From: Sphingomonas koreensis
GTDB lineage: Bacteria > Pseudomonadota > Alphaproteobacteria > Sphingomonadales > Sphingomonadaceae
DNA length: 64,000 nucleotides
Assembly: GCF_002797435.1 (NCBI RefSeq)
Contig: NZ_PGEN01000001.1
Coordinates: forward strand, 1,492,501-1,556,500
Direction of reading: 5' to 3'
The notes beneath the pieces are model-generated. The model saw only the letters and a program-made list of their open reading frames with translations. It did no database searches and was not told the DNA's origin. Below are positions 1 to 64,000 of this stretch, piece after piece; the first letter of the stretch is position 1; each line of letters starts with the position of its first letter. The position numbers and the translations under genes were made by a program.

Positions 1-342
1 CCCGTTGTGACGGCCGATCCCGGCGGCATCTGGTCGAACAATCCCGACGGTCGAATCCGCGTGGCCAACTGGTCGAGCAAGGCGGATGCGCGCGTCGTCG
101 CGCAGGCGATGTACGAGGATATGGTGACCGATATCGGCCCGGAGCTCGGCAAGGTCACCGCCCGTCCCTTCACGATCCTCTATGCCGCCGGCGTCGGAGA
201 GGCGCGCGCCAAGGCGCTGTGGGAGCCGCCCTTCGCCGGGACCCCGGCCAAGCTGGTCGCCGTGCCGGACAGCTATCACTTCATCATGCTCGACCAGCCG
301 GCGCGTTTCGCGGCCGAAGTGAAGGCGTTCCTCGCCGAGTGA
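1..342 (+). CDS. Alpha/beta-hydrolase-like protein, C-terminal part (gene starts before the window)
   Basis: The frame is open to the left edge, so only the last 113 residues are seen before TGA at 340-342. The visible end contains DSYHFIMLDQPARFAAEV, which matches the close of an alpha/beta hydrolase: the His encoded at 277-279 would be the catalytic His, followed by the usual 'D.P..F...v..FL' helix. The nucleophile elbow lies outside the window, so the substrate cannot be named. The gene converges on fsa, and a perfect hairpin starts 18 bases after its stop. Confidence 0.72.
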   Translation, partial: PVVTADPGGIWSNNPDGRIRVANWSSKADARVVAQAMYEDMVTDIGPELGKVTARPFTILYAAGVGEARAKALWEPPFAGTPAKLVAVPDSYHFIMLDQPARFAAEVKAFLAE

Positions 343-359
343 GTCGCCGGACAGCAAAA

Positions 360-394
360 GGGCCATCCCGGCACGCCGCCGGGATGGCCCTTCT
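360..394. terminator. Bidirectional Rho-independent terminator between the hydrolase and fsa
   Basis: Left arm 360-372 and right arm 378-390 form a perfect 13-bp stem (GGGCCATCCCGGC and its complement) with loop ACGCC. TTCTT follows on the + strand, and on the - strand the stem is followed by TTTTGC. It lies between two convergent genes and can serve both. Confidence 0.9.
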
Positions 395-415
395 TGTATC
401 CGGATCGCGGAGCGA

Positions 416-1069
416 TCAGCCGATGGTCTGGCCGGTCTTCGCCCAATCGGCGAGGAAGCCTTCGATTCCCTTGTCGGTCAGCGGGTGCTTGACGAGCTGG
501 CGGATCACTGCGGGCGGCGCGGTCATCACGTCCGCGCCGAGCTTCGCCGACTCCAGAATGTGGATGGGATGACGCACCGATGCGACGAGGATCTCGGTGC
601 CGAAATCGTAATTGTCATAGATCAGGCGGATATCGCTGATCAGTTCCATGCCGTCGAAGCCGATATCGTCGTGGCGGCCGACAAAGGGCGAGACGAAGGT
701 CGCGCCCGCCTTGGCGGCGAGCAGCGCCTGGTTTGCGGAGAAGCAGAGGGTGACATTCACCATCGTGCCGTCGTCGGTCAGCGCCTTGCAGGTCTTGAGG
801 CCGTCGATCGTCAGCGGCACCTTGACCGCGACATTGTCGGCGATCTTCCGCACCACTTCGGCTTCGCGCATCATGCCTTCATGGTCGAGCGCGACGACCT
901 CGGCCGAGACCGGGCCGTCGACGATCTTGCAGATCTCGGCCACCACTTCCAGGAAGTCGCGCCCCGCCCTGTGGATCAGCGAGGGGTTGGTGGTGACGCC
1001 GTCGAGCAACCCCGCCTCCGCCAGCTCGCGAATGTCGTTGGTATCGGCGGTATCGGCAAAGAACTTCAT
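416..1069 (-). CDS. fsa: Transaldolase / fructose-6-phosphate aldolase family protein
   Basis: A 217-residue protein, the usual length of the short transaldolase/FSA family (cytosolic TIM barrel). It opens [16 protein letters not shown] and carries the Schiff-base Lys in VAVKVPLT (Lys83, equivalent to the Lys about residue 85 in E. coli FsaA), plus TTNPSL near residue 26 and SPFVGRHDD in the second half. The family either transfers dihydroxyacetone between sugar phosphates or cleaves fructose 6-phosphate; sequence alone does not separate the two. It is divergent from the DUF2490 gene and ends at a bidirectional terminator. Confidence 0.92.
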
Positions 1070-1090
1070 GGCAAGGCCTTCTGTGCAAAT

Positions 1091-1108
1091 GTGTGACAGT
1101 CGTGTGAC
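1091..1108. promoter_or_regulatory. Two GTGTGAC repeats, 11 bp apart
   Basis: GTGTGAC occurs at 1091-1097 and 1102-1108 in the space between the divergent fsa and DUF2490 genes. An 11-bp spacing puts both half-sites on one DNA face, as at OmpR-type response-regulator sites. No binding protein can be named. Confidence 0.35.
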
Positions 1109-1183
1109 GGCGTGCTAGTCGCGCGCCCGTTCGCGCTGCCCTCTATCACCGGAAGGCGGTCAACGCATAGCCTGGATCCACTG

Positions 1184-1855
1184 ATGTCACGCCTTCTGAT
1201 TTGTGCTTTCCCGTTGTTGCTGCTGCCTGCCGCCGCGATGGCACAGGATCACGACAGCGAATTGTGGATCACGGGTTCCGCCAAGATCGCGGTGTCCGAT
1301 CCCACCGACGTCGAATTCGAATCGATCAACCGCTTCAGCGACGATTCGGGCGGCCTGTACGAGATCGAGCTCGCCGGCAGCGTTGCGCATGAAATATCCA
1401 AGGGCGTCACGCTCGGTGGCGGCTATGTCCGCGTGGTCAATTATTCGCGCGGGAAGGTGACCCGGACCGAAGACCGGTTCCGCGTCCAGCTCGGCCTGTC
1501 CGGCAATGCCGGTCCGTTCAAGCTGTCGGGCCGGATGCGGCTCGAGCATCGGTCGCGTTCGGACGGCGACGATACCGGCTATCGTCTGCGCCCGCAGATC
1601 AAGGCGTCGCTTCCGCTCGGCAAGAGCGACTTCAGCCTGGTCGGCAGCCATGAAAGCCTGATCGCCCTCAACGATACCGACTGGGGCGAGAAGGCCGGCT
1701 ATGACCGGATGCGCAACATGGTCGGGGTGAACTGGAAGGCCAGCAAGCTGCTGTCGATCGAGGGTGGCTATCTGAACCAGTACCGCTTTGCGCGCGGCAA
1801 CAGCCGCGACACGATGGATCATGCGCTGGCGGTGACGGTCGGCCTCAGCCTCTAG
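1184..1855 (+). CDS. DUF2490-like outer-membrane/secreted protein
   Basis: The start at ATG 1184 gives MSRLLICAFPLLLLPAAAMAQ, a clear signal peptide with cleavage after AMA; the frame is open further upstream but without a signal-like start. The mature ~200 residues alternate polar and hydrophobic positions with many Gly/aromatic residues and end in GLSL, as in a small outer-membrane beta-barrel. The pattern (LWIT..., RLEHR, GYRLRPQIKASLP, EGGYLNQYRF) resembles DUF2490 proteins, whose function is unknown. It sits 82 bp upstream of priA on the same strand. Confidence 0.75.
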   Translation: MSRLLICAFPLLLLPAAAMAQDHDSELWITGSAKIAVSDPTDVEFESINRFSDDSGGLYEIELAGSVAHEISKGVTLGGGYVRVVNYSRGKVTRTEDRFRVQLGLSGNAGPFKLSGRMRLEHRSRSDGDDTGYRLRPQIKASLPLGKSDFSLVGSHESLIALNDTDWGEKAGYDRMRNMVGVNWKASKLLSIEGGYLNQYRFARGNSRDTMDHALAVTVGLSL

Positions 1856-1937
1856 TCGGCGCACGGCCCCGGCGCATCGCCTTCGCCGCGTTCGATAGCG
1901 CTTTCCAGCATCGGCAGGAATGCCGATATGGGGCGCA

Positions 1938-4103
1938 ATGTCCCGCGCCCGCGTCATCGTCCTCAACTCCGCGCTCGGCCCGCTCGACTATCGCGTGCCG
2001 CACGGCATGGCGGTGGAGCCGGGGTCGATCGTCGTCGCCCCGCTCGGGCCGCGGCAGCTCGTCGGCGTCGTGTGGGAGGCCGAACGGCTCCCGGTCGAGG
2101 AGATCGGCGACAACCGCCTGCGCAATCTGATCGGGGTCGCCGACGCTCCCCCGGTCCCCGCACCGCTCCGCCGCCTGGTCGAATGGACCGCCGGCTATTA
2201 CCTCGCGCCGCTCGCCTCGGTGCTGCGGATGGCGCTTTCCTCCACGTCGGCGCTGGAGGGCGGCCGGACCATCGTCGAGTATCGCGCGACCGGCGAAATG
2301 CCCGGGCGGATGACCGCGCAGCGCGAACAGGCGCTTGAGCGGATCGGCGACCGGCAAGGCCTGATCCGCGAGCTGGCGACCATCGCCGACGTATCCGAAG
2401 CCGTGATCCGCGGTCTCGTGAAGATCGGCGCGATCGAAGGCGTCGCGGTCGATCTCGACACCCCCTACCCGATGCCCGATCCGGCCTTCGCCCCGCCCGC
2501 ACTGTCCGATGTCCAGGCCGAAGCCGCCGCGACCCTGCGCGGCGCCGTCGCTGCCGAGACCTTCCAGCCCTTCCTGCTCGACGGCGTCACCGGATCGGGC
2601 AAGACCGAGGTCTATTTCGAAGCCGTCGCCGCCGCGATCGACGCGGGCAGGCAGAGCATCGTCCTCCTCCCCGAGATCGCGCTGACCGAACCCTTCCTCA
2701 AACGCTTCCACGCGCGGTTCGGGGTCGAGCCGGTGGCGTGGCATTCGGGCCTGCGCCAGTCGCAACGCCGCCGGGCCTGGCGCGCGATCGCCAGCGGCGA
2801 GGCGCTGGTCACGGTCGGCGCGCGCTCGGCCTTGTTCCTCCCCTACCCCAATCTCGGCCTGATCGTGGTCGACGAGGCGCACGAGACCAGCTTCAAGCAG
2901 GAGGAAGGCGTCCATTATCACGCGCGCGACGTCGCGGTGATGCGCGGCCATTTCGAACGCTGCCCGGTGGTGCTCGCCAGCGCCACCCCGGCGATCGAGA
3001 CGCGCCAGCAGGTCGCGCTCGGCCGCTATACCGAGGTCAAGCTTCCCGGCCGCTACGGCGCTGCGGAAATGCCCGATATCGAGGCGATCGACCTGCTCGC
3101 CGAGCAGCCCCCACGCGGCCGCTGGCTCGCCCCCCGTCTCGTCAAGGCGATCGATGAGGCGCTCGAGCGCAAGGAACAGGCATTGCTGTTCCTCAACCGC
3201 CGCGGCTACGCGCCGCTCACCCTGTGCCGCACCTGCGGCCATCGCTTCCAATGCCCCAATTGCACCGCGTGGATGGTCGAGCATCGCCTCATCGGCCGCC
3301 TCGCCTGCCACCATTGCGGCCACGCCATCCCGACCCCGCGCGCCTGCCCGGAATGCGACAGCGAGGACAGCCTGGTCGCCTGCGGCCCGGGCGTCGAGCG
3401 CATCGCGGACGAGGTCGCGGCGCTGTTCCCCGACGCCAAGACCGCCATCGTCACCTCGGACACGATCTGGTCCCCCGCCAAGGCGGCGGAGTTCGTCAAC
3501 CGGATGGAGGCGGGCGACATCGACATCGTCGTCGGCACCCAGCTGGTGACCAAGGGCTATCACTTCCCCAATCTGACGCTGGTCGGAGTGGTCGACGCGG
3601 ACCTTGGCCTCGAGGGGGGCGACCTGCGCGCGGCCGAGCGCAGCTTTCAGCAGATCATGCAGGTCGCCGGGCGTGCGGGGCGCGGCGAGAAGCCGGGCAC
3701 CGTCCTCATCCAGACCCACAGCCCCAAGGCACCGGTGATGCGTGCCTTGGTCAGCGGCGATGCCGAGAGCTTCTATGCCGCCGAGACGCAGGCACGGCGC
3801 GAGGCCGGCGCGCCGCCCTTTGGGCGCTTCGCCGCGATCATCGTATCGAGCGAGGACAAGGACGCCGCGCTCGAAACCGCCCGCCTGATCGGCCGCGCCG
3901 CGCCTCAGGTGGAGGCGATGCAGGTGTTCGGCCCCGCTCCCGCCCCGCTCGCCATGCTGCGCGGCCGCCACCGTTTCCGCCTGCTCGTCCATGCCCGCCG
4001 CGCGCTCGACGTTCAGGATGTGATCCGCGACTGGCTCGGCGGCATCGAATGGTCCGCCAAGGTACGCGTCGTCGTCGATGTGGACCCCTATAACTTCCTC
4101 TAG
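1938..4103 (+). CDS. priA: Primosomal protein N' (replication restart helicase PriA)
   Basis: 721 residues from ATG 1938 (MSRARVIVLNSALGPLDYRV); an in-frame ATG at 1920 would add six residues and is less like the family. PriA is a 3'-5' superfamily 2 helicase that reloads the replisome at stalled forks. Visible in order: the N-terminal 3'-end binding domain, Walker A GVTGSGKTE (about residue 217), the DEAH box VVDEAHE (about 311), then a zinc-binding insert with eight Cys between about 430 and 477 (CRTCG, CPNC, CHHCG, CPEC), and the helicase C-lobe with QVAGRAGRGEKPG. All key motifs are intact. Confidence 0.97.
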   Translation: MSRARVIVLNSALGPLDYRVPHGMAVEPGSIVVAPLGPRQLVGVVWEAERLPVEEIGDNRLRNLIGVADAPPVPAPLRRLVEWTAGYYLAPLASVLRMALSSTSALEGGRTIVEYRATGEMPGRMTAQREQALERIGDRQGLIRELATIADVSEAVIRGLVKIGAIEGVAVDLDTPYPMPDPAFAPPALSDVQAEAAATLRGAVAAETFQPFLLDGVTGSGKTEVYFEAVAAAIDAGRQSIVLLPEIALTEPFLKRFHARFGVEPVAWHSGLRQSQRRRAWRAIASGEALVTVGARSALFLPYPNLGLIVVDEAHETSFKQEEGVHYHARDVAVMRGHFERCPVVLASATPAIETRQQVALGRYTEVKLPGRYGAAEMPDIEAIDLLAEQPPRGRWLAPRLVKAIDEALERKEQALLFLNRRGYAPLTLCRTCGHRFQCPNCTAWMVEHRLIGRLACHHCGHAIPTPRACPECDSEDSLVACGPGVERIADEVAALFPDAKTAIVTSDTIWSPAKAAEFVNRMEAGDIDIVVGTQLVTKGYHFPNLTLVGVVDADLGLEGGDLRAAERSFQQIMQVAGRAGRGEKPGTVLIQTHSPKAPVMRALVSGDAESFYAAETQARREAGAPPFGRFAAIIVSSEDKDAALETARLIGRAAPQVEAMQVFGPAPAPLAMLRGRHRFRLLVHARRALDVQDVIRDWLGGIEWSAKVRVVVDVDPYNFL

Positions 4104-4155
4104 CGCTGCCGAACCCCTTTGGCTTAGCGTCCGCGACTGGAAGAAGGGGGCCGGG

Positions 4156-5727
4156 ATGATTCAGCGGATGATCGCTCTGGCGCTGGCGTTGTTCACGCCG
4201 GCCGCGGCGCAGGCGGATTGGCACGAGGCAAGCACCGACCATTTCGTGGTCTATTATGACGGAAGCGCTGAGCGGGCGGGCCGTTTCGCCGCGAATCTCG
4301 AGCGGTTCGACAAGGCATTGCGCGTAGCGCGCGGCATCCCGGCGACACCGCCGGGCGCCGCCAATCGCGTCACCGTCTATGTCGTCAGCAGCACCGACGC
4401 GGTCGAGGCGCTGTCGCGCAGTAGCAACGTGGCCGGTTTCTATATCGGCCGCGCGGGTGGCCCGCTCGCGGTCGTGCCGCGCAGGGCGGGTGACGGCGAC
4501 AAGAACGACCTGTCGGCCAACGCGGTGCTGCAGCATGAATATGCCCACCATTTCATGTTCGCCAACTGGCCGGGCGCGGCCTTTCCGAGCTGGTTCATCG
4601 AGGGTTTTGCCGAGTTTCACGCAACCGCGGTGGTCGATACCGACGGCGGCGTCGTCCTGGGTGCGCCGCCGCAATATCGTGCCCATTCGATCCTGGACGG
4701 GAACTGGCTGCCGCTCGACAAGCTGCTGGTCGCTGAAACGCTGAAGCTGAAGCCCAATGAACGCAGCGGGCTCTACGGACGCGGCTGGCTGCTGACCCAT
4801 TATCTGAGCTTCAGCGACAAACGCCCCAAGCAGCTCGCCGGCTATCTCAATGCGATCAATAGCGGAAAGACGTCGCTCGAGGCGGCGCTGGTGTTCGGTG
4901 ACCTGAAACAGCTCGACCGTGAGCTCGAACGCTACAAGCTGTCCCGGTTCGCGATGCGCAAGGTGTCGGCCGAAGCGATCAAGCTCGGCGAGGTGAAGGT
5001 CCGCGCGCTGGGCCCGGGCGAAGCAGCAATCATGAGCGTGCGGATCCGCTCGAAAGTCGGGGTGAATGCCGAAACCGCGCCCGGCGTTTACGCTCGCGCG
5101 CTCAAGGCGGCCGCGCCCTATCCCAACGACCCTGCCGTTCAGGTCGTGCTGGCCGAAACAGCCTATGACGCACGCGATTATGCTGCGGCCGAGGCGGCCG
5201 CGGATCGCGCGATCGCCGCCGATGCCAAAGCGATCGACGCTCGTCTCTACAAGGCGATGGCCCGGATGGCGGTCGCGCGTCGAGCCAAGGATCGCACCCC
5301 GGCGACCTGGAGCGCGATCCGCAAGATCATCACTGCCGCCAACCGCCTGGATCCCGATGATCCCGAGCCATTGATCCTCTTTTACCGCAGCTATGCGATG
5401 GCCGGGCTGCCGCCGACCGAGAACGCCAAGAAGGGGCTGATATATGCCTTCCACCTTGCACCGTTCGACATGGATTTGCGCATGAACGCGGCAATGATGC
5501 AGCTGCGCGACGGCAAGCAGGCCGAAGCGCGCGAGATGCTTCGGCCGATTGCCTATAATCCGCATGGCGGCTCGCGCAGCACGGCCGCAGCCAAGATCAT
5601 CGCGCGAATCGATGCCGGCAACGCCGAGGCGGCCGATATCGAAGCCGAGCCGGACGAGGACGAAGATGCCCATCCGGGCAAGGAACCGGGCAAGGATGGG
5701 GACAAAGCGGGCGGTCCGCCGGTCTGA
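4156..5727 (+). CDS. Secreted HExxH metallopeptidase-like protein with TPR-like C-terminal half
   Basis: Start ATG 4156 has AAGAAGGGGG just upstream and gives a signal peptide (MIQRMIALALALFTPAAAQA). The 523-residue protein carries LQHEYAHHFMF around residue 125, a HExxH zinc site, followed by WFIEGFAEFHA, whose Glu is the likely third ligand (gluzincin layout). From about 300 on it is Ala-rich helical sequence with TPR-like repeats. The tail is acidic and low-complexity (EAEPDEDEDAHPGK). The gene lies 52 bp after priA and 52 bp before a secreted serine protease, so they may be co-transcribed. Substrate and exact peptidase family are not recognised. Confidence 0.8.
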   Translation: MIQRMIALALALFTPAAAQADWHEASTDHFVVYYDGSAERAGRFAANLERFDKALRVARGIPATPPGAANRVTVYVVSSTDAVEALSRSSNVAGFYIGRAGGPLAVVPRRAGDGDKNDLSANAVLQHEYAHHFMFANWPGAAFPSWFIEGFAEFHATAVVDTDGGVVLGAPPQYRAHSILDGNWLPLDKLLVAETLKLKPNERSGLYGRGWLLTHYLSFSDKRPKQLAGYLNAINSGKTSLEAALVFGDLKQLDRELERYKLSRFAMRKVSAEAIKLGEVKVRALGPGEAAIMSVRIRSKVGVNAETAPGVYARALKAAAPYPNDPAVQVVLAETAYDARDYAAAEAAADRAIAADAKAIDARLYKAMARMAVARRAKDRTPATWSAIRKIITAANRLDPDDPEPLILFYRSYAMAGLPPTENAKKGLIYAFHLAPFDMDLRMNAAMMQLRDGKQAEAREMLRPIAYNPHGGSRSTAAAKIIARIDAGNAEAADIEAEPDEDEDAHPGKEPGKDGDKAGGPPV

Positions 5728-5779
5728 GCTGCGTCCGTCCCGCTTGAACCGCCGCTGCTTTTAACCGAAGGCAACGGTC

Positions 5780-7333
5780 ATGGCGTTCTATCCTGCCCTG
5801 CAGATTCGGGCTCTCGCGGCGTGGCTGCTTGCCGCGGTGCTGGCATTGCTCGCGCTGACCGTTCCGGCGCGTGCCGACGATATCTCCGCCGCCGGGCGCG
5901 GGGTGGTGCGGATCGTCACCATCGCGACCGCGGAGGGCGAAGTGGTCGGCTTCGGCCATGGCAGCGGCTTTGCGGTCGCTCCCAACCGCGTGCTCACCAA
6001 CGCTCATGTCGTGGAGGCGGCCGAACGCTATCCCGGCAATGTGATGATCGGCATCGTCCCGTCGGAGGGCGACAAATCCTATCAGGGCCGGCTGATCGCG
6101 ATCGATTCGGACCGCGATCTCGCGCTGGTCGAGTTCGGCGGCATCCGCCTGCCCCCGCTCACCTTCTACAACGGCCCGGTGAGCGAGGGCGATGCGATGA
6201 TCGCGCTCGGCTATCCGGGCAATGTCGATCTCGCCACCGCCCGCTCGGCGATGGACTTCATCACCCCGCTCTCGCCGATCCGCTCGCAGGGCGTGTTCTC
6301 CGGCCGCCGTAATCTCCAGGGCGTCAATGTCCTGCTTCACACGGCGGGGATCGCACGCGGCAATTCCGGCGGCCCCCTGCTCGATCCGTGCGGACGCGTG
6401 CTCGGCGTCAATGCGGCGGTGACACGCAGCGAGGAAGGCGACGCCAGCTTCGGCTTCGCAGTCGGCAATGACGAGGTCGCGGCATTCCTGCGCGCCGCCG
6501 GGCAGCCGATGCCCGTGAACGGCGTCGCCTGCACCAGCATCGCCGACCGGCTGGCGCAGGACCGCAGCGAGGCGGAAAAGGCGCGCGCCGCCGACGAAGC
6601 CAAGGCGCGCGAAGATGCAGCACGCTCCGCTGCCGACCGCGAAAGCGCGCTCGACAAGGCGCTGATCGACAATTTCACGATGCGGGAGAACTTCATCGCC
6701 GGCGCCGGCCTGTTGCTGGTGCTGGGGGTGGCGAGCCTGGGCGTGGCGGGCTTCCTGCGCACGCAGGGCAAGCGGCGCGAGAGCATCTGGGCGGCGAGCG
6801 GGGGCGGCGTGCTCGTGCTGGCGGCGTTCATCCTGTTCTTCGTGCGGCCTGCCTTCGATCCCTCCGCGATCGCAAGCGCGGCCCGCGTCAGCGTCCCGCC
6901 GCCCGCCGTGCGGACCGGCGGGCTCGGCAAGATGGTCTGCACGATCGACCCCGCCCGCTCGCGCGTCACCGTATCGAGCACGCAGGACATCAACATCGAC
7001 ATCAACCCCGATGGCTGCGTCAACGGCCGCACCCAATATGCCGAGACCGGCCAGCAGAACTGGCAACGCATCCTCGTGCCTGATGAGGAACAGACGGTTT
7101 CGGTGCTCGAATATGCGCCCGCGACGCGCACCTATTCCACCACCCGCTACCTGCTCAACGCCAGCCAGATGGCCGATGCACGCCGGTTGCGCACCGGCGT
7201 GAAGATCAAGGCGTGCTCGGCCGATCCGGCCGGCCGCGCGGATCTCGCCGCCAAGCAGCAGGCGGTCCGCACCGCCTTGCCGCAGGTGTTCAACGAGCGG
7301 CTGGTCTACAGCTGCAAGCCGGCGGGGGAATAA
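5780..7333 (+). CDS. Trypsin-like serine protease with two transmembrane segments
   Basis: 517 residues. An N-terminal signal/anchor (to about residue 33, PARA) precedes a trypsin/HtrA-type fold with His76 (TNAHVVE), Asp113 (DSDRDLALVE) and Ser196 (ARGNSGGPL), so the triad is complete. No PDZ domain follows; instead a charged, Ala/Glu/Arg-rich helical linker (about 256-304) leads to two hydrophobic segments (about 305-327 and 338-358) and then a ~150-residue C-terminal domain with paired Cys. This order suggests an inner-membrane protein with the protease outside the cytosol. The stop overlaps the next start (TAATG), so translation is coupled. Confidence 0.85.
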   Translation: MAFYPALQIRALAAWLLAAVLALLALTVPARADDISAAGRGVVRIVTIATAEGEVVGFGHGSGFAVAPNRVLTNAHVVEAAERYPGNVMIGIVPSEGDKSYQGRLIAIDSDRDLALVEFGGIRLPPLTFYNGPVSEGDAMIALGYPGNVDLATARSAMDFITPLSPIRSQGVFSGRRNLQGVNVLLHTAGIARGNSGGPLLDPCGRVLGVNAAVTRSEEGDASFGFAVGNDEVAAFLRAAGQPMPVNGVACTSIADRLAQDRSEAEKARAADEAKAREDAARSAADRESALDKALIDNFTMRENFIAGAGLLLVLGVASLGVAGFLRTQGKRRESIWAASGGGVLVLAAFILFFVRPAFDPSAIASAARVSVPPPAVRTGGLGKMVCTIDPARSRVTVSSTQDINIDINPDGCVNGRTQYAETGQQNWQRILVPDEEQTVSVLEYAPATRTYSTTRYLLNASQMADARRLRTGVKIKACSADPAGRADLAAKQQAVRTALPQVFNERLVYSCKPAGE

Positions 7334-7812
7334 TGCGCTGGCGTCCGATGGCCGCGGCCGATCTCCCGGCAGTAACCGCGATCTCCGCCGAGGTACATGG
7401 GCGGTATGCCGAGCCGCTCGACGTCTATGCGGAACGGCTGCTTCTGTGTCCGGCGGGATGTTTCGTCTGCGAGGGTGACGGGGTGGCACAGGGGCTGCTG
7501 GTGACGCACCCCTGGCTCCGTTCCGCACCGCCGCCCGCGCTTGGCGCGATGCTGGATCAGCTCCCCGCCCCCGCAGACACCTGGTATCTTCACGATATCG
7601 CGCTGCTGCCCGGCACGCGCGGGCTGGGCATGGGGCAGGCGGCGGTCGCACTGGTCGACGACCTGGCACGCAAGGCCGGCGTGCAGGACATCACCCTTGT
7701 CGCCGTCAATGGCGCCGACCGTTTCTGGGCAGCGCAAGGCTTCGACTACACCGGCGCAAATGCCGGCGGCTATGGGCCGGGCACCCATGTCATGCGCCGC
7801 CCCGTCGACTGA
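7333..7812 (+). CDS. GNAT-family N-acetyltransferase
   Basis: 159 residues starting at the ATG that shares its A with the stop of the preceding protease gene (TAATG). The pattern MRWRPMAAADLPAVTAIS at the N terminus and the acetyl-CoA loop region LHDIALLPGTRGLGMGQ followed by a helix match the GNAT fold; the end (FWAAQGFDYTG) is the usual beta-bulge close. The substrate is unknown. It runs convergently into the DUF1203 gene with 76 bp between stops. Confidence 0.85.
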   Translation: MRWRPMAAADLPAVTAISAEVHGRYAEPLDVYAERLLLCPAGCFVCEGDGVAQGLLVTHPWLRSAPPPALGAMLDQLPAPADTWYLHDIALLPGTRGLGMGQAAVALVDDLARKAGVQDITLVAVNGADRFWAAQGFDYTGANAGGYGPGTHVMRRPVD

Positions 7813-7888
7813 GTCCGCGGCTGGTCCTTCTTCGCGCCGCCGCAGCACCACCAGTCCGGCGATCGCTGCAAGCCGGCGGGCCAACGCC

Positions 7889-8356
7889 TCAGGCGCGATC
7901 GACCCGCGCAGCGAAACAGCCGCGCCGTGCATTGTGGACATGGAGATAGGCAGTGCGCGGATCGGCGAACATCCGCGCGATCTCCGCCTCCAGCCCCGCG
8001 CCGTCGAGCACCTCGGCATCGATCATCATGTCGTCCGCATCGAACGCGCGTACCGACAGCAGGCGTATGCGCAACTGCTCCGGGACCGCGGCTTCGTAGC
8101 GCGCCGGCGCATGCGCACCTTCCGCGAGGAAGATCGCATGGCGCGAGCGATAGGGCGTATCGACCGGCAGATGCTCGTGATTGACCAGCAGCACTGCTCC
8201 GCCGGGTTCGACATCCTCCAGCGTGACGCGGCACGGATAGCCGGGCTTGGCGTCGGCGATCATCCGCACCGCCCCCTGCGTCGCCAGTTCGTCGCTGGAA
8301 AGACCATAGAGATGGACGAACGGCGCCGGATCGAGGCCGTGGATGACATAGCTCAT
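7889..8356 (-). CDS. DUF1203 family protein
   Basis: 155 residues. The sequence follows DUF1203: a YPCRVTLEDVEPGG core, VNHEHLPVDTPYRSRHAIF in the middle and a C-terminal DPRTAYLHVHNARRGCFA. The family has no established function that I know of. Its ATG overlaps the ada stop by the ATGA signature at 8353-8356, so it is translated with ada and probably belongs to the same alkylation-damage operon. Confidence 0.82.
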   Translation of the reverse strand: MSYVIHGLDPAPFVHLYGLSSDELATQGAVRMIADAKPGYPCRVTLEDVEPGGAVLLVNHEHLPVDTPYRSRHAIFLAEGAHAPARYEAAVPEQLRIRLLSVRAFDADDMMIDAEVLDGAGLEAEIARMFADPRTAYLHVHNARRGCFAARVDRA

Positions 8357-9387
8357 TCCGTCACTCCTTCGCGGCGGCGCAGCACCTTCTTCCGATCGAC
8401 GCCATAGGCGTATCCGCCCATGCTTCCGTCGCTGCGCTGGGCGCGGTGGCAGGGGATGACCACTGCGACATTGTTGGCGCCGCACGCCGTGCCCGCCGCG
8501 CGCACCGCGCCGGGGCTGCCCGCCGCCACCGCGAGCTGGGCATAGCTCACCGTCTCGCCCGGCGGAACCGCGCGTAGCGCTTGCCACACGGCCTCCTGGA
8601 ACGCGGTGCCGCGCACGTCAAGCGGCAGATCGGCATGGCGGCCCGGCTGCTCGACCTCCGCCACCACCTGCATCGCCAACGCCGCCAGCGCCGCCCCGCC
8701 CGGCACGATTTCCGCACGGGGGAAGCGCGTGGCAAGGCTCAGGCTATCCTCGTCGAACGCGACCCGGCACAGCCCCTTGTCGGTCGCAGCGATCAGCAGC
8801 GCGCCCAGGCTGGTGTCCGCCACGATCCAGCGGATCGTCATCCCCGCGCCGCCGTTGCGCCAGGCACTCGGCGTCATGCCCAGCCGTGCATTGCTCGTCT
8901 CGTAGAAGCGGCTGGGCGCCGAATAGCCCGCCTCGTAGATTGCGGTCGTCACATTGTCCTCGGCGGTCAGCGCCTCCGCAGCGCGCCGGGCGCGCAGCGA
9001 TCGGGCATAGGCCGCTGGGGTCACGCCGGTCGCGCGCTTGAACAATCGCTGGAAGTGGTGCGGCGCATAGCCGACATGGTCCGCCAGCGTGTCGAGCGTC
9101 ACCGCATCCTCCGCCGCCTCCAGCAGCGCGACGGCCTTGGCCACAGCGATCCGCTCGCGCCCGATCTCGTCGGGTTTGCAGCGCAGGCAGGCGCGCAGAC
9201 CCGTGGCGCGCGCACTCTCCGCATCCGGGAAGAACACCACATTCTCGCGCTTGGGGTGCCGTGCCGCACAGCTCGGCTTGCAATAGATGCCGGTGGTCAG
9301 CACGCCTGCGATCACCCGCCCGTCATAGGCGCGGTCGCGGCGCTGGAACGCTTCCCAGGCTTCATCGTCGGGGATCATCTTGCTCAT
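8353..9387 (-). CDS. ada: Bifunctional Ada: DNA methyl-phosphotriester/O6-methylguanine methyltransferase and AraC-type activator
   Basis: 344 residues from [14 protein letters not shown] (ATG at 9385-9387); the open frame extends 22 residues upstream without a better ribosome site. Domain 1 has the four zinc Cys of AdaA in GIYCKPSC...RACLRC, the first being the methyl acceptor from phosphotriesters. Domain 2 is an AraC-type helix-turn-helix ([21 protein letters not shown]). Domain 3 is the O6-alkylguanine transferase with the acceptor Cys in VIPCHR. All three parts are intact, so it should both repair DNA and activate its own operon on methylation. Confidence 0.95.
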
Positions 9388-9504
9388 GGTGCCGATATAG
9401 GCGTCCGGCACAAGCACTGCTTCCCGGCGCTTGCGTCCAAACATGATTGGCAAATCCCGTCCGGCTCTCTAGGGGGACGCTTTCCCGCAACGCAGGGGCA
9501 AGGA

Positions 9505-9990
<486 letters not shown>

Positions 9991-10013
9991 CCACCCGAAT
10001 AACCAAAGGCCCA

Positions 10014-11081
10014 ATGACCGCGATTCCTCCCGGCAGCACCATCGGCATCCTCGGCAGCGGCCAGCTCGGCCGGATGCTTGCAGTCGCGGCGGCACAACTC
10101 GGCTATCGCTGCCACATCTACGCCCCCGAAAGCGGCCCGGCGTGCGACGTGGCCGGCGGGTTCACGGCAGGCTCCTACTACGAGACCGATCTGCTCGCAG
10201 CCTTTGCCAAGCGCTGCGATGTTCTGACCTACGAGTTCGAGAACGTGCCGGTCGAGCCATTGCGCGCGCTGGCCGATTTCGCGCCGCTGCGCCCCGGCAC
10301 GCGCGCGCTCGAAGTCGCACAGGATCGCGCCGTCGAAAAGGCGTTCGCGCGCGACAATGGCGGTCGTACCGCGCCATTCGCACTGTGCAACAGCCGCGAG
10401 GAGCTGGACGCCGCCCTAGCCGAAACCGGCACTCCCGCGATCCTCAAGACCCTGCGCCTCGGCTATGACGGCAAGGGTCAGGCACGGATCATGCCCGGCG
10501 ACGATCTCGACGCAGCTTGGGACGCCGTGAACGGCCAGCCATCGATCGCCGAGGGCTTCGTCACCTTCGCGCACGAATTCTCGATCATGCTGGTGCGCGG
10601 GATCGACGGCGCCACCGCCCATTACCCCGCCCCGCTCAACGTCCATCGCGGCGGCATCCTCGCGACCTCGACCGTTCCCGCTCCGGCATTGGTGCTCGAA
10701 CAGGTCGATGCCGCAGCCGCGCTTGCCGCCCAGCTCGCGGCGGCGCTCGACTATGTCGGCGTCCTGACCTGCGAGTTCTTCGCCACCGCGGACGGCCCGG
10801 TGTTCAACGAAATGGCACCGCGCGTCCACAACAGCGGCCACTGGACGATCGAAGGCGCGGTCACCTCACAGTTCGAGAATCATATCCGCGCCATCTGCGG
10901 TCTCCCGCTCGGTTCGACCGCACTGACCGGAACCTCGGTCGAGATGCAGAACCTGATCGGCGACGAGGCCAATGACTGGCCCGCATTCCTCGCCGAGGGC
11001 GACGCCCATCTCCATCTCTACGGCAAGAACGAAGCCCGCCCCGGCCGCAAGATGGGGCACGTCACGCGGGTTCGGCGCTAG
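10014..11081 (+). CDS. purK: N5-carboxyaminoimidazole ribonucleotide synthase (PurK)
   Basis: 355 residues beginning MTAIPPGSTIGILGSGQLGRM, the N-terminal nucleotide-binding loop of PurK. It is an ATP-grasp enzyme that carboxylates AIR to N5-CAIR using bicarbonate and ATP. The ATP-grasp lysine strand (AILKTLRLGYDGKGQ), the EGFVTFAHEFSIM motif and the metal-binding NEMAPRVHNSGHWTIEG are seen. Its stop overlaps the convergent LysR gene's stop by four bases. Confidence 0.97.
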   Translation: MTAIPPGSTIGILGSGQLGRMLAVAAAQLGYRCHIYAPESGPACDVAGGFTAGSYYETDLLAAFAKRCDVLTYEFENVPVEPLRALADFAPLRPGTRALEVAQDRAVEKAFARDNGGRTAPFALCNSREELDAALAETGTPAILKTLRLGYDGKGQARIMPGDDLDAAWDAVNGQPSIAEGFVTFAHEFSIMLVRGIDGATAHYPAPLNVHRGGILATSTVPAPALVLEQVDAAAALAAQLAAALDYVGVLTCEFFATADGPVFNEMAPRVHNSGHWTIEGAVTSQFENHIRAICGLPLGSTALTGTSVEMQNLIGDEANDWPAFLAEGDAHLHLYGKNEARPGRKMGHVTRVRR

Positions 11082-11971
11082 CGAGCACTCCTGCGCGGGC
11101 GCGCGACCTCTTCGCGGAGCCAGGTCAACACGGCTTCCACCTCCCGGCTCGGCGGCTGGGTGCGGGTGACCAGCTGATAATAGATGCCTTCGATCACCGG
11201 CCCGAATGGCTGGACGAGCAGGCCGGCGCGAATTTCCTCTTCCGCCAGGATCAGGCTGGCGACGATCGCCCCCTGCCCCGCGATCGCCGCCTGGATGGCG
11301 TGATCGCCATTGGTGAAGCGGGCACCCTGGTCGAGCTTCAGCTCCGTGACGCCGGCCAGCTTCGCCCAGCGGCGCCAGTCGGGCGTGACGTCGCGCAGCC
11401 AGTCGGTGTGCAACAGCGGAACGCTATTCAGGTCTTCAGGCGCGGTCAGGCCGAGCATCGGGCTGCAAAGAACGCCGAAGCGCTCGGCAAGCAGCGGCTC
11501 CGACCGCAGCCCGGCTCCGATCTCGCCGCCATAGCGCACCGCAATGTCCGCGGCTCCCGCGGCGATATCGACCGGCGTTTCGCTGGCGTTCAGCCGCAGA
11601 TCGATCTCCGGATGTTGCCGGTTGAACGCCGGAACCGCGGGCAGCAGGCGGCGCGAGGTGAACTGCGTGGTGGCGCTGACGGTGACGCTTTGCCGCTTCA
11701 GTTTCAGCTCGCCGATCACCCGCGCGAACCCGTCGAACCCGTCTCGCAGCGCCGGAAACAGCCGCTGCCCCGCCTCGGTCAGCGCAACCTGCCGCGTGCG
11801 CCGGACGAACAGCGGCAACCCCAACGTCGCTTCGAGCAAGCGGATCTGATGGCTGATCGCAGTCGGGGTCACCGCGAGCTCGGACGCCGCCGCGCGGAAA
11901 CTCAGATGCCGCGCCGCCGCCTCGAACGCACGAAGCGCGGCGAGTGGCGGCAATCGGCGCGGTTTGAACAT
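11078..11971 (-). CDS. LysR-family transcriptional regulator (GcvA-like)
   Basis: From MFKPRRLPPLAALRAFEAA (ATG 11969-11971) it gives 297 residues; in-frame ATGs at 11992 and 12010 are possible but none has a good ribosome site. The N-terminal winged helix-turn-helix (LSFRAAASELAVTPTAISHQIRLLE) is typical, followed by a LysR effector domain (SRRLLPAVPAFNRQHPEIDLRL). It is divergent from the azoreductase gene with 94 bp between starts, the classic layout for a LysR regulator and its target. The effector is unknown. Confidence 0.88.
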   Translation of the reverse strand: MFKPRRLPPLAALRAFEAAARHLSFRAAASELAVTPTAISHQIRLLEATLGLPLFVRRTRQVALTEAGQRLFPALRDGFDGFARVIGELKLKRQSVTVSATTQFTSRRLLPAVPAFNRQHPEIDLRLNASETPVDIAAGAADIAVRYGGEIGAGLRSEPLLAERFGVLCSPMLGLTAPEDLNSVPLLHTDWLRDVTPDWRRWAKLAGVTELKLDQGARFTNGDHAIQAAIAGQGAIVASLILAEEEIRAGLLVQPFGPVIEGIYYQLVTRTQPPSREVEAVLTWLREEVARPRRSAR

Positions 11972-12015
11972 AGATGAATTGGGCTCATCCATAAGTTGAG
12001 CAATTCGCATTGGTT

Positions 12016-12030
12016 CTTGTTCTGATCAAG
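12016..12030. promoter_or_regulatory. Candidate LysR box between the regulator and azoR
   Basis: CTTG at 12016-12019 and CAAG at 12027-12030 form an inverted repeat with a 7-base spacer and contain a T-N11-A arrangement (T12017, A12029). It lies in the shared divergent promoter region. A looser pair of arms (AATTGGGCT at 11977-11985, AGCCCCAATT at 12029-12038) surrounds it. Confidence 0.4.
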
Positions 12031-12065
12031 CCCCAATTATGCGGGACACAGATGAACAGGATAGC

Positions 12066-12773
12066 ATGATGCACCCGATCGAATCTCGCCCCTTTCGCCT
12101 TTTGTGGATCGATTCCAGCGCCCGGCCCGGCCGCTCCGGCCGCGATCCGCGGGGCTCCCACACGCGCCGGCTCACCGCGCGTTTCGTCGAGCGCTGGCAG
12201 GCGGCGCGTCCGCAGGACTCGGTCGTCCATCGCGATGTCGGCGCCAATCCGCCGGCACCGGTAACCGGGGAATGGGTCGCCGCCGCCTTCACCAGACCGG
12301 ATCGCCGCGATCCGGCGCAGCGCGCGGTGCTCGCGCAAAGCGACGAGCTCGTCACCGAGCTCATCGCCGCCGATCTCATCGTGATCGGCGCCCCGATGTA
12401 CAATTTCGGCGTTCCGGCACCGCTCAAGGCGTGGATCGACAATGTCGTCCGGGTCGGCATGACCTTCGGCTTCGATCGCGCCCGCGGTGACGTTCCCTAC
12501 TGGCCGATGCTGACCGGCGGCAAGCAGCTGGTGATCCTCAGCTCGCGCGGCGACCATGGCTATGACCCGGGCGGCAGGCTCGCCGACATCAACCTGGTCG
12601 AGGCGAGCCTCACCGTCCCGCTCGGCTATATCGGGATCGATCGCCATGCGGGGGTCGCAATCGAATATGACGAGTTCGGCGACGACCGGCTGGCCGCATC
12701 GATCGCGCGCGCCGAAGCGGAAACCGACGCGCTGGCCGCACGACTGGCGGCGGAAATGCCGGCCGCCGTCTAG
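12066..12773 (+). CDS. azoR: FMN-dependent NADH:quinone oxidoreductase / azoreductase
   Basis: The start at 12066 has AGGA upstream; 235 residues, somewhat longer than the ~200 of E. coli AzoR because of the N-terminal extension and a loop. The flavodoxin-like fold is shown by LLWIDSSARPGRS (FMN phosphate loop), SDELVTELIAADLIVIGAPMYNF and the following LKAWIDNVVRVGMTF, closely matching AzoR. The family makes two-electron reductions of quinones and azo dyes with NADH and FMN. Control by the divergent LysR gene is inferred from position. Confidence 0.88.
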   Translation: MMHPIESRPFRLLWIDSSARPGRSGRDPRGSHTRRLTARFVERWQAARPQDSVVHRDVGANPPAPVTGEWVAAAFTRPDRRDPAQRAVLAQSDELVTELIAADLIVIGAPMYNFGVPAPLKAWIDNVVRVGMTFGFDRARGDVPYWPMLTGGKQLVILSSRGDHGYDPGGRLADINLVEASLTVPLGYIGIDRHAGVAIEYDEFGDDRLAASIARAEAETDALAARLAAEMPAAV

Positions 12774-12788
12774 AGTCCCCCACATGCG

Positions 12789-12822
12789 AAAAGGCCCGCC
12801 TCTCTCGCGGGAAGCGGGCCTC
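12789..12822. terminator. Terminator between azoR and the small convergent gene
   Basis: GGCCCGC at 12793-12799 and GCGGGCC at 12814-12820 form a 7-bp stem preceded by GCGAAAA and followed by TCGTCATTCT. The A-run on one side makes it more convincing for the - strand gene. Confidence 0.6.
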
Positions 12823-12846
12823 GTCATTCTGTCGCCAACCGGCAGA

Positions 12847-13143
12847 TCAGGCGCGAACGCCCTCCATCGGAAAGCTGCCGAATGCACCGGCGGTGACGGT
12901 GCCGGTCAGCGCGTCGCCATTCACGGTCGCTTCGATGCTCAGCGTCATCGGCATCGGCACGGTGATGTCGACGGTCCAGGTCAGCTTGTCGCCATCGACC
13001 TTGCCGCTCACCGGCGTGGTGCCGAGCGCACCCGAATAGGTGCCGGTGAAGGTGTCGCCCGCGCTCACCACCGCGAGCGTCGCCTTCTGGTCGCCCATCG
13101 GCGAGTGGGTGACGGTATCCCAGGTGCCATCGACATTCGCCAT
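12847..13143 (-). CDS. Small conserved-looking protein of unknown function
   Basis: 98 residues from MANVDGTWDTVTHSP; the ATG at 13141-13143 has AGGAGA seven bases upstream, which decides the start. The sequence is Gly/Thr/Val-rich with alternating strands (TFTGTYSG, VSGKVDGDKLTWTVDI, ALTGTVTAGAFG), so a small beta-sandwich or lipocalin-like fold is likely. No signal peptide or Cys. It follows the M16 peptidase gene by 45 bp on the same strand and is probably co-transcribed. No function is recognised. Confidence 0.7.
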   Translation of the reverse strand: MANVDGTWDTVTHSPMGDQKATLAVVSAGDTFTGTYSGALGTTPVSGKVDGDKLTWTVDITVPMPMTLSIEATVNGDALTGTVTAGAFGSFPMEGVRA

Positions 13144-13188
13144 GCTCGTCTCTCCTGTCATTCGGGTCGGGTCAAAAAGGGTTCGGCC

Positions 13189-16008
13189 CTAGTTGGCGGC
13201 GGCCTTTGCGGCAGCGCCGACGGACTCGGGCTTCACCACCTCAACAGGCAGGCCAAGGCTGTCAAGCTGCCCGCGGACCTTCGCAGCGTCGCCGACCACC
13301 ACCCAGATGAAGCGCTTGGGGTCGATTGCCCCGCGTGCCGCAGCGTCAACCTGAGCGATGGTGAGCGCACGATATTTTTTCGCAAGCCCATCCTGATAAT
13401 CGTCCGGACGGCGCATGAAGTCGTTCGACTGCATCGCACCGAGCACGGCCCCCGCAGTCTCATACTGGCCCGCCATCTTGCGCACGCTGCTGATCACCGA
13501 GCGATCGAACTCGGTCTGGGTGACGCCCTTGCTGCTCAGATAGTCGCCGACTTCCTTCTGGATCTCGAGGATCGAGGGGCCCGTCTTGTCGGCCTGGACC
13601 GGCGCGGAGATGGTGAAGGGCACCGCATGCTCCATCCGCGCCACGCTGCCGCGCACGCCATAGGACCAGCTCTTGTCCTCGCGCAGGTTCATGTTGATGC
13701 GCGACAGGAAGTCGCCGCCCAGCACCTCGCTCGCCGTGCCCAGCGCGATCGGATCCGCGAACGGATCGACCGGGGTCATCTGCGCCGCCACGATCAGCGA
13801 CTGGGGCGAATCCGGACGATCGATCAGCACGATCCTGGGCGCGGCCTGTGTCGCCTTGGCCGCGAAGGTCTTGGTGCCCGGCGCGCCTTCGCCCTTCCAG
13901 TCGCCGAAGCGACCCTCGAACGCAGCCTTGACCTCGGCGAGCGGACGATCCGAAACCACGAAGATCTTCGCCTTCTCCGGACGGATCCACGCCTTGTAGT
14001 AGTTGACCAGATCGTCGCGGGTCAGCTTCTTCACCGCATCCTCGTCGCCCCCGACCGCCGCCATCTTCGCATAGGGCGAATCCTTGCCGTAAAGCAGCGT
14101 CGGCATCGCCATCTGGGCGAGACCCGCGGGGTTCGACTTGATCTGCTTGATCCCGGCCAGCATCTGGCCGCGCACCCGCTCGATCTCCGCCGCCGGGAAG
14201 GCCGGATTGCGGGTGATGTCCGCCATCAGCTCCAGCGACCCGGCAAGGTTCGGGCTCGGCGTGAACAGCGAGACATAGGCCCGGTCAGCAGTGCTGCCCG
14301 TACCGATACCCGCGCCCAGCCGCTCCTGCGCCTCGGCGATCGCGATCGAGTTGCGGCTTGCAGTGCCCTCCTTGAGCAGTGCCAGCGTCATGCCCTCGGT
14401 TCCAAGGGCGGCCGGAACATCCGATGCGACGCCCGCATCGAAGCTCACCACCGCCTGGGTCACCGGTACCGCGTCACGCTGGGCATAGACCAGCTCGATC
14501 CCGTTGGAGAGCCTGGTGCGGGTCACCGCAGGGAAATCGATATCCTTCACCTCGGCCACCGCGGGCAGCGCGCCGCGCGTGCCTTTGAACGCGGCCTCGG
14601 CCGCCACCGGCTTCTTCGGTGTCGCGGCGGCCTCCGTATAGGCCTCGCGCGGTCCCGGCTCGATCGTCAGCGAATAAGCGGGACGCGACAGCCATTTGGC
14701 CGCGACGTCGCGCGCCTGGGCCGGCGTCACCGCGGCCAGATCGGCGAGCTGCTTTTTGTAGAAGCCCGGATCGTTCATGTAGAGCGCGCCCGAGGCCAGC
14801 GTCACCGCCTTGCCACCAAAGCCGCCCACCGATTCCAGCCCGCGGATGCGCGACGACGCGGTTCGTGTCTTGTAGCGCTCCAGTTCATCGTTGGTCGGAC
14901 CGTTCTTGAGATAGTCGGCGATCAGCTCGTCGAGCCGCTTCTCGACCACCGCCGGATCGACGCCAGGGCGAACATCGGCGGAGATCAGCACCATCCCCGC
15001 CTGCGCCATGCTCTGGTTGAACGCGCCGACGCTGACCGCGAGCTTCTCCTGCTTGACCAGCGCATTGTCGAGCCGCGAACTGGCGAGACCGCCGAGCACG
15101 CCGGTCGCGATGTCGAGCACCGTCGAATCCTTGTCGCGCATCCCCGGGACCGCCCACATGCGATAGATTCGGGTGACGGCGACGCGATCCTTCATCACCT
15201 CTTTCTTGGCGGCGGCGAGCGTCGGCACGTCGATCTTCGGATCGGCAATGTCGGCGCCCTTGGGGATCGCGCCGAAATATTTCTCGACCAGCGGCTTGGC
15301 GGTGGCGGCGTCGATATCCCCGGCCAATACCAGCACCGCGTTGTTGGGACCATAATATTGGCGGAACCAGTTCTTGACGTCGTCGAGGCTGGCCGCGTCG
15401 AGATCGGCCATCGAGCCGATCGTCGAGTGGCGGTAAGGATGCCCCTCGGGGAACAGGCCCTCGGTCACCTTGTAACGCAGCAGGCCATAGGGCTGTGTAT
15501 CGCCCTGACGCTTCTCGTTCTGGACGACGCCGCGCTGCTCGTCGAGCTTGCCCTGCGTCACCGCGCCGAGCAGATAGCCCATGCGGTCGCTCTCCAGAAA
15601 CAGCGCCCGGTCGAGCGCGGCCCGCGGCACCGTTTGGAAATAGTTGGTCCGATCGACATTGGTGGTGCCGTTATAGTCGGTCGCGCCGACTTCCTTGAGC
15701 GGCTCGAAGAATTCGCCCGGCGAGTTTTCGGATCCGTTGAACATCAGATGCTCGAACAGATGCGCGAAACCCGTCTTGCCCTTGGGCTCGTGCTTCGATC
15801 CGACATTATACCAGACCGCGACGCCCACCACCGGCGCCTTGCGGTCGGTGTGGATCACCACGCGCAGGCCGTTGGCGAGCCGGAACTCCTCGTAGGGAAT
15901 GTCCACGCGCTTCACGAGGTCGCCTACCGGCGCGGGCGCCTGCTGCGCATAGGCGGGCGCACCGAGGACAACCGCGATCGCGGTGAGGCTGGCAAAGGCT
16001 GGCTTCAT
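13189..16008 (-). CDS. M16-family zinc metallopeptidase, secreted (first copy)
   Basis: 939 residues from MKPAFASLTAIAVVLGAPAYAQQ (ATG 16006-16008), a signal peptide; an in-frame ATG at 16050 would hide it. The N-terminal half has the inverted zinc motif HLFEH (residues 83-87) with the third ligand in VVQNEKRQ (about Glu165), so it is active. The second half (from about 480) is the inactive M16 domain that closes the clam shell around short peptides. Fused two-half periplasmic M16 proteins of this size degrade peptides; partners are not known here. Confidence 0.92.
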   Translation of the reverse strand: MKPAFASLTAIAVVLGAPAYAQQAPAPVGDLVKRVDIPYEEFRLANGLRVVIHTDRKAPVVGVAVWYNVGSKHEPKGKTGFAHLFEHLMFNGSENSPGEFFEPLKEVGATDYNGTTNVDRTNYFQTVPRAALDRALFLESDRMGYLLGAVTQGKLDEQRGVVQNEKRQGDTQPYGLLRYKVTEGLFPEGHPYRHSTIGSMADLDAASLDDVKNWFRQYYGPNNAVLVLAGDIDAATAKPLVEKYFGAIPKGADIADPKIDVPTLAAAKKEVMKDRVAVTRIYRMWAVPGMRDKDSTVLDIATGVLGGLASSRLDNALVKQEKLAVSVGAFNQSMAQAGMVLISADVRPGVDPAVVEKRLDELIADYLKNGPTNDELERYKTRTASSRIRGLESVGGFGGKAVTLASGALYMNDPGFYKKQLADLAAVTPAQARDVAAKWLSRPAYSLTIEPGPREAYTEAAATPKKPVAAEAAFKGTRGALPAVAEVKDIDFPAVTRTRLSNGIELVYAQRDAVPVTQAVVSFDAGVASDVPAALGTEGMTLALLKEGTASRNSIAIAEAQERLGAGIGTGSTADRAYVSLFTPSPNLAGSLELMADITRNPAFPAAEIERVRGQMLAGIKQIKSNPAGLAQMAMPTLLYGKDSPYAKMAAVGGDEDAVKKLTRDDLVNYYKAWIRPEKAKIFVVSDRPLAEVKAAFEGRFGDWKGEGAPGTKTFAAKATQAAPRIVLIDRPDSPQSLIVAAQMTPVDPFADPIALGTASEVLGGDFLSRINMNLREDKSWSYGVRGSVARMEHAVPFTISAPVQADKTGPSILEIQKEVGDYLSSKGVTQTEFDRSVISSVRKMAGQYETAGAVLGAMQSNDFMRRPDDYQDGLAKKYRALTIAQVDAAARGAIDPKRFIWVVVGDAAKVRGQLDSLGLPVEVVKPESVGAAAKAAAN

Positions 16009-16127
16009 GGAGACGAACTTTCCGGAAACTGGTTTCGATGGAAACAGCATAGCCGCACCGCCCTCGCGCGCAACGGACTTGTCAGCGATCCCGCTTTGGC
16101 TAGGCTGCCCCGATCATAGGGGAATAT

Positions 16128-17774
16128 ATGATCCGACAACTCTGCGCCGCCGCATTGCTTGCGGCAGCATCGCCGCTTGCCGCCCAGACCGCCGCCGACG
16201 AACCCGCCTTCTCACCCGATCAGATGCGCGCGCATGTCGAGTTCCTTGCCGATGATCTGCTCGAGGGGCGCGATGCCGGCACCCGCGGCTACGACATCGC
16301 GGCGCTCTACGTCGCCAGCCGCTTCGACGCGCTCGGGTTGAAGCCCGGCGGCAGCAAGGGCTGGTACCAGCCGATCGATTTCGCCCGCGCCCGGTTCAGG
16401 AAGGACGCGCCCGCGACGATCACGATCGGCGGCACCGCCTTCCAGAACGGTGTCGACGTGATGATGACTGCCCATGCGCGCGAGCCCGATCAGCTGCTCG
16501 CCGCCGATGCCGTGTTCGTCGGCTATGGCCTCGACTCCCCGACCCACGGCTTCGACGACTATTCGGGACTCGACGTGCGAGGGAAGTTCGTCGTGCTGCT
16601 CTCCGGCGTTCCCGAGGGCCGCACGTCGAGCGAAATTGCCGCGCATCTCGGCTCGGAGAAGGCGCGCATGGCCGAACGGCGCGGCGCGGTCGGGGTGATC
16701 ACCATCCCCACCCGGGCCTTCCTCGCCAGTACGCCGTGGAAGCGGCTGGCGGGCTATTCCGCCTCGTCCCGCTATGTGTGGATCGGCAAGGACGGCAAGC
16801 CCTGGTCGGCGGCGCCCGAAATCCGCGCGACGGCCTATGCCCATGGCCCGGCAGCGGAGGCGCTGTTCGCGGGAGCGCGGATGAACCTCAAGCGCGTGCT
16901 CGACGCCGCCGCCCGCAAGAGCGCGATGCCGCGCGGCTTCGCGCTCAAGGCGCCGGTGCGCATCGAACGGCACAGCATGGTCGAGAAGATCTCCAGCGCG
17001 AACGTCGTCGGCATCATCCCCGGCTCCGATCCGGAACTGGCAAAGCAGGTGGTGATGATCACCGCGCACCTCGACCATGACGGCGTCGATCCCAAGCTTG
17101 AGGGCGACAAGATCTACAACGGCGCGATGGACAATGCCGCCGGCATCGCCACGATGCTGGAGGTCGCGCGCGCCTTTGCGGAGGGCAAGGACAAGCCGAA
17201 GCGCACCGTGATGTTCGCCGCGGTCACCGCGGAGGAGGACGGGTTGCTCGGCTCGCAGTATCTCGCCAAGCATCCGCTCGTGCCTGCGGGCGGCCGCGTT
17301 GCAGGCGTGGTCAATCTCGACATGCCGGTGCTCACCTACGACTTCAGCGACGTGATCGCGTTCGGCGGCGAACATTCGACGCTGGGCCCGATCGCCGAGC
17401 GCGCGGTGGCGAGAGCCGGGATCAAGGTCTCCCCCGATCCGATGCCCGAACAGGGCATCTTCACCCGATCCGACCATTACAGCTTCGTCGTCGAGGGCAT
17501 TCCCTCGATCATGCTCGCCACCGGCTTTGCGGGCGAGGGACGCGAGAAGTTCATGAACTTCCTCACCAAGACCTATCACCGCCCGAATGACGATCTCGGC
17601 CAGGCGTTCAACTGGCAGGCGGGCGCTAGGTTCGCGAGGATCAACTATCTGATCGCACGCGAAATCGCCGACGGGGCCGAGGCGCCGCGCTGGTTTGCGG
17701 GCGATTTCTTCGGCAACACCTTTGCGCCCACGGCGCCAAAGGCGCCGGCTCCGGTCAGACCGAAGGCCAAATAA
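16128..17774 (+). CDS. Secreted M28-family aminopeptidase with a PA domain
   Basis: 548 residues with signal peptide MIRQLCAAALLAAASPLAAQ. A PA-type insert lies between about 110 and 270 (DYSGLDVRGKFVVLLSG, RGAVGVITI). The co-catalytic zinc site is visible: His314 (TAHLDHDG), Asp335 (MDNAAG) bridging, Glu369/370 (TAEEDGLLG), then the LDMP strand and a C-terminal YHRPNDD His. M28 enzymes remove N-terminal residues from peptides. The gene starts 119 bp from the divergent M16 gene; both face the periplasm, so a joint peptide-breakdown role is plausible. Confidence 0.92.
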   Translation: MIRQLCAAALLAAASPLAAQTAADEPAFSPDQMRAHVEFLADDLLEGRDAGTRGYDIAALYVASRFDALGLKPGGSKGWYQPIDFARARFRKDAPATITIGGTAFQNGVDVMMTAHAREPDQLLAADAVFVGYGLDSPTHGFDDYSGLDVRGKFVVLLSGVPEGRTSSEIAAHLGSEKARMAERRGAVGVITIPTRAFLASTPWKRLAGYSASSRYVWIGKDGKPWSAAPEIRATAYAHGPAAEALFAGARMNLKRVLDAAARKSAMPRGFALKAPVRIERHSMVEKISSANVVGIIPGSDPELAKQVVMITAHLDHDGVDPKLEGDKIYNGAMDNAAGIATMLEVARAFAEGKDKPKRTVMFAAVTAEEDGLLGSQYLAKHPLVPAGGRVAGVVNLDMPVLTYDFSDVIAFGGEHSTLGPIAERAVARAGIKVSPDPMPEQGIFTRSDHYSFVVEGIPSIMLATGFAGEGREKFMNFLTKTYHRPNDDLGQAFNWQAGARFARINYLIAREIADGAEAPRWFAGDFFGNTFAPTAPKAPAPVRPKAK

Positions 17775-17780
17775 GCCAAT

Positions 17781-17812
17781 CCGCCGGGCCGGGCTTGTCC
17801 CGGTCCCGGCGG
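17781..17812 (+). terminator. GC-rich hairpin after the M28 gene (possible terminator)
   Basis: Outer arms CCGCCGGG 17781-17788 and CCCGGCGG 17805-17812, inner arms CCGGG 17789-17793 and CCCGG 17799-17803, loop CTTGT, one bulged T. No T-run follows, so intrinsic termination is uncertain. Confidence 0.45.
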
Positions 17813-17850
17813 TGCGGCAGCATCGTCCCTGTAGTTTTCTACGCACGAGC

Positions 17851-17878
17851 CTTGTGTTGCGAAAATGCAACACCATCT
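17851..17878 (+). promoter_or_regulatory. Heat-shock (sigma-32-type) promoter of clpB with an internal dyad
   Basis: CTTGTG at 17851-17856 and CACCATCT at 17871-17878 match the sigma-32 consensus CTTGAA / CCCCATNT with a 14-base spacer. A perfect inverted repeat, GTGTTGC 17854-17860 and GCAACAC 17867-17873 around GAAAAT, fills the spacer. The promoter ends 28 bp before the clpB start. Confidence 0.7.
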
Positions 17879-17906
17879 CGCGCCATGAAAGACGACAGGG
17901 ATATGT

Positions 17907-20486
<2,580 letters not shown>

Positions 20487-20497
20487 TGCGCGGCGGA

Positions 20498-21958
20498 TCA
20501 GCGGGCGATATCGAACGCCACTGTCAGCCGCTCGCCGGCGCCGAACGGCACCGTCCCGTGCCACATCAGCGACGGGAACAACACTAGCCGCCCCGGCCTG
20601 GGTTCGACCTGCCGCAATGGCGGCAGATCGATGCCCAGTTCATGCGGCGCCTCACCCAGGGTCAACCAGCCTGCCGGCGCCGCGCCACGCTCGGCCTCGG
20701 GCGGCACCGCGACATAGAAGGCAGAGCTGATCCAGCCCTGGGGGTGGATATGGTTGGTATGCCGTCCCCCGCCGCTGCCCGCCAGCCGCACCGACCAGGC
20801 GCCGGCAAAGCGCAGCCGCTCCGGCCGGTGGCGGAGCAGCGGATGCCGCGGATCGGCGGGCGGCAGCTGCGCGACATGCCCCGCCACCGCGTCGAGGATC
20901 GCCGTGCGCAGCCCGCGGATTTCCGGCTCGGCGCGCGCGAACAGCGGCCCGTCGGTCTGCGTGCCGCCACGCACCGACTGGCCCAGCGGCGGCGCCTGCA
21001 TCCCGTGCAGGCCGCGCAGACATGCTGCCAGCGCATCGAGATCCCCCGGCGGCAGGCCCAGATCGTAGACGCCGGTCAGCCGCGCATCGCCTTCCAGCCA
21101 TTCCGCGCGCGCATCGCCGGTCAGCCGCCATGCCAGCGCGGCATAGGGCCAGATTTCGTCCGCGTCGGGCCGCTCCAGCAACGGCTCGATCCGCGCCGCC
21201 GCCGCTTGCGCCTGGCCCGTGCGCAGCAGGTGGCGGACATGGCGCACCGCGTGCGCGGCATCGGCGACGTCGCTCAGCGCCGCGAACAGCCGGTCGGCGC
21301 GCTCCGTCTGGCCCAGCTCGGAAGCGATCACCGCCTCGAACCGTTCGAACCCTATCCCCGTCGCCGCCTGTGCACGGCGCAACACGACGTCCGCCTCGCC
21401 ATGGCGCGTCGCCTCGATCAGCACATTGAGCAGCGCGCTCCACAGTGCCACCTCCTGCGGCGCGCGGGCGACCGCCGCCTCAAGCGAAGCCGTCGCCTCT
21501 CCGCCGCGCATCGTCGCGATCCGCGCGAACGCGGCGTGGCCGGCGATCCAGAGCGGGTTGGTGGAGAGGATCATCCCCAGCTCCGAGACCGCAATACCGC
21601 CATTTCCCTCGGCGAACTGTGCGGCGGCGCGGCCGACCAGCAGATCGGAGTCCGCGGGTGCCAGTCGGCGTGCGCGCTCGAACAGTGCGAACGCCGGAAG
21701 ACCTGCTTCTAGGCTCGCCTGCGCCAACCCGTGCGCAGCCTTCAGTTCATGGGGGGCGAGTCGGGCCGCTTCGCCGAACGCTCGCGCGGCCTGCGCACCA
21801 TCGCCGATCGCCCGGTACATCAGCCCCAGCACATGCCACAACCGCGGATACCCGCGATGCTGCGCCAGTGCCGCGGTCAGCAGAGGTACTCCGTCCTCCG
21901 CACGACCGGCATCGCAAGCGTCGATCGCGGCGCTGATCGCCGTTTCGGGATTGCTCAT
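20498..21958 (-). CDS. TPR protein with C-terminal 2-oxoglutarate/Fe(II) oxygenase-like domain
   Basis: 486 residues; AGGAAGA precedes the ATG. The first ~280 residues are Ala-rich TPR-type helical pairs (PRLWHVLGLMYRAIGDGAQAARAFGEA). The last ~190 match putative 2OG-Fe(II) oxygenases (PF13759-type): HTNHIHPQGWISSAFYV supplies the first metal ligands, LVLFPSLMWHGTVPF the distal His, and ERLTVAFDI the 2-oxoglutarate Arg. The substrate is unknown. It lies 90 bp downstream of a TonB receptor on the same strand, with a terminator-like hairpin between; such TPR-oxygenases commonly accompany TonB receptors in sphingomonads. Confidence 0.85.
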   Translation of the reverse strand: MSNPETAISAAIDACDAGRAEDGVPLLTAALAQHRGYPRLWHVLGLMYRAIGDGAQAARAFGEAARLAPHELKAAHGLAQASLEAGLPAFALFERARRLAPADSDLLVGRAAAQFAEGNGGIAVSELGMILSTNPLWIAGHAAFARIATMRGGEATASLEAAVARAPQEVALWSALLNVLIEATRHGEADVVLRRAQAATGIGFERFEAVIASELGQTERADRLFAALSDVADAAHAVRHVRHLLRTGQAQAAAARIEPLLERPDADEIWPYAALAWRLTGDARAEWLEGDARLTGVYDLGLPPGDLDALAACLRGLHGMQAPPLGQSVRGGTQTDGPLFARAEPEIRGLRTAILDAVAGHVAQLPPADPRHPLLRHRPERLRFAGAWSVRLAGSGGGRHTNHIHPQGWISSAFYVAVPPEAERGAAPAGWLTLGEAPHELGIDLPPLRQVEPRPGRLVLFPSLMWHGTVPFGAGERLTVAFDIAR

Positions 21959-21999
21959 CGCGTCTTCCTGCCAGCGTCGCGTGCGGGGCGCAAAGAAAA

Positions 22000-22023
22000 G
22001 GGGGCGAGCCGAAGCCCGCCCCC
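22000..22023 (-). terminator. Terminator-like hairpin between the TonB receptor and the TPR-oxygenase gene
   Basis: Read on the - strand, arms 22023-22017 and 22006-22000 (GGGGGCG and complement, 7 bp, 10-base loop) are followed by TTTTCTTT. It may end the receptor transcript or only attenuate read-through. Confidence 0.65.
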
Positions 22024-22048
22024 AAGTCTCTCGTTTCGGCCGTTCGTC

Positions 22049-25045
22049 TCAGAACTTGAGGCGACCGCTCACCGAGAAGGTCCGGCCGATCGTGTCGTAG
22101 ATCGACGGGAAGGTGTTCGCATTGTTGAACGCGGTGCCGCCGATCGTCGCGCCTACCACGGGCGGCGCCTTGTCGAACAGGTTCTCGACGCCAAACGTCA
22201 TCGAGAAATTCTCGTTCAACTCGGCCGCGATCGACAGATCGAACCAGTTATAGGCCGGTATCCGCTCATAGGCGTCGAAGATCGTCGCCGGGTTCGGACC
22301 CGCAGTCTGCGGCACGTTCAACGGCGGACGCTGTGCTTGCGGCAGAGCCGCCGGCTCAAGGCGAACGCTCGAGATGTGATTCCACATCAGCGAGACATCA
22401 AAGATGCCCTGCGAGTACGTCAGGCGCGTATTCCACTTCCACTCGGCGCGCGGGTTGGTGCAGTTGGTGCTGTAATAGCCCGTGCAGTCACGGTTGATCG
22501 AGTTCGGCGTTGCCTGGAAGTGGTAATAATCGAGCCACGTGCCGTTGAAGCTGAACCGCAGCGCACTGTCCTCGCCGAAGCTATAGCGATACGACACGCC
22601 CAAATCGATACCCGCGGTTTCGATCTTGCCGAGGTTCGAGCCCGACAGGATCACGCCGGGGGTCTCGCCCGCGCCATTGAGCGAGCCGTTGTTCGGGCTG
22701 CGACGGATGAGGTCGCAGAACGCGTTGGGCGTCTGGCTGGGGTTGAGCGTGGTCGAGTAGCAGCCGTTCAGGATGTCGCCAACCGCCGGGTTGCTGATCG
22801 CGTCCTCGATCTTGATGTTGAAATAGTCGACCGTGAGCGCGAAGCCCGGCAGGAAGTCGGGCTGAAGCACCGCGCCGACCGTGAAGGTCTTGGCCCGCTC
22901 AACGTCCAGATTCACGTTACCCGAGGTGGTCGAGTTGATCTGGCCCGAGGTCGGCGACGGGATCTGACCGATCGTTCCCGACGGCGCGCCGGTATAGACG
23001 CACAGGGCGGCCAGGGACGGGTTTGCCGCTGCCGAAGGGAGCTGGCTCGCCTGGCAAGGATCGGGATTAAGGTTGCTCAGACCCGTGACCGGCGACTGAT
23101 ACAGCTCCTGGATGTTGGGTGAGCGGATCGCGACCTGGTACATGCCGCGCAGCTTGTATCCCTGCACCGGCTCCCAGGTGCCGCCGGCCTTCCACGTGGT
23201 GGAGCCGCCAGTGGTGCTGTAATCGGAGTAGCGGATGCCGCCTTCGACAGTCAGATCATGGAAAAACGGGGCATCGGTTACCAGCGGGATGATGAGTTCC
23301 CCGAACACTTCCTTCGCTTCGATCCGGCCGAAGTCGGGCGGGATGCGCGCGCCGGTGCCCAGCACCTCGCTCTGGATCTGCGAGGGCTGATCGGGCTGGC
23401 TGCGGGCCGAAAGCACGCGGCGCTCAACGCCGACCGAGAACGCCGCCGCCTTTTCCGAGAACGGGCTCTTGAGCCCGAACAGATCCCCCGAGAGGTTGGC
23501 GCCGACCACGCTCTGCTTGATCACGCGGCGGATCTGCGCATCAAGGTCGATGAACGTCAGCATCGGCGTGGTGATCGAACCCAGCGGACCGAACAGGTTG
23601 ATCGGCACACAGCCATTGCTCGTGTCGTAGCAGACCGGATTGCCAGCGGCATCGCGACGCGAAAGCAGCGCCTGCTGCAAGCGGCTGTAGGAGCCCCAAT
23701 TCTCACGCGTCTGGTTCTGCGTGGTCTCGCCATATTGCGCGAACACGTCGTAACGCAGCGTCTCGGTGATGTTCCCGCGCAGACCGAATTGCATCTGGAA
23801 CATGTTCGAATCGACCTGGTTGCCGCGTGCGCCGAACTCGACGATGCGGCGACCCGGCGATGCCGCTACCTCACGATAGTTAGGATCGTTGCGTGAGGTG
23901 GCGTTGGCCGCCGCGACGCACTGCGCCGCCGTCAGGCCGATCGCACCGCACAACTGGTTGCGGGCCGGAACCGGCAGATAGGCGTTGCTGATCGGAATCA
24001 CGAACGGGTTGCTGAACGTACCGGTCGAGGCAAGCTGGATACGCGCGGAGTTGCGCGTGAACATGCCGCTGGCATAGGCCTCGATGCCTTCGGTGATCTC
24101 GTAGCGACCCTGCACGAAGGCGTTGAAGCGCTCGAGCGGCGCCTGCACGTACTGGAATTCGTTGGTGTTGTACGTGTCGGACTGCAGACCGGTGCGGAAC
24201 GCGCCCAGCGCCGGATCGAACACTGCGCCGAAGTCGCCCGGTGCCAGGCCCAGCGCGGCGTTGCTGGGCGAACCCTGCAGGATCGTCGGCACCGCCGCGG
24301 TCGCGCCCTGGAAGTTACCGTTTGTGATCGAGCGCGGGAAGCGGCCGACTTCACGGTTGGTCGAGAAGACCGGCTTGCGGTCTGTGTAGCCGAACGCCAG
24401 CACCACGTTGCCGCGATCGTCGTCGAAACCGGCGCCCATCACCAGGTCGGCGCGGAACTGCATCCCGTCGCCGCGCTCGGCGATGCGATAGTTCGTCGAC
24501 ACGTCGATGCCGCGGAAGTCGCGCTTGGTGACGAAGTTGACCGCACCCGCGACGGCGTCGGCGCCATAGACCGTCGAAGCGCCGCCGGTGACCACGTCGA
24601 CTCGCTCGACCAGCGCGATCGGAATGTTGTTGAGGTCGGTAAAGCCGTCGAGGCCGAACGGCACGATGCGACGGCCGTCGAGCAGCACCAGCGTGCGCTG
24701 CGACGTGTTGGTGCCGGCCTGGTTCAAACCGCGAAGATCGACCTGCGAGCTGCCGTCACCACCGTTGTTGACCGCCGGGCCAAGCGCCGGGCGAACCGCC
24801 GGCAGGTCACGCAGCAGGTCTTCGGCCGTGTTCGGCTGCTTGAAGGATATCTCTTCAGCGCCGACAACCGTGACCGGGCTCGAAATCTCGAGGTCGGGAC
24901 GCTGGATAAGCGTGCCGGTGACGACCACTTCTTCAGCCGGCGATTCGGCAGCGGGCGTTTCCTGGGCCTGCGCCGGCGCGACGAAAATCGCACCGGTCAG
25001 CAGCAACGTCGACGTGAGCAGACGCGTGCGAGTGAATGAAACCAT
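22049..25045 (-). CDS. TonB-dependent outer-membrane receptor (first copy)
   Basis: 998 residues from MVSFTRTRLLTSTLLLTGAIF (ATG 25043-25045, AAGGGG upstream); an in-frame ATG at 25126 lacks a signal peptide next to it. After AQAQ comes a TonB-box-like segment (EEVVVTGT), the plug domain (EDLLRDLPAVRPALG, VDLRGLNQAGT, YGADAVAGAVNFVTK) and a long beta-barrel ending in SVSGRLKF with C-terminal Phe. Receptors of this type import siderophores, sugars or other large molecules; no co-encoded transporter points to the ligand. The leader carries two hairpins (25066-25079 and about 25094-25113). Confidence 0.92.
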   Translation of the reverse strand: MVSFTRTRLLTSTLLLTGAIFVAPAQAQETPAAESPAEEVVVTGTLIQRPDLEISSPVTVVGAEEISFKQPNTAEDLLRDLPAVRPALGPAVNNGGDGSSQVDLRGLNQAGTNTSQRTLVLLDGRRIVPFGLDGFTDLNNIPIALVERVDVVTGGASTVYGADAVAGAVNFVTKRDFRGIDVSTNYRIAERGDGMQFRADLVMGAGFDDDRGNVVLAFGYTDRKPVFSTNREVGRFPRSITNGNFQGATAAVPTILQGSPSNAALGLAPGDFGAVFDPALGAFRTGLQSDTYNTNEFQYVQAPLERFNAFVQGRYEITEGIEAYASGMFTRNSARIQLASTGTFSNPFVIPISNAYLPVPARNQLCGAIGLTAAQCVAAANATSRNDPNYREVAASPGRRIVEFGARGNQVDSNMFQMQFGLRGNITETLRYDVFAQYGETTQNQTRENWGSYSRLQQALLSRRDAAGNPVCYDTSNGCVPINLFGPLGSITTPMLTFIDLDAQIRRVIKQSVVGANLSGDLFGLKSPFSEKAAAFSVGVERRVLSARSQPDQPSQIQSEVLGTGARIPPDFGRIEAKEVFGELIIPLVTDAPFFHDLTVEGGIRYSDYSTTGGSTTWKAGGTWEPVQGYKLRGMYQVAIRSPNIQELYQSPVTGLSNLNPDPCQASQLPSAAANPSLAALCVYTGAPSGTIGQIPSPTSGQINSTTSGNVNLDVERAKTFTVGAVLQPDFLPGFALTVDYFNIKIEDAISNPAVGDILNGCYSTTLNPSQTPNAFCDLIRRSPNNGSLNGAGETPGVILSGSNLGKIETAGIDLGVSYRYSFGEDSALRFSFNGTWLDYYHFQATPNSINRDCTGYYSTNCTNPRAEWKWNTRLTYSQGIFDVSLMWNHISSVRLEPAALPQAQRPPLNVPQTAGPNPATIFDAYERIPAYNWFDLSIAAELNENFSMTFGVENLFDKAPPVVGATIGGTAFNNANTFPSIYDTIGRTFSVSGRLKF

Positions 25046-25065
25046 CAATGAGCACCCCTTGTCAT

Positions 25066-25079
25066 GGCGGTTTTCCGCC
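25066..25079 (-). promoter_or_regulatory. Short hairpin in the leader of the first TonB receptor gene
   Basis: GGCGG 25066-25070 and CCGCC 25075-25079 with a TTTT loop (AAAA in the transcript), about 20 bases upstream of the start. A second, imperfect dyad (GCGCAG...CTGCGC, about 25094-25113) lies just before it in the transcript. They could affect mRNA stability or translation. Confidence 0.4.
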
Positions 25080-25308
25080 TTCGTGGCGCTGCGCAGGAGT
25101 AACTCTGCGCAACATCCCCATTCCATAATTCGCCCCGCCGGTTGCTCACAATGGTGTTATGCGAGGGCAAGACAGTTTGCGCGACATCGTGATAAAATCG
25201 TCACACATGGAACCAACCTGATGTAATTTCTATAGTTTTCAGCGACTTTGCGTCAGCTTCCGGCTGGTTTAGTGTCGCGCCGCCCTTGCCCTTCGCTCGG
25301 AGAGATCG

Positions 25309-25824
25309 ATGTCCGGAACGCCTGCCCTGCTGCTTGTCTTCGCCGCCGTCTCGGGCGTGTCTGCCGGCACCCAGGAGGCAACCGGCACCAACCCCGCCGA
25401 CGCGTTGGCCGCCTGTCGCGGCATCGCCGATTCCGCGGCCCGCCTCTCCTGTTTCGACAGGACCGCCGAAGCCTTTGTCCGCGCCCGCGACAACAAGGAA
25501 GTCGTGGTCCTCGAACGCGCCGAGATTCAGAAGACCCGGCGTTCGCTGTTCGGGTTCAGCCTGCCGAGGATCGAGCTGTTCGGCAGCGGGGACGATGGCG
25601 AGGAAGAGCTCAAGGAACTCACCGGCAAGGTCGTTAGCGTGAGCAGGGCGGAACGCGATCGCTGGCTGGTGCGGATCGAGGACGAATCGCGCTGGCAGAC
25701 GATCGAACCCGCGGTCTTCCCCCCCCGCACGGGCGACTATGCCAAAATCAAGCGCGCCGCGATGGGCAGCTACATGGCGAGCTTTGGCGGCAAGCGGTCG
25801 GTCCGCGTCAAGCGCGTGGACTGA
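25309..25824 (+). CDS. Small secreted protein of unknown function
   Basis: 171 residues; GGAGAGATCG precedes the ATG. A signal peptide (MSGTPALLLVFAAVSGVSAG) is followed by NPADALAACRGIADSAARLSCFDRTAEAF, a two-Cys motif (C..I.....RL.CFD) found in several unnamed periplasmic proteins, and then a Lys/Glu-rich body with a C-terminal RSVRVKRVD. It is divergent from the TonB receptor gene and convergent with the M23 peptidase operon. No function is recognised. Confidence 0.75.
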   Translation: MSGTPALLLVFAAVSGVSAGTQEATGTNPADALAACRGIADSAARLSCFDRTAEAFVRARDNKEVVVLERAEIQKTRRSLFGFSLPRIELFGSGDDGEEELKELTGKVVSVSRAERDRWLVRIEDESRWQTIEPAVFPPRTGDYAKIKRAAMGSYMASFGGKRSVRVKRVD

Positions 25825-25830
25825 CGGCCT

Positions 25831-26712
25831 TCAGTCCACCGCCACCGGCATCGATCCCGCGATCAGCAGCGGGTCGATCTTCGCATTGCGCCAGCGCATC
25901 CCCCAGTGAAGATGCGGACCGGTCGCGCGGCCGGTCGCGCCCACCGCGCCGATCGTCTGGCCGCGGCGCACGACGTCCCCCGCCTTCACGTCGATGCGCG
26001 AGAGATGCAGGAATGCGCTGTTGAGCCCCATGCCGTGGTCGAGCATCAGCAGCTTGCCCTCCAGGGTGAAGGGCGCCTGGGTCGCCAGGATCACCACGCC
26101 GTCGGCGGGGGCGAGCACCGCGGTCCCCGTCGGGCGCGCGACATCGACGCCCGAATGGTACGATCCCGGCTCGCCCCTGTAGACGCGCTGTGACCCGAAC
26201 AGGCCGGATATGCGGCCGGTCACCGGCCACATGAAGCGCTGGCGCCATCCCTGCGACGGCGATCGGATTTCGCGCGCGGCTTTGATCTGAGCCACTTCGC
26301 CCGGCCGCCGCCGCTCGAACTCGGCGCTCGGCTGCGAAATACGCGGAAGCGTATTGAGCCGCTCGATCCGCCAGGCGCGCGGCTGGACCGAAAGCGTGCG
26401 GCGGATCTCGCTGCCGTCCACGCGCGTGGCGACGATCGTCGCAGCGGGGCCGGCGTCGCGGTCGAATGCGATCAGGAAGCGGCCATCCGCCGCGACCGGC
26501 ACCTCCTGCCCCTGAAAGACGATCCGGCTGGTCAGTGCCGGCGCGGTACCGAGCACCATGCCGCCTTGGATCATCGGCCCGTCGAAGCTGAACGCGTTGC
26601 GCGACGGTGCCGGCCGTGCCTGCCCGTTCGCTGCCGGAACCGGCGCCATGCCGCCCGCCGCTATCGCAGCGAGGACGGCCCCGGCGATGACAAGCCCCCC
26701 CGCCGCCTTCAT
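25831..26712 (-). CDS. M23-family (LytM-type) peptidoglycan endopeptidase or factor
   Basis: 293 residues with an N-terminal hydrophobic export segment (GGLVIAGAVLAAIAAGG). The C-terminal 130 residues are a LytM domain: YHSGVDVARP gives the first His and Asp zinc ligands and GPHLHWGM the HxH pair, so the metal site is complete. The middle is basic and helical. It should act on cell-wall cross-links or activate amidases. Its ATG overlaps the DUF2093 stop (ATGA, 26709-26712), placing it last in the xseA operon. Confidence 0.9.
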   Translation of the reverse strand: MKAAGGLVIAGAVLAAIAAGGMAPVPAANGQARPAPSRNAFSFDGPMIQGGMVLGTAPALTSRIVFQGQEVPVAADGRFLIAFDRDAGPAATIVATRVDGSEIRRTLSVQPRAWRIERLNTLPRISQPSAEFERRRPGEVAQIKAAREIRSPSQGWRQRFMWPVTGRISGLFGSQRVYRGEPGSYHSGVDVARPTGTAVLAPADGVVILATQAPFTLEGKLLMLDHGMGLNSAFLHLSRIDVKAGDVVRRGQTIGAVGATGRATGPHLHWGMRWRNAKIDPLLIAGSMPVAVD

Positions 26713-26912
26713 GGCGTCATCAGGGCGCGCGTTGCGATCTCGGCGGTGGCATAGGCTTCCTGTCGCGCGACACTCCAGTAGCGCAGCGCATCCAGCGGGA
26801 TCTTCTCGCCGCTCACCGCGCAGACGACATGGTCGCCGGGCACCAATACGCGAAAGCCGTTCGCCATATAATGGAGCCGCGCCGGGCGGGCGGTGTTGGA
26901 CGACATCAGCAT
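26709..26912 (-). CDS. DUF2093 family protein
   Basis: About 67 residues from MLMSSNTARPARLHYMANGF (ATG 26910-26912; ATG 26906 is equally possible; no strong ribosome site at either). The core HYM..GFRVLVPGDHVVCAVSGEKIPLDALRYWSV..QE.Y is the DUF2093 signature, a short cytosolic family of unknown function widely found in alphaproteobacteria. It starts 29 bp after xseA and overlaps the M23 gene, so the three form one transcript. Confidence 0.85.
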   Translation of the reverse strand: MLMSSNTARPARLHYMANGFRVLVPGDHVVCAVSGEKIPLDALRYWSVARQEAYATAEIATRALMTP

Positions 26913-26940
26913 GGCGGTACTCGCTTCGGCTATGAACGGA

Positions 26941-28320
26941 TCAGAACAGGTCGGGCTGTTCGGGCTTGTCGCCAGCATAGGATTTGGCGCCGCTGCGCTC
27001 AACCCGCGCATCGACGATACCGTCGCGGAAATGCAGCGTCACGGCCCCCGCCGCCCGCGCATCCGCCGCGCTCGCCACCACCTTGCCGCTCGCCTTCGCA
27101 CCAACGCGCACATAGCCGCGCTGGAGCAGATTGTCGGGATTGACCGCGTCGAGCAGCTTGCCCGCCCCGTCCAGCCGATGGCGCAGCGTGTCGAGCTTGC
27201 GCTCCAGCACCGCCGGCCGCAGCGCGCCCGCTGCCCGGTCGAGCACCCCGCGCGCCGCCGTCACCCGCCGTTCCAGCGCGCGGTCGAGCTTCGCGCCCAG
27301 ATCGTCCGCCTTCTGGCGCTGCGGCCCCAGCAGCGCGTCGCGCCGCGGCAGCACGCGCACCAGCGCCGCCAGCCGCTCGCCCGCCCGCTCGTGATAGCGA
27401 CGCGCATAGCGCTCGGCGCGCAGGCCCATCGTCGCAACGGCATTGGCGAGCTCGGCGCGCACCGGCACCGCGATCTCCGCCGCCGCGGTCGGCGTCGGCG
27501 CGCGCACGTCGGCGGCATGGTCGCACAGCGTCGTGTCGGTCTCGTGCCCGACCGCCGAGATGATCGGGATCGAGCAGGCCGCGACCGCGCGCACCACGAC
27601 CTCCTCGTTGAACGCCCACAGATCCTCGATCGACCCACCACCGCGAGCGACGATCACCAGATCGGGCCGCCGGACGGGGCCATCCGCCGGCATGGCGTCG
27701 AACCCGCGCACCGCCGCCGCCACTTCGGCCGCGGCGCCCTCGCCCTGCACCTTCACCGGCCACACCAGGACATGGGTCGGGAAACGATCCGCGAGCCGAT
27801 GGAGAATGTCGCGGATCACCGCGCCGGTCGGCGACGTCACCACGCCGATCGTTTGCGGGGCGAACGGCAATGGCTGTTTGCGCGCCGGATCGAACAGGCC
27901 CTCCCCGGCCAGCTGGGCCTTGAGCTTCTCCAGCAACGCCATCAGCGCGCCTTCGCCCGCCAGTTCCATCCGCTCGATCACGATCTGGTATTTCGACCGG
28001 CCGGGATAGGTGGTGAGCTTGCCGGTCGCGACCACCTCGATCCCGTCCTGCGGGCGGAACGGCAGGCGATCGGCCTGGCCGCGCCACATCACCGCGTCGA
28101 TCACCGCATCGGCATCCTTCAGCGCCAGATAGACATGGCCCGACGCCGCACGCTTGAACCCCGAAATCTCGCCGCGCAGGCGGACATGGCCGAACTCGCC
28201 CTCCACCATCCGCTTCAGCTTCAGCGACAATTCGCCGACCGACAGCGGAGCAGCGTTGTCCCCTTCCCGCCCCTCGGCTACGAGCCGCGGCGGAAACTGA
28301 TCGTCGAAGGGGTCTGACAT
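26941..28320 (-). CDS. xseA: Exodeoxyribonuclease VII large subunit
   Basis: 459 residues, normal length. The N-terminal OB fold ([30 protein letters not shown]) is followed by the catalytic half with [33 protein letters not shown] and [27 protein letters not shown], all diagnostic of XseA. With XseB it degrades single-stranded DNA to oligonucleotides. Its ATG (28318-28320) overlaps the purD ATG (28319-28321) head to head; AGGA sits upstream of it inside purD. Confidence 0.97.
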
Positions 28321-29587
28321 GAACGTCCTGTTGCTTGGGTCCGGTGGCCGCGAACATGCGCTCGCCTGGAAGCTCGCGCAATCGCCCCGGCTCGATAGCC
28401 TTCATGCGATCCCCGGCAACCCCGGAATCGCCAAATATGCGGCCTGCCACGACGTTACGCTGACCGATCATGCCGCCGTGATCGACTTCTGCGAGCGCCA
28501 TGCGATCGGCTTCGTCGTGGTGGGCCCCGAGGCACCGCTGGTCGATGGCCTTTCCGACAGCCTGCGCGCCGCCGGCTATGGCGTGTTCGGCCCCAGCCAG
28601 GCCGCCGCCCAGCTCGAAGGGTCGAAGGGCTTCACCAAGGATCTGTGCGCGCGGGAGAATATCCCGACCGCCGGCTATATCCGCGTCGCCGACCTCGAAA
28701 CCGCGCGCCTCGCGCTCGCCCGCGATTTCCCCCGCCCGGTGGTGATCAAGGCCGACGGCCTTGCCGCGGGCAAGGGTGTCACCGTCGCCATGACGGACGA
28801 GGAAGCCGACGCCGCCATCGCCGCGATCTTCGACAAGCCCGGCGGCGAAGCCGTGATCGAGGAGTTTCTGGAGGGCGAGGAAGCCAGCTTCTTCGTCCTG
28901 ACCGACGGCACCGATTTCGTCACCTTCGGCTCGGCGCAGGATCACAAGCGCGTCGGCGACGGCGATACCGGCCCCAATACCGGCGGCATGGGCGCGTACA
29001 GCCCCGCTCCGGTGCTGACCCCCGCGCTCGAAGCCGAAGCGATCGAGACGATCATCAAGCCGACGATTGCCGGCATGGCCAAGGCCGGCACCCCCTATTC
29101 GGGCGTGCTCTATGCCGGGCTCATGCTCACCCGCAACGGCCCCAAGCTGATTGAATATAACGCCCGCTTCGGCGATCCCGAATGCCAGGTGCTGATGCTG
29201 CGGTTCGAGGGCGACCTGCTCGAGCTGATGCTCGCCACCGAAGCCGGCGAACTCGCCGGCCGCGAAGCCCCCCGTTTCGGTGCCGAGACCGCGCTCACCG
29301 TCGTCATGGCGGCAAAGGGCTATCCCGGCACGCCGCAGACGGGCGGCGCGATCGACGGCCTCGACGCGGCGGAGGAAACCGGCGCGCAGGTCTTCCAGGC
29401 CGGCACGAAGCTGGACGGCGGCCAGCTCGTCGCCGCGGGCGGCCGCGTCCTCACCGTCACAGCCACCGGCGCGACCGTCACCGAAGCGCAGGCCGCCGCC
29501 TATCGCGCGGTCGATGCGATCGACTTTCCCACCGGCTTCGCCCGTCGCGACATCGGCTGGCGCGAGGTGGCGCGCGAGCGGGGCTGA
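28319..29587 (+). CDS. purD: Phosphoribosylamine-glycine ligase (GARS)
   Basis: 422 residues starting [20 protein letters not shown], the standard PurD opening. It is the ATP-grasp enzyme for step 2 of purine synthesis. [30 protein letters not shown], the [21 protein letters not shown] substrate loop (in part) and [11 protein letters not shown] metal loop are intact. AAGGGG lies eight bases upstream of the start, inside the xseA coding sequence on the other strand. Confidence 0.97.
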
Positions 29588-29647
29588 CCGGGCTTTCACA
29601 AGGCTTAACCATCGGATAGGCTTGCGCTTTCCCAACCAGGGCGGACG

Positions 29648-29860
29648 ATGGCCGACAACGCGCAATCCATTTCCCTCACCAGCGATCCGTTCGCCTGGGT
29701 GACGACCACGCACTTCGTGGTGATCGGCCTTTGCGCGCTCGGCGCGATCGCCATCCTGATCTGGGGCCGCCATCTGCGCCGCAAGCGGCAAGAGGCCGAC
29801 GCCGAGCTGGAGGGGAATAACGAGATCGTGGAAGGTGAGACACGCCCGCCAGAACCCTAG
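29648..29860 (+). CDS. Small single-pass membrane protein of unknown function
   Basis: 70 residues; GGGCGG precedes the ATG. A central hydrophobic stretch (HFVVIGLCALGAIAILIWG) is followed by a basic RHLRRKRQ segment, predicting one membrane helix with the charged C-terminal end in the cytosol. The tail is acidic. It lies 60 bp after purD. No family is recognised. Confidence 0.65.
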   Translation: MADNAQSISLTSDPFAWVTTTHFVVIGLCALGAIAILIWGRHLRRKRQEADAELEGNNEIVEGETRPPEP

Positions 29861-29912
29861 GTCGGGAAGGCAGCCGGCCAGGAAAAGCTGCGACTTGTAT
29901 TCAGCCCCGGCC

Positions 29913-31220
29913 TTAGTCCCGGATCTCGCTCAGCAGCAGCTTGTCGATCTTGTGCCCGTCCATGTCGACGATCTCGAAGCGCCAGCCCTGCTCGGAGAAG
30001 CTCTCGCCCTCCTTGGGCAAATGCTTGAGCACCGCGAGCGCGAGCCCGGCGACGGTCGCATAGTCGCGGTCCTCGGGCAGCTCGATCCCGATCCGCTCGG
30101 CCAGCGCGTCGGCGGCGAGCTGGCCGGAAACCAGCAGCGATCCGTCATCGCGCACCACGATCGAGCGGCTGTCGCCCGGGTCCGCGTCGGACACGAACTC
30201 GCCCGCGATCGCGGCGAGCAGGTCGGCCGGGGTCACGATCCCTTCGAAATGCCCGTATTCGTCATGGACGAAGCCCATCGGCACCGCTGCGCGGCGCAAC
30301 GATCCCAAAGCGTCCATCGCATCGACCTGATCGGGCAGCACCGGCGCGGAATGCATCAGCGCGCGCAGGTCGAGCGGTTCGCCGCGGATCAGCGCCGTCA
30401 CCACGTCGCGTGCCTGCACCACGCCGACCACCGCGTCGACCGACCCCTCGGCCACCGGCAGCCGCGTGTGCGGCGTCTGCGCGAGCAGCGTGCGGATCGC
30501 AGCTTCATCCAGATTGGCGTCGATCCATTCCACCTCGGTGCGCGGCGTCATCACCTCGCGCACCGGGCGGTCGGCAAGCCGGACCACGCCGGAGATGATC
30601 GAGCGCTCATGTTCCTCGATCACGCCCGAATGCGTCGCCTCGGCGACCAGCATGTGCAGTTCCTCGGCGGTGACGCGATTCTCCGATTCGCGGTTCATGC
30701 CGAGCAGGCGGAAAACGAGGCTGCTGCTCCGGTCGAGGATCCAGACGACGGGTGCGGTGAGTCGCGCCAGCCATTTCATCGGCGTCGCCACCAGCACCGC
30801 GATCGGCTCGGGCGAGCGCAGCGCGAACTGCTTGGGCACCAGCTCGCCGACGATCAGCGAAGCATAGGTGGTGAGCGCGATGACGATCGCGAAGCCGATC
30901 GTCTCGGCGGTCTCGTGATCGACGCCCAGCGCCTCGATCCGCGCGGCAGTGGGCATGCCCAGGCTCGCGCCCGAATAGGCGCCGGCGATGATGCCGATCA
31001 GCGTGATGCCGATCTGGACCGTCGACAGGAACTTGCCGGGATCGGCGGCAAGGTCGATCGCGGTCTGCGCGCCGCGCTTGCCCGCGCGCACCAGCGCCTC
31101 CAGCCGCGCCTTGCGCGCCGAGACGATGGCGAGCTCCGACATGGCGAAGACACCGTTCAGCGCGACCAGCGCCAGGATGATCGCAACGTCGATCCAGGGA
31201 AATGGGGGAAGCGGGTCCAT
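29913..31220 (-). CDS. CNNM/CorC-type (HlyC-CorC family) membrane protein with CBS domains
   Basis: 435 residues. An N-terminal DUF21/CNNM membrane region with several hydrophobic segments (VAIILALVALNGVFAMSELAIV, TVQIGITLIGIIAGAYSG, VWILDRSSSLVFRLLG) is followed by two CBS domains (REVMTPRTEVEWID, ALMHSAPVLPDQVDAMDAL) and the C-terminal CorC_HlyC domain ending MDGHKIDKLLLSEI. The family is linked to magnesium/cobalt efflux or ion control, though 'hemolysin' labels persist. No neighbouring partner is evident. Confidence 0.9.
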   Translation of the reverse strand: MDPLPPFPWIDVAIILALVALNGVFAMSELAIVSARKARLEALVRAGKRGAQTAIDLAADPGKFLSTVQIGITLIGIIAGAYSGASLGMPTAARIEALGVDHETAETIGFAIVIALTTYASLIVGELVPKQFALRSPEPIAVLVATPMKWLARLTAPVVWILDRSSSLVFRLLGMNRESENRVTAEELHMLVAEATHSGVIEEHERSIISGVVRLADRPVREVMTPRTEVEWIDANLDEAAIRTLLAQTPHTRLPVAEGSVDAVVGVVQARDVVTALIRGEPLDLRALMHSAPVLPDQVDAMDALGSLRRAAVPMGFVHDEYGHFEGIVTPADLLAAIAGEFVSDADPGDSRSIVVRDDGSLLVSGQLAADALAERIGIELPEDRDYATVAGLALAVLKHLPKEGESFSEQGWRFEIVDMDGHKIDKLLLSEIRD

Positions 31221-31350
31221 TGGCCTGCGGCCTCATAGCCATATTCAGGTGGGTTTCACAATGGCGCGCGCATTGGCGGCTCGATGCGAAGGCGGAACAA
31301 CGCCGCTTTCGGATGATTTTGTTGGCGTAGAACAGACTTGGAGGACCCCC

Positions 31351-32019
31351 ATGCGTAACTGGCCCCTTATCCCCGCAATCGCCGCGCTCACGCTGACCGG
31401 CGCGTGCGTCACCGATCCGGTGACCGGCGAACAGCGGATGTCCAAGGCCGGCATCGGCGCGCTCGGCGGCGCGCTCGGCGGCTATCTGCTCGGCGACATC
31501 GTCGGCGGGCGGCGCGACCGGACCGAGAAGATCCTCGGCGCGGGCATCGGTGCGATCGGCGGCGCTGCGATCGGCAGCTATATGGACCGTCAGGAGCGCG
31601 AGATCCGCGAGCGCACCGCCGGCTCCGATGTGGAGGTGATGCGCCAGGGCGACGATCTCATCCTCTCGATGCCGTCGGGAATCACCTTCGCGACCGACAG
31701 CTCGTCGATCCAGCCGCAGTTCCGCCCGACCCTCGACAAGGTCGCCGACGTGCTCGACCGCTACAACCAGACCTATGTCGATGTGTACGGTCACACCGAT
31801 TCGACCGGATCGGACGCCTACAATCAGGCCTTGTCCGAACGCCGCGCCGATTCGGTCGCCAGCTACCTTGTCTCGCGCGGCGTCGAATCGGCCCGCCTCG
31901 AAGCGCTCGGCTATGGCGAGACCCAGCCGATCGCCTCGAACGACACGGTCGAGGGCCGCGCCCAGAATCGCCGCGTCGAGATCAAGATCGTTCCCGTCCG
32001 CGACAGCGACCGGCGCTAG
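31351..32019 (+). CDS. OmpA-family outer-membrane lipoprotein (YiaD-like)
   Basis: 222 residues from ATG 31351, with GGAGGA eight bases upstream. The signal peptide ends in a lipobox, LTGAC, so Cys19 should be lipidated. A Gly-zipper region follows (GIGALGGALGGYLLGDIVGG, GIGAIGGAAIGSYM), then an OmpA C-terminal peptidoglycan-binding domain with VDVYGHTDSTGSDAYN and RAQNRRVEI. It should tether the outer membrane to the cell wall. Confidence 0.92.
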   Translation: MRNWPLIPAIAALTLTGACVTDPVTGEQRMSKAGIGALGGALGGYLLGDIVGGRRDRTEKILGAGIGAIGGAAIGSYMDRQEREIRERTAGSDVEVMRQGDDLILSMPSGITFATDSSSIQPQFRPTLDKVADVLDRYNQTYVDVYGHTDSTGSDAYNQALSERRADSVASYLVSRGVESARLEALGYGETQPIASNDTVEGRAQNRRVEIKIVPVRDSDRR

Positions 32020-32123
32020 GTTGCGAGGGCCGCACCGGCCCGAGGTTCCGGCGATGCGATGCATCGATGGAAAGGCTGCGGAGGGCGGTGCGGTACCCGG
32101 TCTGCATCGCAGAACCGGAAAGC

Positions 32124-32573
32124 TCACCTGCGCGCCGCGAAGAACTCCCTGAGCAGCGCCCCCGCCTCGCCCTCACCGATCCCCGAATAGACTTCGGGCC
32201 GGTGATGGCAGGTCGGCTGGGCAAAGAAGCGCGGGCCATGCTCGACCGCGCCGCCCTTGGGGTCGCTCGCGCCGTAATAGACGCGCGCGATGCGGGCATG
32301 GCTGATCGCCCCCGCGCACATCGCGCAGGGCTCCAGCGTCACCCAAAGGTCGCAATCCTCCAGCCGCTCGCGGCCAAGCGCTTTTGCCGCCGCGCGAATC
32401 GCCAGCAGCTCGGCATGCGCGGTGGGGTCGTGCAGGGTTCGCGGAGCGTTGGCCGCGATCGCGACCACCGTCTCGCCCCGCATCACCACCGCGCCCACCG
32501 GCACCTCGCCGGCCTTCGCCGCATCACGGGCGGCATCCAGCGCGGCGCGCATCGGTTCGGGCAGCGGAAACAT
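32124..32573 (-). CDS. tadA: tRNA-specific adenosine(34) deaminase
   Basis: 149 residues. The cytidine/deoxycytidylate deaminase zinc site is complete: HAE (His53, Glu55) and PCAMC (Cys83, Cys86). It makes inosine at the wobble position of tRNA-Arg(ACG). The neighbouring FFAQPTCHHRPEVYSG segment fits TadA rather than other deaminases. Upstream sequence GCGGGG is a modest ribosome site. Confidence 0.93.
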   Translation of the reverse strand: MFPLPEPMRAALDAARDAAKAGEVPVGAVVMRGETVVAIAANAPRTLHDPTAHAELLAIRAAAKALGRERLEDCDLWVTLEPCAMCAGAISHARIARVYYGASDPKGGAVEHGPRFFAQPTCHHRPEVYSGIGEGEAGALLREFFAARR

Positions 32574-32682
32574 CGCCCCGCTATGCCCCGCGCGATCCGG
32601 CTTGGCTATGCCATGCGAATCGGGCGTTGCTCGGAACCGCCGGTGCCGTGGTGCAGCGCCGGCAGGCGCACCCTATCAAGGA

Positions 32683-32967
32683 TTAGCGCGCCTTGGCGGC
32701 GGGCTCGGCCGGCTTCGCCTTCTCCACCTCCACCACCGGCACCTGGATCACCTTGTTCTCCATCACCACGGTCGGCACCTGGATCGTCTTGTTGGTATAG
32801 CCCATGCCGACTTCACCGACATCGGCCTTCACCGCGGGCGGCTGGCCGCCCTCCAGTTTCACGCTGGGCAGGCTGCCCGGCTGCATGTTGACGTTGAGCA
32901 TGCCGAGCGAGATCATCGCCACGACCGCCACCGCGGCCAGCACCAGTATCGCCAGAATTGCACGCAT
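32683..32967 (-). CDS. Small membrane-anchored or secreted protein of unknown function
   Basis: 94 residues; GAGGAG eight bases before the ATG supports the start. MRAILAILVLAAVAVVAMISLG is an uncleaved anchor or signal, and the rest is Val/Pro/Lys-rich with repeated VIQVP/TIQVP pieces and an Ala/Lys/Pro tail. No Cys and no known domain. It is divergent from rpmB (161 bp between starts). Confidence 0.7.
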   Translation of the reverse strand: MRAILAILVLAAVAVVAMISLGMLNVNMQPGSLPSVKLEGGQPPAVKADVGEVGMGYTNKTIQVPTVVMENKVIQVPVVEVEKAKPAEPAAKAR

Positions 32968-33128
32968 GGCTCGGGTCTCCTCAAATCGAATCGTTTGCGA
33001 AATAACGCGCGATCGATCATCGAAGTTGCATCGGGGGCCGGGAACGAGGTTGACGAAAAGCCTCTGCCCCGGTACTGCGCCCCACTTTCCGGGGCTACCG
33101 GAACAGGCATAAACCTAGGATCAAGCTG

Positions 33129-33419
33129 ATGTCGCGCATTTGCGAGCTGACCGGCAAGGGCCGGCAGGTGGGTCACAACGTTTCCCACGCCAATAACAAG
33201 ACCAAGCGGACTTTTCTGCCGAATCTGCAGAACGTCACGCTGATGTCCGAAGCGCTTGAGCGCTCGATCCGTCTGCGCGTCTCGACGCACGGCCTGCGCT
33301 CGGTCGAGCACAATGGCGGCCTCGACAACTGGCTGCTCAAGACCAGCGACGAGAAGCTTTCGCTCAAGGCACGCCGCCTCAAGCGCGAAGTCGCCAAGAA
33401 GGCAATCGCCGCAGCCTGA
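33129..33419 (+). CDS. rpmB: 50S ribosomal protein L28
   Basis: 96 residues, [20 protein letters not shown] at the start with the L28 core ([13 protein letters not shown]) and a basic helical C-terminal end. It is shorter at the N-terminal zinc region than some L28 versions, lacking the CxxC pair. AGGA precedes the ATG. It appears to be monocistronic and is followed by a hairpin. Confidence 0.97.
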
Positions 33420-33443
33420 CCCTTTCGGGTTCGCTGTACCGAC

Positions 33444-33472
33444 CGGCCCGCTCCTGCAAGGGATGCGGGCCG
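33444..33472 (+). terminator. Hairpin downstream of rpmB
   Basis: CGGCCCGC 33444-33451 and GCGGGCCG 33465-33472 make an 8-bp stem with a 13-base loop. TTCGG follows rather than a T-run, so termination strength is uncertain. Confidence 0.55.
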
Positions 33473-33565
33473 TTCGGCGTTATGCGGGTTCGGGTTCAGC
33501 CTGCTGCCCGATCGCCCCTCGCTCCGAACGATCTCCACGGGGAGCCGGGCCCGTGCCGCCCTCCG

Positions 33566-34555
33566 TCAAACGTCCAGCCTGAACTTGAGCAGCAGCGAGC
33601 GCTGCAGAAACAGCTGGTTGTCGTCCGACGCGATCCACAGGATCGTCGAATCACCCTCGCGCACCGCCGCGATCGCTTCGAAATTGTCATGCACCACGGG
33701 CGCCGCGAATCGCGCGACTTCCCGTCCGGTGACGATTCGGCCGGGCTGCACCGCATCGCGATCGATCAGCGCCAGCACTGCAGTGAACCCCTCGCGTAGC
33801 GATGCCTTGCGGTTGAGCACCGCCAGCCGCCCGTCAGGCAGTTCGACGATATCGGTGGGCAGAAACCCCTTGGGCGGGCGATAGCCGAACGCGAAGCTGC
33901 GCTGCCTCGGCTGAGTCGGGTCGCCCGCGAACCACAGCCCTGTCTTGACGTCGGTCAGTTCCACGCCGTTGCGCTTCACATCCTGATCCTCGGCCAGCAC
34001 GATGAAGCCGCCGTCGCGCAACCGCACCAGCGATTCGGCGCCGCCATTCACCGGCCACCCGGCCATCGTCCGCGGTGCGACGCGTGCCTCCGCCCGTGCA
34101 AAACCCGGCGCAAAGCGCCAGATTTCGTTCGCGCGCTCGAATCCGATCCAGAGTTGCCCCGTCGCGGGATCGTGCGTCAGCGATTCGCTGTCGCGATCTT
34201 CCTTCCGCCAACCTGTCCCCGGTCCATCGGGCAGGTTGGCGAAACGCGGTTCGCGCACCTGCCAGTCGGCGCCCATGCGGAAGCTGAGGATGTTGCCGCC
34301 ATCGCTCAGCAGGGTGAAGCGATCGCCCTCGACCATCATGGCGGAGAAGCCGCCGAACGCGGGCGCGGGTCCGGTAAGATAGACCCCGCCCAGAAAGGTC
34401 AGCCCCCCCAGCTTCACCCGCCCGGGGGCAAGCGGATCGATCACCGCGCGGTGCGCCGCCATTTCCGCCGTAGGCGGAAACAGCGCCAGCCGCGGTTCCC
34501 CCGACCAGCTCGGCACGAACAGCAGGATCAGCAGGACAGAAAGCAGGATACGCAT
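33566..34555 (-). CDS. Esterase-like phytase-family protein, exported
   Basis: 329 residues with an N-terminal signal peptide (MRILLSVLLILLFVPSWSG). The body follows the PF13449-type 'esterase-like activity of phytase' beta-propeller: LGGLTFLGGVYLTG, DRFTLLSDGGNILSFRM, DRDSESLTHDPATGQLWIGFER, GGAESLVRLRDGGFIVLAED, and a closing FEAIAAVREGDSTILWIASDDN. The catalytic role of this family is poorly established. Its start lies 35 bp from repeat copy A of the 47-bp pair, which may contain its promoter or operator. Confidence 0.82.
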   Translation of the reverse strand: MRILLSVLLILLFVPSWSGEPRLALFPPTAEMAAHRAVIDPLAPGRVKLGGLTFLGGVYLTGPAPAFGGFSAMMVEGDRFTLLSDGGNILSFRMGADWQVREPRFANLPDGPGTGWRKEDRDSESLTHDPATGQLWIGFERANEIWRFAPGFARAEARVAPRTMAGWPVNGGAESLVRLRDGGFIVLAEDQDVKRNGVELTDVKTGLWFAGDPTQPRQRSFAFGYRPPKGFLPTDIVELPDGRLAVLNRKASLREGFTAVLALIDRDAVQPGRIVTGREVARFAAPVVHDNFEAIAAVREGDSTILWIASDDNQLFLQRSLLLKFRLDV

Positions 34556-34589
34556 CGCGCCCTAATAGCGGCCCGATTTGCGCCGCAAA

Positions 34590-34636
34590 GCTGAACCTCA
34601 GATAACGGCCGCGTTCAGACAGCGCTCAATCCCGTT
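34590..34636. repeat. 47-bp diverged direct repeat, copy A
   Basis: Begins GCTGAAC and ends CCCGTT; matches copy B (34827-34873) without gaps at 36 of 47 positions. It contains CTGAAC-N16-GTTCAG and then CTCAA 11 bases after TTCA. It lies 35 bp upstream of the divergent esterase-like gene, on its promoter side. Confidence 0.75.
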
Positions 34637-34826
34637 CATCTAGAGGCACTTCCAACGGGTCGCGTCGCATGCGGCGCCCCCGCCGAACAGCCGGTGCGCG
34701 TTGATGGCACCCTGCCCGTGTTTCCCCGCGTTGCGTATCGGGGACGGGCGCTTCCCCCCTCGGGTTCTTTCCCGCACCGGCCATTTCCCTTCGAACCCGC
34801 ACGCCTGCTGCCATGCAGCGCCGTTC
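34637..34826. other. Hairpin-rich intergenic spacer with no credible gene
   Basis: Within the 389-bp gap 34556-34944. CCGGTGCG 34691-34698 pairs with CGCACCGG 34773-34780; inside, CCCGT 34715-34719 pairs with ACGGG 34744-34748 and CCCCG 34724-34728 with CGGGG 34739-34743 around CGTTGCGTAT. CGGCG-CCCC-CGCCG (about 34672-34685) forms another hairpin. Short open frames run across it in several frames at once, which argues against coding. A structured RNA is possible. Confidence 0.45.
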
Positions 34827-34873
34827 GCTGAACGGGAGATAACCGGCACATTCAGACAAGGCTCAACCCGGTT
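34827..34873. repeat. 47-bp diverged direct repeat, copy B
   Basis: Begins GCTGAAC and ends CCCGGTT; same layout as copy A (CTGAAC, ATTCAG 16 bases on, CTCAA 11 bases later). It ends 71 bp before the glycine-zipper gene start and may be its control element. Confidence 0.75.
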
Positions 34874-34944
34874 GTGCGAATCCCATGTTCAACGATGGCG
34901 GCACAGGGCCGCATCGCACGAAACGGCAGAACAAGGAGAAGACC

Positions 34945-35328
34945 ATGTTCAAGAAGCTTTCCCTGATCGGCGCCGCGCTGGCGATGACCGGTACCGCGCT
35001 GATCCCCGCCGCACCTGCCGCCGCGCAGGGCCGCTATGAGTATCGCGACCGCGACTATCGCGGATATGATCGCGACCGCGGCTATCGCGACTATCGCCGC
35101 TATGACCGTGGCGACCGCCGCTACTACAACAACCGCTACCGCGCGCGCGAGAAGTGCAACGATGGCGACGGCGGCACGATCGTCGGCGCGATCGCCGGCG
35201 GCCTCGCAGGCAACGCCATCGCCGGCCGCGGCGATCGTACGCTCGGCACGATCCTCGGGGGTGCCGTCGGCGCCATCGCCGGCCGCGAAATCGACCGGTC
35301 GGACCGTCCGGGCTATTGCCGCCGCTAA
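34945..35328 (+). CDS. Exported glycine-zipper protein
   Basis: 127 residues; AAGGAGAA precedes ATG 34945. A signal peptide (MFKKLSLIGAALAMTGTALIPAAPAAA) is followed by a Tyr/Arg/Asp-rich stretch (RYEYRDRDYRGYDRDRGYRD) and a glycine zipper 2TM segment (GTIVGAIAGGLAGNAIAGRG, GTILGGAVGAIAGREI) with one Cys before and one after. Such proteins (RcnB- or 17-kDa-antigen-like architecture) sit in or near the outer membrane; function is unproven. Confidence 0.85.
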   Translation: MFKKLSLIGAALAMTGTALIPAAPAAAQGRYEYRDRDYRGYDRDRGYRDYRRYDRGDRRYYNNRYRAREKCNDGDGGTIVGAIAGGLAGNAIAGRGDRTLGTILGGAVGAIAGREIDRSDRPGYCRR

Positions 35329-35350
35329 CTCCTTGGCGGGCTGAAACAGA

Positions 35351-35380
35351 AAGGCCGGCTCTCGCCCGAGAGCCGGCCTT
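35351..35380 (+). terminator. Rho-independent terminator after the glycine-zipper gene
   Basis: A perfect 12-bp stem (35351-35362 and 35369-35380, arm AAGGCCGGCTCT) with loop CGCCCG, followed by ACTTG. The same AGGCCGGCT core recurs in the next terminator at 36128, suggesting common origin. Confidence 0.85.
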
Positions 35381-35483
35381 ACTTGCAACCGACACCAAGT
35401 GTATCACTTAAGCAACACTCTGCCGCCAATCCCTCATTTCGAACGGCTTAGCGCTTGTTTCCGCCACATTCGCCACCCAGATG

Positions 35484-35501
35484 CGCGCCTCCCGAGGCGC
35501 G
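35484..35501 (+). promoter_or_regulatory. Stable 5'-leader hairpin of the porin gene
   Basis: CGCGCCTC 35484-35491 pairs with GAGGCGCG 35494-35501 around two C residues, a near-perfect palindrome 43 bases before the porin ATG. Such leader stems often protect outer-membrane protein mRNAs. A weaker dyad, AAGTG-TAT-CACTT, lies at 35397-35409. Confidence 0.5.
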
Positions 35502-35543
35502 GAGAACACGCGCCCGGGACTGTAAAAAGGAATTGAGAATACC

Positions 35544-36080
35544 ATGAAGAAGATTGCTCTGGCGCTTGCCGCCCTGACCGCCGCCGCAACCCCGGCTTTC
35601 GCTCAGGACGAGGCAGCCCCCTTCAACGGCGCGCATGTTTCGGCCGTTGTCGGTTACGACAAGCTCGATCTCAACACCTCGGGCGTGGATAACCCCGATG
35701 GCGTCACCTATGGCGTGAACCTCGGCTACGACCTGCAGCGCGGCAACGTGCTGTTCGGCATCGAGGGCGAAGTCACCGAATCCTCGGCCGAACTCAAGGT
35801 CGGCAACACCGTCGTCGCTTCGGCGAGCCGCGACCTCTACGCCGGTGGCCGTCTCGGCTATGTGCTCGGCAACACCGCGGTCTACGGCAAGGTCGGCTAC
35901 ACCAACGCCCGCATCGAGAGCACCGTTGGCAACGAGAATGGCGACGGCATCCGTCTCGGCGCCGGCGTCGAGCACAAGTTCGGCCAGAACTTCTTCGGCA
36001 AGGTCGAGTATCGCTATTCGAACTACGAAGCCGATGTCACGCGCCACCAGGCCGTCGCCGGCCTCGGCGTGCGCTTCTAA
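35544..36080 (+). CDS. Small outer-membrane beta-barrel (porin-family/Omp25-like) protein
   Basis: 178 residues with a clear signal peptide (MKKIALALAALTAAATPAFAQ) and an eight-stranded-barrel pattern: HVSAVVGYDKLDL, GVNLGYDL, GGRLGYVLG, YGKVGYTNARIES, FGKVEYRYSNYEAD, ending in VAGLGVRF with C-terminal Phe. This is the OmpA/Omp25-like membrane barrel common as an abundant surface protein. AAGGA lies about 12 bases before the ATG. A strong terminator follows. Confidence 0.92.
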   Translation: MKKIALALAALTAAATPAFAQDEAAPFNGAHVSAVVGYDKLDLNTSGVDNPDGVTYGVNLGYDLQRGNVLFGIEGEVTESSAELKVGNTVVASASRDLYAGGRLGYVLGNTAVYGKVGYTNARIESTVGNENGDGIRLGAGVEHKFGQNFFGKVEYRYSNYEADVTRHQAVAGLGVRF

Positions 36081-36127
36081 GGTGCTGGTGCCGCGCTCGG
36101 ACAGCACCACGCGGCACGAGACAGAAG

Positions 36128-36160
36128 AGGCCGGCTTCCTCGCGGAAGCCGGCCTTTTTT
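36128..36160 (+). terminator. Strong Rho-independent terminator of the porin gene
   Basis: AGGCCGGCTTCC 36128-36139 pairs perfectly with GGAAGCCGGCCT 36144-36155 around TCGC, followed at once by a run of T to 36160. Confidence 0.95.
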
Positions 36161-36226
36161 AGGTCTGGGTGCCGGCGGCCGCGATTCCCTTGGATCCTCA
36201 GCACGGCACAGCCCGCGCTGACGCCG

Positions 36227-36949
36227 TCAGTACATATGCTGCCCGCCGTTGATGCTCAGCGTCGATCCGGTGACGAACCCGCCCTCTTCCGAACACAGGA
36301 ACGCCACGCCGCGCGCGATCTCGTTCGCCTGGCCCAGCCGCCCGACCGGGATCTTGGCGACGATCTTCTCGAGCACTTCCGCCGGCACTGCCGCGACCAT
36401 GTCGGTGTCGATATACCCCGGCGCGATCGCGTTCACCGTCACCCCCGCACGCGCGCCTTCCTGCGCCAGCGCCTTGGTGAAGCCGTGGATGCCGCTTTTC
36501 GCCGCGGCATAGTTGACCTGGCCGTACTGCCCGGCCTGGCCGTTGATCGATCCGATGTTGACGATCCGTCCCCATTTGCGCTCGCGCATGCCGGGGAAGG
36601 TCGCCTTGGCCATGTTGAAGCAACCGCCCAGGTTGGTGTCCATGACCTCCTTCCACATCTGGTAGGTCATTTTCAGGATCGTGCCGTCGCGGGTGATGCC
36701 GGCATTGTTGACCACGACATCGACCGGCCCCAGCGCCGCCTCGACATCCGCCACGCCCTGCTGGCACGCGTCATAGTCGGCGACGTCCCATTTGAACGCC
36801 TTGATCCCCGTCCGCTCGGTGAACTCCGCGGCGCGCTGGTCGTTGCCGGCATAGTTGGCCGCGACCGTCATCCCCATGTCCTTGAGCGCTACGCTGATCG
36901 CCTCGCCGATCCCGCGCGTGCCGCCGGTTACGATCGCTACCCGTGCCAT
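36227..36949 (-). CDS. phbB: Acetoacetyl-CoA reductase
   Basis: 240 residues; AGGAGAGG precedes the ATG. A short-chain dehydrogenase with the NADPH loop VTGGTRGIGEAI, NNAG at about residue 90, and the Ser-Tyr-Lys catalytic set in GSINGQAGQYGQVNYAAAK. The stretch GQAGQYGQVNYAAAKSGIHG and the C-terminal SINGGQHMY are characteristic of PhbB rather than FabG. It makes (R)-3-hydroxybutyryl-CoA for polyhydroxybutyrate. No PHB synthase is in the window. Confidence 0.93.
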   Translation of the reverse strand: MARVAIVTGGTRGIGEAISVALKDMGMTVAANYAGNDQRAAEFTERTGIKAFKWDVADYDACQQGVADVEAALGPVDVVVNNAGITRDGTILKMTYQMWKEVMDTNLGGCFNMAKATFPGMRERKWGRIVNIGSINGQAGQYGQVNYAAAKSGIHGFTKALAQEGARAGVTVNAIAPGYIDTDMVAAVPAEVLEKIVAKIPVGRLGQANEIARGVAFLCSEEGGFVTGSTLSINGGQHMY

Positions 36950-36979
36950 GAACCTCTCCTAGATTGGTTGAACCAGAGG

Positions 36980-37981
36980 CTAGGCAAGCGCCGCCCAGCC
37001 CGCAAGCTCCCTTGCGATAATGTTGCGCAACATGAGTATGCCGGGCTCACTATCGTTCAGGCATGACAGATAGGCGAAGCGCTCGCCCCCCGCCGCCTCG
37101 AAACTCTCGCGCCCGCGGATCGCCAATTCCTCCAGCGTCTCGAGGCAGTCGGCGGAAAAGCCCGGCGCGACCACCGCGACCTTCTTCACGCCCTTGCCCG
37201 GCAGACCGGCCAGCACCGTATCGGTTGCCGGCTCCAGCCACTTCGCCCGCCCGAAGCGCGACTGGAACGCGATCGTCAGCTTCTTCCCCAGCGCCTCGCC
37301 CAGCAGCCGCGCAGTCTTCATGCAATGGCAGTGATAGGGATCGCCGAGCTCGAGCGTCCGCTGCGGCATCCCGTGAAAGCTCGCGACGATCGCCTCGGGC
37401 TCGAAGTCGAGCGCGGCGAGCTGCGCCTCGACCGATTGCTTGAGCGCAGCAATATAGGCCGGGTCGTCATGATAGGGCGGCAGCGTCCGCACCGCCGGCT
37501 GCCAGCGCATCGTCGCCAGCGCAGCCGCCGCCGCGTCGTTGGCGGTCGCGGTCGTCGCTGCGCAATATTGCGGGTAGAGCGGCGCGATCAGGATGCGCTC
37601 GCAGCCCGCATGCTTCATCGCCCTGAGCTTGTCGCCGATCGCCGGATTGCCGTAGCGCATCGCCCAGTCGACCGTCACATCCGGCCACGCCGCCTGCAAC
37701 GCCTTTGCCTGCCGCGCGGTGATCGCGGCGAGCGGCGACCCCTCATCGGTCCAGACCTGCTGATAGGCGTGCGCCGACTTCTTCGGCCGCGTGCGCAGGA
37801 TGATGCCGCGCAGGATCGGCTGCCAGACGATCTGCGGAATCTCGACCACGCGGGGATCGGACAGAAACTCGGCCAGATATCGCCGCACCGCCGAGGGGGT
37901 CGGTGCATCGGGAGTGCCGAGATTGACCAGCAGAACCCCCACGCGCGGCGCAGGGACGGAAGGATGTTCAGACGGAATCAT
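36980..37981 (-). CDS. hemH: Ferrochelatase
   Basis: 333 residues. It begins MIPSEHPSVPAPRVGVLLVN, with NLGTPDAPTPSAVRRYLAEFL typical of HemH. The catalytic His in VASFHGMPQR and the Glu-rich helix in CLETLEELAIRGRESF are present. It inserts Fe(II) into protoporphyrin IX. Its ATG overlaps the stop of the upstream molybdopterin gene (ATGA at 37978-37981), so translation is coupled to that gene. Confidence 0.96.
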   Translation of the reverse strand: MIPSEHPSVPAPRVGVLLVNLGTPDAPTPSAVRRYLAEFLSDPRVVEIPQIVWQPILRGIILRTRPKKSAHAYQQVWTDEGSPLAAITARQAKALQAAWPDVTVDWAMRYGNPAIGDKLRAMKHAGCERILIAPLYPQYCAATTATANDAAAAALATMRWQPAVRTLPPYHDDPAYIAALKQSVEAQLAALDFEPEAIVASFHGMPQRTLELGDPYHCHCMKTARLLGEALGKKLTIAFQSRFGRAKWLEPATDTVLAGLPGKGVKKVAVVAPGFSADCLETLEELAIRGRESFEAAGGERFAYLSCLNDSEPGILMLRNIIARELAGWAALA

Positions 37982-40200
37982 TCGCCACCCGGAATCAGCG
38001 GAAGCTGACGTAGCCGCACGCCGGTCGCGGCATAGAGCGCGTTGGCGATCGCCGGCGCGACCGGCGGCACCGCCAGCTCGCTCGCTCCGCCAGGATCGGC
38101 ATCGCTCGCGATCAGCTCGACCATGATCTGCGGGCAATCGGCCAGCCGCGGCAGTTCCAGGTCGCGGAAGCTGCGTGCCTCGGGCCGGTTGGCCGTGATC
38201 CCGGTCGTCGCGCCCAGCGCTGCGGCCATGCCGAAGATCAGCCCGCCCTCGATCTGCTGCTCGACCACGCTCGGATTGACCACCCGCCCGCAATCGACCG
38301 CGGCGATCAGCCGGTCGACCTGCACGCGCTGGTCGCCGCCGACCGATGCCTCGGCCATCACCGCGATATAGCTGCCGCCAAACGCATGGCACGCCAGCCC
38401 CTGCCCGCTGCCCGGCAGCCCGCCCTGCCACCCGCCCAGCGAGGTGACGGTGGACAGGCACCGCGCCAGCCGCGGCTCGCCGCCCAGCATCGCGATGCGG
38501 AAGCTGAACGCCTCGATATCCGCGACATGCGCGAGCTCGTCGATGAAACTCTCGGTGAAGAAGGCGGTGTAGCTATGCGCGCCCGATCGCCAGTATCCGG
38601 TCGGCACGACGATCTCCACCGGGTGGTGATCGATCGCCAGCGCCGGGATTCGATAGGGCGGGCGCGCGCCTGCGACTGCCGCGGCATCGCCGATCCCGCC
38701 CGTCGCCAGCGCGGCGCCGGTCGCGCCGCCTCCGCCGGTCAGTCGCCGCGCCAGCTCGTGCCCGGTCCTCGGCGCCGCGATCTTGGCGAGCCAGCCGGAG
38801 ATGCTTCCGTTCGCTCCCAGCCGCGCGGTCATGCGTCCCACCGCGGGCGGACGGAAGCGGTCCTGCACGCACGTCTCGCCGCGCGACCACATGAGCTGCA
38901 CCGGCTTCTTGACCTCGCGCGCGATCAGCGCTGCCTGCGCCGCCGCCTGATGCTCCAGATTCTGCCCGAACGATCCGCCTGCCAGCATGGGATGGATCAC
39001 CACGTCGCTCGCGCTGACCCCCAGCACGTTCGCCACCGCATCGCGCGCGAAGCCGGGAGCCTGGGTCGGTAGCCACAGCCGCACGCGGCCCTCCTCCCAG
39101 ACCGCGGTCGCGCAGATCGGCTCGATCGCGGCGTGCAGCGCCAGCCCGACGCGATACTCCGCCGCAACCACCCGCGCGTCCTTGAACACCGGTGCCAGAT
39201 CGCCGGCGGACGCCATCCGCTCGCCATCGCTTTCCAGCGCCGCATCGAGCGCGGCCTGAATCGTCTCGCTCTCGACCTTTGCGGCAACCTCGAAGCGCGG
39301 GCTGATCGCGTCGAGCGCCTGGCTCGCCGCCCACCAGTTGTTGGCGACCGTCGCCACCCACAGCTCGTTCTTCACGATGTGCAGCATGCCCGGCACCTTC
39401 GCTGCGGCAGCCTCGTCGATCGCGGCGAGCTTCACCGTCCCGATCGGCCCCTGGCGCAGCGCCGCGAAGACCATGCCGGGCAGACGGATATCCGCGGCGA
39501 AGTTCGCGCTGCCATCGACCTTGCCCGGGCCATCCAGACGCGGCGCGGGCGTGCCCGTCAGACGCCCGGTCTCCCCCTCGCGGAACGGCAGATCGTCCGG
39601 CAGTTTCTCGCCCGCCGCCTCCGCCGCCAGCTCGCCGAACCGCAGGCGCTTCTGGTCATGCACGACATGTCCGTTGGCGGTGTCGCATTCCTGCCAGTCG
39701 ACGCCCCAGCGCCGCGCCGCCGCCTTGCACAACAGCGCGCGCGCGCCGGCGCCCGCCGAACGCAGCGGCGTTTCGAAGCTGCGCATCGATGTCGATCCGC
39801 CGGTCAGCATCGCCAGATTGCGTTCGGCCCAGATCCGCTTCAGCCGCTCGGGGAATACGCCCGGGAACAAGGCGTCGAGCGCCAGCGAATTGGCATAGAT
39901 CGGATTGAGCGGCGCCTGCTCCACCCCGACCATCCGCCAGTCTGCACCCAGTTGGTCGGCCAGCAGCTGCGGCAAGGTGGTGAACACGCCCTGCCCATAT
40001 TCGCATTGCGGGATCGCGACCGTGACCTGCCCGTTCTCCGCGATCTTGAGCCAGGCGCCGAACGCGGTTTCCTTGTCGCGGACCGACAGGTTCGGAACAT
40101 AGGCACGCGGCCACACGGCCCAGGCAAGTACCAGCCCGATCCCAGCACCGCCGCCGATCAGCAGCGTGCGCCGATCAATGCCCTTGCCCGTTCGCTCCAT
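37978..40200 (-). CDS. Molybdopterin-binding subunit of an IorB-type (xanthine oxidase family) dehydrogenase
   Basis: 740 residues from MERTGKGIDRRTLLIGGGAG (ATG 40198-40200); the open frame runs further upstream but without family match. The N-terminal Arg-Arg followed by a hydrophobic helix looks like a Tat signal/anchor. Two molybdopterin-binding regions follow (CEYGQGVFTTLPQLLADQLGA; GGSFGQNLEHQAAAQAALIA) with the active-site Glu region near the end (GASELAVPPVAPAIANALYA). IorB pairs with a small [2Fe-2S] IorA protein, but no such gene is adjacent. The substrate is unknown. Confidence 0.88.
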   Translation of the reverse strand: MERTGKGIDRRTLLIGGGAGIGLVLAWAVWPRAYVPNLSVRDKETAFGAWLKIAENGQVTVAIPQCEYGQGVFTTLPQLLADQLGADWRMVGVEQAPLNPIYANSLALDALFPGVFPERLKRIWAERNLAMLTGGSTSMRSFETPLRSAGAGARALLCKAAARRWGVDWQECDTANGHVVHDQKRLRFGELAAEAAGEKLPDDLPFREGETGRLTGTPAPRLDGPGKVDGSANFAADIRLPGMVFAALRQGPIGTVKLAAIDEAAAAKVPGMLHIVKNELWVATVANNWWAASQALDAISPRFEVAAKVESETIQAALDAALESDGERMASAGDLAPVFKDARVVAAEYRVGLALHAAIEPICATAVWEEGRVRLWLPTQAPGFARDAVANVLGVSASDVVIHPMLAGGSFGQNLEHQAAAQAALIAREVKKPVQLMWSRGETCVQDRFRPPAVGRMTARLGANGSISGWLAKIAAPRTGHELARRLTGGGGATGAALATGGIGDAAAVAGARPPYRIPALAIDHHPVEIVVPTGYWRSGAHSYTAFFTESFIDELAHVADIEAFSFRIAMLGGEPRLARCLSTVTSLGGWQGGLPGSGQGLACHAFGGSYIAVMAEASVGGDQRVQVDRLIAAVDCGRVVNPSVVEQQIEGGLIFGMAAALGATTGITANRPEARSFRDLELPRLADCPQIMVELIASDADPGGASELAVPPVAPAIANALYAATGVRLRQLPLIPGGE

Positions 40201-40275
40201 CCCAGCCGCTCTACCCGCGCTTCCGGGGATCGGCAATCGGCACCCCGGCTTCGCTCGAGCCGCTCTCCCAAACCG

Positions 40276-40300
40276 TTCCCCGGCACAAGGCCGGGGTAAC
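40276..40300. repeat. REP-like palindrome, family member 1
   Basis: CCCCGGC 40278-40284, loop ACAAG, GCCGGGG 40290-40296, then TAAC. Its complement reads GTTACCCCGGCCTTGTGCCG, the same as the elements at 45086 and 45171. It lies in the 228-bp divergent space between iorB and lgt. Confidence 0.8.
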
Positions 40301-40428
40301 GAAGAAGTACGGACGCACCACCCCCACATCGCGCCTTGCAGGTCCGCACGGCTGAAACTGGACCCGTCCTCTTGGGTTTGCCGTGATATACGGATAGGAC
40401 AGCCGCGAACCCTTCGGGAGCCACGCAC

Positions 40429-41325
40429 TTGATCCTGTCCACTGCCGCCGCCGCCGCCGCAGGCCCCGTCTTCGACACGGCGAATCATATCCACTTCAGC
40501 CAGCTCGGTCTCGACCCGGTCCTGCTCAAGATCGGCTTCTTCGAGCTCAAATGGTATTCGATCGCCTATATCGCCGGCATCCTGATCGGCTGGTGGTATC
40601 TGCTCAAGCTGATCGCCCAGCCGGGCGCACCGATGGCGCGGCGCCATGCCGACGACATGGTGTTCTACGCGACGCTCGGCATCATCCTCGGCGGCCGGCT
40701 CGGCTATGCGATGTTCTACCAGACCGAATTGCTGCTCGATCCGCTCAAGCTCATCCGGCTGTGGGACGGCGGCATGTCCTTCCATGGCGGCGTGATCGGC
40801 GTGACGGTCGCGATCCTGTGGCTGTGCCGCAAGGAAAAGCTCAACTGGCTGCGCGTCCATGACTATGTCGCCTGCTGCGTCCCCTTCGGCCTGTTCTTCG
40901 GCCGTCTCGCCAACTTCGTGAACGCCGAACTGTGGGGCCGCCCCACCGATATGCCCTGGGGTATCGTGTTCGAGCGGACCGGCGGCCTCGTCCCGCGCCA
41001 CCCCAGCCAGCTCTACGAAGCGGGCCTCGAAGGCCTGCTGCTCGGCCTGGTCCTGTGGTTCATGTTCTGGAAGACCGACGCGCGCTATCAGCCCGGCAAG
41101 CTCGTCGGCACCTTCCTGCTCGGCTACGGCCTGTCGCGCTATTTCGTGGAGTTCTTCCGCGAATATGATCGCCAGTTCGCCGATACGATCTTCGCGACGC
41201 CGGGGCTGCACATGGGCCAGCTGCTGACCATCCCGATGATCCTCGGCGGCCTCTATCTGATCGCCACCGCCAAGAAGCGGCGTGAGCGGGTCGAGCCGTT
41301 CGCGGGCGGCCCCAGCATCGCCTGA
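40429..41325 (+). CDS. lgt: Prolipoprotein diacylglyceryl transferase
   Basis: 298 residues from a TTG start at 40429 (GGGAG nine bases before); no ATG or GTG fits the N-terminus. Seven hydrophobic segments are seen. The family signature [17 protein letters not shown] and the catalytic-region MSFHGGVIG are intact, as is [13 protein letters not shown]. It transfers diacylglycerol from phosphatidylglycerol to the lipobox Cys, for example of the OmpA lipoprotein at 31351. It is the first gene of a four-gene overlap operon. Confidence 0.96.
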
Positions 41326-42386
41326 TGTCCGACGCGCAGACCGAAGACGGCCCGCTCCCCGAACGGATCGCCCGCGCCATCACCATGGCCGGGCCGATCC
41401 CGCTCTCGCAGTTCATGGGTGCGGCGAACACGCATTATTACGCCACCCGCGATCCGCTCGGCGCGCGCGGCGACTTCACCACCGCGCCCGAGATCAGCCA
41501 GATGTTCGGCGAGCTGGTCGGCCTTGCGCTCGCCGATCTCTGGGACCGCGCCGGGCGCCCCGCGGCGCATTATGTCGAGCTTGGCCCGGGCCGTGGCACG
41601 CTCGCCGCCGACGCGCTGCGCGCCATGGGCAGCGCGGGCCTCAGGCCGCCAGTCCATTTCGTCGAGAACAGCCCGGCGCTGCGCGCGGAACAGGCCAAAC
41701 AGGTTCCCGGCGCCGAATGGACGATGAGCATCGTCGGCCTGCCCGACGACGCCCCCCTGCTCGTGGTCGCCAACGAGTTCTTCGACGCGCTTCCGATCCG
41801 CCAGCTCGTCAAGACGGTCGATGGCTGGCGCGAACGGCTGGTCGCCTGTCAGGACACGTTGTTCCTCCCCGTGGTGGGCAACACCATCTTCGATCCGATC
41901 ATCCCGCAACAGTTCCGCGACGCGCCCGACGGCTCGATCCTCGAAACCTCGCCGCCCAGCGTCGCGATCCTGCGCGCGCTCGCGGCCAAATTGCTGGCAC
42001 AGGGCGGCGCGGCGATCATCATCGACTATGGCTATGCCGGTCCGGCGATCGGCGACACGCTACAGGCGGTGCGCGGCCACCAATATGCCAATCCGTTCGA
42101 GGATCCGGGCGAGGCCGATCTCACCGCCCATGTCGATTTCGGCACGCTGATCGAAGCGGCGCGTGTCGAGGGTCTCGTCGCGCACGGCCCGGTCACGCAG
42201 GGCGCGTTCCTGGGCGCACTCGGCATCGGTCCGCGTGCCGAGGCACTCGCCAAGGCCTCGCCCGACCGCGCCGAAGACATCGCCGCCGCGCGCGACCGCC
42301 TGACGGGCGACGAGGCGATGGGCGATCTGTTCAAGGTCATCGCCCTCACCGCCCCCGGCTGGCCCGTCCCGGCAGGATTCGAATGA
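41325..42386 (+). CDS. SAM-dependent methyltransferase, NDUFAF7/MidA-like
   Basis: 353 residues; ATG shares its A with the lgt stop (TGATG). The DUF185/NDUFAF7 pattern is clear: ISQFMG-like PLSQFMGAANTHYYATRDPLG, GDFTTAPEISQMFGELVGL, the SAM loop VELGPGRGTLAAD, and LLVVANEFFDALPIRQ. The mitochondrial relative methylates an Arg of complex I subunit NDUFS2; the bacterial role is inferred to be similar. It ends in ATGA overlap with the GNAT gene. Confidence 0.92.
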   Translation: MSDAQTEDGPLPERIARAITMAGPIPLSQFMGAANTHYYATRDPLGARGDFTTAPEISQMFGELVGLALADLWDRAGRPAAHYVELGPGRGTLAADALRAMGSAGLRPPVHFVENSPALRAEQAKQVPGAEWTMSIVGLPDDAPLLVVANEFFDALPIRQLVKTVDGWRERLVACQDTLFLPVVGNTIFDPIIPQQFRDAPDGSILETSPPSVAILRALAAKLLAQGGAAIIIDYGYAGPAIGDTLQAVRGHQYANPFEDPGEADLTAHVDFGTLIEAARVEGLVAHGPVTQGAFLGALGIGPRAEALAKASPDRAEDIAAARDRLTGDEAMGDLFKVIALTAPGWPVPAGFE

Positions 42387-42898
42387 CGACGATCACCTAC
42401 GACACCCCCACGCTCGCCGACGCCGACGCCCTCGACGCGATGGCGCAGGAATCGTGGCGCCGCACCTTCGCGCACGGCTACACGCCCGCCGATCTCCACG
42501 CCTATCTGGCCGAGGCCTATGGCCCCACCGGCAAGCTGCGCGCGCACCTTGCCGATCCCGCGGTGACCTGGCGGGTCGCCCGCGCCGAAGGGCGGATCGT
42601 CGGCTATGCCAAGCTCGTCCCGCCCTGGCTCAAGGAAGCCGGTCCGGACGAGGCCCAGCTCGGCCAGCTCTATATCGACTATGACTGGCACGGCCGGGGC
42701 ATCGCCCAGGCGCTGATGGACTGGAGCATCGCCACCGCCCGCGCCGGCGGCGCCCGCGCGATGCTGCTCACCGTGTTCGAGGAGAATGCCCGCGCGATTC
42801 GCTTCTATGCGAAATATGGCTTCGTCCATATCGGCGACTATCCCTTTCCCGTCGGTGACAAGATCGACCGCGACCTCATCATGAAGCTGGACCTGTGA
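42383..42898 (+). CDS. GNAT-family N-acetyltransferase
   Basis: 171 residues, starting in ATGA overlap with the methyltransferase. It has the GNAT core: YAKLVPPWLKE...AQLGQLYIDYDWHGRGIAQALMDW with the acetyl-CoA loop (DWHGRGIAQAL), then NARAIRFYAKYGFVHIGDYPF. The acceptor is unknown. It is inserted between two genes that are otherwise often adjacent in alphaproteobacteria (NDUFAF7-like and pgeF), an unusual placement. Confidence 0.88.
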   Translation: MTTITYDTPTLADADALDAMAQESWRRTFAHGYTPADLHAYLAEAYGPTGKLRAHLADPAVTWRVARAEGRIVGYAKLVPPWLKEAGPDEAQLGQLYIDYDWHGRGIAQALMDWSIATARAGGARAMLLTVFEENARAIRFYAKYGFVHIGDYPFPVGDKIDRDLIMKLDL

Positions 42899-43677
42899 CC
42901 GAACCCGTCGAAGAAGCCGTCGAAATTGTTCGCGCCCGCGCCCTCGACGGCATCGCGCACGGCTTTCTCGGCCGTCGCGGCGGAGTCTCGACCGGAGAGA
43001 CCGCCAGCCTCGACATGGGCCGCCGCGGCCGCCCGCCGACGCCCGAGCTGATCGAGAACCAGCGCCGCGCCATCGCTGCGGTCGCGCCGGGCACCGAGCT
43101 GGTCGGCCTCTACCAGGTTCATAGCGCCGACGCCGTCACCGTGATCGAACCCTGGACCGACGCGCTCCGCCCCCACGCCGACGCGCTCGTCACCAACCGC
43201 CCCGGCCTCACTCTCGGCATCCTCACCGCCGATTGCGCCCCCGTCCTCTTCGCCGACCGCCAGGCCGGTGTGATCGGCGCCGCGCATGCCGGGTGGAAGG
43301 GCGCGCTCGGCGGCGTCACCGACTCGACCATCGCCGCGATGGAAGCGCTCGGCGCCCGGCGCGAGAACATCGTCGCCGCGGTCGGCCCGTGCATCGCCCG
43401 CGCCAGCTATGAGGTGGACGAGGGCTTCCGCACGCGCTTCGCCGAGTTCGACCCCGCCAACGACCGCTTCTTCACCCCGGGCCGCGCTGGCCATCACCAG
43501 TTCGATCTCGAGGCGTATGTCGTCCACCGCCTCGCCGCCGCCGGCCTTCGCACGGTCGAGGCGCTGGGCGAGGACACCTATTCGCAGCCCGACCGCTTCT
43601 ACAGCTTCCGCCGCGCCACCCATCGCGCAGAGCCCGATTACGGCCGCCAGATTACATTGGTCTCATTGACCGGTTGA
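42895..43677 (+). CDS. pgeF: Peptidoglycan editing factor / multi-copper polyphenol-oxidase-like protein (YfiH family)
   Basis: 260 residues from a GTG at 42895 that overlaps the previous stop (GTGA). The YfiH metal-binding His/Cys set is seen in LYQVHSADAV, TADCAPVLFAD and GAAHAGWKGALGG. Members act as purine nucleoside phosphorylases or adenosine deaminases in vitro and remove mis-incorporated residues from peptidoglycan precursors in E. coli. The C-terminal YSFRRATHRAEPDYGRQIT matches the family end. Confidence 0.93.
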   Translation: MTEPVEEAVEIVRARALDGIAHGFLGRRGGVSTGETASLDMGRRGRPPTPELIENQRRAIAAVAPGTELVGLYQVHSADAVTVIEPWTDALRPHADALVTNRPGLTLGILTADCAPVLFADRQAGVIGAAHAGWKGALGGVTDSTIAAMEALGARRENIVAAVGPCIARASYEVDEGFRTRFAEFDPANDRFFTPGRAGHHQFDLEAYVVHRLAAAGLRTVEALGEDTYSQPDRFYSFRRATHRAEPDYGRQITLVSLTG

Positions 43678-43741
43678 AGCGTTGGTGCGAGTGCGGTTGC
43701 AAAGACGTTTCAGCTGATACGACCCGAGAGAGGCACCCGAT

Positions 43742-45064
43742 ATGACCGACAAGCCCGTCAAGCCCGACGAAGCCGCTCTCACCAGCACCACGCCGCGCCG
43801 CCGCCCCAAGCCTTCGGTGGAGACCGTGGGCGGCCGCCAGCTCAGCCCGGCGACGCTGATGATGGGCCATGGCTATGATCCGATGCTGTCGGAAGGCTCG
43901 CTGAAGCCGCCGATCTTCGCCACCTCGACCTTCGTCTTCCCCAACGCCGCCGCGGGCAAGCGCCATTTCGAGGGCGTCACCGGCAAGCGCCCGGGCGGTG
44001 CCGAGGGTCTGGTCTATTCGCGCTTCAACGGCCCCAACCAGGAAATCCTCGAGGATCGCCTCGGCATCTGGGAAGAGGCGGAGGACGCACTCGCCTTCTC
44101 CAGCGGCATGTCCGCCATCGCCACCCTGTTCCTCGCCATGGTCAAGCCCGGCGACACCATCGTCCATAGCGGCCCGCTCTATGCCGCGACCGAGACGCTG
44201 ATCGCCCGCATCCTCGGCAAGTTCGGCGTCCACTGGCTCGATTTCCCCGCCGGCGCGACGCGGGAGGAGATCGATGCGGTCCTCTCCAAGGCCGCCTCGG
44301 GCAACGTCGCGCTGATCTATCTCGAAAGCCCCGCCAACCCGACCAACGCGCTGGTCGATGTCGAGGCCGTCGCCGCCAGCCGCGACGCGATCTTCACCGG
44401 CGCCAGCAAGCCGCCGATCGCAATCGACAACACCTTCCTCGGCCCGCTCTGGGCCAAGCCGCTCCAGCAGGGGGCCGACCTCGTCGTCTATTCGCTCACC
44501 AAGTACGCCGGCGGCCATAGCGACCTCGTCGCGGGCGGCGTGCTCGGGTCGAAGGAGTTGATCAACACCATCCGCCTGATGCGCAACACCATCGGCACGA
44601 TCTGCGATCCCAACACCGCCTGGATGCTGCTCCGCAGCCTCGAGACCCTCGAGTTGCGCATGAGCCGCGCGGGCGAGAATGCCATCAAGGTCTGCGAGTA
44701 TCTGCGTACTCACCCCAAGGTCGAAAGCGTCGGCTATCTCGGCTTCCTGCCCGAAGGCAGCCGCCAGCGGGACATTTACGACCGCCACTGCACCGGCGCC
44801 GGCTCGACCTTCTCGCTCTACCTGAAGGGCGGCGAGAAGGAGGCGTTCGCTTTCCTCGACAGCCTCAAGATCGCCAAGCTCGCGGTCAGCCTGGGCGGCA
44901 CCGAGACGCTCGCCTCCGCCCCAGCCGCGATGACCCACCTCTCGGTTCCCGACGCGCGCAAGAAGGCGCTCGGCATCACCGACAACCTCGTCCGCATCTC
45001 GATCGGCGTCGAGGATGCCGACGACCTCATCGCCGATTTCGAGGAAGCGCTGAAGGCGGTCTGA
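43742..45064 (+). CDS. PLP-dependent cystathionine gamma-synthase family protein
   Basis: 440 residues; GAGAGG seven bases before the ATG. A fold-type I aminotransferase-like enzyme with the PLP Lys in SLTKYAGGHSD (Lys254), the phosphate-binding SSGMSAIATL, and YSRFNGPNQEILEDRL of the Cys/Met metabolism family. An N-terminal extension of about 60 residues is longer than in typical MetB. It could be a cystathionine gamma-synthase, gamma-lyase or methionine gamma-lyase; sequence alone does not settle it. The C-terminal GGTETLASAPAAMTH fits all three. Confidence 0.9.
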   Translation: MTDKPVKPDEAALTSTTPRRRPKPSVETVGGRQLSPATLMMGHGYDPMLSEGSLKPPIFATSTFVFPNAAAGKRHFEGVTGKRPGGAEGLVYSRFNGPNQEILEDRLGIWEEAEDALAFSSGMSAIATLFLAMVKPGDTIVHSGPLYAATETLIARILGKFGVHWLDFPAGATREEIDAVLSKAASGNVALIYLESPANPTNALVDVEAVAASRDAIFTGASKPPIAIDNTFLGPLWAKPLQQGADLVVYSLTKYAGGHSDLVAGGVLGSKELINTIRLMRNTIGTICDPNTAWMLLRSLETLELRMSRAGENAIKVCEYLRTHPKVESVGYLGFLPEGSRQRDIYDRHCTGAGSTFSLYLKGGEKEAFAFLDSLKIAKLAVSLGGTETLASAPAAMTHLSVPDARKKALGITDNLVRISIGVEDADDLIADFEEALKAV

Positions 45065-45085
45065 ACAGCCTCTCCCCTCACTCCC

Positions 45086-45119
45086 ACCGTCATCCCGGCC
45101 TTGTGCCGGGATCCACGGT
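45086..45119. repeat. REP-like palindrome, family member 2
   Basis: ATCCCGGC 45092-45099, loop CTTGT, GCCGGGAT 45105-45112, with outer arms ACCGT 45086-45090 and ACGGT 45115-45119. It is in opposite orientation to member 3, 52 bp on, in the gap between the gamma-synthase and thiL genes. The pair could also act as a terminator. Confidence 0.85.
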
Positions 45120-45170
45120 GCAACCGGCGTTGCCCTGCCCCTATGCGCACATCGTACGCGGCGGGGTGCC

Positions 45171-45194
45171 CCCCGGCACAGGGCCGGGGTGACG
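45171..45194. repeat. REP-like palindrome, family member 3
   Basis: CCCCGGC 45171-45177 and GCCGGGG 45183-45189 around ACAGG, then TGACGG; the complement reads CACCCCGGCCCTGTGCCGGG, the family consensus. It forms an inverted pair with member 2. Confidence 0.8.
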
Positions 45195-45230
45195 GTTGAG
45201 TGTGCGTGCGAGTTACCCTACCCAAATCCC

Positions 45231-46106
45231 ATGCCCGACGAATTCGCCTTCCTCACCGGCCTGCGCGCGATCGCCACGCATCCCGCAGCCGCAGGCCTTG
45301 CCGATGACACCGCGGTGCTCGATGTCGCCGCCGGCCGCCTCGTCCTCACCAGCGACACGATGGTCGCGGGCGTCCACTACCGTCCGCACGATCCGGCGGA
45401 TTCGATCGGGTGGAAACTCGCCGCGGTGAACCTGTCGGACCTCGCCGCCAAGGGCGCGGTGCCCGTCGGATGCCTGCTCAACTATGCGCTGTCGGGCGAC
45501 GCCGGCTGGGACCGCGCCTTCCTCGCCGGGCTGAACCAAGCGCTCACCCGCTTCGCCATGCCGCTGCTCGGCGGCGACACGGTGGCGATGCCGGCGGGCG
45601 CCCCGCGGAGCCTCACCCTCACAGCCTTCGGTCAGGCCCAGCCCAACGTCCCCCTGCGCACCGGCGTCCGCCCCGGCGACACGATCTGGGTCACCGGCAC
45701 CATCGGCGGCGCAGGCTTCGGCCCGGACGGCAGTCCGCGCGATCTCGCCCGCTACCTCCGACCGCAGCCGCGCGTCGCCGAAGGACAAGCCATCGCCGCG
45801 CTCGCCACCGCGATGATGGACGTGTCCGACGGCCTGCTGATCGACGCCCGCCGCATGGCCGGTGCCAGCAACGTGGCGATCACGATCGATCTCGACGCCG
45901 TCCCGCTCGCGATCCCAGGCCTCGATCCACTCGAAGCCGCGACCGCCGGCGACGATTACGAGCTGCTCTTTACCCTGCCTGACGGGGCGGTTCCGCCGGT
46001 CCCCGCTACCCGTATCGGCGCGGCGAGCGCGGGGAATGGGCTCACGCTCACCGCGGGCGGCGCGCCCGTCCCGCTCCCCGGCAAGCTCGGCTACAGCCAC
46101 GGCTAA
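45231..46106 (+). CDS. thiL: Thiamine-monophosphate kinase
   Basis: 291 residues from [22 protein letters not shown]; no Shine-Dalgarno is visible before ATG 45231. ThiL phosphorylates thiamine phosphate to the diphosphate. Metal-binding [32 protein letters not shown], the GGDTV loop and [14 protein letters not shown] are all present. The C-terminal half is shorter than in E. coli, as usual for this clade. hppA follows after a 392-bp regulatory gap. Confidence 0.95.
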
Positions 46107-46206
46107 TCCCCCCTTCAAATGTTGGATTTCATCTGATCTATCCTGATCGATGGAAGCGAGCGCCAACCTCACCTGCCGAACCAGATACACTGCGCCGCGG
46201 ATTGCA

Positions 46207-46326
46207 GTCGCTAACCTGTCGCGCATCTGTCGCCCACCCGTCGCGCCCGTGTCGCGTTGGTGTCGCGTCGATGTCGATCAGGTGTCGCGTCCGCGTACAA
46301 AGCCGTCGCGTCGCGGTCGCGTCCGC
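46207..46326. repeat. Array of 11-bp direct repeats with GTCGC core, upstream of hppA
   Basis: GTCGC starts at 46207, 46218, 46229, 46240, 46251, 46262 and 46284, always 11 bases apart; 46273 has GTCGA and 46295 a degraded GTACA. The phase slips by one base, then GTCGCG recurs at 46305 and 46316. The cores are fixed while the six-base spacers vary freely. Nine of eleven units keep the exact core. The array ends 72 bp before the -35 box of the hppA promoter. Confidence 0.85.
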
Positions 46327-46397
46327 CGGAAATCCCCGCTTTCGCATGAACTTCGCGAACCGCCCCGCCGGTCCCCGCCGCCCCGAATCAGCGCGGC

Positions 46398-46425
46398 TTG
46401 ACAGCCCCCTGCCCCGCTCTACGCT
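46398..46425 (+). promoter_or_regulatory. Sigma-70-type promoter of hppA
   Basis: TTGACA at 46398-46403, a 16-base spacer and TACGCT at 46420-46425. Transcription would start near 46432, about 67 bases before the hppA ATG. Upstream of it, 46107-46206 shows only a weak CTGATC repeat and nothing else I can name. Confidence 0.65.
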
Positions 46426-46498
46426 CCGCCCCCGTGCCGCAGGCCGCACCGGACACAGAACCGGGCGGGCGGCGGCGATCACAGGGGAAGGATACCAG

Positions 46499-48592
46499 AT
46501 GACGATTGTCTATATCGCCATCGCGTGCGGCATGCTCGCCGTGCTCTATGGTTTGGTAACTTCGCAGCAGGTGCTGCGGGCGCCCGCGGGCGACCAGAAG
46601 ATGCAGGATATCGCCGCCGCCATCCAGGAAGGCGCCAAAGCTTATCTCGTCCGTCAGTACACCGCCATCGCCGTCGTCGGCGTGGCCGTAGCCATTGTGT
46701 TGTTCTTCACCCTCGGCGGTCTCTCGACCGCAGCCTTCGTGCTGGGTGCGGTGCTTTCGGGAATTGCCGGATTTGCCGGCATGCACATCTCGGTCCGCGC
46801 CAATGTCCGCACCGCCGAAGCCGCACGCAGCTCGCTTCAGGGCGGCCTCACCCTCGCCTTCCGTTCGGGTGCGATCACCGGCATGCTCGTCGCGGGCCTT
46901 GGCCTGCTCTCGATCTCGCTGCTCTTCTGGTATCTCGTCGGCCCGGCCGGGGAAGCGCCCAATGGCGAGAAGATCATCAAGGCGCTCACCGCACTCGCCT
47001 TCGGCGCCTCGCTGATCTCGATCTTCGCGCGTCTCGGCGGCGGCATCTTCACCAAGGCTGCAGACGTCGGCGCCGATCTGGTGGGCAAGGTCGAAGCCGG
47101 AATCCCCGAGGACGATCCCCGCAACCCCGCGGTGATCGCCGATAACGTCGGCGACAATGTCGGCGACTGCGCCGGCATGGCCGCCGACCTGTTCGAAACC
47201 TATGTCGTCACCATCGGCCTCACCATGGTGTCGATCGCGCTGCTCGTCGCAGGCACGTCGGAACAGCTGCTCGCCCTCATGGCGCTGCCGCTGATCGTCG
47301 GCGGCGTGTGCATCGTCACCTCGATCATCGGCACCTATATGGTCCGCCTCGGCTCCAGCCAGTCGATCATGGGGGCGCTCTACAAGGGCTTCTGGACCAC
47401 CGCGATCCTCGCCGTCCCGGCGATCTGGTTCGCGACCCAATATACGCTCGGCGATCTTGCCGCGCCGATCGGCAATGCCGCCTATACCGGCATGGACCTG
47501 TTCTGGTGCATGATGATCGGCCTTGCCGTAACCGGCCTGTTGGTGTGGATCACCGAATATTACACCGGCACCAACTATCGCCCGGTGCGCTCGATCGCCA
47601 AGGCGTCGGAAACCGGCCATGGCACCAACGTCATCCAGGGTCTGGCGATCAGCCTTGAATCGACCGCGCTGCCCACGATCGTGATCGTCGTGGCGGTGAT
47701 CGCCTCGTTCCAGCTGGCCGGGATCATCGGCGTGGCGTTCGCCGCCACCTCGCTGCTCGCGCTCGCCGGCATGGTCGTCGCGCTCGACGCCTATGGCCCG
47801 GTCACGGACAATGCGGGCGGCATCGCCGAGATGGCGGGGCTACCAGATGATGTCCGCACCCGCACCGACGCGCTCGACGCGGTCGGCAACACCACCAAGG
47901 CGGTGACCAAGGGCTATGCCATCGGTTCCGCCGCGCTCGCCGCGCTGGTGCTGTTCGGGGCCTATACGGAGGATCTGAAGCGCTACTTCGCCGATGTCGT
48001 CGTCGATTTCTCGCTCAGCAATCCGTTCGTGATCGTCGGCCTGCTGCTCGGCGCATTGCTGCCTTACCTCTTCGGCGCCTTCGGCATGACCGCGGTCGGC
48101 CGCGCCGCCGGCTCGGTGGTAGAGGATGTGCGCAAGCAGTTCCGCGAGAATCCGGGCATCATGGAGGGGACCAGCCGTCCCAACTATGGCCATACGGTCG
48201 ATATCGTCACCCGCGCCGCGATCAAGGAGATGATCGTTCCGTCGCTGTTGCCGGTGCTCTCGCCGATCCTGCTCTACTTCGTGATCCTGACCGTAGACAG
48301 CCAGGCCAACGCCTTCGCTTCGGTCGGCGCGATGCTGCTCGGCGTGATCGTGTCAGGGCTCTTTGTGGCCATCTCGATGACCTCGGGCGGCGGCGCATGG
48401 GATAACGCCAAGAAGTATATCGAGGACGGCAATCATGGCGGCAAGGGCAGCGAGGCGCACAAGGCCGCGGTGACCGGCGACACCGTCGGCGATCCCTACA
48501 AGGACACCGCGGGTCCGGCCGTGAACCCGATGATCAAGATCACCAATATCGTCGCGCTGCTGCTGCTCGCGGCGCTCGCGGGCGGCGGCTGA
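46499..48592 (+). CDS. hppA: Membrane-bound proton-pumping pyrophosphatase, K+-independent type
   Basis: 697 residues from ATG 46499, AGGGGAAGG upstream; the frame opens 99 codons earlier but that part lies in the repeat array and does not resemble the family. About 15-16 membrane helices. The pyrophosphate-binding loop [20 protein letters not shown] (from about residue 185), [19 protein letters not shown] and the late [15 protein letters not shown] are intact. [10 protein letters not shown] (Lys about residue 467) has Lys where K+-dependent enzymes have Ala, indicating the K+-independent H+ pump. It stores pyrophosphate energy as proton gradient. Confidence 0.96.
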
Positions 48593-48619
48593 CCCGCCGC
48601 TCCGCCTCGATCCTCGCAG

Positions 48620-48651
48620 CCCCGCCCGGCACGTCCGGGCGGGGTTTCTTT
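48620..48651 (+). terminator. Rho-independent terminator of hppA
   Basis: CCCCGCCCGG 48620-48629 and CCGGGCGGGG 48635-48644, loop CACGT, followed by TTTCTTT. Confidence 0.93.
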
Positions 48652-48707
48652 CCTTGGCCCTCCCGCTTGCGGGATGGGTTGGGGAGGGTCTTCTTCTTCC
48701 CCTCGGC

Positions 48708-49550
48708 TCAGGGCCAGCGATAGTCGACCACGACCGGGAAATGGTCCGACGGGTAGCGGCCGTTCCGCCCGAACGTCACCGTCTCGACCTTCGCCGCGGT
48801 CAGTCCCCTGGCGAACACCCAGTCGATCCGCCGATCCGCCTTGCCGGTAAAGGCGTGGAACGTCTCCGCCGGACCGCTCCGCACCTTCGCTGCATTCCAG
48901 GCATCGGCCAGACCGGCACTCAGCGTCCTGTGCGCCGGCGACTCGGGCACCGTGTTGAAATCCCCCGTGAGCACGACCGGCGCGCCATCGGGCCGCGCCG
49001 CGATCCACGCCGCGATCGCCGCCGCGCCCTTCTCGCGCGCCGCCTCGTCCTCAGCCCGGTACGGAAAGTGCGTGTTGATGAACCAGAAGCGCTTGCCCCC
49101 GGGGATCGTCTCGAACAGCCCCCAGGTCGCCATGCGCGGATAGGGGTGCCCCCAGCTGATGCTCCCCGGCACATCGGGCGTGTCCGAAAGCCAGAAATTG
49201 CCCAGTTGGACCAGCTTCAGCCGGTCGCGGCGATAGAACACCCCCATATGCTCGTCGGCATGTCCGCCCCGCCGGTCGATCCCGAACCAGCTGTAGCGCG
49301 GCAGCTTCGCGATCAGGTGATCCGCCTGGATCTTCCACAGTTCCTGCGTACCGATGATGTCTGCATCCGCGCGCCGGATCGTCTCGACGAACAGGTCCTG
49401 CCGCGCTTCCCACCGGTTCGGCCCGTCCGCCGCGACTGGCAGGCGGACGTTGAAGCTCATCACCCGCAGCCCGTCCGGTCCCTTTGCCGCCGCGGGCAAG
49501 GCCGCCGCGAACGCCAATCCGATCGCCAGCGCACGCCTTTGTCCTATCAT
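48708..49550 (-). CDS. Secreted endonuclease/exonuclease/phosphatase (EEP) family protein
   Basis: 280 residues with signal peptide MIGQRRALAIGLAFAAALPAAA. The EEP metal and catalytic residues are in order: RVMSFNVRL, ADIIGTQEL (Glu), INTHFPY, VVLTGDFNT (Asp, Asn), and SDHFPVVVDY (Asp-His at the end). The family includes phosphodiesterases and sphingomyelinase-like enzymes; the substrate is unknown. It is divergent from the LacI regulator, with 67 bp between starts. Confidence 0.88.
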   Translation of the reverse strand: MIGQRRALAIGLAFAAALPAAAKGPDGLRVMSFNVRLPVAADGPNRWEARQDLFVETIRRADADIIGTQELWKIQADHLIAKLPRYSWFGIDRRGGHADEHMGVFYRRDRLKLVQLGNFWLSDTPDVPGSISWGHPYPRMATWGLFETIPGGKRFWFINTHFPYRAEDEAAREKGAAAIAAWIAARPDGAPVVLTGDFNTVPESPAHRTLSAGLADAWNAAKVRSGPAETFHAFTGKADRRIDWVFARGLTAAKVETVTFGRNGRYPSDHFPVVVDYRWP

Positions 49551-49573
49551 ATCGCCACATCGCTCTTGCTTGT

Positions 49574-49587
49574 TGCCAACGCTGTCA
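49574..49587. promoter_or_regulatory. Candidate LacI-family operator (autoregulatory)
   Basis: TGCCAACGCTGTCA is a CG-centred palindrome with five of seven pairs matching, the layout of LacI-family operators, in the 67-bp space between the divergent EEP and lacI-type genes. Confidence 0.45.
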
Positions 49588-49617
49588 CCTATGCCTTGAA
49601 CCCGTCAGGGGAGGCAA

Positions 49618-50622
49618 ATGGCGCGCAGGCCGACGATCAAGGAAGTCTCGAAGCTCGCGGGCGTGTCGTTCAAGACCGTTTCGCGCGTGCTGAACAATGA
49701 AAAGAACGTCAGCGACGAGACCCGCCGCCGCGTCGAACAGGTGGTGGCCGAGCTCAACTTCCGCCCCAGCCTCGCCGCCCGCACGCTGGCCGGGCGCAAG
49801 TCGTTCCAGGTGGCGCTGCTCTACGACAATCCCAGTCCCTATTATGTCTATCACCTTCAGGCCGGCGCGCAGGAGCGCTGCCATGAGCTGGGCTACCGGC
49901 TGCTGATCCAGCCGGTCGTCGCCGAGTCCGCCGATCTGGTGCAGGAAGTCGCGGCACTGATCGACGAGACCCATCTCGACGGCCTGATCCTCTCCCCGCC
50001 GGTTACCGAGTCGGTGGCGCTGCTCGAGGAGCTCGATCGCCGCGGCCTGCCCTATGTCCGGATCGAGCCGGGGTTCCGCCGCGACGAGGGCCGATCGACC
50101 ACGATCGACGACGTCGCTGCTGCACGCGACCTGACCGCCCATCTGATCGATCTCGGCCACCGCGCCATCGCGTTCATCACCGGGCCCGAAACGCACATCT
50201 CCTCGGTCGAGCGTCTCGAAGGGTATCGTGCCGCGCTCGACGCGCACGGCATTGCCTTCGACCCTGCGCTGATCGTCGCAGGCGACTATAGCTTCCCCTC
50301 TGGACGCGAGGCGGCGCGGCGCCTGCTCGGCGGCGCGGCGCGTCCCACCGCGATCTTCGCCGGCAATGACGACATGGCCGCGGGCGCACTCGCGGTCGCA
50401 CATGAGCTCGATATCGGCGTTCCGGACGAACTCTCGATTGCGGGGTTCGACGATTCGGACCTCGCCGCCGCGGTCTGGCCGCCACTCACCACCGTGCGCC
50501 AGCCGGTGCGTGAGCTCGCCTGGGCCGCCGCGGACCTGCTGCTCTCCGATAATCGCAAGCTCGACCGGCTCACGCTCGACTATGACCTGGTGATCCGCGC
50601 CAGCACCGGCGCCGCGCACTAA
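49618..50622 (+). CDS. LacI-family transcriptional regulator
   Basis: 334 residues; AGGGGAGG just before the ATG. The N-terminal helix-turn-helix TIKEVSKLAGVSFKTVSRVLN and hinge RTLAGRKSFQVALLYDNPS are typical, followed by a periplasmic-binding-protein-like sensor domain (AFITGPETHISSVERLEGYRA, IFAGNDDMAAGAL). It very likely responds to a sugar. The next gene is a TonB receptor on the same strand with a candidate CG-centred box in front, so a substrate-uptake switch is inferred. Confidence 0.92.
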   Translation: MARRPTIKEVSKLAGVSFKTVSRVLNNEKNVSDETRRRVEQVVAELNFRPSLAARTLAGRKSFQVALLYDNPSPYYVYHLQAGAQERCHELGYRLLIQPVVAESADLVQEVAALIDETHLDGLILSPPVTESVALLEELDRRGLPYVRIEPGFRRDEGRSTTIDDVAAARDLTAHLIDLGHRAIAFITGPETHISSVERLEGYRAALDAHGIAFDPALIVAGDYSFPSGREAARRLLGGAARPTAIFAGNDDMAAGALAVAHELDIGVPDELSIAGFDDSDLAAAVWPPLTTVRQPVRELAWAAADLLLSDNRKLDRLTLDYDLVIRASTGAAH

Positions 50623-50673
50623 CGCGCCGCAGAGTCATGCGTCTGCCCGGCGAAGCCAGGCTTCGCAGGGATG

Positions 50674-50715
50674 TTGTAGGACATCTTGTTGACACGCCTC
50701 CGGGTTTGTAGGACA
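50674..50715. promoter_or_regulatory. Duplicated TTGTAGGACA sites upstream of the TonB receptor
   Basis: TTGTAGGACA occurs at 50674-50683 and 50706-50715, 32 bp (three helical turns) apart; the second continues to TTGT-AGG-ACAA, a palindrome of the GntR/FadR-subfamily operator type. The regulator is not in the window. Confidence 0.55.
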
Positions 50716-50723
50716 ACTCACCA

Positions 50724-50737
50724 TGACACCGGTTTCC
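50724..50737. promoter_or_regulatory. Candidate LacI operator upstream of the TonB receptor
   Basis: TGACACCGGTTTCC contains the near-palindrome GACACC/GGTTTC around a CCGG centre, as in many LacI-family sites. It lies 68 bp before the receptor start and right after the duplicated TTGTAGGACA sites. Confidence 0.45.
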
Positions 50738-50804
50738 AATGCCGGGCAGACGACTCGCCGGACCGCCCCTTGCCGCGGCAGTCTTGCGACAGGGGAGGAA
50801 GAGC

Positions 50805-53411
50805 ATGAACACCAACGGCCTGTTGAAATCGGGCGTCGCCGCCGCTGCGCTGACGACCGCGCTCGCCATCGCGACTCCGGCTGCTGCGCAGCAAAGCGCA
50901 CCGCCCGCCGCCGAGGGCGAGGAACAGGAGATCGTCGTCAGCGGCATCCGCAACTCGCTCCAGCAGGCGGCGCAAGTGAAGCGCGACGCCCCCCAGGTGA
51001 TGGACGTCATCACCGCAGAGGATGTCGGCAAGCTGCCCGACGCCAACGTCGCCGAAGCCCTCCAGCGCGTCACCGGAGTCCAGATCACCCGCGTGTTCGG
51101 CGAGGGTCAGTCGGTGTCGGTCCGCGGCCTCCAGCAGGTCCGCGTCGAGGTCGACGGCCGCACCCTGCTGGGCTGGTCGGCACGCTTGTCGCCACCGGAG
51201 AACGACCAGCTCGGCCGCTCGTCAGGCCTCGACTCCGTCCCCTCCGGTCTGTTCGGCCGGCTTGAGGTGCGCAAGTCGCCGCTCGCCAGCCAGGCCGAAG
51301 GCGGTCTGGGCGGCACGGTCAACCTCGTCACCCCCAAGCCGCTGTCGTTCAAGGAGACGACGCTCTCGATCCGCGCGCAGGGGACCTATTCGGAGAATAG
51401 CGAGAAGTTCGAGCCTGCGGTCACCGGCTTCTTCACCACCAAGTTCGCCGACGATCGCATCGGCATCATGATCGCAGGCGAATATCAAAAGCGCACGTCG
51501 ATGACCCAGACGTTCGAGCGCAACAACTTCCTCAACCGCACCTATACCGGCACCGGCGCTGGCGTTTACGCCACCCCGGTGCTGCTCCAGTATGAGCAGT
51601 TCACGGTGGATCGCTCGCGCCTCGGCCTCAACGGCGCGGTGCAGTTCGAGGTGACACCCGAATTCACCGTCACCGCCGACGCGCTCTATTCGGAACTCAC
51701 CACCGGGCGGAATCAGGACTTCTTCGCCTTCCGCCTGCCGACCGGCACCAATCCTGTGACCAACCGCGTGGTCGAGAATGGCGCGGTGGTCGCGGGCACC
51801 GCCAACGGCACCGTCACCACCGCGGGTCAGATCCGCAACGAACCGACCAAGAGCTATCTCTTCGGTCTCAACGGCAAGTACGAGAAGGACGGGCTGAAGA
51901 TCGAAGCCGACGGCTATTACAGCAAGGGCACGATCGACCAGACGATCCAGATCATCACGCTGCAGGCGACCGCACTGGTGCCCGGCAGTTTCGATTTCCG
52001 CAACAACACGGTCCCGTCGCTGACGCTCGGTACCTTCAACCCTGGCGTCTATTCCTCCTACAACCCAGCAACCAATGGCGTGCGCAGCAATCGCCTGATC
52101 GGCCTGCTCGAGGAATGGACCGGCAAGCTCGATTTCAGCTACGAATTCGACAGCGGCGTCACGCTGGCGATGGGCGTGCGCTACACCGATCTGCACGCCC
52201 GCTCGAACGCGTTCCGCAGCCAGGTCACGCCGACCCGTGCGGAACTGGAACCCTATCTGAAGCTGGTCGATGCCGGTGGCTTCCTTGCCGATATCCCGGG
52301 CAACTTCCCGCGCAGTTTCCTTACCACCGCACCGACCTTCGACTATGTGTTCACCCGCGCGCAGGCAGCCGAGCCCAACCCCAACACCAATGGCCTGTCG
52401 ACGCTGCTGCCCAATCTGCAGCGCGACTACGATTTCAGCGAGAAGACCATCGCCGGCTATCTGATGATCTCGGGCGAGGGTGAGTTGCTCGGCATGCCCT
52501 ACAAGGCGAATGCCGGTGTCCGTATCGCCGGCACGCGCCTGTCGGTCGATTCCTATGCCAATGTCGGCTCGGTCAGCACGCTGGTCAACGACAAGAACCG
52601 CTACACCACCGTGCTGCCCAGCGCGAACATCGCGTTCAACGTCACCAACGATTTCCTGATCCGCATCTCGGGCTCGCAGACGATGCAGCGCGCATCGATC
52701 GCCGACCTCGCCCCGTCGACCTTCTTCAATGCAACCAACCTGTCGGTCACCGGCGGCAACTCTGGGCTCAAGCCGCCGATCTCGACCCAGGCGGACATCA
52801 GCTTCGAATACTACACCGGGAAGAGCTCGCTGATCTCGGGCGCCTTTTTCTACAAGGACGTCCAGGACTTCATCGCCAGCTTCGTCACCTCCGGTGTGGA
52901 CACCGATCTCGATCCGCAGGGCCGGGTGCTGACCTTCTCACGGCCCGAGAACCTCGCCAGCGCGAAGATCAAGGGCTTCGAAATCGGCGTGCAGCAGTTC
53001 TTCGACTTCCTTCCCTCGCCGCTCGACGGGCTGGGCATCATCGCCAACTACACCTATTCGGACTCGAAGGATAACGCCGGCTTCCCGCTCGTCGCGGTAT
53101 CGAAGAACAGCTACAACCTTGTCGGCCTGTACGAGAAGGGACCGATCTCGGCCCGCGTCGCCTATAACTACCGCGACGAAGCGGTGTTCGAATTTTCCGA
53201 AGGCCGCCCGAGCTTCATCGGCCCGCGCTCGCAGCTCGATGCGCAGCTCGGGATCGACCTGACCAAGCAGATCGCATTGTCCTTCCAGGCGCAGAACCTG
53301 ATCCCCGACGATTCGGCCACCACGGAGTACAGCGCCGCGGGAATGGTCGCGCTCAACGGCTATGCCTTGTCGGAACGGCGCTACACCGTCGGCATCCGCG
53401 CCAAATTTTAA
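50805..53411 (+). CDS. TonB-dependent receptor, Xanthomonas/Caulobacter type (second copy)
   Basis: 868 residues from MNTNGLLKSGVAAAALTTAL (ATG 50805, GGGGAGGAA upstream); an upstream in-frame ATG at 50739 is less likely. After the signal peptide, EIVVSGIRNSLQQAAQVKRD is the TonB-box and the start of the plug typical of the TonB-Xanth-Caul family, often linked to sugar uptake; KLPDANVAEALQRVTGVQI and GGLGGTVNLVTPKPL follow, then a barrel ending in YTVGIRAKF. The LacI gene upstream supports a sugar or glycan ligand. Confidence 0.94.
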   Translation: MNTNGLLKSGVAAAALTTALAIATPAAAQQSAPPAAEGEEQEIVVSGIRNSLQQAAQVKRDAPQVMDVITAEDVGKLPDANVAEALQRVTGVQITRVFGEGQSVSVRGLQQVRVEVDGRTLLGWSARLSPPENDQLGRSSGLDSVPSGLFGRLEVRKSPLASQAEGGLGGTVNLVTPKPLSFKETTLSIRAQGTYSENSEKFEPAVTGFFTTKFADDRIGIMIAGEYQKRTSMTQTFERNNFLNRTYTGTGAGVYATPVLLQYEQFTVDRSRLGLNGAVQFEVTPEFTVTADALYSELTTGRNQDFFAFRLPTGTNPVTNRVVENGAVVAGTANGTVTTAGQIRNEPTKSYLFGLNGKYEKDGLKIEADGYYSKGTIDQTIQIITLQATALVPGSFDFRNNTVPSLTLGTFNPGVYSSYNPATNGVRSNRLIGLLEEWTGKLDFSYEFDSGVTLAMGVRYTDLHARSNAFRSQVTPTRAELEPYLKLVDAGGFLADIPGNFPRSFLTTAPTFDYVFTRAQAAEPNPNTNGLSTLLPNLQRDYDFSEKTIAGYLMISGEGELLGMPYKANAGVRIAGTRLSVDSYANVGSVSTLVNDKNRYTTVLPSANIAFNVTNDFLIRISGSQTMQRASIADLAPSTFFNATNLSVTGGNSGLKPPISTQADISFEYYTGKSSLISGAFFYKDVQDFIASFVTSGVDTDLDPQGRVLTFSRPENLASAKIKGFEIGVQQFFDFLPSPLDGLGIIANYTYSDSKDNAGFPLVAVSKNSYNLVGLYEKGPISARVAYNYRDEAVFEFSEGRPSFIGPRSQLDAQLGIDLTKQIALSFQAQNLIPDDSATTEYSAAGMVALNGYALSERRYTVGIRAKF

Positions 53412-53459
53412 GTGGGATGGCAGGCCGCCCGGGCTTGGGAACCGGGCGGCCACCCCACC
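53412..53459. terminator. Hairpin between the TonB receptor and the hydroxylase-like gene
   Basis: GGCCGCCCGG 53423-53432 and CCGGGCGGCC 53442-53451 give a 10-bp stem with a 9-base loop; GTGGG and CCCAC just outside could extend it. No T-run, but its place between convergent genes fits termination. Confidence 0.65.
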
Positions 53460-53470
53460 GCTAGCGGAAC

Positions 53471-54274
53471 CTAGGCGTCCAACGCCTTCATCGCCTGATT
53501 CCACCGCATCACATTCGCACGCGCCTCCTGAACGAAGGCAGAACGGCGGACGATGCCGAGAAACGCGTCAGCGACCCATTTTCCCGGCTGGCGTAGCGGG
53601 CGCCGCACCTGGATCAGCAGCACCACGCGGGTGGCGCCCGTGTCGTTCCACACCTCATGGTCATAGGTGTCGTCGAACATCAGCGTCTCGCCCTCAGCCC
53701 AGCGGACGATGCGGTTCTTGACGCGCATCCGCACATCGCCATCGCGCGGGACAATGAGGCCGAGATGGCAGGTCAGCAGACCCTTGGTAACCCCGCGATG
53801 CGCCGGGATGTGCGTGCCGGGCGCGAGGATCGAGAAGAAGGCGCTGTTGAGCTCCGGAATCTGCGCGACCACCGATCGCGTCACCGGGCAGCGGTCGAGA
53901 TTCTCCTCGATCCGGTAGCCATAGCCCCACAGAAAGAAGGACCGCCACTTGTCCACCGGAGCGATTGCGCGGTGATCGGGCGAGATGCGAGCGAGCGAGG
54001 GTGCCGCATCCTCCCGCGCCAGCGCGGTCGCCAGCGCCTCGTCGCGGATCGCCTCCCAATTGTCGCGCAACAGCTGCGTCCAACCAAAATCGCGGACGTT
54101 GAGGACGGGCGCGTTCGAGACGAGCGATGATGCACCGATGATCCGGTCGAAGAAGCCGCGCATCCGCTTGCCGACGCGAATCAGCAACGGACGTTTGGCC
54201 GGGATCAGACCGTGATCGGCCGGACGTACCGCGCCCGCGGCCCAGTCTCGCTCGATCGTCACGCCCTCACGCAC
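53471..54274 (-). CDS. Aspartyl/asparaginyl beta-hydroxylase-like (LpxO-related) dioxygenase
   Basis: 267 residues from a GTG start (54272-54274) with GAGGTG upstream. The Asp_Arg_Hydrox core is seen: HIPAHRGVTKGLLTCHLGLIVP gives the first iron His region, WAEGETLMFDDTYDHEVWNDTG the distal His, and TRVVLLIQV the 2-oxoglutarate strand. Bacterial members hydroxylate lipid A acyl chains (LpxO) or protein/peptide side chains. Which applies is not clear. It is convergent with the TonB receptor. Confidence 0.85.
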   Translation of the reverse strand: MREGVTIERDWAAGAVRPADHGLIPAKRPLLIRVGKRMRGFFDRIIGASSLVSNAPVLNVRDFGWTQLLRDNWEAIRDEALATALAREDAAPSLARISPDHRAIAPVDKWRSFFLWGYGYRIEENLDRCPVTRSVVAQIPELNSAFFSILAPGTHIPAHRGVTKGLLTCHLGLIVPRDGDVRMRVKNRIVRWAEGETLMFDDTYDHEVWNDTGATRVVLLIQVRRPLRQPGKWVADAFLGIVRRSAFVQEARANVMRWNQAMKALDA

Positions 54275-54462
54275 CGTTCACCTCGCTCCTTCGGCACCGG
54301 CCGCACGGCGGAGACTCGCCGGGTGGCGCCTGCGACCGGGCTAGGCAGCATCTGGGTCCAAATCGTGGCGAAACCCGCGCCAAAGCGGCGCGTCCTGTTG
54401 CGGATTGCGGCGAAATCGCTCCGGCTGGCGATCCATCGCGAAGCACGCTAAGTTGGTGCGCA

Positions 54463-57375
54463 ATGGCTTTGTTTCCGCGCGTCAAGCAACTCGCCCTTCC
54501 CCTCCTCGTCGCCGCAGCCGCTATCCCGGCGATTGCGCAGGTCGCGGCGCCCGCACCCGTCGCTGCGCCCGTTGCGGTCGACAAGGCGCCCTGGCTCTAC
54601 AAGGGCAGCGACGTCCCGCACGACCCCGAATGGCGGTTCGGCACCCTGCCCAACGGACTGCGCTATGCGGTGCGCAAGAACGGCGTACCACCGGGCCAGG
54701 TCTCGATCCGCCTGCGCATGGACGTCGGCTCGCTGATGGAGCGCGAGTCGGAAAAGGGGTTCGCGCACCTGCTCGAACACCTTTCCTTCCGCGGTTCGGC
54801 CAAGGTGCCCGATGGTGAATCGAAGCGTGAATGGCAGCGGCTCGGCGTCACTTTCGGCTCGGACAGCAACGCCAGCACCACGCCGGTATCGACCACCTAC
54901 AAGCTCGACCTGCCCGACGCGAACGAAACCAGCCTCGACAAGTCGATGATGATCCTCGCCGACATGATGGCGGCGCCAAACATCACCACCGCGATGCTCA
55001 ATCTCGAGCGGCCCGTCGTGCTCGCTGAGCAGCGCGAGCGCCTGCGCCCGCAGCAGCGGTTCGAGGATGCGCAGCGCGAGCTGTTCTACGCTGGCCAGCT
55101 CTTCGCCGAGCGCCCGGTGATCGGTACGGTCGAAACGCTGAACGGCGCCACCGCCGACAGCGTCCGTGCCTTCCACCAGCGCTGGTACCGGCCGGAGCGT
55201 GCCACGCTCGTCATCGTCGGCGATCTCGATCCCGCGCTGTTCGAAACCCAGATCGCTAAGCATTTCGCCGCGTGGAGAGGGACCGGCCCCAATCCGGTAA
55301 CTCCCGATTTCGGCAAGCCCGACCCCGCAAAGCCCACCAGCGCGGCGCTGGTCGAGCCGACCCTGCCGCCCTATGTGACGCTCGCGGTCCTGCGTCCCTG
55401 GACGGTGTTCCAGGATACGGTGAAGTTCAACCAGGAGCGGATGATCGACTTCATCGCGCTGCGCATCATCAACCGCCGGCTTGAGAGCCGTGCGCGCGCC
55501 GGCGCAAACTTCGCCGGTGCCGGCGCCGACCTGTCCGACGATGTCCGCTCGGCCAACGTCACCGCGATCCAGGTCCTCCCGCTGGGCGAGGACTGGGAAA
55601 GCGCGGTCAAGGAAGTGCGCGCCGTGATCGCCGACGCGCTGGCAACCGCCCCTACCCAGGCCGAGATCGACCGCGAGGTCGCTGAAATCGATTCGGGCAT
55701 GCGCAACTCGGTCAGCACCGCGCCGGTGATGGCCGGCTCGCGCCGCGCCGACAATCTCGTCGAAGCGGTCGACATCAACGAGGTGACGACCAGCGAGCAG
55801 GAGAGCTACAATATCTTCAAGGGCGCGGTGGACGGCCGCATGTTCACCCCCGATCGCGTGCTCGCCTCGACCCGCCGAATCCTTCAGGGCGATGCCACGC
55901 GCGCAGTGATCAACACCCGTACCGCCGATCCCGATGTCCAGGCCAAGCTCGCCGCCGTGCTCAAGGCCGATGTTTCGGGCCTTGCCGGTACCCGCAGCAC
56001 CGCACGCAACGTCACCTTCGCCTCGCTTCCTGCGCTCGGCGCTCCGGGCAAGGTGGCCGAACGCACGATCGCCGTCGCCGATCCGAAAATCGAGACAGTG
56101 CGCTTCGCCAATGGCGTCAATCTGATCCTCTTCCAGAATCCGGGTGAGGTCGGGCGCGTCTACGTCAATGTCCGCTTCGGGCGTGGCATGCAGGGCATCC
56201 CCTCGGGCCGGCAGACCCCGGCCTGGGCCGGTGGCATGGCGCTGGTCGCCAGCGGCATCAGTGCGCCCGGCGGAACGCTGGGTCAGGAGGAACTCGACAA
56301 GCTGACCGGCGACCGTCAGATCGGCCTCAGCTTCGGCATCGGCGACGACGCGTTCACCTTCGCCGGCCAGACCCGCAAGGAGGATCTGGAGGACCAGCTC
56401 AAGCTGATCGCTGCCAAGCTTCAGTCGCCCGGCTGGGATCCCAAGCCCGTCGCGCGCGCCCGCGCAGTCTCGATCTCGGGCTATGCATCCAGCTCTTCCT
56501 CGCCCGATGCCGTGATCGGCCGCGATCTCGAACGGCTACTCCATGACAATGATCCGCGCTGGGGTATGCCCGATCTCAAGGGGATCGAGGCGCTCAACGC
56601 CAAGGACTTCCGCGCCTTCTGGGCGCCGCTGCTCGCCAGCGGTCCGATCGAGGTGCAGATCTTCGGCGACATCGACGTCGAAAAGGCCGTCGAGGCGGCC
56701 CGCGTCACCTTCGGCGCGATGAAGCCGCGCAAGGCCACGCCACCGGTCGCGGCCGCGATGCGTTTCCCGCAGAACGTCGTGAAGCCGGTGCAGCTCACCC
56801 ATAGCGGCCAGCCCGATCAGGCGGCAGCGGTCATCGCCTGGCAGGCCGGCGGCGGCTCGGACAATATCGCCGAGGGCCGCAAGCTCGAGATCCTCGCCGC
56901 GGTGATGCGGGATCGCATCCTCGACCGCATTCGCTCGGCAGAGGGTGCGAGCTACTCGCCCACCGTGATCAGCCAGTGGCCGGTCGGCCAGCCGGGCGGC
57001 GGCCGCATCATGGCGATCACGCTGATCCCGCCGGACAAGACCGATCTGTTCTTCCGCGTCTCGCGCGAAATCGCCGCAGACCTGATCGCGCGCCCGATCG
57101 ACACCGACGAGCTGCGCCGCGCGCTGGTGCCGACGGCGCAGATGGTCGTGCGCCGGTCGAGCGGCAATCCGTTCTGGATGCAGCAGACCGAAGGCGGTAC
57201 GTTCGATCCCAAGCGGTTCGCGGCGATCGGCTCGATCGCGCGCGACTATGGCGCGACCACACCGCAAGAGCTCCAGATGCTGGCGGCGAAGTATCTTGCC
57301 CCGCAAAAGGACTGGTCGATGGTCGTGGTGCCGGAGACGAAGCCGGCCGCGGCGACGGCGGCCGGCGGGCGGTAA
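54463..57375 (+). CDS. M16-family zinc metallopeptidase, secreted (second copy)
   Basis: 970 residues with signal peptide MALFPRVKQLALPLLVAAAAIPAIAQ; no strong ribosome site. The zinc motif is HLLEH (residues 102-106) with Glu189 in VVLAEQRERL. The inactive second half starts near 550. It differs from the 13-kb copy (HLFEH) along its length, so they are ancient paralogues rather than a recent duplication. Both are predicted periplasmic. Confidence 0.92.
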   Translation: MALFPRVKQLALPLLVAAAAIPAIAQVAAPAPVAAPVAVDKAPWLYKGSDVPHDPEWRFGTLPNGLRYAVRKNGVPPGQVSIRLRMDVGSLMERESEKGFAHLLEHLSFRGSAKVPDGESKREWQRLGVTFGSDSNASTTPVSTTYKLDLPDANETSLDKSMMILADMMAAPNITTAMLNLERPVVLAEQRERLRPQQRFEDAQRELFYAGQLFAERPVIGTVETLNGATADSVRAFHQRWYRPERATLVIVGDLDPALFETQIAKHFAAWRGTGPNPVTPDFGKPDPAKPTSAALVEPTLPPYVTLAVLRPWTVFQDTVKFNQERMIDFIALRIINRRLESRARAGANFAGAGADLSDDVRSANVTAIQVLPLGEDWESAVKEVRAVIADALATAPTQAEIDREVAEIDSGMRNSVSTAPVMAGSRRADNLVEAVDINEVTTSEQESYNIFKGAVDGRMFTPDRVLASTRRILQGDATRAVINTRTADPDVQAKLAAVLKADVSGLAGTRSTARNVTFASLPALGAPGKVAERTIAVADPKIETVRFANGVNLILFQNPGEVGRVYVNVRFGRGMQGIPSGRQTPAWAGGMALVASGISAPGGTLGQEELDKLTGDRQIGLSFGIGDDAFTFAGQTRKEDLEDQLKLIAAKLQSPGWDPKPVARARAVSISGYASSSSSPDAVIGRDLERLLHDNDPRWGMPDLKGIEALNAKDFRAFWAPLLASGPIEVQIFGDIDVEKAVEAARVTFGAMKPRKATPPVAAAMRFPQNVVKPVQLTHSGQPDQAAAVIAWQAGGGSDNIAEGRKLEILAAVMRDRILDRIRSAEGASYSPTVISQWPVGQPGGGRIMAITLIPPDKTDLFFRVSREIAADLIARPIDTDELRRALVPTAQMVVRRSSGNPFWMQQTEGGTFDPKRFAAIGSIARDYGATTPQELQMLAAKYLAPQKDWSMVVVPETKPAAATAAGGR

Positions 57376-57394
57376 TTGCCGCCCGCTAGGCCCG

Positions 57395-58714
57395 TCAGTG
57401 AAGCTTGAGCCGGGGCCGGATGATCCGGTTCACCCGGCCCAGCAGGATCATTGCCCAGCCCTTGAGCCAGCCATGGATGGCGATCAAATGCATCCGGTAG
57501 AGCGAGGTGTAGACGAATCGCGCCAGCCGCCCTTCGATCGCCATCCGCCCGCCGATCAGATTGCCCATCAGGCTGCCAACCGTCGAAAAGCGGCTCAGCG
57601 AGACCAGCGAGCCATGGTCGCGATAGACGAAGGGGCGTAGCGGCCGCCCCGCCTCGATCGCGACGAGGTTGCGGAACACTGCCGACGCCATCTGGTGCGC
57701 CGATTGCGCACGCGGCGGCACGGGCCGCGTCTCACCGGACGGGATGCAATAGGCACAATCGCCGATCGCGAAAATGCGATCGTCGGTCTCGGTCTGCAGC
57801 GTCGGGCGGACGATGAACTGCCCGCTCGCCGCCCGCGCCAGCCCGTCCGCCTCATCGGCGAGCGGCGCGGTCTTAACCCCTGCGGCCCAGACCCGAAGGT
57901 CGGCCGGGATGCGGTCGCCCGATTTGCGCAGCATCGCATCGCCCGTCACCTCGGTGACCGGCGTGTTCGTCAGCACGGTGACGCCCAGCGCCTCCAGCTC
58001 GCGCTGCGCCGCTTCGGCGAGCCGCTCGGGAAGCGCCGGTAGGATGCGCGGCCCCGCCTCGATCAGCGTCACGCGCAGCCGCTGCTCGTCAAATACTTCC
58101 AGCCCATAGTATCTCAGCGCGCCCGCGGCATTGAACAGCTCGGCCGCCAGCTCGACCCCGGTCGCGCCGCCACCGACGATCGCGACGTCGACATGGGCGT
58201 CGCTCGCCGGATCGGCGACCATCGCGCGCGACACGCGCAGGCAATGATTGAGCAGCTTGTCGCGGAAACGGTCGGCCTGCTGCCGCTCGTCAAGGAAAAT
58301 GCAATGCTCGCGCGCGCCGGGCGTGCCAAAGTCGTTGCCCACCGATCCCATCGCGAGCACCAGATAATCGTAGCGCAGCCGGTGCCGCCCGATCAGCTCG
58401 CTGCCATCCTCGTCGAGCAGGGGCGCGATGACGATCTCGCGCGCGGCGGGATCGATGCGCTCCAGCGTGCCGAGGAAGAAGCGATAGCCCCAGCGGTGGC
58501 AGTGGCTGCGATAACCGACCTCGTCCAGATTCGCATCGAGCGAGCCGGCCGCGACCTCGTGGAGCAGCGGCTTCCAGATATGCGTACGGTTCTTGTCGAC
58601 CAGAATGATGTCGTGGGTGCGTCGGCCGAACCGCGCACCCAGCCGCCGCGCAAGCTCGAGCCCGCCTGCGCCGCCGCCGACGATCACGATCTGGGTCTTT
58701 CGTAAAACGGTCAT
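57395..58714 (-). CDS. ndh: NADH dehydrogenase type II-like FAD oxidoreductase
   Basis: 439 residues from MTVLRKTQIVIVGGGAGGLE (GAGGG six bases before the ATG). The FAD loop GGGAGGLELARRLG opens the protein, a second NAD(P)H loop VAIVGGGATGVELAAELF lies near residue 170, and FAIGDCAYC binds FAD near residue 305. The C-terminal MHLIAIHGWLKGWAMILLGRVNRII fits membrane attachment as in NDH-2. It feeds electrons from NADH to quinone without pumping. It is the last gene after the acyl-CoA synthetase, 39 bp on. Confidence 0.92.
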   Translation of the reverse strand: MTVLRKTQIVIVGGGAGGLELARRLGARFGRRTHDIILVDKNRTHIWKPLLHEVAAGSLDANLDEVGYRSHCHRWGYRFFLGTLERIDPAAREIVIAPLLDEDGSELIGRHRLRYDYLVLAMGSVGNDFGTPGAREHCIFLDERQQADRFRDKLLNHCLRVSRAMVADPASDAHVDVAIVGGGATGVELAAELFNAAGALRYYGLEVFDEQRLRVTLIEAGPRILPALPERLAEAAQRELEALGVTVLTNTPVTEVTGDAMLRKSGDRIPADLRVWAAGVKTAPLADEADGLARAASGQFIVRPTLQTETDDRIFAIGDCAYCIPSGETRPVPPRAQSAHQMASAVFRNLVAIEAGRPLRPFVYRDHGSLVSLSRFSTVGSLMGNLIGGRMAIEGRLARFVYTSLYRMHLIAIHGWLKGWAMILLGRVNRIIRPRLKLH

Positions 58715-58753
58715 CGCCGCCCTCATCGGCGGCCAGCAACCCGCAAGCCGCGC

Positions 58754-60553
58754 TCAGCTCTTGTACAGCGCGTCCAGCCGCTCGCCATAGACCTGCTTCA
58801 GCACATGCCGCCGAATCTTCAGGCTCGGCGTCAGCTGCTCGTTCTCGATGCTGAACGGCTCGTCGGCCAGGATGAAGCGGCGGATACGCTCGATCACCGA
58901 CAGGTCCTTGTTCACCCGCTCGACCGCAGCGCCCACCGCGGTGCGATAGTCATGATCCTGGAGCAGCGCCTTCAGATCGCATTTGGCCCCGTTCTTGGCG
59001 CACCATTCCTGCGTCCATTCGGGATCGGGGACGATCACCGCGGTCATGTACGGTTTGCGGTCCCCAGCGATCATCGCCTGCATGATCTCGGGCTGAAGCG
59101 TCAGCATCCCCTCCACCTTCTGCGGCGCGACATTGTCACCCTTGTCGTTGACGATGATGTCCTTCTTGCGGTCGGTGATCTTGATCCGGCCCTTCTCGTC
59201 GATCATCCCGATATCGCCGGTGTGCAGCCACCCGTCCTTGAGGACGCGCGCCGTCTCGGCCTCGTTGCGCCAGTATCCGTGCATCACCAGCTCGCCGCGC
59301 ACCAGGATCTCGCCGTCCTCCGCGATCTTCACCTCGACGCCTTCCAGCGGCGGGCCGACCGTGTCGTGCTTGAGGCCGGCCTTGGGCCGGTTGCAGCTGA
59401 TCACCGGCGCCGCTTCGGTCTGGCCATAGCCCTGCAGGAAGGTGATGCCGAGGCTCTCGAAGAACACGCCCACCTCGGGATTGAGCGGCGCGCCGCCCGA
59501 GACCATCGCCTTGATCCGGCCGCCAAAGCGCTTGGCAAGCTTGGGTTTCAGGGTCCGGCTGAGGAACAGGCTCATCGGCAGATCGAGGATCGATCCGTTG
59601 CCCGCCGCCTTCTTCCCGCCGATCGAGACCGCACGGTCGAGCAGATAGTTGGCGAACTTGCCCTGCTTCTCGACCTGCTTGGTGATGCGGGTGCGCAGAA
59701 CCTCGAACAGGCGCGGCACCACCACCATCAGCGTCGGGCGCACCTCCTCGATGTTGGAGGCGAGTTTGTCGAGACCTTCGGAGTAGTAGATCTGCGCGCC
59801 CAGCCCGATCGGGAAATGCTGGCCGCCGGTATGCTCATAGGCATGGGAGAGCGGCAGGAACGACAGGAACACCTCGTCCTCCCAGCCGAAATCCTCGGCG
59901 ATGACGATGCAACAGCCCTCGACATTGCACAGGATCGCGCCGTGATGCTGCATCACCCCGCGCGGCGAGCCGCCGGTGCCGCTGGTGTAGATGATGCATG
60001 CCAGATCCTCACGCTTGACCTTGTCCGCCTCTGCCGCCGCCGCCGCCACGTCCGCCGGGTTCTCGGCGATCAGCGTCTTCCAGTCGTGATATTCGATCGC
60101 GCCGGGCTGGCCGATCCGCATCTCCTCGATCCCGATCACCATATGGCTGTGACTGCCCGTGGCGTGCAGAACCGCAGGGAGCAGCGTCTTGGCGAGCTTG
60201 CCGTTGGACACGATCGTCATCGTCGCGCCCGAATTCTCGATGATGTGCTGGTGATCGCGCTCGGTATTGGTCGTGTAGGTCGGCACGGTCACGCCGCCGG
60301 CGGCCATGATCGCCAGGTCGCTGATGCACCATTCGGGGCGGTTCTCGCTGACCAGCATCACCCGATCGCCCGGTTTCAGCCCCAGCTTCTTCAGCGCCGC
60401 CGCCAGGCTCGCGACCTGCTCCGCCGCCTCGGCCCAGCTCGTCGGCACCCATTCGCCGCCGCTCTTCGCCCACAGGAACGGCGCATCGCCCTTCTCTCGC
60501 GCACGCGCGAAGAACATCTGTACCAGATTGTCGAACCGTTCGAGCTTGCGCAT
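58754..60553 (-). CDS. Long-chain fatty-acid-CoA ligase (AMP-forming)
   Basis: 599 residues. The adenylate-forming P-loop IIYTSGTGGSPRGVMQHHGA (about residue 190), FLPLSHAYEHTGG, GYGQTEAAPV and the C-terminal hinge WLHTGDIGMIDEKGRIKITDRKKD are all intact. It activates fatty acids to acyl-CoA for breakdown or lipid use. ACAGG lies just before the ATG. With ndh downstream it could form a small operon. Confidence 0.94.
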   Translation of the reverse strand: MRKLERFDNLVQMFFARAREKGDAPFLWAKSGGEWVPTSWAEAAEQVASLAAALKKLGLKPGDRVMLVSENRPEWCISDLAIMAAGGVTVPTYTTNTERDHQHIIENSGATMTIVSNGKLAKTLLPAVLHATGSHSHMVIGIEEMRIGQPGAIEYHDWKTLIAENPADVAAAAAEADKVKREDLACIIYTSGTGGSPRGVMQHHGAILCNVEGCCIVIAEDFGWEDEVFLSFLPLSHAYEHTGGQHFPIGLGAQIYYSEGLDKLASNIEEVRPTLMVVVPRLFEVLRTRITKQVEKQGKFANYLLDRAVSIGGKKAAGNGSILDLPMSLFLSRTLKPKLAKRFGGRIKAMVSGGAPLNPEVGVFFESLGITFLQGYGQTEAAPVISCNRPKAGLKHDTVGPPLEGVEVKIAEDGEILVRGELVMHGYWRNEAETARVLKDGWLHTGDIGMIDEKGRIKITDRKKDIIVNDKGDNVAPQKVEGMLTLQPEIMQAMIAGDRKPYMTAVIVPDPEWTQEWCAKNGAKCDLKALLQDHDYRTAVGAAVERVNKDLSVIERIRRFILADEPFSIENEQLTPSLKIRRHVLKQVYGERLDALYKS

Positions 60554-60647
60554 CCTGTCCCCTTAACGCCCCAGGCGCGGGTTCGTGCCCGCGCGTCTCT
60601 GAAGCAAGCCTAGCGGCCCCGCTGCCAAGCGCAATGCCGCTACGGAG

Positions 60648-61640
60648 TCACAGCCGCTTGAGGATTCGCCGCACCAGCCCGGGGCCCTCATAGACCAGGG
60701 CCGAGTAGATCTGCACCAGCGCCGCGCCCGCTTCGAGCCGCAGCAGCGCTTCCTCGGGCGAGTCGATCCCGCCGGCCGCGATCACCGGCAGCTGTCCGCC
60801 GCCCGACGCAATCGCCTCGACTAGCTTCGCCCGCGCCAGCGCCTTGAGCGGCGCACCCGAAAGCCCGCCTGTCTCGCCAGCCTGTGCCGAGCGCAGCGTA
60901 TCGGGGCGGGAGATCGTCGTGTTGCCGACGATCAGCGCATCGATCCCGTTGTCGATCGCGGCGCGCACCGCATCGTCGAGCCCCTGGGTATCCAGGTCAG
61001 GCGCGACCTTGAGAAACAGGGGAACGCGCCGCCCGTCCACCATTCGTGCCGCGCTCGATGCCGCCAGCAGCTCGTCCAGCGCCGGCCGCGACTGCAGGTC
61101 GCGCAGCCCCGGCGTGTTGGGGGAGCTGACGTTGATCGTCACATAGTCCGCAACCGCAGCGGCTTTCCCTACGCCGAGCGCATAGTCCGCGACGCGATTC
61201 TCGCTGTCCTTGTTCGCCCCGACATTGATGCCCAGCACGCCCGCATGCTTGCGCCCGGCCACCCGCGCCAGCGCCGCATCGATCCCGCCATTGTTGAACC
61301 CCATGCGGTTCACCACGCCGCGATCCGCCGCCAGCCGGAACAGCCGCGGCTTGGGATTGCCCGCCTGCGGCCGGGGGGTCAGCGATCCGATCTCGACCGC
61401 GCCGAAGCCGAGCCCGAACAGCCCCGCTACAGCCTCGCCGTCCTTGTCCATCCCGGCCGCAAGGCCGACCGGATTGGGAAACTCAAGGCCCGCGATCGTC
61501 ACCGGCCGCACCCGCGGCACCGCGCCGGTGCCGCCGACGATCGACAATGCCCGGATCGTCAGCCGATGCGCCCGTTCGGCATCGATGGCGAACAATGCGG
61601 GGCGCAGCAGGGCATAGCCGCTCACGAGATCATACCGCAT
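60648..61640 (-). CDS. pyrD: Dihydroorotate dehydrogenase (quinone), class 2
   Basis: 330 residues from MRYDLVSGYALLRPALFAID (ATG 61638-61640). The N-terminal helix pair (LLRPALFAIDAERAHRLTIRAL) marks class 2, membrane-associated. FMN and active-site pieces: GLAAGMDKDGEA, RMGFNNGGIDA, INVSSPNTPGLR with the catalytic Ser, and IAAGGIDSPEEALLRLEAGA. It oxidises dihydroorotate to orotate and reduces quinone. No Shine-Dalgarno is seen; a TGCAAT-A-ATTGCA palindrome touches the start codon. Confidence 0.96.
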   Translation of the reverse strand: MRYDLVSGYALLRPALFAIDAERAHRLTIRALSIVGGTGAVPRVRPVTIAGLEFPNPVGLAAGMDKDGEAVAGLFGLGFGAVEIGSLTPRPQAGNPKPRLFRLAADRGVVNRMGFNNGGIDAALARVAGRKHAGVLGINVGANKDSENRVADYALGVGKAAAVADYVTINVSSPNTPGLRDLQSRPALDELLAASSAARMVDGRRVPLFLKVAPDLDTQGLDDAVRAAIDNGIDALIVGNTTISRPDTLRSAQAGETGGLSGAPLKALARAKLVEAIASGGGQLPVIAAGGIDSPEEALLRLEAGAALVQIYSALVYEGPGLVRRILKRL

Positions 61641-61653
61641 TGCAATAATTGCA
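61641..61653. promoter_or_regulatory. Perfect palindrome at the pyrD start
   Basis: TGCAAT-A-ATTGCA, directly abutting the pyrD ATG where a ribosome site would normally lie. It could be an operator or a leader hairpin that covers the start. Confidence 0.4.
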
Positions 61654-61732
61654 TCGCAAAACCTTGTTGTGATGTCGAATTCTTCCAAGACCGAATCGAC
61701 CGGCCGAGTCTAGACGATTGAGGCGACCTGAG

Positions 61733-61804
61733 GAGCTTCAACAGGGGCTTCTGAAACTAAGCTCGGCGGGAGTCACCTCCCGCCGGGCATTTTCGGCATT
61801 TTTT
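61733..61804 (+). ncRNA. Candidate small RNA 3' end with terminator on the + strand
   Basis: GAGCTT 61733-61738 pairs with AAGCTC 61759-61764, then CGGCGGGAG 61764-61772 pairs with CTCCCGCCG 61777-61785 around TCAC, followed by GGCATTTTCGGCATTTTTT. This is a terminator-like hairpin with T-run on the + strand, but the gene upstream (pyrD) runs the other way. Either a small RNA starting near 61680-61720 or a leader attenuator of the AraC gene at 61867 would explain it. Confidence 0.45.
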
Positions 61805-61866
61805 CCACACTTCCCCCCGCGAACGAACGCGCCTACCCTGAGATCTGCCGCGTTTGGGGACGTTCG

Positions 61867-62718
61867 ATGACGGCGGTGCAACTGGAATATGCGGTGCCCG
61901 ATGCGGGTGCTGCCGAATGGGTCACGCTGTTCTACCATTTCCGGGCCGATGTCCCGATGCTGGAGGACACCGAGCGCGCGGATCACGCACAGCTCCGTTT
62001 CCGTATATCGGACGGCGCCGCCGAATACCGTATGCCCGACGGCAGCATCCACCCCGCCCCCCAAGTCCATGTCATCGGACCGACCAGCGGCGCGATGCGC
62101 GTCAAGGTGGCCGGGCCCGTCCATGTCTTCGGCTGCGGGATCACACCGGCCGGCTGGGCCGCGCTGATCGGCAACGACGCCTCCACCATGCTCAACTGCG
62201 TGTTCGACGCGCGCGATCTGTTCGGTCCGGCGACGGACGATGCGCGGGCCCGGCTCGCGCAAGCACCCGATACCAAGGCGATGGTCGCCATCGCGGAGAC
62301 GCTGATCGCAAGCCTCGCGCGCGCAGCTTCGCCCGACGCCGCATTCGTCCGCCTGGTCGATGACTGGCTGGCGGCGTCCGCCTCGCCCGAGATCAGCGCT
62401 CTTGCCGCCGCGACCGGCCTTTCGGACCGCCAGCTCGAACGCAAGTGCAAGGCCCTCTATGGCGCCCCGCCCAAGCTCCTCGCCCGCAAATATCGCGCGC
62501 TCAAGGCCGCGGTGGTGTTTGCCGAGCGCAAGGCGACGCTCGACGAACTGCTCGACCGCGGCTTTTACGACCAGTCGCACCTCATTCGCGAGATGAAGCA
62601 GTTCACCGGCTGCACGCCGCGCCAGCTTCAGGAAGAGCCCACGCTGCTCGCCCAACTCACCATCTCGCAGCGCAGCGCGCTTCAGGGCCAGGTCAATCCG
62701 CTGATCAGCGATACCTGA
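61867..62718 (+). CDS. AraC-family transcriptional regulator
   Basis: 283 residues. The N-terminal ~150 residues form a small sensor domain (HVIGPTSGAMRVKVAGPVHVFGCGITPAGW, the pattern of the DUF6597/AraC sensor type). The C-terminal AraC DNA-binding domain is visible as PEISALAAATGLSDRQLERKCKALYG (first helix-turn-helix) and LDELLDRGFYDQSHLIREMKQFTGCTPRQL (second). Its targets and ligand are unknown. A terminator-like hairpin lies 63-103 bp upstream in its leader. Confidence 0.88.
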   Translation: MTAVQLEYAVPDAGAAEWVTLFYHFRADVPMLEDTERADHAQLRFRISDGAAEYRMPDGSIHPAPQVHVIGPTSGAMRVKVAGPVHVFGCGITPAGWAALIGNDASTMLNCVFDARDLFGPATDDARARLAQAPDTKAMVAIAETLIASLARAASPDAAFVRLVDDWLAASASPEISALAAATGLSDRQLERKCKALYGAPPKLLARKYRALKAAVVFAERKATLDELLDRGFYDQSHLIREMKQFTGCTPRQLQEEPTLLAQLTISQRSALQGQVNPLISDT

Positions 62719-62778
62719 GCTTGCCCGATTCACTGCAACGCCCGGGTTGACGCGGCACACCATCGCGCCCATCTGCCC

Positions 62779-62801
62779 AATCGGAACGAATCATTCCGAT
62801 T
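62779..62801. promoter_or_regulatory. Palindromic operator upstream of the suf operon
   Basis: AATCGGAA 62779-62786 and TTCCGATT 62794-62801 form a perfect 8-bp inverted repeat around CGAATCA, 29 bp before the Rrf2 start. A -35-like TTGACG lies at 62747-62752, so the dyad would cover the transcription start. It is the likely autoregulatory site of the Rrf2 regulator. Confidence 0.65.
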
Positions 62802-62830
62802 TGAGAACCGTTCGCAACTGCGAAGGAAGA

Positions 62831-63250
62831 ATGCGACTTTCGGCCCAGACAGACTATGCCGTCGTGATGCTCGCCGCCGCCGCGCGCCATTGCGGCGTCA
62901 GTGGCAGGCTCAACGCGACGCTGCTCGCCGACGAGACCGGCCTGCCCCTGCCGACGGTGCAGAAGCTGGTCAGCCGCCTGTCCTCCGCCGGCCTCATCGA
63001 ATCCGCACGCGGCACCGGCGGCGGCTTCCGCCTCGCCCGTCCGCCTGCCGCGATCAGCCTCGTCGATATCGTCGAGGCGATCGAAGGCCCGATCACCCTC
63101 ACCGCTTGTGTGGACAAGGGCCGCCATGACTGCTGCATCGAGGAAAGCTGCCGCGTGAAGCCGCACTGGAACGCGGTCAACGGCGCGGTTCGCTCGACGC
63201 TCGCGGGCGTCACCCTCGCCACCCTCTCGACCCAGCCGGAACCCGCCTGA
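62831..63250 (+). CDS. Rrf2-family SUF-operon regulator (Fe-S responsive)
   Basis: 139 residues from ATG 62831, AAGGAAG upstream. The Rrf2 winged helix-turn-helix ([10 protein letters not shown]..., [31 protein letters not shown]) is followed by a Cys-rich loop: [15 protein letters not shown], four Cys, then a His (KPHW), as in cluster-binding Rrf2 proteins. The stop overlaps the sufB start (TGATG). It should sense cluster status and control the suf genes. The Cys spacing differs from IscR, fitting the SUF-type subgroup. Confidence 0.9.
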
Positions 63251-64000
63251 TGGCCACCAAGAATGCCGAGGCGCTCGCCGCCGCCAACAAGAAGTACGAA
63301 TGGGGCTTCAGCTCGGACATCGAGCAGGAGTTCGCCCCCAAGGGGCTGTCCGAGGACACCGTCCGCTTCATCTCCGCCAAGAAGGGCGAGCCGGAATGGA
63401 TGCTCGACTGGCGGCTCAAGGCGTATCGCCACTGGCTGACCATGACCCCGCCTGACTGGGCGAAGCTGTCGATCCCGCCGATCGACTATCAGGACGCCTA
63501 TTATTACGCCGAGCCCAAGGCCAAGCCCAAGCTCGGTAGCCTGGACGAGGTCGATCCCGAGATCCTGCGCGTCTATGAGAAGCTCGGCATCCCGATCGAG
63601 GAGCAGAAGGTCCTCGCCGGCGTCGAGGGCAGCCGCAAGGTCGCGGTCGATGCGGTGTTCGACAGCGTCAGCGTCGCCACCACCTTCCGCGCCGAGCTGG
63701 AGGCCGCAGGCGTCATCTTCCGCTCGATCAGCGAGGCGATCCGCGAATATCCCGATCTGGTGAAGAAGTGGCTGGGGAAGGTCGTGCCGATGCACGACAA
63801 TTACTTCGCGGCGCTCAACTGCGCGGTCTTCAGCGACGGCACCTTCGTCTACATCCCGGAGGGCGTGCGCTGCCCGATGGAGCTGTCGACCTATTTCCGC
63901 ATCAATGCCGAAAATACCGGCCAGTTCGAGCGCACGCTGATCGTCGCCGACAAGGGCAGCTACGTCTCGTACCTCGAAGGCTGCACCGCCCCGATGCGCG
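63250..64000 (+). CDS. sufB: Fe-S cluster assembly protein SufB, N-terminal part (continues past the window)
   Basis: 250 residues are visible, open to the right edge. It begins [20 protein letters not shown] and follows SufB closely: [51 protein letters not shown], and [18 protein letters not shown] at the edge. SufB is the scaffold of the SufBCD complex that builds Fe-S clusters. The start overlaps the Rrf2 stop by one base. The family is about 490 residues, so about half is present. Confidence 0.96.

What the first reader, a model, noticed from the sequence alone, without database searches (positions are those of the whole stretch)
46207..46326. Helically phased array of eleven 11-bp repeats with a fixed GTCGC core upstream of hppA
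Seen directly: GTCGC begins every 11 bases from 46207 to 46262 and again at 46284, with decayed units at 46273 (GTCGA) and 46295 (GTACA), a one-base slip, then GTCGCG at 46305 and 46316. Core conservation with variable six-base spacers argues for selection on binding rather than simple repeat slippage. One repeat per helical turn puts all cores on one DNA face, as expected for cooperative binding by many regulator copies, for example an OmpR/PhoB-type response regulator. The array ends 72 bp before a TTGACA/TACGCT promoter for the proton-pumping pyrophosphatase, so it may tune energy conservation. I do not know a named element of this form.
Basis: partly seen in the sequence, partly recalled or inferred. 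Interest (0 to 1): 0.78.

Follow-up and report, generated by a model that had tools for sequence, protein, structure and literature searches.

The report
Dispersed 11-bp repeat arrays with partner gene
The repeats in front of a proton-pump gene are one of about eleven scattered copies, in this bacterium, of an unnamed intergenic unit (promoter-like head, array of 11-base repeats, conserved tail); one copy also carries a gene for a small DNA-binding protein, which makes the unit's likely partner and its purpose testable.

Summary
The array is real: 11 slots at 11-bp steps (one 10-bp step), 9 with perfect GTCGC cores, spacers variable. It is not an hppA control element. It is one of 11 arrays in this genome, inside a ~250-bp unit: promoter-like head, phased array, tail. 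Upstream of hppA, 7 of 47 genomes read carry it. Many genomes also have a full unit in which a ~100-aa helix-turn-helix (HTH) gene lies between head and array, its start codon ending the same head. The gene co-occurs with arrays (22 of 28 array genomes, 8 of 267 others), with at least 11 gains or losses forced on an hppA tree. Cores are conserved regardless of codon phase, so selection acts on nucleic acid, not peptide. Yet transcription through arrays looks protected: of 31 units of one head type, 22 have a start codon at fixed spacing (its frame nearly always open through the array), 6 instead an rRNA-type boxA, none both, 3 neither. Best reading: a small HTH regulator plus dispersed promoter-array stations. 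Whether arrays act as DNA or RNA is unresolved; six array genomes lack a close HTH homologue. Nothing was tested at the bench and no structure was obtained. My paper searches found no named element.

The parts
46113..46152 (+). Head: promoter-like conserved segment ending in a start codon (ATG 46150-46152); contains TGTTGGA and the -10-like TATCCT.
   Evidence: Coordinates. Nearly invariant in 7 genomes at this locus. The same kind of segment ends in the start codon of the HTH gene in other units. Promoter activity not tested.
46150..46401 (+). Leaderless open frame of 83 codons from the head's ATG through the array and tail; probably not a functional peptide.
   Evidence: Start frame open through the array in 28 of 30 units, other two frames in 30 of 60; core conservation does not depend on codon phase.
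46206..46326 (+). Phased array: 11 slots, 9 perfect GTCGC cores at 11-bp steps with one 10-bp step.
46324..46361 (+). Tail: conserved segment CGCCGGAAATCCCCGCTTTCGCATGAACTTCGCGAACC.
   Evidence: the tail pattern matches 3 places in the genome with up to 3 mismatches, each behind an array, 0 control matches. More diverged tails behind other arrays were read by eye.
46398..46425 (+). hppA promoter-like TTGACA/TACGCT, downstream of and separate from the unit.
   Evidence: Genomes without the unit have hppA promoter-like sequence soon after the upstream gene (by eye).

Best explanation
The array belongs to a dispersed unit whose full form is: head, start codon, small HTH gene (81-114 aa), array, tail. 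The window holds a gene-less copy (head, array, tail). Shown: the anatomy, the many copies, the co-occurrence of HTH gene and arrays, and conservation of cores as nucleic acid. Inferred: the HTH protein is the trans-acting partner; it regulates the shared head promoter (its own gene and the gene-less copies) and/or lines up along the array, one copy per turn, as BldC and RdfS do on DNA. Also inferred: transcription through the array matters, because gene-less units tend to carry either a start codon with an open frame or a boxA. I put the array's level of action at RNA about 0.45, DNA about 0.40, undecided 0.15.
For: 11 arrays in the own genome. HTH gene with the same head in front and an array behind: 25 of 30 loci read in full, motif scan of all 30. 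Co-occurrence in 295 genus genomes: HTH in 22 of 28 genomes with two or more array matches, 8 of 267 others, Fisher p 2e-21 without correction for descent; at least 11 of 15 label changes are forced on an hppA tree of 53 genomes. Six Sphingobium genomes picked up by the array scan carry the gene. Core 0.82 against spacer 0.55 identity between seven copies at hppA. Codon-phase test 519 of 559 against 1038 of 1126. Start codon in 22, boxA in 6, both in 0 of 31 type B units.
Against: G104, G163, G079 and G264 have array matches without a close HTH homologue, as do G009 and G115, whose matches look like coding sequence. G116, G265, G290, G099, G300 and G005 have the gene but no strict array match. 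Each HTH gene carries its own array, so part of the co-occurrence is built in. Of 11 parsed HTH-like loci in the set, a head was recognised in 4 and two (L507, L501) have no phased pairs behind the gene. Arrays in Rhodospirillales, and in five other scanned genomes, have no HTH homologue. Head type B was recognised in 31 of 59 units; 12 have no recognised head. No binding, expression or structure data.
Confidence: 0.6

Rival explanations
1. Noncoding RNA battery: the head is a promoter, and the array a multivalent RNA (UGUCGC every 11 nt) that engages a conserved RNA-binding factor; the HTH protein only controls the promoter, and its own mRNA carries the array as a 3' end.
For: boxA, an antitermination signal of untranslated RNAs, in 8 of 59 units against 34 of 10113 control windows, never together with the start codon in 31 type B units, in none of the HTH units. 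Eight Rhodospirillales arrays stand behind a 16S-type boxA leader and their genomes lack the HTH gene.
Against: No conserved RNA structure: mean z -0.7 and -0.5 for the two strands. No Rfam match over the arrays read. boxA in 0 of 11 units of our own genome. Where the frame is translated, ribosomes would cover the array RNA. The rigid 11-base step is unusual for RNA sponges (recalled).
Confidence: 0.35
2. DNA station: the array is a platform on which a small HTH protein (or another regulator) multimerises on one DNA face; transcription is incidental.
For: GTCGC pairs 11 apart 257 times, 10 apart 5 times, 12 apart never. Small winged-HTH proteins BldC and RdfS do this on direct repeats (passages). 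Neighbouring genes have mixed orientations.
Against: Does not explain why gene-less units carry a start codon with an open frame or a boxA. An inherited 11-bp duplication unit would also give the rigid step.
Confidence: 0.35
3. Non-autonomous mobile element: gene-less units are deletion derivatives of the HTH unit that spread by an unknown activity, and the cores are its recognition sites.
For: Copies at different places in different lineages and absent upstream of hppA in 40 of 47 genomes read. Tails look alike within a genome and differ between genomes (by eye).
Against: Several sites are shared between species (by eye), so many copies are old; no transposase is part of the unit; no target duplication was established; heads and cores stay conserved in old copies.
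Confidence: 0.25
4. Plain minisatellite or chance periodicity.
For: G101 has five identical TGTCGCGTCGG units in a row, so arrays do grow by tandem duplication (L269). Many unrelated genomes hold near-identical 11-bp repeats with this core.
Against: In the family the spacers drift while the cores stay; control patterns are rare (in one search the reversed control matched in 7 genomes, the array pattern in 46).
Confidence: 0.04

Closest known systems
BldC and RdfS, small winged-HTH proteins on DNA (PMC5859096, PMC11963761; passages read)
   Same: Small HTH proteins without an effector domain; cooperative head-to-tail assembly, in BldC on direct repeats of varying number; one DNA turn between BldC subunits on the long site.
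   Different: BldC sites are AT-rich with 9-bp repeats (passages); here 7-16 GC-rich slots, placed behind the protein's own gene and in dispersed gene-less copies. No sequence relation was found.
OmpR/PhoB response-regulator sites (recalled; CenR passages PMC9275681)
   Same: Direct half-sites about one helical turn apart.
   Different: Usually a few half-sites at the regulated promoter (recalled); here long arrays at many loci with no consistent relation to the neighbouring gene.
boxA antitermination leaders of rRNA operons and CRISPR arrays (PMC7862264 passages; the cited Stringer 2020 paper was not held)
   Same: boxA in front of a long untranslated repeat array in some units.
   Different: Units are 6-nt cores with 5-nt spacers, not CRISPR repeats; boxA in 8 of 59 units.
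REPIN-RAYT and MITE-type dispersed repeats (recalled)
   Same: Dispersed intergenic copies and a single-copy cognate gene.
   Different: The gene is a small HTH protein without a recognised catalytic domain; each unit has a promoter-like head and a phased array.
TAACTGA direct repeats of Beggiatoaceae (PMC4679880; abstract and outline)
   Same: Intergenic direct repeats of one short core in many places, with no shared function of neighbours.
   Different: Different core; copies of two to six per set in the species studied; no head, tail or cognate gene described in the abstract.

Membership tests
OmpR/PhoB regulator site controlling hppA | Site tied to the regulated promoter in related genomes | tested here: not met
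   Unit at 11 places; present in 7 of 47 hppA upstream regions read.
OmpR/PhoB regulator site controlling hppA | Binding by an OmpR/PhoB-type protein | not testable with these tools
   Needs purified protein.
Minisatellite | Whole unit, spacer included, repeated | tested here: not met
   Core 0.82 against spacer 0.55 identity at hppA; bits per position. Some arrays elsewhere do have identical units (L269).
CRISPR array | Long near-identical repeats with spacers of tens of bases | tested here: not met
   6-base cores and 5-base spacers.
Structured RNA family in Rfam | Covariance-model match | tested here: not met
   No match over the unit in the window; in 16 further loci no match lies on an array as far as the listed coordinates show.
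Protein-coding repeat | Third codon positions freer than the others | tested here: not met
   519 of 559 against 1038 of 1126 conserved.
Protein-coding repeat | Reading frame kept open | tested here: met
   28 of 30 against 30 of 60; read here as translation through the array, not peptide function.
BldC-like direct-repeat binder | Small HTH protein encoded with the repeats | tested here: met
   25 of 30 loci read in full, motif scan of 30.
BldC-like direct-repeat binder | Cooperative binding to the repeats | not testable with these tools
   Structure prediction did not run.
boxA-led transcription unit | boxA as in the rRNA leader of related bacteria | tested here: inconclusive
   8 of 59 units, 0 of 11 in our genome; same core GCTCTTTGA as in Sphingomonas and Sphingobium 16S leaders; the six bases after it vary.
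IS21-type transposon end | Transposase genes flanked by the arrays | tested here: inconclusive
   No transposase pattern among frames listed near 13 arrays of other taxa (by eye, no family search).

The most novel reading that the evidence does not exclude
A previously undescribed two-part genetic system: a ~100-residue HTH protein and a set of dispersed promoter-array-tail stations built on its own gene's promoter and 3' array, in which passage of RNA polymerase through the array is secured either by ribosomes (leaderless frame) or by a boxA antitermination signal, and in which the arrays decay once the protein is lost.
Probability: 0.4. Interest if true: 0.88.

Novelty: new variant of a known kind. 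Interest (0 to 1): 0.74.

Why it matters
It would be a compact gene-plus-stations system that comes and goes repeatedly in Sphingomonas and occurs in Sphingobium, with a named candidate protein and natural presence/absence pairs of species. The pattern of start codon or boxA, not both, suggests a way to recognise from sequence alone that RNA polymerase has to finish an array. A similar array behind rRNA-type boxA leaders in Rhodospirillales, without the HTH gene, hints that the 11-base GTCGC array has a partner of its own.

Tried and rejected
Arrays in viral contigs: 51 matches, but three control patterns gave 1, 35 and 57, and many of the 51 are near-identical tandem repeats or the same array in similar contigs; dropped. 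IS21 transposon ends: no transposase pattern seen among frames near 13 arrays of other taxa (no family search; IS21 passages). Pairing of adjacent spacers: mean 2.226 against 2.228 for random pairs. RNA folding: no clear signal. Peptide function: negative; tail frames vary among units (by eye). Rfam: nothing over the arrays. A plasmid search with the window unit found one Sphingobium plasmid matching the head only. Paper searches; only listings were seen except for the papers cited with passages or abstract. None of the listed titles names such an element; (TGTCGC, repeats, intergenic) held 148 papers of which 15 were listed. Of 20 further regions fetched, one (L281) gave no array above my threshold and is not among the 59 units.

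Full report
Names. The genus is inferred: genome G030 shares contig lengths with Sphingomonas tagetis records.

Observation. The window holds eleven slots at 11-bp steps with GTCGC cores, nine of them perfect, one 10-bp step, and an extra half-offset copy at 46310. This exceeds chance in the window and in the genome.

The unit. The genome (4.40 Mb, one contig) has eleven such arrays of 7-16 slots by my chain scoring. Around most lies a common unit: head, array, tail; L017 has no recognised head and L009 no clear tail. The window copy runs from 46113 to 46361. In my reading of what follows the eleven arrays, five have a start codon and six the stop codon of a convergent gene. For 40 arrays from six genomes, heuristic gene calls gave 19, 9, 7 and 5 for the four orientation pairs, so the unit is not tied to one kind of neighbour.

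Relatives. Of 295 genus genomes, 46 have at least one match to three TGTCGC at 11-bp steps with up to one mismatch, some of them chance; the reversed control matched in 7. None of 24 genomes of other families or genera in the order had a match. I read the region upstream of hppA in 47 genomes by eye: 28 (two of its 30 loci were not readable) and 19 more (seven of its loci were not printed by the script). Seven have the unit (G000, G030, G310, G274, G281, G243, G026); 40 do not, including G079 with a longer gap that I could not recognise. Between the seven copies, core identity is 0.82 and spacer identity 0.55, and the first 40 or so bases of the head are nearly invariant (cores were defined on one sequence of each pair and help the alignment). 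Several other sites are shared between species, for example upstream of thiD and ispDF (by eye). Tails look alike within a genome and differ between genomes (by eye).

The partner gene. A search for the head in eight genomes gave 15 places. In 13 an array follows by my count; L449 was misoriented by the script but is the locus of array L072; and in L437 (G101) the head's ATG starts a small HTH gene, itself followed by an array. In our genome this gene lies at C1:2521237-2521557, outside the window, again followed by array and tail. Close homologues occur in 30 of 295 genus genomes. A script found a head motif within 75 nt upstream of a start codon (28 ATG, 2 GTG) and at least one GNCGC pair 11 apart downstream for all 30, plus one spurious frame; since the motif helped to choose the start, this is partly circular, but 25 were also read in full (five were not parsed). 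The 30 proteins (81-114 aa) share 21 invariant columns. Pfam and NCBIfam give only weak HTH matches below their cut-offs, and the PDB nothing significant.

Co-occurrence. Of genomes with two or more array matches 22 of 28 have the gene, of the others 8 of 267; Fisher p 2e-21, not corrected for descent. On an hppA tree of 53 genomes the HTH label needs 15 changes, at least 11 forced by well-supported branches, so the pairing has changed many times; the close pair G237 (gene, 39 matches) and G080 (neither) is an example. This is a gene tree, not a species tree. Exceptions: G009 and G115 (matches that look like coding sequence), G104, G163, G079 and G264 have array matches without a close homologue; G116, G265, G290, G099, G300 and G005 have the gene without a strict match. 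G079 lacks the gene and its hppA gap no longer shows the unit while relatives with the gene keep it, which is what decay after loss would look like, in one case. Six Sphingobium genomes reached through the array scan, one of them (L144) with an atypical array, all carry the gene. Of the HTH-like loci from that call, 11 of 17 were parsed; a head was recognised in 4, and 9 have phased pairs behind the gene. Each gene carries an array, so part of the association is built in.

What is selected. Over 468 units, core positions carry 1.1-1.9 bits and the others 0.2-0.5. The commonest bases of the spacer themselves spell GTCGC, so units look like decayed tandem GTCGC with every second copy kept. Core conservation does not depend on codon phase: third positions 519 of 559, others 1038 of 1126, in 28 units with a start codon (sites were picked by at least 4 of 5 matches), so the peptide is not the target. 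Steps of 11 bp outnumber 10 bp by 257 to 5, with none of 12, as expected for sites on one DNA face, though an inherited 11-bp duplication unit would also give this.

Transcription. Of 59 units from eleven genomes (40, 19), 31 have head type B, 16 type A and 12 no recognised head, four of the last being HTH units. In type B, 22 have ATG or GTG 28-30 nt after the G of GTWGGA, 6 have a boxA, none both, 3 neither; two of the 3 (L067, L272) have 8 of 9 boxA letters. In 30 units with a start codon (these 22 and eight from other loci) its frame is open through the array in 28, the other two frames in 30 of 60, p 4e-5; the frames have no conserved end. boxA-like letters occur in 8 of 59 units against 34 of 10113 control windows, in none of 31 HTH-unit entries, one of them spurious, and in none of the 11 arrays of our own genome. 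The motif is that of Sphingomonas and Sphingobium 16S leaders. I infer that finishing transcription through the array matters; in our own genome this rests on the start codon and open frame alone.

Beyond the family. Eight arrays (three in Asaia, one in a Rhodospirillaceae genome, four in G426) stand behind a leader with GCTGTTTGA, the boxA of G426's own 16S leader, and these three genomes have no HTH homologue at E 1e-6. Of 241 genomes of the class, 3 have the four-unit pattern: our own, G426, and one near-identical tandem repeat.

Reading. The most economical account is a small HTH regulator with dispersed stations derived from its own promoter and array. Whether the array works as DNA (BldC and RdfS are precedents, passages) or as RNA (boxA or start codon, not both) is open, and a mobile origin remains possible. 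The rival readings overlap, so their odds are not exclusive. Novelty is rated as a variant because dispersed repeats with a cognate gene and small HTH proteins on direct repeats are each known; the combination did not appear in the paper searches listed in Tried and rejected.

Noticed in passing
L169, L195, L212 (Asaia); L174; L253, L256, L259, L263 (G426): Phased TGTCGC arrays of 4-7 units behind leaders with the boxA of 16S operons (GCTGTTTGA), in genomes without the HTH gene.
   Followed up: partly
L138, L142, L143, L155, L156, L158, L165, L173, L192, L193, L202 (Dehalococcoidia OY282365): One genome with eleven loci of GTCGCATAAGT-like 11-bp arrays; where read, with promoter-like sequence in front and an inverted GCGACA behind.
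   Followed up: no
L117 (G086), upstream of hppA: A few hundred bases with inverted ends (TTCAAACTTGATCAGGACGGGG and its complement) lie just upstream of hppA, like a small inserted element.
   Followed up: no
L171: A run of 16 GTCGC units at 11-bp steps in an unclassified metagenome contig, spacers G-rich.
   Followed up: no
G163, G264 and other genus genomes: Longer proteins (about 140-660 codon frames) share the same HTH core with the small protein; their role is unknown to me.
   Followed up: no
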